Source: Burkholderiales bacterium (GTDB lineage: Bacteria; Pseudomonadota; Gammaproteobacteria; Burkholderiales; Burkholderiaceae_C). Taken from it: a DNA stretch of 60,584 nucleotides. Within the stretch, counting starts at the first letter, position 1, and every line of letters starts with the position of its first letter. The translations under genes and the position numbers were made by a program. The notes under the pieces are model-generated. The model saw nothing but the letters and a program-made list of their open reading frames with translations. It was not told the DNA's origin and did no database searches. Positions 1 through 60,584 of this stretch are shown piece by piece. The stretch spans positions 1 through 60,584 of the forward strand of contig JAIXKR010000037.1 of assembly GCA_026932235.1 (NCBI GenBank), read 5' to 3'.

Positions 1-72
1 GACTCGAACCGGCACGCCCGTGAAGGCGTCAGGACCTAAACCTGGTGCGTCTACCGATTTCGCCACCCGCGC
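1..72 (-). tRNA. tRNA-Leu (anticodon UAG), 3' end cut by window edge
   Basis: Read on the minus strand, the sequence starts GCGCGGG-TG-GCG and has the tRNA-Leu D-arm AAATCGGTAGACGC, an anticodon stem-loop CCAGG-TTTAGGT-CCTGA with anticodon UAG, a long variable arm (the hallmark of a class II tRNA) and the T-loop GGTTCGAGTC. The acceptor 3' strand and CCA lie beyond position 1. It decodes CUA, and by wobble other CUN codons. CUA is rare in DNA this GC-rich but is repeated four times in the leuA leader peptide of this window. I could not assign a clear promoter upstream (positions 73-150). Confidence 0.95.
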
Positions 73-194
73 GATGGGTGGTGCCTGCAAGGGCAAGCGG
101 CGTGGGCCGCCCTTCAAAGCCGTCCGCGCCGTGGTCAACCTGCGATTTTAGCGTCGCTTGTCGACGCCGCTCGGCGCCGGGCGACAATGCGGGC

Positions 195-1031
195 GTGGGC
201 GTCGATCACTACGAGAACTTTCCCGTCGCGTCGCTGCTGTGCCCGCCGGCGCTGCGGCCTGCCGTGGCGGCGATCTACTGGTTCGCGCGCACGGCCGACG
301 ACCTCGCGGATGAAGGTCACGCCGCCGCCGCGGACCGCGTGGCCGAGCTGAGGGCATACCGCAGCGAACTGCAGGCGCTGCTCGAGGGCCGGGCGCGCTC
401 GGGGCGCTGGAGCGAGGTCTTCGAGCCGCTGGCGCGCGCGCACGAGCAGCACGCGCTCCCGGCATCGCTGCTGCACGATCTGCTGGACGCCTTCGAGCAG
501 GACGTGCGCAACCCGCCCTACCCCGACCGCGACGCACTGCGAGCCTACTGCGCGCGCTCGGCGAACCCGATCGGGCGGCTGCTGCTGCACCTCTACGGCA
601 TCGGGCGCGACGAGGACCTGGAACGCTCCGACGCCATCTGCACCGCGCTGCAGCTCATCAACTTCTGGCAGGACCTCGGTCGCGACCAGGCGCGCGGACG
701 GAACTACCTGCCCGCTGCCGACCTCGCGCGCCACCGAATACCGCCGGTCGATGCAGAGCCGCTGCGCGACGGACCCGCGTTGCGCGCCTGCGTGCGCGAG
801 CTCTGCGAGTGGGCGGCCGCGCTGATGCGGCGCGGCGCGCCGCTGGCGCTGCGCCTGCCCGGGCGCGCGGGCTGGGAACTGCGGCTGGTCGTGCAGGGGG
901 GCTTGCGCATCCTCGAAAAGATCGAACGCCTGCGCTACGGCACGCTGCACGCCCGACCCGCGCTCGGCCGGCGCGACGTCCCGCTGCTGCTCTGGCGCGC
1001 GCTGCGCATGGGCCGGAGCCGGGCCGCATGA
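195..1031 (+). CDS. hpnC: Squalene synthase HpnC (hydroxysqualene-forming)
   Basis: Member of the squalene/phytoene synthase family. In bacteria with HpnCDE, HpnD makes presqualene diphosphate, HpnC converts it to hydroxysqualene and HpnE reduces that to squalene, the hopanoid precursor. The protein (278 aa) opens VGVDHYENFPVAS, as HpnC proteins do. The first Asp-rich motif is DDLADE within YWFARTADDLADEG, and the second is in NFWQDLGRDQARGRNYLP; both bind Mg-diphosphate. The GTG at 195 was chosen because the upstream in-frame residues overlap the tRNA region and look non-coding; no strong Shine-Dalgarno is seen. It overlaps hpnD by 4 nt (ATGA), so the two are probably translationally coupled. 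No squalene-hopene cyclase gene is in the window. Confidence 0.93.
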   Translation: MGVDHYENFPVASLLCPPALRPAVAAIYWFARTADDLADEGHAAAADRVAELRAYRSELQALLEGRARSGRWSEVFEPLARAHEQHALPASLLHDLLDAFEQDVRNPPYPDRDALRAYCARSANPIGRLLLHLYGIGRDEDLERSDAICTALQLINFWQDLGRDQARGRNYLPAADLARHRIPPVDAEPLRDGPALRACVRELCEWAAALMRRGAPLALRLPGRAGWELRLVVQGGLRILEKIERLRYGTLHARPALGRRDVPLLLWRALRMGRSRAA

Positions 1032-1876
1032 CGCCCGAAGCCTACGTCCAGCAGAAGGCGGCCCGCAGCGGCTCGTCCTTCTACTACGCCTTCCTCTTCC
1101 TGCCGCCGCCGCGCCGCGCCGCGATCACCGCCTACTACGCCTTCTGCCGCGAGGTCGACGACGTCGTCGACGAGGTCGGCGACCCCGGCGTCGCCGCCGC
1201 CAAGTTGCAGTGGTGGCGCCAGGAGGTGCAGGCGCTCTTCGCGGGCGCGCCGACGCACCCGGTGCTGCAGGCCCTGCAGCCGCACCTGCAGCCCTTCGGC
1301 CTCGAAGCGAGGCACCTGGCAGCCGTCATCGACGGCTGTCAGGTCGACCTCGAGCAGGCGCGCTTCGCCGACTTCGCGTGCCTCGCGGCCTACTGCGACC
1401 TGGTGGCCGGCGTCGTCGGCGAGGTCGCCGCACGCATCTTCGGGCACAGCCATGAGGCGACCCTACGGTACGCGCACAAGCTGGGGCTGGCGATGCAGCT
1501 CACCAACATCATCCGCGACGTCGGCGAGGACGCGCGCCGCGGGCGCATCTACCTGCCGGTTTCCGAGCTGCAGGCGCACGGCGTGACGGCCGGCGAAATC
1601 CTCGCCCGCGAGGCGCCCTGGGGCTACAGCGAACGCTTCGAGGCGCTCATGCGCTTCCAGGCCGCGCGCGCCCATGCCAGCTTCGACGAGGCGCTGGCAT
1701 TGCTGCCCGAGGCCGACCGCGAGCGGCAGCTCCCGGGATTGATGATGGCCAACATCTACCGCACGCTGCTGCGCGAGATCGAGGGGCAGGGCTTCAAGGT
1801 GTTGCACCAGCGCACCTCGCTCACCCCCTTGCGCAAGCTGTGGATCGTCGCGCGCACGCGCTGGCGGGGTCGATGA
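1028..1876 (+). CDS. hpnD: Presqualene diphosphate synthase HpnD
   Basis: Condenses two farnesyl diphosphates to presqualene diphosphate, the first committed step of hopanoid precursor synthesis. The 282-aa product shows the family's first motif at FCREVDDVVDEVGD and the second at NIIRDVGEDARRGRIYLP, with the flanking phrase SFYYAFLFLPPPRR typical of HpnD. The ATG at 1028 overlaps the hpnC stop and is the natural start; the longer open frame upstream is a shadow of hpnC. The stop in turn overlaps the hpnE start by 4 nt. Length matches the family (about 280 aa). Confidence 0.95.
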   Translation: MTPEAYVQQKAARSGSSFYYAFLFLPPPRRAAITAYYAFCREVDDVVDEVGDPGVAAAKLQWWRQEVQALFAGAPTHPVLQALQPHLQPFGLEARHLAAVIDGCQVDLEQARFADFACLAAYCDLVAGVVGEVAARIFGHSHEATLRYAHKLGLAMQLTNIIRDVGEDARRGRIYLPVSELQAHGVTAGEILAREAPWGYSERFEALMRFQAARAHASFDEALALLPEADRERQLPGLMMANIYRTLLREIEGQGFKVLHQRTSLTPLRKLWIVARTRWRGR

Positions 1877-3201
1877 GCGCCGCTGGCGCCGGGAACGTGC
1901 GGCTGGCGGTCGTCGGCGGCGGCTGGGCCGGCCTCAGCGCCGCCGTCGAGGCGACGCGCGCAGGGCATCGCGTGAGTGTGTTCGAGATGTCGCGTCAATG
2001 GGGCGGGCGCGCGCGCAGCCAGGACGGGACCGACCTCGACAACGGGCAGCACATCCTGCTGGGCGCCTGCAGTGCCGTGCTCGCGTTGATGCAGCAGGTG
2101 GGCGTGGACCCGCAGCAGGTGCTGCTGCGGCGCCCGCTGGCGCTGCGCTGGGCCGACGGCCGCGGCCTCGGGCCGGCGTCCGGCGCGCCGGCCTGGGCCT
2201 TCACGCGGGCGGTGCTGCGCTGCCGCGCCTGGTCGCTCGCCGAGCGGCTGCGGCTGCTCGCGCACTGCGCCGGCTGGATCGCGGCCGGGTTTCGCTGCGC
2301 GCCCACGCTCACCGTCGATGCCTTGTGCGTGCGCCTGCCCGCTTCGGTGCGCAGCCTTCTGATCGATCCCCTGTGCGTTGCCGCACTGAACACGCCCGCA
2401 AGCGAGGCCAGCGCCGGCGTCTTCCTGCGCCTGCTCCGGGACGTCCTGTTCGGCGGCGCCGGCGCCAGCGACCTGCTGCTGCCGCGTCGCCCCTTGCGCG
2501 AGCTGCTGCCGGCGCCCGCCGCGCGCTGGCTGGCGGAGCACGACGCCGAGCTGCACCCGGGCCGGCGCGTGCAGTCGATCGACGCCGACGGCGTGGGCTG
2601 GCGCGTCGACGGCGAGCGCTTCGACGGCGTGATCCTCGCCGCCTCGGCCGCGGAGGCGGCACGGCTGGCGCGGACGTCGGCGCCCGCTTGGGCAGATGCC
2701 GCCGCCGCGCTGCGCCACGAGCCCATCGTCACCGTCTACGTCCGGGCCGACGGCGTGCGGCTGGCGCTGCCGATGCTGGCTCTGTGCGAAGGACCCGAAG
2801 CGCCGGCGCAGTTCGTCTTCGATCACGGTCAGCTCGGCGGGCCGGCGGGGCGCCTGGCCTTCGTCGTCAGCGGCGCCGCGGGATGGGTCGAACGCGGGCT
2901 CGATGCCACCAGCGCCGCCGTGCTCGCGCAGGCCGGGCGAGAGCTTGCCCGTGCGGGCTGGAACCCCGCCTCGGCGTCGGTGCTGACCGTGATCGCCGAG
3001 CGCCGCGCCACCTTTCGCAGCACGCCGGGCCTGGTGCGCCCCCCCGCAGCAATCGCTCCGGGGCTGGCCGCGGCGGGGGACTACGTCGAGGGCCCGTATC
3101 CGGCCACGCTCGAAGGCGCGGTACGCGCAGGCGTCGCGGCAGTGGCGGCCTGCGCTTCCACCATGCAAAATAGCGTCTCATCCCCGCGCAGGGCCGCATG
3201 A
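1873..3201 (+). CDS. hpnE: Hydroxysqualene dehydroxylase / squalene-associated FAD-dependent desaturase HpnE
   Basis: FAD-dependent amine-oxidase-fold enzyme that reduces hydroxysqualene to squalene in the HpnCDE route. The N-terminal Rossmann dinucleotide motif is visible as VVGGGWAGLSAA (about residues 9-20), followed by the second FAD contact QWGGRARS and the DNGQHILLGAC segment typical of HpnE. The C-terminus carries the closing FAD motif AAGDYVEGPYPATLEGAVRA. The 442-aa length fits the family. The start at 1873 overlaps the hpnD stop (ATGA), and the end overlaps an IclR gene by 4 nt, so four genes form one tight unit. Confidence 0.95.
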   Translation: MSAAGAGNVRLAVVGGGWAGLSAAVEATRAGHRVSVFEMSRQWGGRARSQDGTDLDNGQHILLGACSAVLALMQQVGVDPQQVLLRRPLALRWADGRGLGPASGAPAWAFTRAVLRCRAWSLAERLRLLAHCAGWIAAGFRCAPTLTVDALCVRLPASVRSLLIDPLCVAALNTPASEASAGVFLRLLRDVLFGGAGASDLLLPRRPLRELLPAPAARWLAEHDAELHPGRRVQSIDADGVGWRVDGERFDGVILAASAAEAARLARTSAPAWADAAAALRHEPIVTVYVRADGVRLALPMLALCEGPEAPAQFVFDHGQLGGPAGRLAFVVSGAAGWVERGLDATSAAVLAQAGRELARAGWNPASASVLTVIAERRATFRSTPGLVRPPAAIAPGLAAAGDYVEGPYPATLEGAVRAGVAAVAACASTMQNSVSSPRRAA

Positions 3202-3968
3202 GCCGCAAGAATCCGAGCACGCCGTCCATCCAGGTGATCGAGCGCATGTTCGCCGTCCTGGACGCCCTGGCGGCGCAGCCCGAACCTCTTCCGCTCAAGG
3301 CGGTCAGCGAACGCACGGGACTGCACCCGTCGACGACACACCGCATCCTCAACGATCTCGCGGTCGGGCGCCTGGTCGACCGGCCCCAGTCGGGCACCTA
3401 CCGGCTCGGGATGCGGCTGCTCGAACTGGGCAATCTGGTGAAGGCCCGCCTGGACGTGCGCGAGGCGGCGATGGCGCCGATGCGCGAACTGCACAAGCTC
3501 ACGCACCAGCCGGTCAACCTCTCGATGCGCCAGGGCGACGAGATCGTCTACGTCGAGCGCACCTACAGCGAGCGCTCGGGAATGCAGGTGGTGCGCGCCG
3601 TCGGCGGCCGCGCGCCGCTGCACCTGACCTCGGTTGGCAAGCTGTTCCTCGCCCACGACGATCCGCAGCGCGTGCGCGCCTATGCCACGCGCACGGGGCT
3701 TGCCGGCCATACGCGCAACAGCATCACCGAACTGCCACGGCTCGAGCGCGAACTCGGCCTGGTACGGCGCGTCGGCGTCGCGCGCGACGACGAGGAACTC
3801 GAACTGGGCGTGCGCTGCATGGCCGCGGGCATCTACGACGACCAGGGGCAGTTGATCGCCGGCCTCTCGGTCTCGGCACCGACCGATCGCATGGAAGACG
3901 GCTGGGTCGAGAAGCTGAAGACGACTGCAGCGCAGATCTCGGTCTCGCTCGGCCACCGCCCGGGCTGA
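3198..3968 (+). CDS. IclR-family transcriptional regulator
   Basis: 256-aa regulator with an N-terminal winged helix-turn-helix (about residues 10-75; LKAVSERTGLHPSTTHRILN is the recognition region) and a C-terminal IclR effector domain (about 80-250; phrases APLHLTSVGKLFLA and MAAGIYDDQGQLIAGLSVSA). IclR proteins usually sense a small organic ligand and control catabolic genes. Its start codon lies inside the hpnE stop region (4-nt overlap), so it is probably co-transcribed with hpnCDE. Ligand and targets cannot be read from the sequence; regulation of hopanoid genes is only a contextual guess. It converges with the endopeptidase gene 14 nt downstream. Confidence 0.9.
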   Translation: MSRKNPSTPSIQVIERMFAVLDALAAQPEPLPLKAVSERTGLHPSTTHRILNDLAVGRLVDRPQSGTYRLGMRLLELGNLVKARLDVREAAMAPMRELHKLTHQPVNLSMRQGDEIVYVERTYSERSGMQVVRAVGGRAPLHLTSVGKLFLAHDDPQRVRAYATRTGLAGHTRNSITELPRLERELGLVRRVGVARDDEELELGVRCMAAGIYDDQGQLIAGLSVSAPTDRMEDGWVEKLKTTAAQISVSLGHRPG

Positions 3969-3982
3969 GTGCGGCCGCCGGT

Positions 3983-5023
3983 TCAGCCGCCGCGCTCGAT
4001 CGTGCCGGCCGTTGCCGTTCCGGTCTGCTCCAGCAGCCAGTGGCGGATGCGCTCGGCATCCCCCAGGCGCGAATACTTGCCCGCGGAATCGAGCAGCACC
4101 ATGATCAGCTTGCGACCCGCGAGTTCGGCCTGCATCACCAGGCACCGCCCGGCCTCGGCGATGTAGCCGGTCTTCTGCAGCCCGATGTCCCAGGACGGGC
4201 TGCGGACCAGGCCGTTGGTGTTGCGGAACTCCTGCATGCGTCGCCCGACCTCGAACGCGGCGCCGGGTGAAGTCGAGAGCTCCCGGATCAACGGCTTCTC
4301 GTAGGCCGCCTTCACCAGCAGCGAGAGATCGCGTGCGCTCGAGCGATTCCTGCTGGAGAGGCCGGTGGGCTCGACATAGTGCGTGTCCGTCATGCCCAGA
4401 AGCTTCGCGGTGGCGTTCATGGCCGTGACGAAGGCCGCGAGACCGCCGGGGTAGTGGCGCCCGAGCGCGTTCGCCGCCCGGTTCTCGGACGACATCAACG
4501 CCAGGTGCAGCATCTCCCCTCGCGTGAGCCGGGTCCCGACCGCCAGGCGCGAGCGGCTGCCCTTTTCCGTGTCGACGTCCTCCGCACTCACCGTCAGCGG
4601 CTCGTCCAGGTCCTGCCCCGCCTCGGTCACCACCATCGCCGTCATCAGCTTGGTGATGGAGGCGATCGGCAGCACGGCGTCGGGGTTCTTGCTCAGGAGG
4701 ATCTGGTCGGTATCCTGATCGATGACGAAGGCGACACTCGACTTCAGGTCGAGCGGGTCATCGGTGGCGTGCAGGCCGAGCAACTCGCCGATCGACGGCC
4801 GGCGCGGCGCCGCCTGGGCCACCACCCGGCGCGCCACCGGCTTGCTGCGTGCCTTGCTCTTCGCCTTGGCCTGACGCACGCCTTTGCTGGCCGCAGGACG
4901 CTCGGCGCTGCGCTGCGCGGGCTTCACGCTGCGGGGTGCTGCGCTTGCCGCCATCGCAAAGGCGAGCGCGAACACCCCGAGCAACCACCACCACGACCTC
5001 AGGCCCCGGGTACTGCGCAGCAT
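3983..5023 (-). CDS. pbpG: D-alanyl-D-alanine endopeptidase (PBP7/8 family, S11)
   Basis: Periplasmic penicillin-binding peptidase that cleaves D-Ala crosslinks in peptidoglycan. A signal peptide (about residues 1-29, LLGVFALAFAMAASAAP) is followed by a Lys/Arg/Ala-rich linker (about 31-76) and the S11 catalytic domain. Active-site motifs are complete: SITK (S122, K125), SEN (179-181) and KTG (284-286). Length 346 aa. The basic linker is longer than in enterobacterial PBP7 and may bind cell-wall polymers (inference). A D,D-carboxypeptidase role is possible, but the AIITKLMTAM-like context and size favour the PbpG endopeptidase group. Confidence 0.88.
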   Translation of the reverse strand: MLRSTRGLRSWWWLLGVFALAFAMAASAAPRSVKPAQRSAERPAASKGVRQAKAKSKARSKPVARRVVAQAAPRRPSIGELLGLHATDDPLDLKSSVAFVIDQDTDQILLSKNPDAVLPIASITKLMTAMVVTEAGQDLDEPLTVSAEDVDTEKGSRSRLAVGTRLTRGEMLHLALMSSENRAANALGRHYPGGLAAFVTAMNATAKLLGMTDTHYVEPTGLSSRNRSSARDLSLLVKAAYEKPLIRELSTSPGAAFEVGRRMQEFRNTNGLVRSPSWDIGLQKTGYIAEAGRCLVMQAELAGRKLIMVLLDSAGKYSRLGDAERIRHWLLEQTGTATAGTIERGG

Positions 5024-5119
5024 CGATTCCCCCGCATCGTCGATCCGGCGCGAAGGCTAACCGAAACATCGCCTCCAATCAAACACTTGCAGCCGATATT
5101 TCAAGTTCATTTCGAAGGC

Positions 5120-6661
5120 TCAACCCTGTGCGGCGACGCGGTCGGTCTGGGCGTGCAGTTTCGAGAGTGCCGCCAGGTAGGCCTTCACCGAGGCGATGAT
5201 GATGTCCGGGTCGGCGCCGACGCCGTTGACGATGCGCCCGCTGTGCTGCAGGCGCACCGTCACCTCGCCCTGCGACTCGGTGCTGCCCGAGGTGATGGCG
5301 TTGACGGAATAGAGCACCAGTTCGGCACCGCTTTGGACCTTCGACTCGATTGCCTTCAGGCAGGCATCGACAGGACCGTTGCCCTCGGACTCGGCGCGGA
5401 ACTCGGTCGCGCCGGCGGCGAACACGACCTCGGCATGCGGACGCTCGCCGGTTTCCGAGCGCTGGCTCATCGCCACCAGGCGGTAGTGCTCGACCTCGCT
5501 CGTCACGCTCTCGTCGCCGACCAGGGCGATGATGTCCTCGTCGAAGATCTCGCTCTTGCGGTCGGCGAGATCCTTGAAGCGCGCGAAGGCGGCGTTGACC
5601 TCGGCCTCGGATTCGAGCTCGATACCCAGTTCCTGCAGGCGTTGCTTGAAGGCGTTGCGCCCCGAGAGCTTGCCGAGCACGATCTTGTTGGCGCTCCAGC
5701 CCACGTCCTCGGCGCGCATGATCTCATAAGTGTCGCGCGCCTTGAGCACGCCGTCCTGGTGGATGCCGCTGGCGTGCGCGAAGGCGTTGGCACCGACCAC
5801 GGCCTTGTTCGGCTGCACGACGAAGCCGGTGGTCTGGCTCACCATGCGCGAGGCCGGCACGATCTGCGTCGTGTCGATGCCGACCTCCAGGCCGAAGTGG
5901 TCGCGCCGCGTCTTCACCGCCATCACGACTTCCTCGAGCGAGCAGTTGCCCGCGCGCTCGCCCAGGCCGTTGATCGTGCACTCGACCTGGCGCGCACCGC
6001 CGATCTTCACGCCCGCCAGCGAGTTGGCCACGGCCATGCCGAGGTCGTTGTGGCAGTGCACCGACCATACGGCCTTGTCCGAGTTGGGGACGCGCGCGCG
6101 CAGGTCGCGGAGAAAGGCGCCGTAGAGCTCTGGAATGGCGTAGCCCACGGTGTCGGGGATGTTGATCGTCGTCGCGCCCTCGGCGATCGCGGCCTCGACC
6201 ACGCGGCAAAGGAAGTCCGGCTCCGAGCGGTAGCCGTCCTCCGCCGAGAACTCCACGTCGGCACAGAGCTTGCGTGCAAAGCGCACCGCCAGCCGCGCCT
6301 GCTCGAGCACCTGCTCGGGCGTCATGCGCAGCTTCTTCTCCATGTGCAGCGGCGAGGTGGCGATGAAGGTGTGGATGCGCGCACGCGCCGCACCCTGCAG
6401 CGCCTCGGCGGCGCGGCCGATGTCGCGGTCGTTGGCGCGCGCCAGCGAACACACGGTGGACTCCTTGACGACGTCGGCGATCGCCTTCACCGCCAGGAAG
6501 TCGCCGTTGGAGGAGGCGGCGAAGCCGGCCTCGATGACGTCCACGCGCAGCCGCTCGAGCTGGCGCGCGATGCGCAGCTTCTCCTCGCGCGTCATCGAGG
6601 CGCCGGGCGACTGTTCGCCGTCCCGCAAGGTGGTGTCGAAGATGATGAGCTTGTCGGTCAT
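5120..6661 (-). CDS. leuA: 2-isopropylmalate synthase
   Basis: Condenses acetyl-CoA with 2-oxoisovalerate in the first committed step of leucine synthesis. The 513-aa protein begins [20 protein letters not shown] with the DTTLRDGEQ catalytic motif and has the metal-binding HxH motif in [13 protein letters not shown] and the phrase [11 protein letters not shown]-terminal LeuA regulatory domain (about residues 390-505, containing [14 protein letters not shown]) provides leucine feedback. The ATG at 6661 matches the conserved N-terminus; the open frame extends upstream only into the attenuator. Expression is probably controlled by the leader peptide and terminator at 6705-6884. It lies downstream of pssA on the same strand. 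Confidence 0.97.
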
Positions 6662-6704
6662 GGTCTTGCCTTGGCGAGGGGGTTTCGCAAGCAGCTCCGC
6701 GGGA

Positions 6705-6744
6705 AGAAACGACAACGGCCCGCTGCGTTGCGCTGGCGGGCCGT
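6705..6744 (-). terminator. leuA attenuator: terminator hairpin between leader peptide and leuA
   Basis: On the minus strand a perfect 9-bp stem ACGGCCCGC / GCGGGCCGT (plus 6715-6723 and 6736-6744) encloses a 12-nt loop and is followed by the U-rich stretch TGTCGTTTCTTCCC. It starts about 20 nt after the leader peptide stop codon and ends about 45 nt before the leuA ATG. That position is what a transcription attenuator needs: a ribosome stalled on Leu codons would change folding upstream. I could not identify a unique antiterminator pairing by eye. The U tract is interrupted, so termination may be partial. Confidence 0.7.
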
Positions 6745-6764
6745 CGATCGGAATCGGGAAACGG

Positions 6765-6884
6765 TCAGGAAGGAGTTTCGATCGGCATACCCGCAAACGG
6801 CCATAGCGCCAGCAGCGCTAGCAGCGCTAGCAGCGCTAGCGGCCGAAGCAGCGCGGGGGAAAGCCGAGGGCGCGGATGCGACAT
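6765..6884 (-). CDS. leuA leader peptide (39 aa, 11 leucines)
   Basis: A short frame on the minus strand, ATG at 6884 to TGA at 6765-6767. It reads [19 protein letters not shown], then [14 protein letters not shown], then PIETPS (39 aa). Eleven residues are Leu (5 CTG, 4 CTA, 2 CTT), nine of them within residues 12-27. CTA is rare in this GC-rich DNA, so ribosomes should be sensitive to charged tRNA-Leu(UAG). It sits immediately upstream of a rho-independent hairpin and then leuA, the classic arrangement of leader-peptide attenuation. No strong Shine-Dalgarno precedes the ATG. It is too short to be caught by length-limited gene finding. Confidence 0.82.
6804..6839 (-). repeat. Four 9-nt units encoding Leu-Ala-Leu inside the leuA leader
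   Basis: On the minus strand three perfect CTAGCGCTG units (6813-6839) are followed by one variant CTGGCGCTA (6804-6812). Each unit adds Leu-Ala-Leu to the leader peptide without shifting its frame. The unit contains the palindrome AGCGCT, so neighbouring copies can also pair. Tandem arrays of this kind can change copy number by replication slippage, which would alter the number of regulatory Leu codons. Confidence 0.85.
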
Positions 6885-6896
6885 GGGCGGAATGTA

Positions 6897-6920
6897 GCAC
6901 GCCGCCGCGGTGCGGCGTGC
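6897..6920 (-). terminator. Perfect hairpin just after pssA
   Basis: GCACGCCGC and GCGGCGTGC (9 bp, 6-nt loop CGCGGT on the plus strand) form a perfect inverted repeat that begins 2 nt past the pssA stop codon. No U-run follows on the minus strand, so it may slow or protect the pssA mRNA end rather than terminate strongly. It lies 13 nt upstream of the leader peptide ATG, so the leuA leader could be reached by read-through from pssA or from a promoter not visible to me. Confidence 0.5.
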
Positions 6921-6921
6921 G

Positions 6922-7752
6922 CTACGGATGCAGGCCTTTTTCGTCGGGTTCGTCGATCGAGGTCGCGATCACGCTCGCCGGCTTGCCCTTGAACCTGCGC
7001 CAGGCGTAGACCACGTAGCCCGAAAGCCCGTAGGCGCAGAAGATGCCGAAGAGGGCGCGCGGCGTGTCCAGCGCGATGAGCGCGATCGCCAGCACGATGC
7101 CCACCAGCACCGCGAAGGGTACGGTGCGCCGCCCGCCGACGACCTTGAAGCTGTAGAAGGGCGCGTTGGTGACCATCGACAGGCCGGCGTAGAGCGTGAT
7201 GCCGAAGGCCAGCCAGGCCAGCCAGGGCGTGGTCAGCGCGACGTTGCGAAAACCCGCGTCGTCCATCACCCACACGAGGCCGACTACCATGGCCGCCGCT
7301 GCGGGGCTGGGCATGCCCTGGAAGAAGCGCTTGTCGACGACGCCGATGTTGACGTTGAAGCGCGCCAGGCGCAACGCCGCCCCGGCGATGTAGACGAAGG
7401 CCGCGATCCAGCCCGCCTTGCCCATGCCCTTGAGCGCCCAGATGTAGACGATCAGCGCCGGTGCGGCGCCGAAGGCGACCATGTCCGAGAGGCTGTCCAT
7501 CTGTTCGCCGAAGGCGCTCTGCGAATTCGTCATGCGCGCGACGCGGCCGTCCAGGCTGTCGAGCACGGCAGCGACGAAGATCGCGATGCACGCGGCCTCG
7601 AAGCGCCCGTTCATCGCCATGACGATGCCGTAGAAGGCCGAGAAGAGCGCACCCAGCGTGATCGCATTGGGCAGGACATAGATTCCCTTGCGCCGCGGGC
7701 GCGGCGAGGCTTCCGACGGTTCGTCGGCAGGTGCCCGGGACTGCTCGTTCAT
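6922..7752 (-). CDS. pssA: CDP-diacylglycerol-serine O-phosphatidyltransferase
   Basis: Integral membrane enzyme that makes phosphatidylserine, the precursor of phosphatidylethanolamine. The CDP-alcohol phosphatidyltransferase signature DGx2ARx8Gx3Dx3D is present as DGRVARMTNSQSAFGEQMDS plus LSD (about residues 66-87). About seven hydrophobic segments follow the N-terminal basic tail. The 276-aa frame starts at MNEQSRAPAD; the upstream open frame is low-complexity and overlaps the divergent gene's leader. In many Burkholderiales pssA sits between ilvC (with psd) and leuA; here psd is absent and two other genes intervene. Confidence 0.95.
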   Translation of the reverse strand: MNEQSRAPADEPSEASPRPRRKGIYVLPNAITLGALFSAFYGIVMAMNGRFEAACIAIFVAAVLDSLDGRVARMTNSQSAFGEQMDSLSDMVAFGAAPALIVYIWALKGMGKAGWIAAFVYIAGAALRLARFNVNIGVVDKRFFQGMPSPAAAAMVVGLVWVMDDAGFRNVALTTPWLAWLAFGITLYAGLSMVTNAPFYSFKVVGGRRTVPFAVLVGIVLAIALIALDTPRALFGIFCAYGLSGYVVYAWRRFKGKPASVIATSIDEPDEKGLHP

Positions 7753-7934
7753 GGCGGCGAAGGATAGCGCAGGGGCTTCGCCGGAAAGCCGCGCCGGTCC
7801 ACCCGGCGACACGGCGCAAGCGCGGCGTGACGGCGCGCCCGCCGAACGGGGATCCGCGATGGCGCCATCGATCGCGGCTACCATGCCGAGGCCCCCTTTC
7901 CCGGGCGGCCCGGCCTCGCCGCGTTCGCACCGAC

Positions 7935-7967
7935 CCGGGCAAACGATCCGGGCAAACGATCCGGGCA
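7935..7967. repeat. 13-bp tandem direct repeat in the pssA / dehydratase divergent region
   Basis: CCGGGCAAACGAT occurs twice head to tail (7935-7947 and 7948-7960), followed by a partial third copy CCGGGCA (7961-7967). It lies 39-71 bp upstream of the dehydratase GTG start and about 180 bp upstream of pssA. Tandem repeats in a divergent promoter region can be regulator sites or simple slippage products; nothing further can be said from sequence alone. The rest of 7753-8005 shows no gene. Confidence 0.6.
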
Positions 7968-8005
7968 CCGGCGCGTCGGCCCCGATCCCCTCCGATGGAG
8001 TCCCC

Positions 8006-8971
8006 GTGAACGAACTGCCTCGTCTCGAGCGCCTCGAAGCCGCCGCGCGCATCGTCTACGACCTCATGCCGGCAACCCCGCAGTACCGCTGGCCCCTGCT
8101 GTGCCAGGCGCTGCAGGCCGAGGTCTGGGTCAAGCACGAGAACCACACGCCCACCGGCGCCTTCAAGCTGCGCGGCGGACTGGTGTACTTCGGCGATCTC
8201 GCCCGCGGCGCGCAGCCGCCGGCGGGCGTGGTCAGCGCCACGCGCGGCAACCACGGCCAGTCGATCGCCCTCGCCGCCGCGCGCCACGGAATGCGTGCCG
8301 TCGTCGTCGTGCCGCACGGCAACAGCGTGGAGAAGAACGCCGCGATGCGAGCCTGGGGCGCGACGCTGGTCGAGCACGGCGAGGACTTCCAGGCCGCGCG
8401 CGAACACGCCGCCGCGCTGGCGCAAGCGCAGGGCCTCACCGTCGTGCCGTCGTTCCACCCGCTGCTGGTGCAGGGCGTGGCGACCTACGCGCTCGAGCTG
8501 CTGCGCGCGCTCGCGGCGCTGGACGTGGTCTACGTTCCCATCGGCATGGGCTCGGGAATCTGCGGCCTGATCGCGGCGCGCGAGGCGCTGGGGCTGCGCA
8601 CGCAGATCGTCGGCGTCGTCTCCGCGCATGCGCCGGCCTACGCGCTGTCGTTCAGGCAGCGCGCCCTCGTCACGCATCCGACGACGACCCGGCTCGGCGA
8701 CGGCATGGCCTGCAGCACGCCCGATCCGCAGGCGCTGGAATGGATCTGGCGCCACGCCGAGCGCGTGGTCGAAGTCGGCGACGACGAGCTGGCTGCCGCG
8801 ATGCGGCTGCTGTTCCGCGCCACACACAACGTCGCCGAAGGAGCCGGCGCCGCCGCACTGGCCGCCGCGCTGCAGGAGCGCGGGCGCCTGCAGGGGCGCC
8901 GGGTGGCCGTCGTGCTCAGCGGCGGCAACGTCGACAGCGACGTGTTCGCGGGCGTGCTCGCAGCGCCCTGA
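8006..8971 (+). CDS. PLP-dependent threonine/serine dehydratase-like protein
   Basis: Fold-type II PLP enzyme of the threonine dehydratase / serine racemase / hydroxyaspartate dehydratase group. The Schiff-base lysine is in HENHTPTGAFKLRGG, the substrate loop in SATRGNHGQSIALAA, and the glycine-rich phosphate cup near SGGNVDS. Its 321 aa and lack of a C-terminal ACT domain argue against the biosynthetic IlvA and for a catabolic or racemase-like enzyme. The GTG at 8006 was chosen because GATGGAG lies 6-12 nt upstream and the protein conservation begins there (NELPRLERLEAAARIVYD). It stands alone on the plus strand between pssA and the phosphodiesterase gene. Exact substrate is uncertain. Confidence 0.82.
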   Translation: MNELPRLERLEAAARIVYDLMPATPQYRWPLLCQALQAEVWVKHENHTPTGAFKLRGGLVYFGDLARGAQPPAGVVSATRGNHGQSIALAAARHGMRAVVVVPHGNSVEKNAAMRAWGATLVEHGEDFQAAREHAAALAQAQGLTVVPSFHPLLVQGVATYALELLRALAALDVVYVPIGMGSGICGLIAAREALGLRTQIVGVVSAHAPAYALSFRQRALVTHPTTTRLGDGMACSTPDPQALEWIWRHAERVVEVGDDELAAAMRLLFRATHNVAEGAGAAALAAALQERGRLQGRRVAVVLSGGNVDSDVFAGVLAAP

Positions 8972-9003
8972 GGCCGAGCGCGGCGCCGCGGGCTGCGTGC
9001 GGC

Positions 9004-10089
9004 CTACTTCGGCTGGCGTCCGCGCGCCTCGAGCACCGGACGCGCGAGATCGGGCCGGTCGGTGACGAGCCCGTCGACGCCCATGTCGATCAGCCTCGCC
9101 ATCTGCGCCGGGTCGTTGACGGTCCAGACCAGCACCTTCAGGCCCAGCGCGTGCGCCTCCTCGAGCTTGCGCTCGTCGAGGTCACGGAAGTGCACCGACC
9201 AGATGCGACCGCGTGCGGCCTTGATCATCCGCGGCACCGAGCCGTGCTCGCGGTAAGCGAAGCCGGCCACCCAGGGGGAGGCCTTCATCACGTCGGCCTC
9301 GATGTTGTCCATCCCGCGCTGCTGCACGCTCAGGTAGACCGTCGGCAACTCGGGCGCCAGGCGCTGCACTGCCTGCAGGCCACGCCAGTCGAAGGAGAGG
9401 ATCTGCACCCGCTGCAGCAGGCCGGCGCGCCGGATCTCGTCGACGACGAGCGCCGCGATCTCTTCGGGCGGCCGTGTCGCGCCCGGGTCGCGTGGATCGG
9501 TCTTGATCTCGATCGCGAAGCGAAGCGTCGCCGGGCCCTTGCTCAGCACGCGTTCGAACAAGTCCGACAGGCGCGGGACGCGCGTGCCGTCGACCGCCAC
9601 CTGGTCGGGAAACTGGCGCGCGTACTTGCTGCCGGGCTTGAGCCGGCCGACGTCGTAGCGCTGCAACTCGTCCCAGCTCAGCTGCGCGATCGCTGGCCCC
9701 GGCTGCTCCAGCCAGCGCCCCTGCTCGTCACGCGTCGTGAACGGGTTGAGCCTCAGGTCGTGGTGGATCACCACCACGCCGTCGCGCGTCACCGCCACGT
9801 CCAGTTCCAGCGTGCTCACGCCCTGCCGGATGCCGGCCTCGAAGGCCGGCATCGTGTTCTCCGGCGCCAGCCCACGCGCGCCGCGGTGGCCCTGCAGGTC
9901 CAGCGCCACGGCCGGCAGCGCATAGCAGACGGCCACCAGCAGCCAAAGGCGGCGGAGCCAGGCCGCGAGTGGCGCCGCGCGCATCCTGCGGGCGGCTGCC
10001 GCGCCGGCGTCGAGGAACCTGCCGCCCGTACCCCTGGAGAAGGCGACTTCGGCGGGCATGTCACCGTCATGGTCGGTCCGCGTCTTCAT
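9004..10089 (-). CDS. Exported glycerophosphodiester phosphodiesterase (GDPD family)
   Basis: Hydrolyses glycerophosphodiesters to glycerol-3-phosphate and an alcohol. GDPD motifs are clear: LDLQGHRGARGLAPENTMPA with the catalytic HR, ELDVAVTRDGVVVIHHD with the metal-binding ExD and second His, and a C-terminal VWTVNDPAQM. A hydrophobic export signal (RRLWLLVAVCYALPAVALD) precedes the domain. The ATG at 10089 has GGGAG 8 nt upstream and gives 361 aa; an alternative ATG at 9984 would give a shorter, more usual signal peptide (326 aa) but has no good ribosome site. It follows ilvC on the same strand after 56 nt. UgpQ/GlpQ-like function is inferred. Confidence 0.87.
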   Translation of the reverse strand: MKTRTDHDGDMPAEVAFSRGTGGRFLDAGAAAARRMRAAPLAAWLRRLWLLVAVCYALPAVALDLQGHRGARGLAPENTMPAFEAGIRQGVSTLELDVAVTRDGVVVIHHDLRLNPFTTRDEQGRWLEQPGPAIAQLSWDELQRYDVGRLKPGSKYARQFPDQVAVDGTRVPRLSDLFERVLSKGPATLRFAIEIKTDPRDPGATRPPEEIAALVVDEIRRAGLLQRVQILSFDWRGLQAVQRLAPELPTVYLSVQQRGMDNIEADVMKASPWVAGFAYREHGSVPRMIKAARGRIWSVHFRDLDERKLEEAHALGLKVLVWTVNDPAQMARLIDMGVDGLVTDRPDLARPVLEARGRQPK

Positions 10090-10124
10090 CGGCGTCTCCC
10101 TTCGATTCATCGAGCGGCCGCGGC

Positions 10125-13656
<3,532 letters not shown>

Positions 13657-13932
13657 GAAGAAGAACCTCTGTGAATTTCTCTGACGAAAAACCATCGGTG
13701 CGCCTCGGTCGCGTTCTCTTGAAACGGCTTCGGCACCTGCGCGATCGAATCACCGCCGCCCAGGTCGGACGGCGGGCATCGGACCCATGGGGGACGTTGT
13801 GCGAAGCAGCATTATCGCACCCGCCGCGCCGGGTGCGCTGCGCGCGGCTGCCGCTCGGGCATGCCGGCGCCCTGGCCGATAATCCGCACCCGTTCAGGAG
13901 GCCGGCGTCGGCAAGCGCCGGTACAGCACGCA

Positions 13933-14499
13933 TTGGCCAGCGACAAAGAACTCTCCGACTTCCTGAAGAGCGTCGAGAAGCGCGCATTCAAGCGCACGGT
14001 GTACGCGGTGCGCGACGACGAGGCGGCGCTGGACATCGTGCAGGATTCGATGATCCGCCTGGCCGAGCGCTACGCCGAACGTCCGCCCGCCGAGTGGCCG
14101 CTGCTGTTCCAGCGCATCGTCTCGAACGCGACGATGGACTGGTTCCGCCGACAGAAGATTCGCCGCGCCGTGCTGCAGAACTTCTCCGACTTCGACCGCG
14201 ACGACGAGGCCGCCGAGTTCGACCTGCTCGGTTCGCTGAACGTGGTGGAGAGCGTGCTGGGTGCCGAAAGCGCCGCCGATTCGGTGGCCCGGGAGGAAAT
14301 CCTGCGTAGGATCGAGGGGCAGCTCATGGAGCTTCCCGCCCGTCAACGCGAAGCCTTTCTGCTGCGTTACTGGGAAGAGTTCGACGTGGCCGAGACCGCC
14401 GAAGTGATGGGCTGCTCCGAGGGCAGCGTGAAGACCCACTGCTCGAGGGCCGTCCAGGCGCTGGCCAAGGCCCTTCGAGCCCAGGGAATCACGCCATGA
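13933..14499 (+). CDS. RNA polymerase sigma factor, ECF/sigma-70 region 2 and 4
   Basis: Alternative sigma factor. Region 2 (about residues 10-80) includes DEAALDIVQDSMIRLAERY and the LLFQRIVSNATMDWFRRQK promoter-melting segment; region 4 (about 125-180) includes LPARQREAFLLRYWEEFD and the helix-turn-helix VAETAEVMGCSEGSVKTHCS. Homologues start MASDKELSDFLKSV, which corresponds to the TTG at 13933; the frame is open further upstream but unconserved. AGGAGG lies 30 nt before the TTG, with a small hairpin (CCGGCG/CGCCGG) between them. The stop overlaps the DUF3619 start by 4 nt. Its regulon is unknown. Confidence 0.88.
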   Translation: MASDKELSDFLKSVEKRAFKRTVYAVRDDEAALDIVQDSMIRLAERYAERPPAEWPLLFQRIVSNATMDWFRRQKIRRAVLQNFSDFDRDDEAAEFDLLGSLNVVESVLGAESAADSVAREEILRRIEGQLMELPARQREAFLLRYWEEFDVAETAEVMGCSEGSVKTHCSRAVQALAKALRAQGITP

Positions 14500-14948
14500 C
14501 TGCAAGGCCCACTTTTCCCGCGATGGATCCCGCTACGCGACTGGAGCACCTCGAGGCGCGGCTTGCTGCGCGCATGGCCGCGGGCCTGAGCGAGCGCGCC
14601 GCCGCCGTTCCGCACGACGTCGGCGAACGCTTGCGGATCGGCCGCGAGCGGGCGTTGAACGCGGCCCGCCAGCGCCGGCAAGCGCGCGAGCGCGTGCCCG
14701 CGGCGGCGCTCGCCGGGCGCGGCGCGGGCGCCCTCGCCTTCGGCCCGGGTGGCCTCTGGCGCGGCCTCGTTGCCGCCCTGCCGCTGCTGGTGCTCGTGCT
14801 CGGCCTGGCCCTGATCCAGCACTGGATTTCGCGTGAACGGGTACTGGCCGCCGCCGAGATCGACGCGTCGCTGCTTTCCGACGACCTCCCACCCGCGGCC
14901 TGGGCGGATCCGGGCTTCCGCGAATTCCTGAGAGCCCCGAAGCCGTGA
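14496..14948 (+). CDS. DUF3619 single-pass membrane protein, possible anti-sigma partner
   Basis: 150-aa protein with a cytoplasmic N-terminal part rich in Ala, Arg and Glu (1-85), one membrane segment (about 89-108, LVAALPLLVLVLGLALIQHW) and a short outer tail with IDASLLSDDLPPAAW, the conserved end of DUF3619 proteins. The start ATG overlaps the sigma factor stop (ATGA). A small membrane protein coupled to a sigma gene is how anti-sigma factors are usually encoded, but no zinc-binding ZAS motif (HxxxCxxC) is present, so this role is inference. The next gene starts inside its stop codon. Confidence 0.8.
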   Translation: MTARPTFPAMDPATRLEHLEARLAARMAAGLSERAAAVPHDVGERLRIGRERALNAARQRRQARERVPAAALAGRGAGALAFGPGGLWRGLVAALPLLVLVLGLALIQHWISRERVLAAAEIDASLLSDDLPPAAWADPGFREFLRAPKP

Positions 14949-15760
14949 GTTCACGGCTGCTCGCGCTGCTGCTGGCGGCTGCCCTGAGCAGTCCGGTCCC
15001 GGCCCGGGATCCGGTCGCCGGCGCGCCGGCCCACCCGCCGACCTCGGAAGGCGCGCAATGGTCGGAATTGCCGCCGGCGCAGCAGGCCGCACTGGCGCCG
15101 CTGCGTGCGTACTGGGGCCGGCTGGACGCCGACCGCAGGAGCAAATGGCTCCGCGTTGCCGAGCGCTTTCCCGGCCTGCCGCCGCAGGAGCAGCAGCGGA
15201 TGCAGGCGCGCATGGCGCAATGGGCGACGATGTCCCCCGGCGAGCGCAGCCGCGCGCGCCAGGGTTTCCAGGAACTGCGCCGGCTGCCGGCGGCGGACCG
15301 CCAGGCGCTGTGGGAGGCCTACCGTGCCTTGCCGACCGAGCAGCGGCAGGCGCTCGCGGACACGAGAGCGACGCCGGAGCGCACGCGCCGCTCCTCCTCG
15401 CGCCACGCCTCGGCCCCGGGCGATGCCCGCAAGCGCACGGTTCCCGTCAACCCGCAGGCGGCCGTGGCACGGCCCATCGCCCCCACCGTGGTTCAAGTCG
15501 AGCCCGGAACCACGACGACGCTGATGAACCGGAGGCCCAGCCCGCCACTGCACCATCAACCGGGGCTGCCCAAGATCACCGCCACCCCCGACTTCGTCGA
15601 CGCGGCAACGCTGCTGCCCAATCGGGGGCCGCAGGGCGCTGCCACGATCCGTCTGGCGCCGACGCCGCCGGGCGCGCTGACGCCGATCGCCGCACCGCAG
15701 CGTCCCGCCGCATCGGGCGCCGTGGGTCGGGCACGCGCGGCGGCCGCAGGCGATTCGTGA
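14945..15760 (+). CDS. DUF3106 exported protein
   Basis: 271-aa protein with a signal peptide (about 1-21, LLALLLAAALSSPVPA). Residues 35-125 hold the DUF3106 repeats: short helices alternating W/L and P, such as WSELPPAQQAALAPL, FPGLPPQEQQRMQARM and LPAADRQALWEAYRALP. Such repeats resemble small periplasmic helical modules. The C-terminal half (about 130-271) is Pro/Arg/Ala-rich and probably disordered. The GTG at 14945 overlaps the DUF3619 stop. Function is unknown; co-occurrence with the sigma factor suggests an envelope role. Confidence 0.75.
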   Translation: MSSRLLALLLAAALSSPVPARDPVAGAPAHPPTSEGAQWSELPPAQQAALAPLRAYWGRLDADRRSKWLRVAERFPGLPPQEQQRMQARMAQWATMSPGERSRARQGFQELRRLPAADRQALWEAYRALPTEQRQALADTRATPERTRRSSSRHASAPGDARKRTVPVNPQAAVARPIAPTVVQVEPGTTTTLMNRRPSPPLHHQPGLPKITATPDFVDAATLLPNRGPQGAATIRLAPTPPGALTPIAAPQRPAASGAVGRARAAAAGDS

Positions 15761-16284
15761 ACACCACACCCTGCCAGGCGGCACCCGCAGCGCCGCTGCG
15801 GCGGCGCCTCGCGGCGCTGCTCTACGAAGGCGTGCTGCTCTTCGGCGTGTCGATGGTCGCCGCCGGGATCTACGCCGCGCTGACGCAGCAACGCCATGCC
15901 CTGCAGGGCAAGATCGGGTTGCAGCTCGTTCTCGTCGCGGTCCTCGGGCTTTACTTCACCTGGTTCTGGACGCATGGCGGGCAGACCCTGGCGATGCAGA
16001 CCTGGCGCGTGCGTCTGCAGCGCGCCGACGGCATGCCCGTGGGCGTCGTGCGGGCGCTGGTGCGGTATGTGCTGGCGTGGCTGTGGTTCGTGCCGGGCCT
16101 GCTTGCCGCGCATCTCGCCGGCCTGGCCGGGGTATGGCCGATCACCGCCGTCGTGCTGACTGGAATGGTCGCCTACGCCACGGCGACGCGCCTGCACCCC
16201 GACCGCCAGTTCCCGCACGACGCGATCTGCGGCACGCGCCTCGTCGACGTCCCGCGGCCCGCCACCGCGGCGAAGCGCGCCTGA
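15757..16284 (+). CDS. RDD family membrane protein
   Basis: 175-aa integral membrane protein. RDD features: the N-terminal RRRLAALLYEGVLLF with conserved Arg, TWFWTHGGQTLAMQTWRVRL in the middle, and a C-terminal QFPHDAICGTRLVDV. About four hydrophobic segments. RDD proteins are of unknown or varied function; some are linked to Na+/H+ exchange. The GTG at 15757 overlaps the DUF3106 stop by 4 nt, making it the fourth gene of the sigma-DUF3619-DUF3106-RDD unit. Confidence 0.85.
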   Translation: MNTTPCQAAPAAPLRRRLAALLYEGVLLFGVSMVAAGIYAALTQQRHALQGKIGLQLVLVAVLGLYFTWFWTHGGQTLAMQTWRVRLQRADGMPVGVVRALVRYVLAWLWFVPGLLAAHLAGLAGVWPITAVVLTGMVAYATATRLHPDRQFPHDAICGTRLVDVPRPATAAKRA

Positions 16285-16387
16285 TGCAGCGTCGACACGA
16301 CTTCGAGGACCGCCCGACGCTGCCGACGCGTCTTTCGGCACCATCGGCACCTTCACCCGGCGATCGCGTTTGGCACAATCCGTCGCC

Positions 16388-16768
16388 ATGCCCCATCCGC
16401 ACAAGGGCCGGACCGGACTGGACCGGATCCTGCGCGCGACCCGCAATTCCGCCCACGGCCTCGCGGCGGCGTGGCGACACGAGAGCGCGTTCCGGCAGGA
16501 GATCGTGCTCGCGCTGCCGATGCTGCCCGCGGCACTGTGGCTGGGAACCGACTGGCGCGAACGCGCCCTGCTGGCCGGCAGCGTCGTCCTTGTGCTGATC
16601 GTGGAACTGCTGAACTCGGGCATCGAGGCGGCGATCGACCGCATTTCGCTCGAGTCGCACGAGCTCTCCGGCCGCGCCAAGGACTACGGCAGCGCCGCGG
16701 TGATGCTTTCGCTGCTGCTGTGCGCAGGCACGTGGGGCGCCGCGCTCTGGGTCAGGTTCGCGCCATGA
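16388..16768 (+). CDS. dgkA: Diacylglycerol kinase (undecaprenol/lipid kinase, DgkA)
   Basis: Small trimeric membrane kinase that phosphorylates diacylglycerol with ATP and recycles it into phospholipid synthesis. The signature ELLNSGIEAAIDRIS, with the catalytic and metal-binding Glu residues, is present, followed by SGRAKDYGSAAV. Three membrane segments and 126 aa, close to the E. coli enzyme (122 aa). ATG 16388 (MPHPHKGRTGLDRI) was chosen over an upstream TTG. The stop overlaps the next gene's ATG by 4 nt. Confidence 0.92.
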   Translation: MPHPHKGRTGLDRILRATRNSAHGLAAAWRHESAFRQEIVLALPMLPAALWLGTDWRERALLAGSVVLVLIVELLNSGIEAAIDRISLESHELSGRAKDYGSAAVMLSLLLCAGTWGAALWVRFAP

Positions 16769-17355
16769 GCGCGGCGGCGATCACGCTGTGCGTGTTCTGC
16801 GGCTCGCGCCATGGCGCGCTGCCGGCCTACGCCGAGGCGACGCGCACGCTCGGCGCGGGGCTCGCCGCACGCGCCTGGCAACTCGTCTACGGCGGCGGCA
16901 AGGTCGGCCTGATGGGCGTGCTCGCCGACGCCGCGCGCGCCGGCGGCGCCCGCGTCACCGGCGTGATCCCGCAGTCGCTGATGGAGCGCGAAGTCGGCCA
17001 TCGCGGCCTGGACGAGTTGCTCATCGTGCCCAACATGCACGTGCGCAAGCGGCGCATGGCCGAACGCGCCGACGCCTTTCTCGCGCTTCCCGGGGGCCTG
17101 GGCACCTTCGAGGAACTGTTCGAGATCTGGACCTGGCGGCAACTGGGCTACCACCAGCGGCCGATCGCGCTGCTCAACACCGCAGGCTACTACGACCCGC
17201 TGCTGCGCTTTCTGCAGGACACGGTCGTCCAGGGATTCGTCGCCGCGGCGCAGGCCGAACTGCTGCTCGTCGACGACGACCCGGAAAGGCTGCTGGCGCG
17301 CATCGCCGAGGCGATCACGAACGGGAAACAGCCGCCCGACCTGAGCCGGACCTGA
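16765..17355 (+). CDS. LOG family protein (cytokinin riboside 5'-monophosphate phosphoribohydrolase-like, TIGR00730)
   Basis: 196-aa Rossmann-fold protein of the LONELY GUY family, which releases free base or ribose-5-phosphate from nucleoside monophosphates. The signature PGGLGTFEELFE (PGGxGTxxE) and the upstream VYGGGKVGLMGVLAD and RKRRMAERADAFLALPGG are present. The start overlaps the dgkA stop. In bacteria the physiological substrate is usually AMP or related nucleotides; nothing here points to plant hormone production. It converges with glnB 18 nt downstream. Confidence 0.9.
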   Translation: MSAAAITLCVFCGSRHGALPAYAEATRTLGAGLAARAWQLVYGGGKVGLMGVLADAARAGGARVTGVIPQSLMEREVGHRGLDELLIVPNMHVRKRRMAERADAFLALPGGLGTFEELFEIWTWRQLGYHQRPIALLNTAGYYDPLLRFLQDTVVQGFVAAAQAELLLVDDDPERLLARIAEAITNGKQPPDLSRT

Positions 17356-17373
17356 ACCGGCTCGAGGGCGCGG

Positions 17374-19446
<2,073 letters not shown>

Positions 19447-19448
<2 letters not shown>

Positions 19449-20661
19449 GCGGCCGGGCCCTGAGGGAGGTTCTTCCATTTCGACCTCGAAGTATCGCATC
19501 CGCGTCCACGCCACGGCCGCGGAGATCGACGCCGGAGCCTGGGACCGGCTGCTGCAGGCACAGGCGCAGCCCACGCCGTTCATGCGTCACGCCTACCTGC
19601 TGGCGCTCGAGGCCTCGGGCTCGGCCACGACCGAGAGCGGCTGGCAGGCGGCCTGGATCTCGCTCGAGGAGGGCGGGCGGCTGCGCGCGGCGTGCATGCT
19701 CTACCTGAAGACGCATTCCTGGGGCGAGTACGTCTTCGACTGGGGCTGGGCCGACGCCTATCGCCGCCACGGCCTGGCCTACTACCCCAAGGCGCTGGTC
19801 GCCGTGCCCTTCACGCCGGTGCCCGGCAGCCGCCTGCTGGCCGAGGACGAGGCCTGGCGCGAGCGCCTGGTGCAGGCGATCACCGCCTTCGTGCGCGAGG
19901 CCGGCCTGTCGTCGGCGCACGCGCTCTTCGTCGACGACGTCGATCGCGCCGCGTTCGCGCGCGCGGGCTGGATGATCCGCACGGGCCTTCAGTTCCACTG
20001 GCAGCAGGACGCGGCGCAGCCGGTGGCCGACTTCGACGAGTTGCTGCAGCGCATGCAGCGCGACAAGCGCAAGAAGATCGGGCAGGAGCGCCGCCGTGTC
20101 GCGGAGGCCGCCGTGCGTTTCAGCGTCCACGAAGGCGCGGCGATCGACACGCGGCTGTGGGACTTCTTCCACCACTGCCACACCCTGACCTATCGCGCGC
20201 ATGGCGGGCGGCCCTACCTCACGCGCGACTTCTTCGCCCGCATGGCACGCGCGATGCCGCAGCACTGGGTGCTCTTCCTCGCGCAGCGCGGCAACGCACC
20301 TCTGGCCTGCTCGCTGGTCGCCGTGGACCACGAGCGCAAGGCCGCCTGGGGCCGCTACTGGGGCGCGACCGAGTTCGTCCCCTGCCTGCACTTCGAGGCC
20401 TGCTACTACCAGCCGCTGCAGTGGTGCATCGCGCACGGCTTCACGCGCTTCGAGGGCGGCGCCCAGGGCGTGCACAAGATGGCGCGCGGCCTGCTGCCGG
20501 CGGCCACGGCCTCGGCCCACCTCGTCGCCGACGCGCGTTTCGCGCAGGCGATCGAGCTCGCGCTGCGGCAGGAGCAGCAGTCCTTGTCGCTCTACGTCGA
20601 TGAGCTGCACGAGCACTCGCCTTTTCGCGGCGCGCCGGGCTCCCGATCCCGGGGTGCGTAA
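19447..20661 (+). CDS. FemAB-like / DUF482 GNAT-superfamily protein
   Basis: About 400-aa protein of the DUF482 (peptidogalycan biosynthesis, FemAB-like) family, related to GNAT acyltransferases. Characteristic stretches: [47 protein letters not shown], and [16 protein letters not shown] followed by [15 protein letters not shown]. Biochemical role unknown. The start is uncertain: ATG 19447 overlaps the nadE start codon, whereas GGGAGGT at 19464-19470 sits 6 nt before an in-frame ATT (19477), so an AUU start is conceivable; no other ATG/GTG/TTG lies nearby before 19582. Confidence 0.8.
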
Positions 20662-20834
20662 GGCCCGCGCCAGGGTCCGTCTCGCGCTCGTGTGAGAATT
20701 CACGGTTGCCGCCCGGCCGCATCGGCATCGTCGCGCGCGCCGTGCAGCGCAATTTGCACGTGGACGCGGCAGCGCCGGATCGGGCCGGCCTGGGCATTCG
20801 ATCAAGACCCGAGAACGAGGAAGGAGTCCCCTCC

Positions 20835-22958
<2,124 letters not shown>

Positions 22959-23006
22959 GCGCGACATGAGCCCGAACTGAGGCGCACAGCGCGCGCATGA
23001 CCGCAG

Positions 23007-23032
23007 AGGCCGGCCCCGGGGGCCGGCCTTTT
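23007..23032 (+). terminator. Rho-independent terminator after hppA
   Basis: AGGCCGGCC pairs with GGCCGGCCT around a short C/G loop, followed by TTTTC. It is 48 nt past the hppA stop. The convergent phosphatase gene ends at 23032, so the symmetrical stem may serve both strands. Confidence 0.88.
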
Positions 23033-24798
23033 CATTGGCCGCGTGGACGCAGCGCCAGGTCCCGCCCCTGCGCCGACGCCGGCGCCGCGACGCCGATGAT
23101 GGCCGCCAGCGTCGGCGCGAGGTCGGCGATCTCGACGCGCGCATCCTCCCTCCCCTGCCCGACCCAGGCCGGCCCCCAGAAGAGCAGCGGCACGTGCGTA
23201 TCGGCCTCGTGCGGGCTGCCGTGCGAGCTGCCGCCGTCCTGGTAACTGGCGATCCAGCCCGGTGCGAGCACCGGCTGCAAGGGCGCCGATCGCGCCGGAT
23301 GGAAGGACTTGCGCATGGCCTGCAGCAGCGGCGTGGCGGCATCGCCGGCCAGCAGTTGCTCGCGCGTGAAGACCTCGACGACCCCGGGCTGCTGCAGCAG
23401 TTCGGCGCGCGCGGCCTGCAGCACGGCCGCGGCGTCGAGGCCATGCGCGCGGATGCGCGCCTCGTCCAGCAGCAGCCCGCCCGCCGAGAAGCCACGCGCC
23501 AGCTTGTCCACCCCGAAGCGCGCGGCCAGCGCAGCGTTCACCGCGGGCAGGGCCTCGCGCTGCTTGAAGCGCCCGGCAGGGCGGCCCTGCGACGCCGACC
23601 ACTCCGGCGTGTCGGTGAAGCCATGATCGGCCGTGAGCGCGAGCACGTAGCGATCGGCGCCGAGCGTACGGTCGAGGTAGGCGAAGAAGGCCTGCAGGTG
23701 AGCATCGAGGTGCAGAAGGTGGTCGTATGCCAGGCGCGACTCGGGACCGAAGAGGTGATTGATGTAGTCATGGCTCGAGAGGCTCAGCGTCAGCACGTCG
23801 GTCACGCCGCGCTGGCCAAGGCGCTCGCCGCGCACGGCCGCACGCGCAAAGCTCAGCGTCAGCTCGTCCATGAAAGGCGAGGCGATCAGGTTCGCGTAGT
23901 AGCGCGGCCCCGGCGCCTGCGGTTCGCCGCCGACGACCATCGGCAGACTCCTGCCGTTCTCGCTGTCGACCTGCCACGGCTGGCCGTCGGGCGGCGCCGC
24001 GGCGTAGACGCATCCGGGTGTGCCCATCGGGCAGTCGTAGCCGGCCCGCAGCGGCTGCCACGCACGCTTGAAGTAGGCGTCGGCCGGGCGCGCGGCGTTG
24101 AAGTCCTGCACCCATTGCGGCAGCGCCGGCAGATAGTAGGTGCTGGTCGAGAACTCGCCGCTCGCGCTCATGTACAGATAGGCCGTGCCCCGATGGCCGG
24201 CGGGGAGGATCGCGCCCCGGTCCTTGGCCGAGATGCCGATCACCTTCGCCTGCGGCGTGCGTTCGCGCAGCACGTCGCCGAGCGTGGGCACGAGCAGGTT
24301 GCGCGGGCTCGTCCCCGCCAGCGCCGCGGTCATGTGGCCCAGATAGCGGTAGGCGGTGTCGCCGGTGTTGTAGACCACCGACCCGGTCGCCGGATCACGC
24401 CACTGGTTGCCGACGATGCCGCTGCGCTGCGGGTAGGCGCCGCTCATCATCACCGCGTGCCCGGCGGCGGTCACCGTGTAGCCGTGACCGTAGTGCGCGT
24501 TCGCGAACCAGCGCCCGCGCTGCAGGAAGCGCGCGAAGCCGTCGCGCGCCAGATCCTCGCGCGCCGCGAGGACTTGCCGCATCGGCAGGCCGTCGATGGC
24601 AACGAGGACGACCAGACCGGGCGCCGGCGCCGCAGCCGGCGGGACGCCCGCGAACACGCCCCCCGTGGGCGCCGCGCAACCGCCAAGGACGGCCCCGGCC
24701 AGAAGCGAGCCGAGCAGGCGGCGGCCAGGCGTCACGAGGTCTTGGCGAGGCGGCGTGCGCACGATCCGGACTCCATCCGCTGTCCATCGGTGATTCAT
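23032..24798 (-). CDS. Alkaline-phosphatase-family lipoprotein (PafA-like / type I phosphodiesterase)
   Basis: Exported phosphatase of the alkaline phosphatase superfamily. A lipobox LGGC (GSLLAGAVLGGC) indicates a lipid-anchored envelope protein. Metal and nucleophile elements: VVLVAIDGLPMRQ (Asp), HGYTVTAAGHAVMMSGAYPQ (Thr nucleophile as in PafA), SLSSHDYINHLFGPES and LALTADHGFTD (metal-binding Asp/His), and HEADTHVPLLFWGP near the end. The start is set at ATG 24798 (AGGT upstream); the N-region before the lipobox is long, so a later GTG is possible. Likely releases phosphate from organic phosphates; substrate unknown. Confidence 0.87.
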   Translation of the reverse strand: MNHRWTADGVRIVRTPPRQDLVTPGRRLLGSLLAGAVLGGCAAPTGGVFAGVPPAAAPAPGLVVLVAIDGLPMRQVLAAREDLARDGFARFLQRGRWFANAHYGHGYTVTAAGHAVMMSGAYPQRSGIVGNQWRDPATGSVVYNTGDTAYRYLGHMTAALAGTSPRNLLVPTLGDVLRERTPQAKVIGISAKDRGAILPAGHRGTAYLYMSASGEFSTSTYYLPALPQWVQDFNAARPADAYFKRAWQPLRAGYDCPMGTPGCVYAAAPPDGQPWQVDSENGRSLPMVVGGEPQAPGPRYYANLIASPFMDELTLSFARAAVRGERLGQRGVTDVLTLSLSSHDYINHLFGPESRLAYDHLLHLDAHLQAFFAYLDRTLGADRYVLALTADHGFTDTPEWSASQGRPAGRFKQREALPAVNAALAARFGVDKLARGFSAGGLLLDEARIRAHGLDAAAVLQAARAELLQQPGVVEVFTREQLLAGDAATPLLQAMRKSFHPARSAPLQPVLAPGWIASYQDGGSSHGSPHEADTHVPLLFWGPAWVGQGREDARVEIADLAPTLAAIIGVAAPASAQGRDLALRPRGQ

Positions 24799-25037
24799 CG
24801 ACGACCTGTCGATGCGGGAGGGCGCCATCATAGGCGGCGCTCAGCCGGGCCCCGCAGTCGCGCCGCGCCGCCTTGCGCCGAAGCGCCAGGTCCAGCCGAT
24901 CCGATGCAGCCGAGGCAATTCCACGGCAGGCCTCCATCGGGGCGTGCATTGCAGCCGGCGGGTCGCCGCGATCGGCATTTCACAGACAGTCCGCCCCTTC
25001 ACGGAATGCGTTCCACACGAGCACAAGGAGACCGACG

Positions 25038-26198
25038 ATGTACAACGAGACCGACGAGCACCAGGAAATCCGCGATGCGGTCAGGCAGTTGTGCCGCCAG
25101 TTCCCGGACGAATACTTCCGCAAGGTCGACGCGCAGGCCGCCTATCCCGAGGCCTTCGTCGACGCGCTGATCGAAGCCGGCTGGCTGGCGGCGATGATCC
25201 CCGAGGAGTACGGCGGCACCGGCCTGGGCCTGACCGCGGCCTCGGTGATCATGGAAGAGATCAACCGCAGCGGCGGCAACGCCGGCGCGGTGCATGGCCA
25301 GATGTACAACATGGGCACGCTGCTGCGCAACGGCAGCAAGGCCCAGAAGGACAAGTACCTGCCGGACATCGCCGCCGGCCGCCTGCGCATCCAGTCGATG
25401 GCGGTGACCGAACCGACCACCGGCACCGACACGACGAAGATCAAGACCACGGCGCTGAAGAAGGACGGCCGCTATGTCGTCAACGGCCAGAAGGTCTGGA
25501 TCAGCCGCGTGCAGCATTCCGACCTGATGATCCTGCTGGCGCGCACCACGCCGCTGGCCGAGGTGAAGAAGAAGAGCGAGGGCATGTCGATCTTCATCGT
25601 CGACCTGCACCGGGCCGTCGGCCAGGGGCTCTCGGTGCGGCCGATCCCGAACCTCGTCAACCACGAAACCAACGAGCTGTTCTTCGACAACCTGGAGATC
25701 CCCGAAGAGAACCTGATCGGCGAAGAAGGCAAGGGCTTCAAGTACATCCTCGACGGCCTGAATGCCGAGCGCACGCTGATCGCCGCCGAATGCATCGGCG
25801 ACGGCTACTGGTTCATCGACCGTGCGACGAAGTACGCCAACGAGCGCATCGTCTTCGACCGCCCGATCGGCAGGAACCAGGGCGTGCAGTTCCCGATCGC
25901 CGACGCCTTCATCGAGGTGGAGGCGGCGAACCTGATGCGCTTCGAGGCGGCGCGCCGCTACGACGCCCGGCAGCCGGCCGGCGCGCAGGCCAACATGGCC
26001 AAGTACCTGGCGGCCAAGGCGAGCTGGGAAGCGGCCAACGTATGCATGCAGACGCACGGCGGCTTCGGCTTCGCCAACGAATACGACATCGAGCGCAAGT
26101 TCCGCGAAACGCGGCTGTACCAGGTGGCGCCGATCTCCACCAACCTGATCTACGCCTACGTGGCCGAGCACATCCTCGGCCTGCCCAGGAGCTTCTGA
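25038..26198 (+). CDS. Acyl-CoA dehydrogenase
   Basis: 386-aa FAD flavoprotein that oxidises an acyl-CoA, passing electrons to ETF. N-terminal helical domain (MYNETDEHQEIRDAVRQLC), middle beta domain with AVTEPTTGTDTTKIKTTAL and YVVNGQKVWISRVQHSDL, and C-terminal domain with FDRPIGRNQGVQFPIADAF and MQTHGGFGFANEYDIERKFR. The usual catalytic YEGT region reads LYQVAPIST instead, so the catalytic Glu must lie elsewhere or the substrate is atypical. Strong AAGGAG upstream. Adjacent CoA transferase (1-nt overlap, TGATG) suggests they act on the same CoA ester. Confidence 0.93.
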   Translation: MYNETDEHQEIRDAVRQLCRQFPDEYFRKVDAQAAYPEAFVDALIEAGWLAAMIPEEYGGTGLGLTAASVIMEEINRSGGNAGAVHGQMYNMGTLLRNGSKAQKDKYLPDIAAGRLRIQSMAVTEPTTGTDTTKIKTTALKKDGRYVVNGQKVWISRVQHSDLMILLARTTPLAEVKKKSEGMSIFIVDLHRAVGQGLSVRPIPNLVNHETNELFFDNLEIPEENLIGEEGKGFKYILDGLNAERTLIAAECIGDGYWFIDRATKYANERIVFDRPIGRNQGVQFPIADAFIEVEAANLMRFEAARRYDARQPAGAQANMAKYLAAKASWEAANVCMQTHGGFGFANEYDIERKFRETRLYQVAPISTNLIYAYVAEHILGLPRSF

Positions 26199-27403
26199 TG
26201 GCAGCGGCACAAGCACGGCCGCTGGATGGCATCACCGTGGTCACGTTGGAACACGCGGTTGCGGCGCCCTTCTGCACGCGGCAGTTGGCCGACCTGGGCG
26301 CCAGGGTCATCAAGGTGGAGCGCCCGGGCAGCGGCGACTTCGCGCGCGCCTACGACGAGCGCGTGAAGGGCATGGCCTCGCACTTCGTCTGGAGCAACCG
26401 CTCGAAGGAAAGCCTGACTCTGGATGTCAAGCATGCGCAGGCGCGGAGGATTCTCGAGCAGTTGCTCGCAGGTGCCGACGTGCTGGTGCAGAACCTGGCG
26501 CCCGGCGCCGCGACGCGGCTGGGACTGTCCTTCGAGGTCTTGCACACCCGGCACCCGAAGCTGATCGTCTGCGACATCTCCGGCTACGGCGATGACCCGA
26601 AGAGGCCCGGCCCGTACCGCGACAAGAAGGCCTACGACCTGCTGATCCAGAGCGAATCGGGCTTCCTGTCGGTCACCGGATCGCCCGACGAGCCCGCCAA
26701 GGCCGGCTGCTCGATCGCCGACATCGCCGCCGGCATGTACGCCTACAGCAGCATCCTGGCGGCACTGATCCAGCGCGGCCGCACCGGCAAGGGCTGCCGC
26801 ATCGACGTGTCCATGCTCGAATGCATGGTCGAATGGATGGGCTATCCGCTCTACTACGCCTACGACGGCGCAACGCCGCCGCCGCGCGCCGGCGCGGCCC
26901 ACGCCACCATCTACCCCTACGGCCCGTTCCCGGCGGGAGACGGCAAGACGGTGATGCTGGGATTGCAGAACGAACGCGAATGGGCCGCGTTCTGCAGGCT
27001 GGTGTTGCGCCAGCCGGAGCTGGTCGCCGACGGGCGCTTCGCATCGAATTCCAGGCGCGTGGCCAACCAGCAGGTGCTGCACGCGCTGATCGTCGAGGCC
27101 TTCTCGACGCTGACGGCCGCGCAGGTGATCGAGCGGCTCGACGAAGCGCAGATCGCCAACGCCCGCATGAACGACATGCACGACGTATGGCAGCACGCGC
27201 AGCTGAAGGCTCGCGGACGCTGGACCGAGGTCGGCGCACCTGCGGGGCCGATCGCGGCGCTGCTGCCGCCCGGCACGACCGATGCCTTCGCCCCCTGCAT
27301 GAACCCGGTGCCCGCGCTGGGGCAGCACACCGAAGCCATCCTCGGCGCGCTGGGATGGAACCGCACCGAGATCGAGAACCTGAGACGCGAAGGCGTGATC
27401 TGA
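26198..27403 (+). CDS. CaiB/BaiF family (type III) CoA transferase
   Basis: 401-aa type III CoA transferase that moves CoA between carboxylic acids. Family features: LDGITVVTLEHAVAAPFCTR, LADLGARVIKVERPGSGD, the SKESLTLDVKHAQ segment, and the catalytic Asp in KKAYDLLIQSESGFLSVTG. Its ATG shares a nucleotide with the acyl-CoA dehydrogenase stop, so the two are translationally coupled. The pair probably activates and oxidises one organic acid; which acid cannot be read. A small hairpin GCACCC/GGGTGC (27412-27427) follows without a U-run. It converges with the usp gene. Confidence 0.92.
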   Translation: MAAAQARPLDGITVVTLEHAVAAPFCTRQLADLGARVIKVERPGSGDFARAYDERVKGMASHFVWSNRSKESLTLDVKHAQARRILEQLLAGADVLVQNLAPGAATRLGLSFEVLHTRHPKLIVCDISGYGDDPKRPGPYRDKKAYDLLIQSESGFLSVTGSPDEPAKAGCSIADIAAGMYAYSSILAALIQRGRTGKGCRIDVSMLECMVEWMGYPLYYAYDGATPPPRAGAAHATIYPYGPFPAGDGKTVMLGLQNEREWAAFCRLVLRQPELVADGRFASNSRRVANQQVLHALIVEAFSTLTAAQVIERLDEAQIANARMNDMHDVWQHAQLKARGRWTEVGAPAGPIAALLPPGTTDAFAPCMNPVPALGQHTEAILGALGWNRTEIENLRREGVI

Positions 27404-27466
27404 GCCATCCAGCACCCTTACGGGTGCAAGACCCCCACGGGGATTCCCTGCCGTCCGCTGGCGTAC

Positions 27467-27952
27467 CTATCGGCTCCCGGCCGATTCCGGTCTCGCCTGG
27501 GCCGCATGGGCCGTGCGCACGAGCATGACGGGAACGGGGGCCAGGCGCGCCACCTGTTCGGCGTCGCTGCCCAGAAGCACGCGGCCGATGCCGCGGCGGC
27601 CGTGCGTTCCCAGGACGACGAGATCGCAGCGAGCGGCCTCGACCTGCTCGACGATGCGGGTCGACGCGCGCTCGCCGCCACCCTCGAGCAGGACGGTCTC
27701 GACGGCGATGCCGTCCTGGCGCAGCCGCTTCGCCGCCCGGTCGAGCAAGGCCTGGCCGGCGGTCAGGAAGCCGGGGCGGACTTCCTCGATGTAGACCTTG
27801 GGCGGCTCGAAGCCGCTGACGTGCTCGAGCTCTTCGATCACGTGCAACAGCACGATGGTGCCGCCGCTCAGGCGCGCCAGCACGGCGGCGTGATCGAGCG
27901 CGTGATGGGCGGTCTCGCTGCGATCGAGCGGAACCAGGATTCTGGCGTACAT
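27467..27952 (-). CDS. Universal stress protein UspA family
   Basis: 161-aa single USP domain. Starts MYARILVPLDRSETAHHALD with the typical first strand, and ends with the ATP-binding motif GTHGRRGIGRVLLGSDAEQV (G-2x-G-9x-G-S) and PVPVMLVR. It is therefore of the ATP-binding class. It follows phaC on the same strand, separated by 170 nt that contain an acetate-kinase remnant; such usp genes sit in low-oxygen and storage-polymer gene clusters of Burkholderiales. Confidence 0.93.
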   Translation of the reverse strand: MYARILVPLDRSETAHHALDHAAVLARLSGGTIVLLHVIEELEHVSGFEPPKVYIEEVRPGFLTAGQALLDRAAKRLRQDGIAVETVLLEGGGERASTRIVEQVEAARCDLVVLGTHGRRGIGRVLLGSDAEQVARLAPVPVMLVRTAHAAQARPESAGSR

Positions 27953-27994
27953 GGTCTTGCTCCTCGGTTCGGTTGGGACGGTGTTCGACTTCGG

Positions 27995-28066
27995 CAGCTC
28001 GCGGACGAAGGCGTGGTTCTCACCCGCGCCGGCGGTGAACACCAGCCTGTCCAGGCCGCCGAGCAT
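27995..28066 (-). pseudogene. Fossil of acetate kinase C-terminal region
   Basis: In the frame leading into usp, the minus strand reads MLGGLDRLVFTAGAGENHAF and VREL. Acetate kinases carry LGGLDALVFTAGIGENSxxVR at this position near their C-terminus. Only about 24 codons remain, with no kinase sequence on either side in any frame, so this is a deletion remnant between phaC and usp. The rest of 27953-28122 holds a short unrelated frame beginning at 28107 (MTTMIPNRSA), which may be the start of a second deleted gene. Confidence 0.6.
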
Positions 28067-28122
28067 GTCGGCGCGGTCGCACTGCGGTTGGGAATCATGG
28101 TGGTCATGGGCGCGCCGATCGA

Positions 28123-29967
28123 TCACCGGTCCCGGACGTAGCTGCCGGGGGCGTCGGGCAGCGCCGCTGGCGCCTTGCCCGCTCCTGCACCGTTTCCGGC
28201 GCCGCCCATGGCCGGCGGTGCCACGCGCGGGCCGGCTTGCGGCGCCAGCCAATCGTGCCACGCCGGCCACCACGACCCTTCGTGCCGTGGCGTCTCCTCC
28301 TGCCACTGCTCGGGCGCGACGTAGCGGCCGCCGGCCGCGCGGGTGGCGATCTGGTAGCTGCGCCGCGGGTGGCCGGGCTCGCTGACGATGCCGGCGTTGT
28401 GCCCGCCGCTGGTGAGAACGAAGGTGATGGGCGCGTCGTTCAGCAGGTGGATCTTGTAGACCGAGCGCCACGGCGCCACGTGGTCGCGCACGGTTCCCAC
28501 CACGAACATGGGAACGCGGATGTCGGCCAGCGCAACCGGGCGGCCGCCGACCTGCCAGCGGCCCTCGGCGAGGTCGTTGTTCATGAACAGGCGGCGCAGG
28601 TACTCGCTGTGCATGCGGTACGGCATGCGCGTGGTGTCGGCGTTCCAGGCCATGAGGTCGCGCAGGCCCTCGCGCTCGCCCAGCAGGTATTCGCGCACCT
28701 GGCGCGACCAGATGAGGTCGCGCGAGTTGAGCAGCTGGAAGGAGCCGCCCATCTGGCCGCCGGTCAGGTAGCCTTGGCGCCACATGCCGGCCTCCAGCCA
28801 GGCGAGCTGGCTGTCGTCGACGAACACCTTGATCTCGCCCGTTTCCCGGTAGTCGACCTCGGTGGCCAGCAGCGTCAGGCTGCGCAGGCGCCGATCGTCG
28901 TCGCGCGCCATGGCAGCGGCGGCGATGGCGAGCAGGGTGCCGCCCATGCAATAGCCGGCGGCCTGCACCTTGCGCCCCGGCACGATGCGGGTCACCGCGT
29001 CCAGTGCCGCCATGACGCCGAGCTGGCGGTAGTCGTCCAGCCCCAGGTCGCGGTCGTAGGCGTCCGGGTTCTTCCAGGAAATGATGAACACGGTGTGGCC
29101 CTGCGCGACCAGCCAGCGCACCAGCGAGTTCCCTGGCGAGAGGTCGAGGATGTAGTACTTCATGACCCACGAGGGCACGATCAGCACCGGTTCGGCGTGC
29201 ACCTTGTCGGTGGTGGGCGCGTACTGGATGAGTTCGATCAGGCGGTTCCGCAACACCACCTTGCCCGGGGTCAGCGCCACGTCCTTGCCGACCTCGAAGT
29301 CCTCGGTGCCGGCGGGCGCTTCACCCGTGAGCAGGCGCCGCGCATCGTCGAGGAAGTTCATGGCGCCGCGCCACAGGTTCATGCCGCCGCTTTCGGCCGT
29401 GGCCTGGAGCACTTCGGGATTGATCCAGGGGCTGTTCGAGGGGGAGACCATGTCCAGCCACTGGCGCGCGGCGAACGAGACCATGTCGGCGTGATGCGGC
29501 GACAGCCCACGCACGCCGGTGGTGGCGCTCTGCCACCACTGCTGCTGCAGCAGAAAGCCCTGCTGCAGGACGTTGAACGGCCAGCGCCGCCAGGCGGGGT
29601 CGGCAAAGCGTCCGTCCTGTTCCGGTGGCGTCACGCAGTCGGGGCAACCCGGATGCATGGCGGCCTCGGTCGCATAGCGGGAAAAGCGCAGCTGCGCGCC
29701 GATCGCCTGCTCCCACAGACTGCGCTGCTTGCCCGGAGAGAAGCTCAGGTGCAGCGCCCAGTCGAACCAGGCCAGCGCGGCCGCCGTCGGCGCCATGCCC
29801 CCGGTCATGCCGGCGCGGCGCGCCCAGGCGAGGGTGTCGACCAGCTCGTAGGGCAGGCGCAGCGGGCCGACCCTGTCGATGTCATCGTCGGCCGTGGCGG
29901 GAGTCGGAGCACCCGTGGTCCCGAAGCCGATCTGGCGGGAATCGGGTGCTGGTTCGGGAGTCGTCAT
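28123..29967 (-). CDS. phaC: Class I poly(3-hydroxyalkanoate) synthase
   Basis: Polymerises (R)-3-hydroxyacyl-CoA into PHA storage granules. 614 aa. The lipase-like box AAGYCMGGTLLA supplies the nucleophile C340; D495 (VGTVRDHVAPW) and H523 (TSGGHNAGI) complete the triad. N-terminal domain (about 1-230) precedes the alpha/beta hydrolase core. ATG 29967 has AAGGAAG upstream. It lies 89 nt downstream of the efflux permease on the same strand; no phaA, phaB or phaP is present, so this is probably a second or stress-linked phaC rather than the main pha operon. Confidence 0.94.
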   Translation of the reverse strand: MTTPEPAPDSRQIGFGTTGAPTPATADDDIDRVGPLRLPYELVDTLAWARRAGMTGGMAPTAAALAWFDWALHLSFSPGKQRSLWEQAIGAQLRFSRYATEAAMHPGCPDCVTPPEQDGRFADPAWRRWPFNVLQQGFLLQQQWWQSATTGVRGLSPHHADMVSFAARQWLDMVSPSNSPWINPEVLQATAESGGMNLWRGAMNFLDDARRLLTGEAPAGTEDFEVGKDVALTPGKVVLRNRLIELIQYAPTTDKVHAEPVLIVPSWVMKYYILDLSPGNSLVRWLVAQGHTVFIISWKNPDAYDRDLGLDDYRQLGVMAALDAVTRIVPGRKVQAAGYCMGGTLLAIAAAAMARDDDRRLRSLTLLATEVDYRETGEIKVFVDDSQLAWLEAGMWRQGYLTGGQMGGSFQLLNSRDLIWSRQVREYLLGEREGLRDLMAWNADTTRMPYRMHSEYLRRLFMNNDLAEGRWQVGGRPVALADIRVPMFVVGTVRDHVAPWRSVYKIHLLNDAPITFVLTSGGHNAGIVSEPGHPRRSYQIATRAAGGRYVAPEQWQEETPRHEGSWWPAWHDWLAPQAGPRVAPPAMGGAGNGAGAGKAPAALPDAPGSYVRDR

Positions 29968-30056
29968 GGGGTCTTCCTTCATTTCGCTGAGCCTGGAATC
30001 GCCGGACTCACCTCGTGCGATCGGGTGGGGACGGCACGCAGGCATGGCGCAGACGC

Positions 30057-31190
30057 TCAGGCCATCTGGCTGATGGTCTTGCGAAAGCGTGCCAGCGACA
30101 GCGCGAACAGCGCCGCGCCGATCAGCGCCATCGCCAGCAGCTGAACCCACACCACGTCGAGGCCGGCGCCGCGAAACAGGATGGCCCGGCCGAACTGGAC
30201 GAACTGCGTCGTGGGCGCGACGAGCATCACGTCCTGCAGCCAGTCGGGCATGCTCTCGCGCGGGGTCTGGCCGCCCGAGAGCATCTGCAGCGGCAGCAGC
30301 ACCAGCACCATCAGCATGCCGAACTGCGGCATGTTGCGCGCCACGGTGGCCATGAAGACGCCAAGCGAGGTCGTGGCGAACAGCAGCAGCGCCGTACCCA
30401 GGAAGAACAGCGGCAGCGAGCCCGCCACCGGCACGCCCAGGGCCCAGCGCACCACGACGTTGAGCGACAGCGTCGATGCCAGCAGCACCACCAGGCTCAT
30501 GGCCCAGACCTTGGCCAGCATGATCTCGGCCGGGGTCACGGGCATCACCAGCAGATGCTCGACGGTGCCGTGCTCGCGCTCGCGGATCAGCGCCGCGCCG
30601 CTGAGGACGATCGACAGCATGGTGATCTGGTTGATGATCTGCGACAGGCCGCCGAACCAGGTCTTGTCCAGCGTCGGGTTGAAGCGCGCGCGCAGCGCCA
30701 GATCGACCGTCGAGCCGCCGGCACCGCGATGCCTTTGCACGAACTCCTGCACCTCGGCCAGCACGAGCTGCTGGATGTAGCCGCTGCCGCTGAAGGCCTG
30801 CGTCATGCGGGTGGCGTCGGTGTTGAGCTGGATCTGCGGCGCGCGCCCGGCCAGGACGTCGCGCTGGAAGTTGGGCGGGATGACCAGGGCAAAGGTGTAG
30901 ATGCCGGCGTCCATTCCGGGGTCGACGCTGGCCAGGTCGATCAGGGCGGGCGTGCTGAACATCGGCGGGTAGAAGGCCGCGACGATGCGCTGCGACAGCG
31001 GCGACTGGTCTTCATCGACGATGGCGATCGGCGCATTGTTCAGGGTCTCGGGCACCGACGTGGCCGCGGTGTACACCGAGACGGTGAACGAGAACACGAT
31101 CAGCACCAGCATGACCGGGTCGCGCCAAAGGCTCCACAGCTCCTTGACGCCCAGGCGGTAGATGTTGGCGAGGCTGCGCCGCATCGTCAC
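30057..31190 (-). CDS. ABC-2 type transporter permease (YhhJ-like)
   Basis: 377-aa permease: one N-terminal helix ([18 protein letters not shown]), a periplasmic loop of about 140 residues, then five or so membrane helices with the ABC-2 phrases [20 protein letters not shown] and [20 protein letters not shown]. Equivalent to YhhJ of the E. coli yhiI-rbbA-yhhJ set. Its ATG overlaps the stop of the RbbA-like gene by 4 nt. With the ATPase/permease fusion and HlyD protein upstream it should form a drug or lipophilic-compound exporter. Confidence 0.92.
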
Positions 31191-33976
31191 TGCTCCTGCT
31201 TCTTCAGCAGCACGATGGCCGTGCCCAGGATGACCGGTATCGCCAGCAGCAGCGGCCAGAAGCTGGCCCCCAGGTCGCCGAAGCCCAGCGCCTTGTTGAA
31301 CACGCCGCGGCTGATGGTGAACATGTGGCTGGCCGGATAGATCTCGCCGATCACCCGGCCGCCACCCTGCAGCGACGACACCGGGTCGATCATGCCGCCG
31401 AACTGCATGGTGGGCAGCAGCGTACCGACCATGGCGAAGAACATGGCCGCGATCTGGCTCCTGGTCACTGCCGAAGCCAGCAGGCCCATGCCGGTGGAGA
31501 TCAGACAGAACAGCAGGGACGCCAGTGCCAGCGCTGCAAGGCTGCCCTTGATCGGCACCTCGAACACGGTGACGGCCAGCAGCGCCATCATCAGGAAGTT
31601 GACCATCGCCAGGCCCACGTAGGGCAGTTGCTTGCCGAGCAGGAACTCGGTCCGCGTGACCGGGGTGACGTAGAGGTTGATGATCGAGCCCATCTCCTTC
31701 TCGCGCACGACCGCCAGCGCGGTGAGCATGGACGGCAGCATCATCAGCAGCAGCGGGATCACGGCCGGCACCATGGCCGGCAGGCTCTTGACGTCGGGGT
31801 TGTAGCGAAAGCGGTTTTCCACCGAGACCGTGCTGGAGCTGCTGCCGCCGCTGCCCTGCCGGCTGCCCTGCTCGGCCAGCCAGTGCTGGTGCATGCCCTG
31901 GATGTAGCCCTGGACGGTTTCCGCCAGTTGCGGCATCGAGCCGTCGAACCAGGCGCCGACGGCCGCCGGACGCCCGCGCAGAAGGTCGCGCCCGAAGCCG
32001 GGGGGGATCTCGAGCGCCAGCGTGAGCTTGCCGCTGCGCAGGCGCCGGTCGAGGTCGTCGTAGTCGGTGATCGGCGCCTGCTCCTCGAAGTAGCGTGAAC
32101 CGGCGACGTCGAGCAGGTAGCTCGTGCTTACCGTGCTGCGGTCGCGGTCGAGCACGGCGTAGCGGATGCCGTTCACGTCGGTGCCGATGCCGACACCCAT
32201 GACCACCATCAGGATGAACGAGCCCGCCAGCGCCAGCGTGGCGCGCACCGGGTCACGCTGCAGTTCCAGGGCCTCGCGCCACAGGTAGCTCAGCAGGCGC
32301 TGCGGGCTGAAGGCGCGGCGAAGCGGCGCCTTCGCGTCCGGAGCCGTCAGCGCTGCTCCTGCCTGCGTTTGGGATGGGTTTGCATCGGAAACCGGCGCCG
32401 GGCCAGCGCCGGCGGCGACGGGTTCGGATTCACCGCCGGCTTCCAGCAGGTAGCCGATGAAGGCCTCCTCCAGTGTCCTGGCACCGCGCCTCTGCACCAG
32501 CGCTCCCGGCGCGTCGCTGTCGAGCACGCGGCCTGCGTGCATCATCGACATGCGGTCGCAGCGCGCGGCCTCGTTCATGAAGTGGGTCGAGATGAAGATC
32601 GTCACGCGGTCGCGCCGCGACAGCTCGACCAGCAGGCGCCAGAAGGCGTCACGCGCCACCGGGTCCACGCCCGAGGTCGGCTCGTCCAGGATCAGCAGCT
32701 CGGGCTTGTGCACCATGGCGACGGCCAGCGACAGGCGCTGGCGCACGCCCAGCGGCAGCGCGGCGGGCAGCTCGTGCAGCGCGGCGCCCAGCCCGAAACG
32801 CTCGACCATCTCGTCCGACCGTGCCGGGATGTCGGCCTCGGGCACGTGGAACAGGCGTGCGTGAAGCACCAGGTTCTGCTTCACCGTGAGCTCGCCGTAG
32901 AGGGAAAACGCCTGAGACATGTAGCCGACGCGCTTGCGCGTCTCGATGTCGCGCGGGTCGACCTCCTGGCCGAACAACCAGGCCTGCCCCTCGCTGGCCG
33001 GCAGCAGGCCGGTGAGCATCTTCATCGTCGTCGTCTTGCCGCATCCGTTGGAGCCGAGGAATCCGAAGATCTCGCCGCGCCGGATGCGAAAGGACACGTG
33101 ATCGACCGCCACGAAGTCGCCGAAACGCATGGTCAGGTCGCGCGCCTCGATGGCGATGTCCTCCGCGCTCGCCTCCAGCGGCGGAATGACCAAGGGCGCG
33201 TGGCCGCCCTTCTTCTCCTCGGGCAGCAAGGCGATGAATGCTTCCTCCAGCGTGCGGCAGCCGGTGCGCGCGAGCAGTTCGGCCGGCGTGCCGGTGGCCA
33301 GCACCCGACCCGCATCCATCGCCACCAGCCAGTCGAAGCCCTGCGCCTCGTCCATGTAGGCGGTGGCGACGATCACGCTCATGCCTGGCCGCTCGCCGCG
33401 GATGCGTGCGATCAGCGCCCAGAACTGCGCGCGCGCCAGCGGATCGACCCCGGTCGTGGGTTCGTCCAGGATCAGCAGGTCGGGGTCGTGGATGAGCGCG
33501 CAACACAGGCCGAGCTTCTGCTTCATGCCGCCCGAGAGCTTGCCCGCCGGACGATCGAGAAAGGGGTGCAGGCCGGTGGCCTTTGTCAGCGCGTCGATGC
33601 GCCGACGCCGCTCCGCCATGCCGTGGCCGAACAGGCGCGCGAAGAACTGCAGGTTCTCCTCCACCGACAGCGTGGGGTAGAGGTTCTTGCCCAGGCCCTG
33701 CGGCATGTAGGCGATGCGCGGGCAGACCTCGTCGCGGTGGCGCTTGCTCGCCATGTCGCCGCCGAGGACCTCGATGCTGCCCTCCTGCACCGCACGCGCG
33801 CCCGCCACCAGCGATAGCAGGCTGGACTTGCCCACGCCGTCGGGGCCGATCAGCCCGACCATGCGGCCGGGGGGAACGTCCAGCGTGATGCCGGCCAGCG
33901 CGCGCGTCCTGCGGTAGCGCAGGCCCACTTGCCCGAGGCGAACCACCGGCGTCGAAGTGGCAGCGGGTATCGTCAT
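31187..33976 (-). CDS. rbbA: RbbA-like fused double ATPase / ABC-2 permease
   Basis: 929-aa protein: ABC domain 1 (about 10-240; Walker A GPDGVGKS at 44-51, signature [11 protein letters not shown]), ABC domain 2 (about 270-510; Walker [11 protein letters not shown], degenerate signature [11 protein letters not shown], Walker [14 protein letters not shown]) and a C-terminal ABC-2 permease (about 560-929). The degenerate second signature suggests unequal ATP sites. E. coli RbbA was described as ribosome-associated, but this family usually works as an exporter with HlyD and YhhJ partners, as the neighbours here imply. Both ends overlap neighbours by 4 nt. Confidence 0.92.
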
Positions 33977-35052
33977 GACCCGGTTCTCAGCGCCAGCCAG
34001 GCTGGCCAGGGTTGGGTCGGATCAGGCCGCACCCAGGCCTTTCCCGGCAAGCCGGTCTTCACATGCTCCAGGTGCGCGCGCAGCAGTTCGGGATCGATGC
34101 GCGCGCGCACGCGGAACATCAGCTTCTCGCGCTCGCTCGCGGTCTCCACCGTCTTGGGGGTGAACTGCGCCGCGCTGGCGACGTAGGAAATCCTGGCCGG
34201 GATCACGAAGTGCGGCGCCGCGTCCAGGACGATGCGCACCTCCGAGCCCAGGGCCAGTCGCCCCGCGGTCCGGGTGGGCAGGTAGAAGGTCATGTAGACG
34301 TCCGACAGGTCGATCAGGTTCAGCACCTGCCCGCCCGCGCTCAGCACCTCGCCGGGCTGCGCCAGCAGGAACTGGACCCGGCCATCGCGCGGTGCCTTCA
34401 ACTGGCTGTCGTCGATGTCGGACTGGATGCGCTCGATCGTGGCCCTGGCCGCCTCGACCTGCGATCGGGCGCTGACCACCCGGGCTTGCGCGGCCGCGAT
34501 GGCCGCCTCGGCGGACGCCACCTGTGCCTTGGCCGCGGCGACCGCCGCCTCGGTGCTTTCCAGGGCGGCGCGGTCGTCGTCCAGGGTCTGGCCCGAAATC
34601 GCACCCTCCTTGGCGAGGGTTTCGGAGCGTGCCAGCCGGCGTCGGGCCGCGTTGACCTCGGCTTCGGCCTTGCGCACCTGGGCCACTTGCGCTGCCCTGT
34701 CGCTCTGGCGCATCGCCACCTCGGCCTGGGCGCTCGCCACCGAATTGATCTTCTCCTGATGCTGCGCCTGCGCCTCGCGCGCCTGCGCCTCCAGCGTCAG
34801 CACCTGCATCGTGGCCAGCACCTGATCGGCCTTCACGAAGGCGCCTTCCTCGACCAGGATCCTGCTCACCCGACCGGCCGTCTTGGTGGCGACGTTCACA
34901 TCGGTGGCTTCGATACGGCCATTGCTGCCGATGACGGCGTCGTCGTCGGTGCCGGCGCTGACCCGCTGCCATGCATACCAGGCCCCCAGCACCAGCGCGG
35001 CAACGACGAGGGCGGGGATCAGCGTCTTCTTCATCTTCACAGGGATGGCCAT
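33973..35052 (-). CDS. HlyD-family periplasmic adaptor (YhiI-like)
   Basis: Membrane-fusion protein linking the inner-membrane exporter to an outer-membrane channel. Single N-terminal anchor (about 6-24, [18 protein letters not shown]), a lipoyl/barrel half ([20 protein letters not shown]), a long Ala/Gln/Glu coiled coil (about 90-220) and the second barrel half ([20 protein letters not shown]). ATG 35052 gives 359 aa; an ATG six codons later is equally possible. The gene heads the efflux operon and is divergent from tetR, with a palindrome between them. Confidence 0.9.
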
Positions 35053-35189
35053 AGGGATCACGGGTTGCCGGAAGCAGAGGAAACGGATGGCGCCGACAGC
35101 AGCGGCGCCGCACCAGGTCCTGCTCGGCGGAAACGGGGGGCGACCATCGACCACCGCGAGCGACCGTCGAGCTGCCTCTATGATACGTG

Positions 35190-35210
35190 CTAACGACCCA
35201 AGGTCGTTAG
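35190..35210. promoter_or_regulatory. 21-bp palindrome, probable TetR operator
   Basis: Half-sites CTAACGACC (35190-35198) and GGTCGTTAG (35202-35210) are perfect inverted repeats separated by CAA. The site lies in the 216-bp gap between hlyD and the divergent tetR gene. Just beyond it, on the hlyD-directed strand, TATCAT (35179-35184) could be a -10 box, so a bound dimer would cover the promoter. Size and symmetry fit TetR-family operators. Confidence 0.7.
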
Positions 35211-35268
35211 AGGCGCTCGATCCAACTTCTTGATTCCGTTGGATGTTGTTTCACTTCCTGCTCTTGTC

Positions 35269-35904
35269 ATGCCGCTGCCCGAGCCCGCCCGCACAGACTC
35301 CAGACGCATCCGGTTGGCACCCGATCTGCGCATCGAGAGAATCCTCGAATCGGCACTGGCCGAGTTCGCGCGGCACGGCTTCGCAGCCACGCGCATCGTG
35401 GACATCGCGCGCGGCGCGGGCCTGTCCAAGAGCGGCTTCTACGCTCACTTCGAGAGCAAGGAGGATGTGTTCGAAGCGCTGCTCACACGCTTCCTGGTTC
35501 GCGGCAATGTGGTGCCCTTCGAGGCCACCGACAGCGTGGCCGACTTCGTCGATCGCTTTCTCGACTTCTGCTACGCCTACGTCGAGCAGCCGCACTACCG
35601 GGCCGTGCTGCGCCTGCTGTTCACCGAAGCCCTGCGCATCCCCGACCTCGTCGGCCGCTGGCGAGCCGAGGTCGGCCAGCCGGTGCTGCAGGCGCAGGTC
35701 GAAGTGCTGAACGCGGCGATCCGGCGCGGCCAGCTGGCGCACGCACCGACCCTGGAAGAATTCGCGCTGGCCTACACCCCGGTAGTCCACTGGGTGCTGG
35801 CCAGCGATCCACGGCTTCGGACCAAGCCCGTGACCGACGGCGCACTGGCCCGGCATCGCCGGATTCACCGTCAGATCATGCTGGCGCTGCTGCGCGGCGA
35901 ATGA
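35269..35904 (+). CDS. TetR/AcrR-family transcriptional regulator
   Basis: 211-aa repressor. N-terminal TetR helix-turn-helix (about 15-65): ILESALAEFARHGFAATRIV, DIARGAGLSKSGFYAHFESK. C-terminal ligand domain (about 75-205) of the larger TetR type, with FCYAYVEQPHYRAVLRLLF. ATG 35269 was preferred to an upstream in-frame TTG (35230). Divergent from the HlyD-RbbA-permease genes and next to a perfect palindrome, it most likely represses the exporter until a toxic ligand binds; E. coli CecR plays a similar part for a related exporter. Confidence 0.92.
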   Translation: MPLPEPARTDSRRIRLAPDLRIERILESALAEFARHGFAATRIVDIARGAGLSKSGFYAHFESKEDVFEALLTRFLVRGNVVPFEATDSVADFVDRFLDFCYAYVEQPHYRAVLRLLFTEALRIPDLVGRWRAEVGQPVLQAQVEVLNAAIRRGQLAHAPTLEEFALAYTPVVHWVLASDPRLRTKPVTDGALARHRRIHRQIMLALLRGE

Positions 35905-36559
35905 ATGGGCGCGATGAGTGGCACGGTTATCGGCGATGTAGAGGGATGGCAGAAAACGCCAGAGGAACGTGAACTTGTTGTAGCAGTGCTGCAGCAGGGC
36001 CGCAGCGAAGCCGAGTTCTTCGAGGATGCGAAGGGCCTTCTGCACCTACGGATCGTTGCTGGCGGCCATCTGGCCACGGCTCCACAGCCCGGACAGGCTG
36101 AGATGCACGCGGTGCTCATCGCTGCTCGTGCCGCGCATCATCCACACCGCCGCCGAAGTGTCGCAGCCCGGTCGGCGGAAGTGGCCGCCGCACGGACCCG
36201 CGTGCCGGCGGGCTGCTGCGGCTTCGACAGCATCCCGTTCGCGCGCAACAAGGTCAAGCCTCCGCGCTGGCGCAGAGGCGACTGCTGCGACGACGAGGAG
36301 GGAGTCCGCGACTTGACGGTGCGAGACTCCCGCGAGATCGGCCCCCACCTCACCGACGAACGCATCGCCGCCGTTGCATCGTCAGTCCGCTCGATCACGA
36401 ACGCCACCGTCCGAGCAGCATGCTCCGCGATCCTGGCGACGAAGAGCTGATGCGCATCGACGCCCTCGAGCGCGGCGCCGCCGCGGAGCCTGCGCGCGCG
36501 CAGGCCACGACGGCCCGTCCGGCCAGAATACGCCCGGTTCATTCAAGGGTTTCGACGCG
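35905..36559. other. 655-bp gene-poor stretch with degraded coding traces
   Basis: No supportable gene. A 181-codon open frame on the plus strand (35905-36450) has no family-like features except AGCCGFDSIPF (near 36210-36240), which resembles the CCGFDSIP motif of saccharopine-dehydrogenase-like reductases. On the minus strand around 35930-36130, ALRILEELGFAAALLQ and HLSLSGLWSRGQMAASNDP are separated by an in-frame stop. The first third is visibly less GC-rich than the flanks. It reads as a scar of decayed or imported DNA between tetR and the ThDP enzyme. Confidence 0.45.
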
Positions 36560-38194
36560 ATGACTTCGATGCAAACCATGACCGGCGGCGAGGCCCTCGT
36601 CGACGCGCTGCTGCGCCACGGCGTGAGCCACGTCTTCGGCATCCCCGGCGTGCAGACCTACGGCCTGTTCGACGCGCTGCAGCGCGCGGGCGAGCGCATC
36701 CGCACGATCGGCGCACGCCACGAGCAGACCGCCGCCTACATGGCCTTCGGCTATGCCAAGGCCACGGGACGCGAAGGCGTCTACAGCGTGGTGCCCGGCC
36801 CGGGCGTGCTGAACACGGGCGCCGCGCTGTGCTCGGCCTACGGCGCGAGCGCACCGGTGCTGTGCCTCACCGGCCAGGTGCCCTCCGAGTACATCGGCCG
36901 CGGCCTGGGCCATCTGCACGAACTGCCCGACCAGCTCGGCACGCTGCGCTCGATCCTGAAGTGGGCTGCGCGCGTGGCGCACCCCGCCGACGCGCCGCGC
37001 CTGGTCGCCGATGCGTTCGCGCAGATGCGCGTGGGCCGGCCGCAGCCGGTCGCGCTCGAGATGCCGTGGGAGGTCTTCACGCAGCGCGCACCGGTGCAGC
37101 CGATCGACCCGCCCGCAGCGTACCCGCGCGCGGCGGTCGATCCGGAGGCGCTTGCGCGCGCCGCCGACCTGCTCGCCGGCGCACGCCATCCCATGATCAT
37201 GACGGGCAGCGGCGCGCAGCACGCCGCCGCCGAGGTGCGCGCGCTGGCCGAGCTGCTGCAGGCGCCGGCCGTGCCGTGGCGCGGCGGGCGCGGCGTCGTC
37301 GCCGAGGACACGCCGCTGGGCTTCACCTGCGCGTCGGGCCACGCGCGTTGGGCCGACACCGACGTCGTGATCGGCATCGGCTCGCGCATGGAGCTGCAGT
37401 GGTTCCGCTGGCCGGCGCCCGTGCGCCGGCCCGAGATCGTGCTGATCGACATCGATCCGGCACAGTTGCCGCGCATCAGGCCGAGCGTGGGCATCGTCGC
37501 CGACGCGCGCGACGCCACCGCCGCCCTGGTCGCCGAGCTCGAGCGACGCGGCCACCGCGCCGCGTCGCGCCACGCCGAGTTCGACGCCCTCAAGCGCAGC
37601 GTCGCCGCCGCGGTGCAGGAGGTGCAGCCGCAGCTGTCCTACCTGCAGGCGCTGCGCGACGCGCTGCCGCGCGACGGCTTCTTCGTCGAGGAGATCTGCC
37701 AGGCCGGCTTCAGCGCCTACTTCGGCTTCCCGGTCTACGAGCCGCGCCGCTTCGTGACCTGCGGCTACCAGGGAACGCTGGGTTTCGGCTACCCGACGGC
37801 GCTGGGCGTGAAGGTGGCGCAGCCGGACAAGGCGGTGCTGGCGATCGCCGGCGACGGCGGCTTCATGTTCGGCGTGCAGGAGCTCGCCACAGCCGTGCAG
37901 TACGGCATCAACGTCGTCTCGGTGGTATTCGACAACGGCGCCTTCGGCAACGTGTTGCGCGACCAGGAGCAGCGCTTCGACGGCCGCCTCATCGGCTCGA
38001 ACCTTCGCAACCCCGATTTCGTCAAGCTGGCCGAGAGCTTCGGCGTCACCGGCTGGCGCGCGCGCTCGCCCGCCGAACTCGGCACGCTGGCGAAGAAGGC
38101 GATCGACCTCGACCGGCCGGTGCTGATCCACGTGCCGGTCGACCGCACGGCCGAGGTCTCCCCATGGAAGTATCTGATGCCCGCTTCGCCTTGA
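36560..38194 (+). CDS. Thiamine-diphosphate-dependent acetolactate-synthase-like enzyme
   Basis: 544-aa ThDP enzyme of the ALS/benzoylformate decarboxylase superfamily. PYR domain with catalytic Glu55 in IGARHEQTAAYMAFGYA, central domain (about 190-320) and PP domain with AGDGGFMFGVQELATAVQYG and the Mg-binding end VVFDNGAFGNV. It is not the biosynthetic IlvB, which is elsewhere in the window, and lacks a small-subunit partner. ATG 36560 precedes the conserved MTGGEALVDALLRHGVSHVF. Its substrate (a 2-oxo acid or acyl-CoA) cannot be read. It stands alone, followed by a nitroreductase fossil. Confidence 0.88.
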   Translation: MTSMQTMTGGEALVDALLRHGVSHVFGIPGVQTYGLFDALQRAGERIRTIGARHEQTAAYMAFGYAKATGREGVYSVVPGPGVLNTGAALCSAYGASAPVLCLTGQVPSEYIGRGLGHLHELPDQLGTLRSILKWAARVAHPADAPRLVADAFAQMRVGRPQPVALEMPWEVFTQRAPVQPIDPPAAYPRAAVDPEALARAADLLAGARHPMIMTGSGAQHAAAEVRALAELLQAPAVPWRGGRGVVAEDTPLGFTCASGHARWADTDVVIGIGSRMELQWFRWPAPVRRPEIVLIDIDPAQLPRIRPSVGIVADARDATAALVAELERRGHRAASRHAEFDALKRSVAAAVQEVQPQLSYLQALRDALPRDGFFVEEICQAGFSAYFGFPVYEPRRFVTCGYQGTLGFGYPTALGVKVAQPDKAVLAIAGDGGFMFGVQELATAVQYGINVVSVVFDNGAFGNVLRDQEQRFDGRLIGSNLRNPDFVKLAESFGVTGWRARSPAELGTLAKKAIDLDRPVLIHVPVDRTAEVSPWKYLMPASP

Positions 38195-38241
38195 GCGCGT
38201 GCACAGCGATGGCGCCGAGCGAAGGCGAGGATTCCTCGCCG

Positions 38242-38394
38242 ATGGCCGTGCAAGCGCTCGAGACGCTCGCCACGAGGCAGACGATCCGGCGCTTCCGCCC
38301 CGGGCGCGTATCGGCGCGCACGGCGCTCGATCTTCCCGCCGACTGGGAGCCGCAGGCGGTGGTGCTGGTGGAGCCTCCCGCCGAGCCCTGGCGA
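38242..38394 (+). pseudogene. Nitroreductase remnant: N- and C-terminal motifs joined by an internal deletion
   Basis: The frame reads ALETLATRQTIRRFRPGRVS followed within three residues by ALDLPADWEPQAVVLVEPPA. The first matches the N-terminal (LLTRRSIRRFxPxPV) element of nitroreductase-family flavoproteins, the second the C-terminal element (LPADWEPQALVLLGxPA) that normally comes about 150 residues later. Everything between, including the FMN site, is missing. The frame stays open into the next gene by chance of high GC. A short functional peptide is unlikely. Confidence 0.5.
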
Positions 38395-38526
38395 AACTCG
38401 TGCCATACCTCGCACACAAGAACGCCGGACGGGTTCCTTTGCAACAACGTCCCACGGCGGTTGAATCGCCGCAGCGTTGTTCTACGATCCACGGCCCCGC
38501 CCACCACAGCCCACCGAGGACCCGCA

Positions 38527-39441
38527 ATGAGCGCACCCACCTCCACCCTGGCACGCAGCCTGTCCGCTGCTGCACTGGCCGCCTTGCTGGCCGCCTGCGC
38601 CGGCACCACGCCGGCACCCATCGTGCAGACGCCCGGATGCCTGAGCGACGCGCAGATGGATGTCTGGATGGCCGACCAGGCAGCCCGTCGCCCCACGGTC
38701 AACCCGCCCGCCACCATGACCATGGCCGACGCCGCCTGCACACGCGCCAAGCTGCAGCAGCGCCTGGCCGCGCAGTCCGGGCCGCTCGCAGGCTACAAGG
38801 CGGGCCTCACCAACCCCGCGGTGCAGAAGCGCTTCAACACCGACCAACCGGTGTGGGGCGCGCTGTACGAGCGCATGCTGCTGGACAACGGTGCCACCGT
38901 GGCCGCCACCTTCGGCGCCCGCCCGCTGTACGAGGCCGACCTGCTGGTGCGCGTGAAGGACGCAGGCATCAACGCCGCCACCACGCCCGCCGAGGTGCTG
39001 CAACACGTGGACCAGATCGTGCCGTTCATCGAGCTGCCCGACCTGGTGGTGCAGGCGCCGCCCCAGCTCAACGGGGTGGGCGTGAGCGCCATCAACGTGG
39101 GCGCGCGCCTGGGCGTGCGCGGTGCACCGCTGGCCGTGCCGGCCGACCCGGCCGGGCAGGCGCGCCTGCTGGACCAGCTGCGCGACATGGACGTGCGCCT
39201 GGTCGATGCGCAGGGCGACAGGCTTGGCGGCGGCAAGGGCAGCGACGTGCTGGGCCACCCGCTGAACGCCGTGGTCTGGCTGGCCGGCGCGCTGAAGGCG
39301 CAAGGCCTGGCATTGCAGCCGGGGCAGCTCGTCAGCCTGGGTTCCTTCTCTGCGCTGCTGCCGCCCAAGCCGGGCCTGAAGGCGACGCTGCACTACGACG
39401 GCGTGCCGGGCCTGCAACCGGTGACGGTCACCTTCCGCTGA
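38527..39441 (+). CDS. Exported lipoprotein with 2-keto-4-pentenoate hydratase (MhpD/FAH-like) fold
   Basis: 304 aa. Lipoprotein signal with LAAC lipobox (Cys24) after a hydrophobic stretch SLSAAALAALLAAC. The mature part resembles MhpD-type hydratases/decarboxylases: AGYKAGLTNPAVQKRFNTDQ (with the KxGLT-like element), VWGALYERMLLDNGA, YEADLLVRVKDAGI, IVPFIELPDLVVQ and LGHPLNAVVWLAGALKAQGL. These enzymes are normally cytoplasmic and act on aromatic meta-cleavage products; an exported version is unusual. The start has CGAGGACCCGCA upstream. The 43-nt gap to the convergent ABC gene shows nothing. Confidence 0.8.
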   Translation: MSAPTSTLARSLSAAALAALLAACAGTTPAPIVQTPGCLSDAQMDVWMADQAARRPTVNPPATMTMADAACTRAKLQQRLAAQSGPLAGYKAGLTNPAVQKRFNTDQPVWGALYERMLLDNGATVAATFGARPLYEADLLVRVKDAGINAATTPAEVLQHVDQIVPFIELPDLVVQAPPQLNGVGVSAINVGARLGVRGAPLAVPADPAGQARLLDQLRDMDVRLVDAQGDRLGGGKGSDVLGHPLNAVVWLAGALKAQGLALQPGQLVSLGSFSALLPPKPGLKATLHYDGVPGLQPVTVTFR

Positions 39442-39484
39442 GCGCCTGCGGGCGGGTGGGAGGGCCCGACATGCGCTGCCGCGC

Positions 39485-40537
39485 TCAGCCCGCCACCACC
39501 GAGACGCCCCGCCCCGCCAGCCCCAGTCCCACGGTGTCGCCTATCTCGACCGGGTGTTCGAGATCGGGCGACACCACGAACAGCGGACCCAGCTCGGTGT
39601 CGAAGGTGTACTCCAGCGCGCTGCCCAGGTAGGAGCGCTTCAGCAGCCGCGCCGGCATGCCGCCCGAGGGCTCCAGACGCCAGGCCTCGGGCCGGATCGC
39701 GACCTTCACCGCGCCGGGCGGCACCGGCCGCCGCGGCCGTATCGCCAGCGGCCCCAGCCGCACCAGGCCTGCGGCGTCGGCGGTGGCCGGGAACAGGCTG
39801 GCCTCGCCCATGAAGCCGGCGACGAACTCGCTGCCGGGTTGCTCGTACAGCGCCTGCGGCGTGCCTGCCTGGGCGATCACGCCCTGGTCCATCACGATGA
39901 TCTGGTCGCTCACGGCCAGGGCCTCGCTCTGGTCGTGGGTGACGTAGGCCACGGTCAGCCGCAGGCGCTGCTGCAGCGCGCGAATCTCCTCGCGCATCTC
40001 GCGGCGCAGCCGCGCGTCCAGATTGGACAAGGGCTCGTCGAACAACAGCACCGCCGGCTCCAGCACCAGCGCACGCGCCAGCGCCACGCGTTGCTGCTGG
40101 CCTCCGGAGAGCTCGGCCGGCAGGCGCTCGTCGAAGCCGACCAGACCCACGCCGCGCAAGGCCTCGCGCGCCTTGTCGTCGGCCTGCCGGCGTCCCATGC
40201 CGGCGACCGACAGGCCGTAACCGACGTTGCCCAGCACGGTCATGTGCGGGAACAGTGCGTAGCTCTGGAATACCAGGCTGACGTTGCGGTCCGAAGGCCC
40301 CAGCGTGGTCACGTCGCGCCCGTCGATCAGGATCTGCCCGGACGAAGGGCCCTCCAGCCCGGCGATCATGCGCAGCGTGGTCGTCTTGCCGCAGCCCGAA
40401 GGGCCCAGGATGGTGGTCAGCGTGCCCTTGGGCACCTCGAAGCTGATGCCCTTGACGACCAGCGGCGCGTCCGGACTGCTGCCGTAGCGCTTGTGCACGT
40501 TGCGGAACTCGATGCCCGGGGCATGCGGGTCTGTCAT
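39485..40537 (-). CDS. ABC importer ATPase (Fe3+/putrescine/phosphonate type)
   Basis: 350 aa. Walker A LGPSGCGKTTTLRM, Q-loop LVFQSYALFPHMTV, signature ELSGGQQQRVALARAL, Walker B AVLLFDEPLSNLDARLR, H-loop VTHDQSEALAVSD; then a TOBE domain (about 270-350). It energises the permease encoded just upstream. ATG 40537 has GAGG 11 nt before it; an in-frame ATG at 40582 overlaps the permease stop (ATGA) and would add 15 residues, so the start is open. The related FbpC and PhnT proteins import ferric iron and 2-aminoethylphosphonate. Confidence 0.93.
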   Translation of the reverse strand: MTDPHAPGIEFRNVHKRYGSSPDAPLVVKGISFEVPKGTLTTILGPSGCGKTTTLRMIAGLEGPSSGQILIDGRDVTTLGPSDRNVSLVFQSYALFPHMTVLGNVGYGLSVAGMGRRQADDKAREALRGVGLVGFDERLPAELSGGQQQRVALARALVLEPAVLLFDEPLSNLDARLRREMREEIRALQQRLRLTVAYVTHDQSEALAVSDQIIVMDQGVIAQAGTPQALYEQPGSEFVAGFMGEASLFPATADAAGLVRLGPLAIRPRRPVPPGAVKVAIRPEAWRLEPSGGMPARLLKRSYLGSALEYTFDTELGPLFVVSPDLEHPVEIGDTVGLGLAGRGVSVVAG

Positions 40538-40578
40538 CTCTGGGGTTCCCTCATTTGCCGCCGTCCCTGGGACCGAGG

Positions 40579-42816
40579 TCATCGCGCCGGCGCCACGGCG
40601 CCGGTCGTCCCTTGCGGGCGACCGCCTCGTGCCGGCCGCCGGCCCAGGCGGCGCTCGCCGACCAGCCACTGGATGAGCGCGGTCGCCGCGGACAGGATCA
40701 GGATCAGCACCGTGCAATAGGCCAGCGCGAGGCCGTAGTCGCCATTGCCCACGCGGCCGATGATGTAGGTGGTGGCCAGGTCGTACTCGGCGGTGACCAG
40801 GAAGATGACGGCCGACACCGTGGTCATCGCGCGCACGAAGCTGTAGACCAGCGCCGCGACGATGGCCGGCTTGAGCAGCGGCAGGATCACGCTGCGCAGC
40901 GTGCGGGCCGTGGAGGCGCCCAGCATCACCGAGGCCTCGTCCAGCGAGCGGTCCAGCTGCTCGAACGAGGCCTTGCCGGCACGCACACCCACCGGCAGGT
41001 TGCGGAACATGAAGCACAGGATGATGATGAGGCCGGTGCCGGTCAGTTCCACCGGCGGCACGTTGAAGGCCAGCACATAGCTCACGCCCAGCACGGTACC
41101 GGGAATCGCGAATGCCAGCAGCGCGGCGAACTCGAAAGCGCCCTGCCCCTTGAAGTCGTTGCGGGCCAGCAGCCAGGCGATCAGCAGGCCCACGGCCGCG
41201 GTGATCGGTGCGGCCAGCGCAGCCAGCTTCACCGTCGTGAACAGCGAGGCCCACGCGGTGCCGGACCACACCAGGCCATGGTCGCCCCAGTCCAGGCCGA
41301 AGGCCTTGCGGAAGTGGTCCAGCGTCAGCGTGTAGTCTCGACCCCAGACCTGCACGAAACCGCCCGCAAAGGCAAACAGGTAGATGATCACCGTGAAGGC
41401 CAGCCAGGGCAGCGCCACCGCGCGCACGGTGCGGCGCACGCCGTCGGGCAAGGCCATGGCGATACCGGCGTCGCCCTTGCCGCTGACGGTGGTGAACTTC
41501 TGGCCGGCGAGCAGCCAGCGCTGGATCGCGAACACCGCCAGCGCGAAGCCGGTGAGCACCATCGCCAGCGAAGCGGCGCGCCCCTGGTCGAACTGGGCGC
41601 CCACGATGGCGAAGAAAATCTCGGTGGACAGCACAGCATACTGCCCGCCCACGACGATGGGATTGCCGAAGTCGGCCATGCTCTCGATGAAACCGACCAG
41701 GAAGGCATTGGCCAGCCCCGGCTTGAGCAGCGGCAGCGTGATGGTGAAGAAGGTCTTGCGCCGGCCGGCGCGCAGCATCTGCGCCGCCTCTTCCAGCGAC
41801 GGCGCCACCGCCTGCACCACGCCGCGCATGATGAGGTAGGCGATGGGCGTGAACGCGAACATCTGCGCAAGCCAGATGCCGCCCAGGCCGTAGAACCAGC
41901 GCGAAGGTTCTATGCCGAAGGCCCACTCCAGTCCCTGGTTCACCAGTCCGGCTCGGCCGAAAAGCAGGATCAGCCCCAGGCCCACGACGAAAGGCGGCGT
42001 GATGATGGGCAGCAGCGCCAGGCCCGACAGCGTGGCCCGCATGGGCTTGCTGGCGCCGCGCTCCGACAGCAGCGCGAGCATGGTGCCGAGGATGGTGGTG
42101 CCGGCGGCCGTGAGCAGTCCCAGGAACAGCGTGTTCCAGGCCACGCCGCAGCGGCCGCCGCCGGTCAGGCAGGCCAGGCCCCAGACGCGTTCGTTGCCTA
42201 TGCGCTCCCACAGCGCCGCCGCCGAGAACAGGCCGTCGCCATCGAGCAGCGCGCCCGCGAAGGACTTGCCGACCGGAAACGCGATGAAGGTCAGGAGCAG
42301 CATCGCGCAGCCCACCACGGCCGACGCGACGAACAGGTCACCCTTGAAGTAGCCGCGCCTGGCGATCCCGCTGGCCAACAGCATCAGCAATGCCACCAGC
42401 GCGACGAAGCCGCCAATGCCGATGCCGTACTGGTTGACCTGCAGTTCGCCGAAAGCGGCTTCCAGCGCCGGGAAGGCCCAGCCCCCCGCGCCGACCAGGA
42501 AGCCGGTGGCAACCAGCCACAGCACGCCACCACCGCCGCCGACCAGCAGCCATGGTGCCTGCAGCCTTCCGGCCGGCCGGACCAGCGCGACAGCGGCGAC
42601 CAGCACCGCCGCCAGACCGCCCCCGAGCCACCAGCGCCCGGCCGTGGCCGCCTGCGCCAGCGCGCTACCGGCATCGCCTGCGCTGAACAGTCCGCCAAGC
42701 ACGGCATACCAGTCGTCGGACTGCTGCGCGTACCACGGCAACAGCACAAAGGCCGCCAGGCCCAGTGCCACCCAGATCCGGATCAGCCGATCCGGATGGC
42801 GACTCGAAGCGCGCAC
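40579..42816 (-). CDS. Fused two-domain ABC importer permease
   Basis: 745 aa, longer than the usual FbpB (about 500-560). Residues 1-190 add some five or six membrane helices of no recognised family. Then two permease domains, each with an EAA loop: APSLEEAAQMLRAGRRKTFF with LPLLKPGLANA, and RSLDEASVMLGASTARTLRS with LPLLKPAIVAA. One polypeptide thus supplies both halves of the channel. GTG 42816 is the start, 33 nt after the binding-protein stop. It overlaps the ATPase gene's alternative start. Confidence 0.92.
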   Translation of the reverse strand: MRASSRHPDRLIRIWVALGLAAFVLLPWYAQQSDDWYAVLGGLFSAGDAGSALAQAATAGRWWLGGGLAAVLVAAVALVRPAGRLQAPWLLVGGGGGVLWLVATGFLVGAGGWAFPALEAAFGELQVNQYGIGIGGFVALVALLMLLASGIARRGYFKGDLFVASAVVGCAMLLLTFIAFPVGKSFAGALLDGDGLFSAAALWERIGNERVWGLACLTGGGRCGVAWNTLFLGLLTAAGTTILGTMLALLSERGASKPMRATLSGLALLPIITPPFVVGLGLILLFGRAGLVNQGLEWAFGIEPSRWFYGLGGIWLAQMFAFTPIAYLIMRGVVQAVAPSLEEAAQMLRAGRRKTFFTITLPLLKPGLANAFLVGFIESMADFGNPIVVGGQYAVLSTEIFFAIVGAQFDQGRAASLAMVLTGFALAVFAIQRWLLAGQKFTTVSGKGDAGIAMALPDGVRRTVRAVALPWLAFTVIIYLFAFAGGFVQVWGRDYTLTLDHFRKAFGLDWGDHGLVWSGTAWASLFTTVKLAALAAPITAAVGLLIAWLLARNDFKGQGAFEFAALLAFAIPGTVLGVSYVLAFNVPPVELTGTGLIIILCFMFRNLPVGVRAGKASFEQLDRSLDEASVMLGASTARTLRSVILPLLKPAIVAALVYSFVRAMTTVSAVIFLVTAEYDLATTYIIGRVGNGDYGLALAYCTVLILILSAATALIQWLVGERRLGRRPARGGRPQGTTGAVAPAR

Positions 42817-42849
42817 GAAGCGAACCGGTGCGGCAGCAGGCGCAGCCGC

Positions 42850-43875
42850 TCAGCGCGGCAGGTTGCCGACTTCCTTTTCCCAGCGCGAGATCAAGCGCTT
42901 GCGCTCGTCGCTGCTGCCGTACTTGGCGTAGTCGTAATCGATGAGCTTGATCTTCGCCACGTCGGGCATGTTCGGGTCCAGCGGCGTCTTGGGGTTGGAC
43001 GGGATCTGGAAGGACCGGGTCTGCGCAGCGATGACCTGGGCGTCGGGCGTCAGCGCCCAGTCGTACAGCCGCTTCGCGGCGGCTGCGTTGCGCGCCCCCT
43101 TGACGATGCTCATGGAGCCGATCTCGGCGCCGGTGCCATCGCTTGGCGTGACGGTCTCTATGGGGAAGCCCTGGGCCCGCTCACCCGCGCCGTCGTGTAT
43201 GAAACTGATGGACACCCCGGTCTCGCCGCGGGCGGCGGCCTTGATGGGCGCCGTGCCCGAGCGCGTGTACTGGCCGACGTTGGCGTGCAGCTTCTTCAGG
43301 TAGTCGAAGGCGGGTTCCTCGCCCATGATCTGCACCAGCGTCGCGATCATCGTGTACGCGGTGCCGCTGGAGGCCGGGTTGGCCACCTGGATCTCGCCCT
43401 TGTAGACCGGGTTCAGGAGGTCGCCCCAGGTCCGCGGCACCGGCATGTTCTTCTTCTTCAGCAGCTCCGTGTTGTAGCCGAAGCCCAGCGGCCCGAGGTA
43501 GATGCCCACTGTGCGGTATCCGGACTGCTCGGCCTGCTTGCGCGCCCAGTCGCGCAGCCCGGGCAACTGCGCCGACTTGTACTCCAGCGTCAGGCCCATC
43601 TCGGCGGCCTGCAGGTGCGGGTCGCCGGTGCCGCCGAACCACATGTCGGTCTTGGGGTTGGCCTTCTCGGCCACCAGCTGGGCCAGCGCCTCGCCCGAGC
43701 CCTTCATCGCCACGTTGACCTTGATGCCCGTGGCCTTGGTGAAGCCGGTGGCGAACCCGTTGCACCACTCGGCCAGCGCCGAGCAGATCACGTTGACCTG
43801 CCCCTGGGCGGCGGCGGTGATCGGGGTCAGGGCGGCAGCGGCGGCCAGGGCGGCGCCCATCAGCAATGGTCTCAT
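42850..43875 (-). CDS. Periplasmic substrate-binding protein of the ABC importer
   Basis: 341 aa. Signal peptide (about 1-24, MRPLLMGAALAAAAALTPIT then AAAQG). The mature protein is a FbpA/PotD-like class: VNVICSALAEWCNGFATGF, KTDMWFGGTGDPHLQAAEMG, LKKKNMPVPRTWGDLLNPVY, GAEIGSMSIVKGARNAAAAK. The double-Tyr iron ligand of FbpA is not obvious (a YDYAKYG near the C-terminus is poorly placed), so phosphonate, polyamine or another ligand is possible. GGAG 8 nt before ATG 43875. First gene of the importer operon. Confidence 0.92.
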   Translation of the reverse strand: MRPLLMGAALAAAAALTPITAAAQGQVNVICSALAEWCNGFATGFTKATGIKVNVAMKGSGEALAQLVAEKANPKTDMWFGGTGDPHLQAAEMGLTLEYKSAQLPGLRDWARKQAEQSGYRTVGIYLGPLGFGYNTELLKKKNMPVPRTWGDLLNPVYKGEIQVANPASSGTAYTMIATLVQIMGEEPAFDYLKKLHANVGQYTRSGTAPIKAAARGETGVSISFIHDGAGERAQGFPIETVTPSDGTGAEIGSMSIVKGARNAAAAKRLYDWALTPDAQVIAAQTRSFQIPSNPKTPLDPNMPDVAKIKLIDYDYAKYGSSDERKRLISRWEKEVGNLPR

Positions 43876-44167
43876 CAGATCTCCGTGACAGTGGGTCGGC
43901 GAAAAGGATAACCGCGCTCGCGCAGGTCGGGGAGCTGCTGCGAACCCTGTGGCGGTTTCGGTATCGGGGATTTGCGGTTCACACGGCCCTTTCCCGATTC
44001 CTTTCGGCACCGCCTGCGGCATCCTGCACAACCGCCCGAATCTTCGGTCACGCCTGCAGGCAGGCGATCACGGCCTCGGTGTGCGACCTTGCGGGGTGCC
44101 GGGGTGTGGCAAGAGCCTGCCTGCGCTGGCATGCTGGGAGCGCGCTTCGACACCCACGGAGGAATTC

Positions 44168-45460
44168 ATGGCACAGCATCTGCTCGAACTCGACGGTCGC
44201 GGCCTGAAGCACACGCAAGACGAGTTGGCGCGCTACCTGCCGGGCCTGGACGTGGGCCAGGTGGCCTTGTCGGAAGACCGCGCACTGCTTCCCGGCACCA
44301 CGCTTCGCGCCCTGCAGATCAGCTACGGGCAGCGCGGGAGCGAGGCGGTGCTGCGGCGCGCCGGCGTGCGTGCACACCGCCCCATCGACGATGCCGATGC
44401 GCTGGACCTGCTGTGGCAGCGCGATCCGGACGCGATGCCGATGCGGGCGCCGCCGCCGGCGTCGCTGCGCAACTGGCACCTCGCCGCGGTCAAGGCACAG
44501 GCGGCCTGGAGTTGCTGGGGCGGGCCCGAGCAGATCGACTGGACGGGCGTGAAGGTCGGGCAGATCGATACCGGCTACCTGCCGCACGCGGCGCTGGGCT
44601 TCCCGAGCTCGCCCTGGGTCGACGTGGATGCCGGTCGCACCTTCTTCAACCCCGGCATGGGTTCGGGCCAGGCAGGGCCCGGCGACGGCGTCGACGCCAA
44701 CGTCTTTCGCTTCGACGGCCACGGCACTCGGGTCGCCAGCGTGATCTGCGGCCATGATGCAACGGCGACCGGCGGCGCCTACTACGGCATCGCGCCGCGC
44801 GTGCCGCTGGTGCCGGTTCGCATCGCGGACGATGTATTCATCGCGCATGCGCAGCCGGAGCTGGCCAAGGGTCTTCGTTACCTGGTGAACGAAGCCGGCG
44901 TGGGGGTGATCAACCTGAGCATGGGTTTCCTCCCCCACTGGCAGATCCCGGTTCTCGACCGAGCGATCGATGAGGCCTACGAGAAGGGCGTCATTCTGGT
45001 CTGCGCCGCCGGGCAGCCGCTGGCCTCGGTGGTCTCGCCGGCCCACGGCCGCCGCACGATCGCCGCCGCCGGAAGCACCGTCGACGACATCCCCTGGGGC
45101 GCGAGCGCGCATGGGTCGGCGGTGGACTGGGCGGCTCCGGCCGACGCGATCTTCCGTGCCGAGGTGCGGCGCGACGGCAGCCAGAGCTACGCGCCGGACG
45201 GCGACGGCACCTCGTATGCCGCCGCCATCACGACCGGCGCCGCCGCGCTCTGGCTGGCCCGGCATCGCGACGCCCTTGACGCAGCCTACCCCAAGGGCTG
45301 GCAGCGCGTGGAGGCCTTCAAGGCGGTTGCCCGCGCGACCGCCAAGGCGATGCCGCATCAGCGGCCAGGGGCCTTCGGCGCAGGGGTGCTGCAGATCGAC
45401 GCATTGCTGGCGGCCCCGCTGCCGGCAGCCGCGGCGCTGGGCAAGGAGCGCCCGGCCTGA
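44168..45460 (+). CDS. S8 family (subtilisin-like) serine peptidase without signal peptide
   Basis: 430 aa. Catalytic triad: D134 (VGQIDTGYLPH), H185 (DGHGTRVASVICG) and S349 (DGTSYAAAITTGAAAL). The oxyanion-hole Asn of subtilisins falls at Gln283 (LVCAAGQPLA). Residues 1-110 are a non-catalytic N-terminal region without a signal peptide or membrane helix. ATG 44168 is preceded by GGAGG. A cytoplasmic or non-classically exported peptidase, or part of a toxin/defence-type effector, is possible. The 292-nt gap upstream shows no gene; it is divergent from the ABC importer. Confidence 0.87.
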   Translation: MAQHLLELDGRGLKHTQDELARYLPGLDVGQVALSEDRALLPGTTLRALQISYGQRGSEAVLRRAGVRAHRPIDDADALDLLWQRDPDAMPMRAPPPASLRNWHLAAVKAQAAWSCWGGPEQIDWTGVKVGQIDTGYLPHAALGFPSSPWVDVDAGRTFFNPGMGSGQAGPGDGVDANVFRFDGHGTRVASVICGHDATATGGAYYGIAPRVPLVPVRIADDVFIAHAQPELAKGLRYLVNEAGVGVINLSMGFLPHWQIPVLDRAIDEAYEKGVILVCAAGQPLASVVSPAHGRRTIAAAGSTVDDIPWGASAHGSAVDWAAPADAIFRAEVRRDGSQSYAPDGDGTSYAAAITTGAAALWLARHRDALDAAYPKGWQRVEAFKAVARATAKAMPHQRPGAFGAGVLQIDALLAAPLPAAAALGKERPA

Positions 45461-45473
45461 CTTCCCCGGCGCT

Positions 45474-45548
45474 TGGGCGTCGACCTATGCCCTGCTGCTC
45501 GCCGGGCCTGGCGCGATCGGCTTCGTCGCGCGCCGACGCTGCGGGTTC
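45474..45548 (+). pseudogene. PEP-CTERM sorting-signal remnant
   Basis: In a frame different from the S8 gene, the sequence reads WASTYALLLAGPGAIGFVAR then RRCG. PEP-CTERM proteins end VPEPSTYALLLAGLGxxGFxxRRR, so everything but the Pro-Glu-Pro is recognisable, including the helix and basic end. No signal-peptide protein precedes it; the S8 frame stops 14 nt upstream. It is probably the tail of a deleted exosortase substrate. Confidence 0.6.
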
Positions 45549-45611
45549 ATCGCAAGCACACGGTCGCCGGTCTGCGTCCCGGTTTGCCGCTGGAGCCTCT
45601 GCAGGCAAGAA

Positions 45612-45640
45612 CGGGTTAGCTCCATCACAGAGCTAACCCG
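45612..45640 (-). terminator. Hairpin terminator of tRNA-Pro
   Basis: CGGGTTAGCTC (45612-45622) and GAGCTAACCCG (45630-45640) form a perfect 11-bp stem with a 7-nt loop. On the minus strand it lies 10 nt after the tRNA-Pro CCA end and is followed by TTCTTGCC. The U-run is short but the stem is strong. Confidence 0.75.
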
Positions 45641-45650
45641 CTGATTTCAT

Positions 45651-45727
45651 TGGTCGGGGTGGCGGGATTCGAACTCGCGACCCCTTGCACCCCATGCAAG
45701 TGCGCTACCAGGCTGCGCTACACCCCG
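45651..45727 (-). tRNA. tRNA-Pro (anticodon GGG), CCA encoded
   Basis: Minus strand: acceptor CGGGGTG, D-arm GCGCAGCCTGGTAGCGC, anticodon stem-loop CTTGC-ATGGGGT-GCAAG with anticodon GGG, T-arm GCGAGTTCGAATCCCGC, acceptor CACCCCG and encoded ACCA (77 nt). It follows merR in the conserved thrS...ihfA-merR-tRNA-Pro order. tRNA-Pro genes are frequent integration sites, but no integrase or direct repeat of its 3' end is seen nearby. Confidence 0.97.
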
Positions 45728-45796
45728 ACGAAGCTCGCAGTATATCGCGCGTTGGGGCCGGCTCCTCGGGATCGCGGTCCTTCGTGCCGCCGGTCT

Positions 45797-46237
45797 TCAG
45801 ATCGACAACAGCTCCCGGATCAGCAGCAGCTCGCCGCGCAGGCGGTCGGCATCCATCGATGCGACGTCTTCTGTCCCCTCGCTGTCGTCGGCATCCACGG
45901 CCCCGGTGGGCAACGCAACCGACGCGACCGCGACCGAGCGCTTGCGCGCCGCAGCGGCGGCCAGAAGGGGTTCGGCAGCGGCGCCGCCGTCGGTGAGGCG
46001 ATTGCGCGCGCCGCTGATCGTGAAGCCCTGGTCGTAGAGCAGTTCGCGGATGCGGCGCACGAGCAGCACCTCGTGGTGCTGGTAATAGCGGCGGTTGCCG
46101 CGCCGCTTCATCGGCCGCAGCTGCGTGAACTCCTGCTCCCAGTAACGCAGCACGTAGGGCTTGACGTCGCACAGGTCGCTGACCTCGCCGATCGTGAAGT
46201 AGCGCTTGGCAGGAATGGCTGGGAGCGTTTTCTCCAT
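45797..46237 (-). CDS. MerR-family transcriptional regulator
   Basis: 146 aa. N-terminal MerR winged helix (about 13-85): [52 protein letters not shown]. The C-terminal part is short, Ala-rich and without metal-binding cysteines, so it is not a metal sensor of the CueR/ZntR type. It always sits after ihfA in betaproteobacteria, next to tRNA-Pro; its targets are unknown. 34 nt after ihfA, same strand. Confidence 0.92.
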
Positions 46238-46271
46238 TGGAATCAAGAAGATCGGCTGGAGAACTCACACT

Positions 46272-46637
46272 CTACTCGAAGTCCTCCTCGGACACCGTGT
46301 CGCCCTGCACGATCGATTTCAGCTTGTGACTGGCGTGGAAGGTGACGACCTTGCGCGCCTTGATCGGGATCGACTCGCCGGTGCGCGGGTTACGCCCCGG
46401 GCGCGGCGCCTTGCGGCGGATGTTGAAGTTGCCGAAGCCGGAGAGCTTCACGTCGTCGCCTTCGACCAGCGTCTGGTGGATGATCTCGAAGAAGGCTTCG
46501 ACCATGTCCTTGGACTCACGCTTGTTGAGCCCCAGGCGGTCGAAGAGCAGTTCCGAGAGCTCCGCCTTGGTGAGTGTCGGCGTCTCGAGCGACGGCAGGA
46601 TGATCGCCGGTCTGCCCGCAGTCTCCTCGGTGGCCAT
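46272..46637 (-). CDS. ihfA: Integration host factor subunit alpha
   Basis: 121-aa DNA-bending protein. Conserved HU/IHF fold: [40 protein letters not shown] with the RxxRxGRNPxTG arm, and [18 protein letters not shown]. It partners with IhfB in recombination and sigma-54-type transcription. An N-terminal extension of about 20 residues and a 10-residue acidic tail are usual in this order. Between pheT and merR, as in most proteobacteria. Confidence 0.96.
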
Positions 46638-46672
46638 GGGTGATGATCCTCTTGCTCTGTTTTCTCGTCGTC

Positions 46673-49096
46673 TCAGCCTCGCAGGCGCGCGCCGAAGGCT
46701 GCCTGCACGCGCGCCACGGCAGCGGCGACCGCATTGTCGATGCGTTCGTCGGTCAGCGTGTTCTCGAAATCCAGCAGTTCCAGCCGCACCGCGAGGCTGC
46801 GCTCGTTGGCGCCCAGCCCCGGCACCGGCTTGGCGGGCTTGTAGACGTCGAAGAGCGTGGTGCCGCGCACCAGCCCCTCGCCATCGTCGGCAAGCCTGGC
46901 CATCAGTTCATCGTGCGTCACGCCCTCCGGCACGACGAGGGCCAGGTCCCTTTGCACGGCCTGCTGGCGCGAAACCGCGCTGAAGACCGGAACCGGCAAG
47001 GCCAGGACGGCGTCGAGGTCGAGTTCGAAGAACACCGGCGCCTGCGGTAGTTCGTAGGCCTGGCGCCACCTCGGATGCAACTCGCCGACATGGCCGATGG
47101 CTCGGCCTTCGAGTTCGACACGCGCGCAGCGGCCCGGGTGCATGGCCGCATGCGCGTCGGCGACGAAGCGCGGCCGGCGCGGCGCCAGCAGTGCCTCGAC
47201 GTCGCCCTTGGCGTCGAAGAAGTCGACGCCGCGCTCCCGCCGCCCCCATTGCGCCGCGTCCACCGGACCGAAGGCCAGCGCCGCGACGCGCAGCGGCTGG
47301 CGCACGCCGGCCACCGTGTGCAGGCTGTCGGCGACGCCCTCGTCACGCAGGAAGACGCGGCCGATCTCGAACACGCGCACGCGCGCGGCCCTGCGGGCGA
47401 GGTTGTGGCGCAGCACTTGGATCAGGCTGCCGGCCAGGCCCGAGCGCATCACCGCCAGCGGCGCGGCGATGGGGTTGAGCACGCGGATCGGGTCGGCATT
47501 GCCCGCGAGCTCGCGCTCGCTGCGTTCCTCGACGAAGCTGAAGTTGATCGTTTCCTGGTAGTCCAGCGCCGCCAGCGCGCGGCGCAGGGCGTGCGCGCTG
47601 CGGCGCGACTCGGGGCGCACGCGCGCCTGCACCGGCGCGCGCGGCGGCGTCAGCGGCAGCTTGTCGTAGCCGATGACGCGGATGACCTCCTCGATCAGGT
47701 CCTCCTCGATCTTCAGGTCGAAGCGCCAGCTGGGCGGTGTCACGTGCAGGACGCCCTGACCTTCGGTGAAGGCCAGGGAGAGGCGCCGGAAGACGTCGGC
47801 GCACTGCGCCTGCGTCACCGGCATGCCGATGACCTTGGCGGCACGCGCCACGCGCAGCGCGACCGGCTCCGCCGCGGGCAGGGCCAGCACCTGATCGTCG
47901 ATCGGCCCGGCCTGGCCGCCGCAGACCTCGAGGATGAGCGCGGTCACGCGCTCGATGTGCTCGACCGTGCCCGCCGGGTCGACGCCGCGCTCGAAGCGGT
48001 GCCCGGCTTCGGTGGTGAAGTTGAAGCGCCGCGAGCGCCCGGCCACCGCGTCCGGCCACCAGAACGCGGCCTCGACGTAGACGTTGCGCGTCTCGTCGGA
48101 GACGGCGGTGGCCTCGCCGCCCATGATGCCGGCCAGGGATTCGACGCCGCGGCCATCGGCGATGACGCCGACCTGCTCGTCGAGCTCGATCGTGTTGCCG
48201 TTGAGCAGTTCGAGCGTCTCGCCCGGGCGGCCCCAGCGCACGACCAGACCTTCGTGGATCTTGTCGAGGTCGAAGATGTGCGTCGGCCGCCCGTACTCGA
48301 AGAGGACGTAGTTCGAGATGTCGACGAGCGCGCTGACGCTGCGCTGCCCGCAGCGCGCCAGGCGATCGACCATCCACTGCGGGGTCCTGGCCCGCGTGTC
48401 CACACCGCGCACGACACGGCCCGAGAAGCGGCCGCAGAGGTCGGGCGCCTGTACCTGCACCGGCAGCCGCTGCGCATGCGCGGCGGGAACGGCCGCGATC
48501 GCCGGCCGGTGCAGGGGTGCCCCGGTGAGCGCAGCGACTTCGCGCGCGACGCCGAAGACGCTCAACAGGTGGCCGAGGTTGGGCGTGAGCTTCAGCGTGA
48601 AGAGCGTGTCGTCGAGCTGCAGGTATTGCCGCAGGTCGGCGCCGATGGGCGCATCCGCCGCCAGTTCGAGCAACCCGCCGTGGTCCTCGGCGATGCCGAG
48701 CTCGCGCGCCGAGCACAGCATGCCGCGGCTCTCGACGCCGCGCAGCTTGCCGACGCCGATCTTCGGCCGCTTGCCGTCGGCCGCGGGCGGCAGCTCGGCG
48801 CCGACGGTGGCCAGCGGCACGCGCAAGCCCGCGCGCGCGTTGGGCGCGCCGCAGACGACTTGCAGCGGCCCGTCGGGCGAGGCGGTGCCGGCGTCCACCG
48901 CGCACACGCGCAGCCGGTCGGCCTGCGGGTGCGGCTCGGCGCTGAGGATCTCGGCCACGACGATGCCGGTGAAGGGCGGCGCCACCGGACGCAGCTCCTC
49001 GACCTCCATGCCGGACATGGTCAGCAGGTCGGCCAGCGCCTGGGTGGAGAGCGCAGGGTTGCAGAACTCGCGCAACCAGGACTCGGGGAATTGCAT
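46673..49096 (-). CDS. pheT: Phenylalanyl-tRNA synthetase beta subunit
   Basis: 807 aa. [14 protein letters not shown] start, a tRNA-binding OB domain (about 40-150), B3/B4 editing domain (about 215-380, with LEYG-like [17 protein letters not shown]), B5 and core domains, and a C-terminal anticodon-binding FDX-ACB domain (about 715-807, [20 protein letters not shown]). It edits mischarged Tyr-tRNA and supports catalysis by PheS. The ATG at 49096 matches homologues. 25 nt after pheS. Confidence 0.97.
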
Positions 49097-49121
49097 GGGA
49101 CGTTCTCTCGATCGGTCGGAA

Positions 49122-50174
49122 TCAGCGGAACTGCGCAAGGAAGCGCAGGTCGCCGTCGAACATCAGGCGCAGGTCGTCGATGCCGTAGCGCAGCATCGCC
49201 AGGCGATCCGGCCCCATGCCGAAGGCAAAGCCGATGTGGCGCTCGGGATCGAGACCGAAGTTGCGCACCACGGTCGGGTGCACCTGGCCGGAGCCGGCGA
49301 CCTCGAGCCAGCGACCGGCCAACGGGCCGCTGCGAAACGCGATGTCGATCTCGGCCGAAGGCTCGGTGAAGGGGAAGAAGCTCGGCCTGAAACGCACGTC
49401 GAAGTCGTCGGTCTCGAAGAACTGGCGAACGAAGTCGGTGAACACGACTTTCAGGTCCTTGAACGAGATGTCGGCGCCGATCCACAGGCCTTCGCACTGG
49501 TGGAACATCGGCGAGTGCGTCGCGTCGCTGTCGACGCGGTAGGTGCGGCCCGGCGCGATGACGCGGATCTCGGGCATCGGCTCCACGCCCCGGTATTTCT
49601 CGGCGTGCGCCATCGCGTAGCGCACCTGCATCGGGCTTGTGTGCGTGCGCAGGTTCAGCCACGTGCCCTCTGCGTCCTTCAGGTCGACGTAGAAGGTGTC
49701 CTGCATCGAGCGCGCCGGATGGTTCTTCGGGCTGTTGAGCGCGGTGAAGTTCATCCAGTCGTTCTCGATCTCGGGGCCGTCGGCGACGTCGAAGCCCATC
49801 GAGGCGAAGATCGCCTCGATGCGCTCGATCGTGCGGCTCACCGGGTGCAGGCCGCCGCTACCGCGGCGGCGGCCGGGCAGCGTCACGTCCAGCGCCTCGG
49901 CCTGCAACTGCGCCTGCAGCTCGGCCTCGGCCAGGCGCTCGCGACGCGCCTGCAGCGCGGCCTCGATTCGGGCCTTGAGCTCGTTGATGCGCGCGCCTCG
50001 CGCCTTCTTCTGCTCGGCCGGGAGCGCCGCCAGCGCCTTCAGCAGCTCGGTCACGCGGCCGTTCTTCCCGAGGAAGCGTGCCTTGGCGTTCTCGAGTTCT
50101 GCCGGCGTCGGCGAGGCGTCGAACTCGGCCTGCGCGGCGCTGGCCAGTTGCTCCAGTGGATCCGGATCGTTCAT
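49122..50174 (-). CDS. pheS: Phenylalanyl-tRNA synthetase alpha subunit
   Basis: 350-aa catalytic subunit, class II synthetase. N-terminal coiled coil (about 1-90), motif 1 near [20 protein letters not shown], motif 2 [12 protein letters not shown] and [20 protein letters not shown], and motif 3 [20 protein letters not shown]. The amino-acid pocket segment [11 protein letters not shown] is intact. A strong terminator separates it from rplT upstream, so transcription into pheST depends on read-through or a local promoter. Confidence 0.97.
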
Positions 50175-50213
50175 CGCGTTGGGTGGGGAATGCCCGGGAG
50201 CAAGCCCGGAATG

Positions 50214-50242
50214 AAAAAAGGCCGTCCACCAGTGACGGCCTT
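50214..50242 (-). terminator. Terminator/attenuator between rplT and pheS
   Basis: Minus strand AAGGCCGTC - ACTGGTG - GACGGCCTT (50242 to 50218) followed by TTTTTTC gives a textbook rho-independent terminator, 40 nt upstream of pheS. A second hairpin, GGGCAGGG/CCCTGCCC (50256-50277), immediately precedes it after the rplT stop. E. coli pheST is attenuated at the same place through the PheM leader peptide; no Phe-rich frame fits in the 108-nt gap here, so partial termination is the simpler reading. Confidence 0.88.
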
Positions 50243-50282
50243 GCGATGCGGACGTGGGCAGGGGCCAAGCCCTGCCCTGCGG

Positions 50283-50639
50283 TCACGCGAGTTGGGCCTT
50301 CACCTTCTCGACGATGCTGCCGAAGGCAGCGGGGTCGTTGACCGCCAGGTCGGCAAGGACCTTGCGGTCGATGTCGATCTGCGCCTTCTTCAGGCCGGCC
50401 ATGAACTTGCTGTAGGTGACGCCGAGCTCCCGGCTGGCGGCGTTGATGCGCGCGATCCAGAGCTGGCGGAAGACGCGCTTGCGGGTGCGGCGGTCACGGT
50501 AGGCGTACTGGCCGGCCTTCATCACCGCCTGCTTGGCGACGCGGAAGACGTTCTTGCGGCGACCGCGGTAGCCCTTGGCGAGCTTCAGGATCTTCTTGTG
50601 GCGGGCGTGCGCGGTGACGCCACGTTTGACGCGAGGCAT
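50283..50639 (-). CDS. rplT: 50S ribosomal protein L20
   Basis: 118-aa 23S rRNA-binding protein needed early in large-subunit assembly. [40 protein letters not shown] and [20 protein letters not shown] are diagnostic. In many bacteria L20 represses its own rpmI-rplT mRNA. 30 nt after rpmI. Confidence 0.98.
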
Positions 50640-50669
50640 GTCGGTTCTCCTTGTGCGTGGCGAAGACGA

Positions 50670-50873
50670 TCAGAGGCCCGCGAAGGGCATCATCGCGGCG
50701 ATGTGGCCCACGTCGCGCTCGTGCACCGTGGCCGGTCCGCGCAGCTGACGCTTGCGCGTCGTGCTCTTCTTCGTGAGGATGTGGCGCTTGAACGCCTGAC
50801 CGCGCTTGACGGTTCCACCCGGACGCACGCGGAAGCGCTTCTTCGCTCCGCTCTTGGTCTTCATCTTGGGCAT
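50670..50873 (-). CDS. rpmI: 50S ribosomal protein L35
   Basis: 67 aa, strongly basic. [20 protein letters not shown] and [20 protein letters not shown] match L35. Downstream of infC after a 144-nt structured spacer and 30 nt before rplT, the normal arrangement. Confidence 0.98.
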
Positions 50874-50899
50874 TGCTGCTCCTTCCTTCTAAGTGACCC

Positions 50900-50981
50900 C
50901 TGCAGGCGATCCCGGGCTTGTCGGGATGCTTGATCGGCCTGCAGCGGCTTCTTCTTCGCGACCCCGGTGACCGGACCGGGG
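50900..50981 (-). promoter_or_regulatory. Structured leader of the rpmI-rplT mRNA (possible L20 site)
   Basis: Within the 144-nt infC-rpmI spacer, CTGCAGGC (50900-50907) pairs with GCCTGCAG (50937-50944) around an inner ATCCCG/CGGGAT hairpin (50909-50914, 50922-50927). A separate hairpin CCCCGG/CCGGGG lies at 50962-50981. E. coli L20 represses rpmI-rplT by binding folded mRNA upstream of rpmI, so such a role is plausible here but unproven by sequence. Confidence 0.45.
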
Positions 50982-51017
50982 CAGCGAGACTCCATACTCG
51001 TTCGGTGCCCGCGCTTC

Positions 51018-51566
51018 CTACTTCTTGCGGGGCGCCAGCACCATGATCATCTGCCGGCCCTCGAGCTTGGGCATGTGCTCGACCACGGCGACGTCGGCGA
51101 GTTCGTCGCGGATGCGCTCGAGCAGCCGCATGCCGATGTCCTGGTGAGTGATCTCCCGGCCGCGGAAACGAAGCGTCACCTTGCCCTTGTCGCCGTCCTC
51201 GGCGATGAAGCGGCGCAGGTTGCGCATCTTGATCGAGTAGTCGCCCTCGTCGGTGCCGGGGCGGAACTTGACCTCCTTGACCTCGATGACCTTCTGCTTG
51301 GCCTTGGCCTCCGCCGCCCGCTTCTGCTCCTGGTACTTGAACTTGCCGTAGTCCATCAGCCGGCACACCGGGGGATCGGCGGTGGCGGCGATCTCGACCA
51401 GGTCCACGTCCAGTTCGCCCGCCATGCGCAAGGCCTCCTGCACGCTCACGATGCCCAACGGCTCGTTCTCGACCCCGTTCAGCCGCACCTGCGGCGCCAT
51501 GATCTCGCGGTTGAGCTTGTGCTTGCGTTCCACGTTGGGAATGCGGCGGTCCATGAAGGTAGCGAT
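51018..51566 (-). CDS. infC: Translation initiation factor IF-3, AUC start
   Basis: 182 aa. IF3-N domain ([40 protein letters not shown]), linker helix [20 protein letters not shown] and IF3-C domain ([20 protein letters not shown]). The start is set at ATC 51566: AAAGGAG (51575-51581) is 8 nt from it, whereas the first in-frame ATG (51554) is 20 nt away. E. coli infC starts with AUU, and IF-3 discriminates against such codons, giving autoregulation; the same logic should hold here. 72 nt after thrS. Confidence 0.93.
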
Positions 51567-51638
51567 AGTGGCAACTCCTTTGTGCGCCCCGAAGGCAGGC
51601 GGGGCGCGTTCGTTCGAACGAGGGCGGCAGCGCGGCGA

Positions 51639-53549
51639 TCAGGTCTTGTGGGCGATGTCGGCCAGGACGCGCTCGGCAAGACCGGCCAGCGCCATGACCC
51701 CCAGATCCTGATTGCCGCGCGCGCGCACGGCAACGGTCCCGTTTGCCTTCTCCTTGTCGCCGACGACGAGGATGAACGGGACCTTCTGCAAGGAATGCTC
51801 GCGTATTTTATAGGTGATTTTTTCGTTGCGCAAATCAAGCTGAACCCTAAGCCCTTGTTTTTGCAGCGATTTCGCCACGTCCTGGGCGTAGTCCGCGTGC
51901 GCGTCGGTGATCGAGGCCACCACCACCTGCACCGGCGCGAGCCACACCGGCATCGCGCCGGCGTGCTGCTCGATCAGGATGCCGATGAAGCGCTCGAGGC
52001 TGCCGACGATCGCGCGGTGCAGCATCACCGGGTGGCGACGGCTGGAATCCTCGGCCACATACTCGGCGCCCAGGCGCTCGGGCATGCTGAAGTCGACCTG
52101 GATCGTGCCGCACTGCCACTCGCGGCCGATCGCGTCCTTCAGCGTGTACTCGATCTTCGGGCCGTAGAACGCGCCCTCCCCCGGCGAGATCTCGAAGGCG
52201 CAGCCGGCGCGCTCGAGGCTTTGCATCAGCGCGGCCTCGGCCTTGTCCCAGCTCTCGTCGGAGCCGATGCGCGCCTCGGGGCGCGTCGCGATCTTGTAGA
52301 TGATGTCGGTGAAGCCGAAGTCGGCGTACACCTTCTGCAGCAGCGCGGTGTAGGCGACGCATTCGTCCAGGATCTGGTCCTCGGTGCAGAAGATATGGCC
52401 ATCGTCCTGCGTGAAGCCGCGCACGCGCATGATGCCGTGCAGGCCGCCGGTGGGCTCGTTGCGGTGGCACTGCCCGAACTCGCCGTAGCGCAGGGGCAGG
52501 TCGCGGTAGCTCTTGATGCCCTGCTTGAAGATCAGGATGTGGCCCGGGCAGTTCATCGGCTTGAGCGCGTAGTCGCGCTTCTCCGACTCCGTCGTGAACA
52601 TGTTCTCGCGGTACTTCTGCCAGTGGCCGGTCTTCTCCCACAGCGTCCTGTCGAGGATCTGCGGGCCCTTCACCTCGAGGTAGCCGTTGTCGCGGTAGAC
52701 GCGGCGCATGTACTGCTCCACCTCCTGCCACACCGTCCAGCCCTTGGGGTGCCAGAACACCGTGCCGGGGCTGTGCTCGTCGAGGTGGAAGAGGTCGAGT
52801 TCGCGGCCGAGCTTGCGGTGGTCGCGCTTCTCGGCCTCCTCCAGCATCGTCAGGTACTTCTGCAGCTCGTCCTTCGTCGCCCAGGCCGTGCCGTAGATGC
52901 GCTGCAACTGCTCGTTGCGATGGTCGCCGCGCCAGTAGGCGCCCGCGACCTTCATCAGCTTGAAGTGCTTCAGGCGCCCCGTGCTGGGAACGTGCGGGCC
53001 GCGGCAGAGATCCTCGAAGCCGCCCTCGCGGTACAGGCTCACGTCCTCGCCCGCGGGGATGCTGCCGATGATCTCGGCCTTGTAGTGTTCGCCCAGGCCC
53101 TTGAAATGGGCCACCGCCTCGTCGCGCGGCAGCACGCGGCGCACGACCGGCTCGTCCTTCTTCGCAAGCTCCGCCATGCGCTGCTCGATCGCCGCCAGGT
53201 CCTCGGGCGTGAACGGGCGCTTGTAGGCGAAGTCGTAGTAGAAGCCGTTGTCGATCACCGGCCCGATCGTCACCTGCGCGTCGGGGAAGAGTTCCTTCAC
53301 CGCATAGGCCAGCAGGTGCGCCGTGCTGTGGCGCAGGATCTCGAGGCCGTCGGCGTCCTTGTCGGTGACGATGGCCAGCCTCGCGTCGGCGTCGATGCGG
53401 TGGCTCGTGTCGACGAGCTTGCCGTCGAGCTTGCCGGCGAGCGCGACCTTGGCCAGGCCGGGGCCGATCGCGGCAGCGACCTCGGCCACCGTGACGGGAT
53501 GGTCGAAGGCGCGGACGGCGCCGTCGGGCAGCGTGATGTTCACGGACAT
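51639..53549 (-). CDS. thrS: Threonyl-tRNA synthetase
   Basis: 636 aa. TGS domain (1-62, [20 protein letters not shown]), editing domain (about 63-225, with [20 protein letters not shown]), class II core (about 240-535; zinc ligands include the Cys in [15 protein letters not shown] and the His in [20 protein letters not shown]) and anticodon domain (about 540-636, [20 protein letters not shown]). ATG 53549 has GGAG 9 nt upstream; a TTG three codons earlier is less likely. Heads the thrS-infC-rpmI-rplT-pheST-ihfA block. The 195-nt gap upstream shows no gene. Confidence 0.98.
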
Positions 53550-53744
53550 GAGGGGCAACTCCAGAAAGCAGCGAAGCGCGGGGTTGAGCCGCGCTTCGGT
53601 CCGGGACGGGATTGATGGACGTGACGGCGCGGCCGGGGTTCAGACCTCGGTGAAGAAGGGCGTCGTAGTCCGCGGTGTCATAACCCGTCGTGCCTTTCCT
53701 GCTCTTGTCAAGGTTCGGGGGAACGTGGAGGCCGCCATTGTAGG

Positions 53745-56144
<2,400 letters not shown>

Positions 56145-56258
56145 GGGAAGCGAGCAGGGAAAGGCAAAAGCGGCGGAGTGTGCCACGCACGCCACGCACA
56201 ATCGCCCGCAGCGGCCGCATCCCGACGGCCGCGGCGAACGACACAGGAGACGAGGACG

Positions 56259-58010
56259 ATGGCGCAGACCACCGGTGGCGAGGTGCTCGCCCGCATGCTG
56301 CAGGCCGAGGGTGTCGAGAAGGTGTTCGGCATCATCGACGGCACCTACTTCGGCTTCTACTCGGCGCTGCATCGCCTGGGCATCGAGATCGTGACGCCGC
56401 GCCACGAGACCTGTGCCGCGCACATGGCCGGCACCTACGCGCGGCTGAGCGGACGCCTGGGCGTGTGCATGGCCAGCAACGGGCCCGGCGTGGCCAATCT
56501 GCTGCCGGGGCTGGTCGTCGAGCAGGCCGAGGGCAACCGCGTGCTAGCCATCACCAGTGCGCGCCGCCCGGGCATCATGTACCCCGACCGTGGCGGCAGC
56601 TACCAGTGCTTCGACCAGAGCGGCGTCATCGGCCGCATCGCCAAGTGGAGCGCCGCGGTCTCGGCCTTCGAGCGCGTGCCCGAGCTCATGCGCAAGGCGC
56701 TGCGCAAGAGCTGGAGCGGGCGCCCCGGCGTGGTGCACCTGGACGTGCCCGAGACGATCATGAACGCCAAGGTGAAGGCCGAGGTCGCGATCTGGCCGCC
56801 CGCGCACTACCGCAGCCTGCAGCCGCTGCCGCCCAGCGCGGCGCAGCTGGCGCAGGCCGCGGACTGGCTCGCCGGCGCCGCCGCACCGATGATCCACGCC
56901 GGTAGCGGCGTCGTGCACGCCCGCGCCTACGAGGCGCTGGCGCGCGTGGCCGAACTGCTGCACGCACCGGTAACCACCAGCTGGGCCGCGCGCGGCGTGC
57001 TGCCCGAGAGCTCGGCGCTGGCGATCCCGATGCCGCACGTCAAGCTCAACCACCGCGTGAGGAACGAGGCCGACGTCGTGCTCATCGTCGGCTCGCGCGT
57101 AGGCGAGACGGACTGGTGGGGCAAGCCGCCGTACTGGCGCCAGCCGGGGCAGCAGAAGACGATCCAGGTCGACATCGACACCGACACGCTGGGCCTGAAC
57201 AAGCCCGCGGACCTGGCCGTGCAGGCCGACGCCGCCTGCTTCCTCGAAGGCCTGGCCGAGGCCTTGCAGCAGCGCCGCGAGGCGATGGCGCTGGCGCCGC
57301 GCCAGGCGCGCGTGGCCGGCTACGGCAAGAGCTTGCGCGAAGACCGCGCCGAATGGGACAAGGCGCTGGCCGACATGCGCGTGCCCATGCACCCGGCGCA
57401 CATCGCCAGCGCCTGCGCCAAGGTCTTCCCGCCGGAATCGGTGCTGGTGGCCGACGGCGGCAACGCCACCATCTGGGCCATGTTCCACCACCCCGCGCGC
57501 GTGCCCAACAGCATCGTCTCGACCTTCAAGTTCGGCATGCTGGGCGCGGGCATGTCGCAGGCCATCGGCGCCGCGGTGGCGCGGCCCGGCACGCCGGTGC
57601 TTTGCATCACCGGCGACGGCGCCTTCGGCTTTCATCCGCAGGAGGTCGAGACCGCGGTGCGCCTGGGCGTGCAAGTGGTCTACGTCGTCCTCGCCGACAA
57701 GCAATGGGGCATGGTGAAGATGAACCAGCAGTTCATGCTGCGGCCCTTCAAGACCATGCTCTTCAAGCAGCTCGGACCGGAGGAGACGATCAAGGCCGAC
57801 CTCGGCGAGATCGCCTTCGACAAGCTGGCCCAGAGCATGGGCGCGCACGGCGAGCGCGTCGCCGACCCGACGCAGCTGGAGGCCGCGCTGCAGCGCGCGC
57901 TGGCCAGCGGCCGCTGCGCCGTCGTGCACGTGGACGTCGACCCGGTGCAGCACATGTGGGCACCCGGGCTCGTCCACTTCAAGAAGATGCACGAGGAGCC
58001 CGGCGGCTGA
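56259..58010 (+). CDS. Thiamine-diphosphate-binding enzyme next to TRAP transporter
   Basis: 583 aa, ALS/2-hydroxyacyl-CoA lyase/oxalyl-CoA decarboxylase superfamily. PYR domain with catalytic Glu50 in TPRHETCAAHMAGTYARLSG; central domain (about 195-330, MIHAGSGVVHARAYEALARV); PP domain GDGAFGFHPQEVETAVRLGV. Where relatives have the Mg-binding NN, this protein reads VLADKQWGMVK, so the second Asn is Asp. ATG 56259 has AGGAG upstream. A 108-nt gap leads to a TRAP binding protein, suggesting the transported acid or its product is the substrate. Divergent from tex. Confidence 0.88.
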   Translation: MAQTTGGEVLARMLQAEGVEKVFGIIDGTYFGFYSALHRLGIEIVTPRHETCAAHMAGTYARLSGRLGVCMASNGPGVANLLPGLVVEQAEGNRVLAITSARRPGIMYPDRGGSYQCFDQSGVIGRIAKWSAAVSAFERVPELMRKALRKSWSGRPGVVHLDVPETIMNAKVKAEVAIWPPAHYRSLQPLPPSAAQLAQAADWLAGAAAPMIHAGSGVVHARAYEALARVAELLHAPVTTSWAARGVLPESSALAIPMPHVKLNHRVRNEADVVLIVGSRVGETDWWGKPPYWRQPGQQKTIQVDIDTDTLGLNKPADLAVQADAACFLEGLAEALQQRREAMALAPRQARVAGYGKSLREDRAEWDKALADMRVPMHPAHIASACAKVFPPESVLVADGGNATIWAMFHHPARVPNSIVSTFKFGMLGAGMSQAIGAAVARPGTPVLCITGDGAFGFHPQEVETAVRLGVQVVYVVLADKQWGMVKMNQQFMLRPFKTMLFKQLGPEETIKADLGEIAFDKLAQSMGAHGERVADPTQLEAALQRALASGRCAVVHVDVDPVQHMWAPGLVHFKKMHEEPGG

Positions 58011-58118
58011 GCACCAGCAGGAAAACACGGTGCCGCGCGCCGGCGACCCTGTTCTAGAGTCGGCAGCGCTGCCGCGCCGCGCGCAGGCGGCTCGAAACCC
58101 GAGACGAGGAGACACGAC

Positions 58119-59129
58119 ATGCAGGAACGATCACCCTGGGCGCGCCGCGCGCGCGGCATCATTGCGGTTCTGGCGGGGCTTTCGGCGCTGCCGGCGCTGG
58201 CCGACATCACGCTCAAGGCCTCGCACCAGTTCCCCGGCGGCAAGGGCGACGTGCGCGACGAGATGGTGCAGATCATCGCGCGCGAGGTCGCGGCGGCCAA
58301 GGTCGGGCTCGAGATCAAGGTCTACCCCGGCGCGAGCCTCGTCAAGGCGGCCGAGCAGTGGAAGGCGATGCAGACCGGGCAGATCGACATGTCCTCGTTC
58401 CCGCTGGACTACGCCTCGGGTTTTCACCCGCAGTTCGGCGCGACGCTGATGCCCGGTCTCGTGAAGAACCACGCGCACGCGCAGCGGCTGAACAAGTCGC
58501 CGTTCATGGCCGAGATGCGCAAGATCATCGAGCAGGGCGGCGCGCGCGTGCTCGCCGACGCCTGGCTGGCCGGCGCCTTCGGCGCCAAGGACAAGTGCAT
58601 CCGCGCGCCCGAGGACGTCAAGGGCATGAAGATCCGCTCGGCCGGCTCGACCTTCGCCGAGATGTGGGCCAGCGCCGGCGGCTCGATCGTGTCGATCGCC
58701 TCCAACGAGGTCTACAACGCGCTGCAACAGGGCGTGATCAGCGGCACCGACACCTCCACCGGCTCGATGGTCTCGTTCCGTCTCTACGAGCAGCTGGGCT
58801 GCGTGACCACCCCCGGCGACCACGCGCTGTGGTTCATGTACGAACCGGTGCTGATCTCGCAGCGCAGCTGGGACAAGCTCAACGATGCGCAGAAGGCAGC
58901 GTTGACGGCCGCCTCGCAGAAGGCCGAGGCCTACTTCGCTGCCGAGTCGGCCAAGCTCGACGAAAAGATGAACGAGGCCTTCAAGAAGGCGGGCAAGCAG
59001 GTGATCGAGCTCGACGAGGCGCAGTTCAAGGCCTGGCGCGCGGTCGCCGAGCGCAGCTCGTACAAGGCCTTCGCCGAGAAGGTGCCGGGCGGCAAGGAAC
59101 TGATCGAGAAGGCGCTGAGTGTCCAGTGA
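58119..59129 (+). CDS. TRAP transporter periplasmic binding protein (DctP)
   Basis: 336 aa. Signal peptide (about 1-28, GIIAVLAGLSALPALA). Mature DctP-type fold: ITLKASHQFPGGKGDVRDEM, LEIKVYPGASLVKAAEQWKA, GQIDMSSFPLDYASGF, and the ligand-gating Arg region in DVKGMKIRSAGSTFAEMW. The binding-pocket Arg of carboxylate-specific DctP proteins is present (MKIRSAGS), so an organic anion is expected. It overlaps the small permease gene by 11 nt. GAGGAGA lies 10 nt upstream of the ATG. Confidence 0.94.
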   Translation: MQERSPWARRARGIIAVLAGLSALPALADITLKASHQFPGGKGDVRDEMVQIIAREVAAAKVGLEIKVYPGASLVKAAEQWKAMQTGQIDMSSFPLDYASGFHPQFGATLMPGLVKNHAHAQRLNKSPFMAEMRKIIEQGGARVLADAWLAGAFGAKDKCIRAPEDVKGMKIRSAGSTFAEMWASAGGSIVSIASNEVYNALQQGVISGTDTSTGSMVSFRLYEQLGCVTTPGDHALWFMYEPVLISQRSWDKLNDAQKAALTAASQKAEAYFAAESAKLDEKMNEAFKKAGKQVIELDEAQFKAWRAVAERSSYKAFAEKVPGGKELIEKALSVQ

Positions 59130-59676
59130 GGACCTGAGCGCGCACGGCACGCCGCCCTTGCCCGGCTGGGCGCGTGCGGTGAACGCGCTCTCGCGCGCCT
59201 TGGGCATCTTCGCGGTCGTGCTGCTCGTGGTCTCGATCGGCGTGATCTGCCAGATGGTCTTCGTGCGTGCGGTGCTCGGGCAGTCGGCGATCTGGCAGAC
59301 CGAGTTCTCGATCTTCGCCGTCGTCGCGGCGACCTTCCTCGGCGCGCCCTACGTGCTGCTCACGCGCGGGCACGTCGCGGTCGACGTGCTGCCGCTGATG
59401 GTCGCGCACAAGGCCCGGCGCCGGCTCTTCATCGCCGGCTACCTGGCGCTGCTCGCCTTCTGCGCGCTCTTCCTGTGGGCCTCGCTGCCCTGGTGGTACG
59501 AGACCTGGGTAAACAATCAGACGACCGCGTCGCTGTGGCGCGCCCGGCTGTGGATCCCCTATCTCTCGGTGCCGGTGGGCCTGGCGCTGCTGTGCCTGCA
59601 GGCCGCGAGCGAGCTCGTGCTCGTGCTGACGCGGCGCGCCCTGCCCTTCAACCTGCGGCCCGACGAGGGCCTCTAG
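59119..59676 (+). CDS. TRAP transporter small permease (DctQ)
   Basis: 185 aa, four membrane helices (about 28-50, 63-85, 102-124, 146-168). Contains IWQTEFSIFAVVAATFLGAP and LLTRGHVAVDVLP, the DctQ signature (RGHVxVD). The start GTG 59119 lies inside the dctP end (11-nt overlap). It couples to the large permease, which starts 10 nt downstream. Confidence 0.93.
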   Translation: MSSEDLSAHGTPPLPGWARAVNALSRALGIFAVVLLVVSIGVICQMVFVRAVLGQSAIWQTEFSIFAVVAATFLGAPYVLLTRGHVAVDVLPLMVAHKARRRLFIAGYLALLAFCALFLWASLPWWYETWVNNQTTASLWRARLWIPYLSVPVGLALLCLQAASELVLVLTRRALPFNLRPDEGL

Positions 59677-59686
59677 GCGTCGGGCG

Positions 59687-60584
59687 ATGAGTCCGCTGGC
59701 GATCGGTCTCCTGATCTTCGCGGTGACGACCGCGATGCTGGTCACGGGCATGCCGATCGCGTTCGCGCTCGGCGCGGTCTCGCTCGTCTTCATGTTCGTC
59801 TTCGACGGCTGGGAGAGCGTGCACTTCGTCCCCGAGACGATCTTCGGAGGCCTCAACGACTTCACGCTCGTCTCGCTGCCGATGTTCATCGTGATGGGCG
59901 CGGCGGTGGCGGGCTCACGCGCCGGCAGCGACCTCTACGAGGCGCTCTCGCGCTGGCTGCACAAGGTGCCCGGCTCGCTCGTCGTCTCCAACCTGGGTGC
60001 CTGCGCGCTCTTCTCGGCGCTCTCGGGCTCGTCGCCCGCGACCTGCGCGGCGATCGGCAAGATGGGCATCCCGGAGATGCGCAAGCGCGGCTACGACGCC
60101 GATCTCGCCACCGGCGCCATCGCCGCCGGCGGCACGCTCGGGATCCTGATCCCGCCCAGCATCACGATGATCCTCTACGGCATCGCGTCCGAGACCTCGA
60201 TCGGGCGGCTCTTCGTCGCCGGCATCCTGCCCGGCTTGCTGCTCGTTGCGCTCTTCATGGCCTGGGCGATCTTCCTGAGCTGGAAGCGCGGGACGAAGCT
60301 CGTCGATCACGGCCGCATCTATTCGTGGCGCGAACGCCTCGAGCTGCTGCCGCGGCTGCTGCCGTTCATCGCGGTCATCGCCGGCGTCGTCTACGCGCTC
60401 TACGGCGGCATCGCGACACCTTCGGAGGCGGCCGGGGTCGGCGCGATGCTGTGCCTCGTGATGGTCATCGTGATCTACCGCGTCTGGAGGCCCAGCGCGC
60501 TGTGGGCGATCCTGCGCGATTCGCTGCGGGAATCGGTGATGCTGATGATGATCATCGGCACCTCGATCCTCTTCGGCTACATGA
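59687..60584 (+). CDS. TRAP transporter large permease (DctM), truncated by window end
   Basis: Starts MSPLAIGLLIFAVTTAMLVT; about 299 codons are in the window with no stop, of an expected 430 or so. DctM features: FTLVSLPMFIVMGAAVAGSR, SALSGSSPATCAAIGKMGIP, AIAAGGTLGILIPPSITMIL. Forms the Na+/H+-coupled channel with DctQ, fed by DctP. Downstream genes that might identify the pathway are outside the window. Confidence 0.94.
   Translation, partial: MSPLAIGLLIFAVTTAMLVTGMPIAFALGAVSLVFMFVFDGWESVHFVPETIFGGLNDFTLVSLPMFIVMGAAVAGSRAGSDLYEALSRWLHKVPGSLVVSNLGACALFSALSGSSPATCAAIGKMGIPEMRKRGYDADLATGAIAAGGTLGILIPPSITMILYGIASETSIGRLFVAGILPGLLLVALFMAWAIFLSWKRGTKLVDHGRIYSWRERLELLPRLLPFIAVIAGVVYALYGGIATPSEAAGVGAMLCLVMVIVIYRVWRPSALWAILRDSLRESVMLMMIIGTSILFGYM

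Follow-up and report, generated by a model that had tools for sequence, protein, structure and literature searches.

A putative leucine-responsive transcription attenuator with a probably leaderless leader mRNA upstream of leuA in Burkholderiales

The leuA upstream region and its leader frame

The window, i.e., the whole stretch of 60,584 nucleotides that was analysed, encodes on its minus strand the 2-isopropylmalate synthase gene leuA, and the short region separating it from the upstream gene pssA holds the element described here (Table 1). For this region the sequence-only reading had reported a 39-codon frame with 11 Leu codons, ending about 20 nt before a G/C-rich stem with a U-rich tail beyond which leuA begins, and both the counts and this order of features were found to be right. 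The stem, given as 9 bp, comprises 9 to 11 bp upon recounting, depending on which end pairs are included, and the leader does overlap with longer open frames. Beyond that reading, the present analysis identified an extended -10 box, a likely leaderless start, an antiterminator, a repeat underlying the Leu run and a displaced stop codon, whereby the element begins with the promoter-like box at 6899 and not at 6884.

Table 1. Position of leuA, its leader element and the neighbouring pssA within the window
Feature	Position	Strand	Basis
leuA, 2-isopropylmalate synthase, presumed controlled gene	5120..6661	(-)	NF002087 and TIGR00973 above cut-off
leuA ATG	6661-6659	(-)	
Weak Shine-Dalgarno-like AAGGCAAG ahead of leuA	6665..6672	(-)	by eye in the sequence
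U-rich, interrupted terminator tail	6704..6716	(-)	
Terminator hairpin GACGGCCCGC..GCGGGCCGTT, segments 3:4	6714..6745	(-)	
Segment 3 (CGATCGACGGCCCGC), common to antiterminator and terminator	6736..6750	(-)	
Leader peptide frame, 39 codons, 11 Leu, probably from leaderless mRNA	6765..6884	(-)	Leu-containing leaders at the equivalent site in relatives
Segment 2 (GCGGGTATGCCGATCG), antiterminator 5' arm	6779..6794	(-)	
Leu control-codon run on 9-nt tandem repeat, 4 copies	6804..6839	(-)	repeat finder: 6805-6840
Segment 1 (CCCCCGC), predicted partner of the 5' part of segment 2	6853..6859	(-)	prediction only
Extended -10 promoter-like box TGCTACATT, 6 nt before leader ATG	6891..6899	(-)	sequence only
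pssA, upstream of leuA	6925-7752; stop at 6922		TIGR00473, 109.6 bits (cut-off 107)

The short leader frame is rich in codons for the amino acid of the pathway. Its Leu run places 9 Leu within 14 amino acids, a density that was reached by none of 1000 dinucleotide shuffles of the 259 nt preceding leuA (shuffled mean 3.68), and its Leu codons divide into four CTA, five CTG and two CTT. CTA was identified as a rare codon, accounting for 9 of the 3043 Leu codons in the leuA genes of 80 named loci and for none of the 111 Leu codons in three window genes; among leader Leu codons it amounts to 217 of 496 overall, i.e., 104 of 267 for the genus search (56 leaders, with that of the window among them) and 113 of 229 for the named loci (51 leaders).

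Between leader and structural gene lies a stem with a U-rich tail resembling an intrinsic terminator. It is the one terminator-like site returned by a generic terminator scan of positions 5500-8000, for which 1.3 sites are expected by chance, and because the scan is at chance level, the terminator call is based on conservation and not on the scan. A generic promoter scan of both strands of the same interval returned no promoter. The 241-nt leader folds better than 200 of 200 shuffles (z = -3.77). With Rfam 15 at gathering score, the whole window yielded one tRNA and no leader family and nine relatives yielded no match, while positions 6640-6960 at a relaxed threshold yielded seven chance-level hits without an amino-acid leader among them.

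Two further genes of amino-acid metabolism were noticed near leuA, namely a threonine dehydratase gene (NF004771) at 8006-8971 on the plus strand and the gene of the acetolactate synthase large subunit (TIGR00118) at 11902-13587 on the minus strand; in the 440 nt around and upstream of its start the latter lacks a leader of this kind.

Conservation of the element and of its pairings

For comparison, 150 regions before leuA were compiled, consisting of the window, 80 named loci, 29 loci of the same genus and 40 further same-genus stretches, whereby the named-locus and genus sets overlap; three of the named loci (L004-L006) are identical in sequence to loci obtained in the genus search. Elements were identified by a script which locates a terminator-like hairpin and then chooses the preceding frame that is best for Leu content and a nearby extended -10 box; the box was required, a minimum number of Leu was not. 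By this means 111 of the 150 regions were kept and, after removal of four duplicates, there remained 107 distinct elements, each having a leader frame, a stem and a box. The remaining 39 regions lack one of the parts as read by the script. In some of them, such as L016 and L133, the element is visible on inspection, others, such as L136, are truncated at the end of a contig, and in yet others a different gene immediately precedes leuA. At least four Leu within 10 residues were found in 86% of the 107 elements as compared to 10.5% of shuffles. The C-termini of the leaders read ...LLGALRVR or similar in many leaders of the genus search and ...PHGRRR or similar in many more distant relatives. The alignment with relatives that the sequence-only reading had proposed as a check has hence been carried out and came out in its favour, with leader frame and stem conserved as documented by these 107 elements, by covariance-model matches and by covariation.

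The covariance model, R1, is derived from 79 of these elements. Within the window's own genome it has one real match, the leuA element (E 2.5e-11; next 0.6), and within the genus it matches 72 of 81 genomes, including 52 of 53 of good quality (E up to 0.001). At E up to 0.01 it further matches 180 of 200 sampled genomes of the family, which represent 128 of 141 genera and include 164 of the 178 genomes of good quality, a rate which is partly given by construction, as the sequences used for training R1 come from the same family. Matches outside the family are mostly partial and weak. A sample of the order gave 26 matches in 250 genomes, six of these in the window's family, with strong scores outside the family being found in two genomes only, both of one other family; a sample of the class gave 14 in 229, three of them in the window's family and the rest weak.

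All 38 checked loci with E < 1e-8 (L152, L156-L192) adjoin leuA or a homologue of 25-31% identity. In seven genomes of the genus (G001, G020, G025, G029, G031, G033, G059) a LeuA homologue, 28-31% identical, is encoded directly upstream of leuA, and here the R1 match precedes the first of the two genes, which suggests that the leader remains attached to whichever gene comes first in the unit. A comparable arrangement was observed at L157, L161, L162 and L190-L192, where leuA has no leader and a second isopropylmalate synthase homologue lies directly upstream with the leader before that gene; the upstream protein of L161, which comes from another member of the bacterial family, is a yeast-type 2-isopropylmalate synthase (TIGR00970 above cut-off).

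For the terminator, 96.3% of the cells in 79 aligned elements are paired, and 42 cells in four pairs show two-sided changes. None of 500 shuffles reached this number of two-sided cells or the covariation score; the numbers of changed pairs and of pair types are not above those of shuffles (136 and 406 of 500, respectively), and the structure slid by three columns still gives 30 two-sided cells with 51.9% of cells paired. The antiterminator, formed by segments 2 and 3 and excluding the terminator, gave a similar picture. Over 79 rows, 90.7% of the cells in its six core pairs are paired, and two-sided change was found at a single pair, amounting to 27 cells (30 rows G-C, 27 A-U and 22 not standard). 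Again 0 of 500 shuffles reached the two-sided cells or the score, the changed pairs and types are not above shuffles (462 and 500 of 500), and sliding by one column leaves 17 two-sided cells with 52.4% paired. Counted by motif in all 107 elements, the same pair is G with C in 44, A with U in 32 and other in 31, the latter comprising 20 elements without the motif, 10 that are mismatched and one G with U, whereby A with C does not occur. Within the genus alone the antiterminator shows one two-sided change, which is in the window copy itself, and eight of ten terminator pairs are invariant. As there is almost no within-genus variation, the covariation represents a contrast between clades, and the G-C/A-U contrast of the antiterminator may go back to few old events.

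Duplex predictions for segments 2 and 3 were mixed. On average the 2:3 duplex reaches -18.3 kcal/mol versus -13.4 kcal/mol for shuffled segment 2, and an element's own duplex ranks within the best 3 of 50 shuffles in 57 of 107 elements only. Swapping partners weakened the duplex from -20.2 to -12.1 kcal/mol in one clade group and from -15.2 to -14.6 kcal/mol in the other. A competing pairing of segments 1 and 2 is predicted in 38 of 43 elements of the genus search and in 16 of 44 others. Only a short gap separates the control codons from the switching segment. Among 87 elements in which segment 2 is clear, 64 have 7 or 8 nt between the end of the last Leu codon and this segment, and in the window leader the distance is 9 nt.

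The -10 box and leaders of a second pathway

Upstream of the leader frames lies a box of the form TGnTAnnnT, whose gap to the start codon in the 107 elements is 6 nt (58), 7 nt (39), 8 nt (4) or 9 nt (6). This distribution is no free test, since frames with a box 3-12 nt away were favoured and a box was required. When frames were instead chosen by Leu content and first start codon, 42 of 112 box hits were found at offset 6 or 7, and none of the other offsets exceeded 6. As a rule, a gap of 6-7 nt behind a -10 box makes transcription begin on the start codon. In the window the box ends 6 nt before the leader ATG, close enough for transcription to start at or next to it, and from this distance the mRNA of the leuA leader is probably leaderless.

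DNA patterns combining box and ATG were searched for as well, and these searches use no Leu criterion. In the 3.86 Mb of the window's own assembly TGCTAYATTN{4,9}ATG occurs exactly twice, with no control hits, one site belonging to the leuA leader and the other to a DAHP synthase leader rich in Phe/Tyr/Trp. The latter (G000:C48:4871-4890, minus strand, MRHPSFFFAYFWILPRPAAGEA; loci L217 and L226) precedes a gene matching TIGR00034; the second DAHP synthase gene of the genome has no such leader. Across 40 genomes of the family the pattern occurs 72 times as compared to 18 for the control and is present in 34 of the 40. Thirty of these sites, one per genome, were read and comprise 11 leaders of isopropylmalate synthase genes, 10 aromatic leaders of DAHP synthase genes and nine others, whereby nine of the aromatic leaders were assigned by script and L271 was added as it lies beside a TIGR00034 match.

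Conversely, 32 DAHP synthase genes were read, i.e., the two of the window's genome and the 30 best-scoring loci, and 27 of them are preceded by a leader with at least three Phe/Tyr/Trp and the box. Leader composition hence follows the pathway, being Leu before leuA and Phe/Tyr/Trp before these DAHP synthase genes. Two weak full-length R1 matches, L193 outside and L216 inside the family, were rejected as leuA elements, being aromatic leaders before DAHP synthases.

At L264, L275, L279 and L280 the same -10 box was observed 4-9 nt before the putative starts of long frames of 164-459 codons, one of which we take to resemble coaBC and another an aminotransferase; these frames are perhaps expressed from other leaderless mRNAs.

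Proposed attenuation, the window copy and known systems

The leader frame, its Leu codons, the CTA bias, the stem, their conservation and the mutually exclusive pairings with some covariation point to a leucine-responsive, ribosome-mediated transcription attenuator of leuA, a reading to which a probability of about 0.86 is given; transcription start, leaderless translation, stalling, termination and the response to leucine are inferred from the sequence. The suggested mechanism assumes that RNA polymerase starts at or within about 2 bases of the leader ATG, as indicated by the -10 box, and that the ribosome initiates on leaderless mRNA. When charged tRNA-Leu is scarce, the ribosome would stall in the CTA/CTG run, leaving segment 2 free to pair with segment 3, and the antiterminator thus formed would keep segment 4 from forming the terminator, allowing transcription of leuA. 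With ample leucine, the ribosome would reach the leader stop codon and cover segment 2; in the window copy, segment 2 would probably be trapped by segment 1 behind a ribosome that has moved past the Leu codons. In either case, with segment 2 unavailable, the 3:4 hairpin would form and transcription would terminate before leuA.

The window copy shows several peculiarities. Of 87 elements, 81 have a leader stop codon that ends 13 or 17 nt away from where segment 2 begins, as compared to 30 nt in the window and in L084. In the window, the UGA that is typical of the genus inside segment 2 has become CGA, opposite a G in segment 3, which gives C-G where 38 of 55 distinct genus rows have U-A and 15 of 55 have U-G. 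The leuA of the window is 92.5% identical to that of L084 and 91.6% to that of L083, which has the usual stop, and as the extended frame is shared with L084, an error in a single assembly is unlikely. In addition, the 9-nt unit present four times inside the leader coding sequence is found in none of the closest relatives L083-L085, and such a repeat is a possible source of variation in the number of Leu codons. The predicted 1:2 hairpin reaches -46.4 kcal/mol as compared to a genus mean of -15.1 kcal/mol, partly because the leader is longer. As folding predictions suggest, in the lineage of the window this hairpin could partly do the work that otherwise falls to a ribosome halted at the stop codon.

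The main rival to such a takeover assumes that the family element is a working attenuator and that the window copy, with its stop codon moved, its frame shifted and its repeat expanded, is decaying, leucine control being weak or lost. The displaced stop codon and the very strong 1:2 hairpin are consistent with decay, as is the R1 score of 65.6 bits, the third lowest of the 72 matching genus genomes (others up to 129.2), and so is the interrupted U-tract, though it is likewise interrupted in many relatives. However, the -10 box, the Leu codons with their four CTA, segments 2 and 3 and the stem are all intact, the base substitution in the former stop codon has its counterpart in segment 3, and L084 has the same extended frame, so that decay is considered unlikely, at perhaps one chance in a handful.

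Two further explanations dispense with attenuation of leuA. The Leu/Ala-rich leader sequence resembles a membrane segment, and peTrpL is described as a trans-acting leader peptide (PMC7298713), which would fit a small hydrophobic protein with a function of its own, the stem merely being its terminator; yet between relatives the N-terminal part of the frame varies widely, and what is kept are the Leu codons, CTA above all, and the RNA segments, and NCBIfam returned no match for the leader frame, which renders this very improbable. That the stem terminates the upstream pssA unit only and the Leu-rich frame is a by-product of the GC-rich 9-nt repeat would be in line with the end of pssA lying directly upstream and with a Leu run that in the window copy is largely tandem repeat, but relatives free of the repeat keep a Leu leader with CTA at the same site, and the Leu density was not reached by any shuffle, so that this idea appears barely credible.

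Within the attenuator reading, a more specific proposal can be put forward tentatively, its parts being taken jointly and the whole being judged somewhat short of even odds. It holds that the family shares a leaderless amino-acid-sensing design, in which a near-identical extended -10 promoter starts transcription on the leader start codon in at least two pathways (Leu; Phe/Tyr/Trp), and that in the window the 1:2 hairpin, instead of a ribosome at the stop codon, is what frees the terminator. If true, the first ribosome would load at once and be synchronised with the polymerase; in the lineage of the window, the stop codon would have left the switching segment and the 9-nt repeat would have made the Leu run self-complementary.

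Attenuation is a textbook mechanism, best known from enteric bacteria, and the mechanism proposed here is ordinary in kind; its interest lies in the family-wide, apparently leaderless design. The element provides a testable Burkholderiales case without a match in Rfam 15, with a start-codon-proximal promoter common to two pathways, and bears on the question whether leaderless translation serves where ribosome and polymerase need to be tightly coupled. It likewise points to short proteins and 5' ends that would escape gene calling, and the repeat together with the shifted stop codon represents a natural experiment in an attenuator.

The closest counterpart is the leuL attenuator of the leuABCD operon in E. 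coli and Salmonella, which likewise combines Leu control codons with a choice between antiterminator and terminator in the same pathway. Unlike in leuL, the leader start lies 6-9 nt from the -10 box in the present elements, leaving no room for a transcribed Shine-Dalgarno sequence, and leuA of the window follows pssA; the likeness to leuL is drawn from published descriptions. With respect to the start, the leader peptides trpL of Sinorhizobium meliloti (PMC7298713) and ilvL of Corynebacterium glutamicum (PMC11857589) are likewise reported to be leaderless, their transcripts starting on the first codon of the leader or a single nucleotide away from it, and in both cases translation-dependent attenuation of amino-acid genes is described, as proposed here for the leuA leader. 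These systems concern other amino acids and other lineages, and their 5' ends are reported, whereas for the leuA leader the 5' end is predicted from the -10 box. In the ilv-leu operon of Staphylococcus aureus, a Leu-rich attenuator peptide likewise controls leucine genes (PMC5794164; also mentioned in PMC6123439); the operon is a different one, CodY acts as an additional regulator, and the likeness is by description only.

A literature search by title and start of abstract returned no report of the Burkholderiales element, and an earlier prediction is possible. The main text of a broad survey of premature terminators (PMC2965389) does not mention leuA. Putative leader peptides and terminators preceding branched-chain amino-acid genes in various Gram-negative species are referred to in PMC6123439, which cites a 2004 survey, and PMC1173090 mentions a database of putative attenuators. 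As to the control codons, the E. coli leu leader is given as 28 amino acids with 4 Leu in PMC6123439, and a modelling paper (PMC1183508) states that the use of rare codons does not hold for every attenuator and that the Salmonella leu leader holds three CUA codons whose change to CUG lowered sensitivity.
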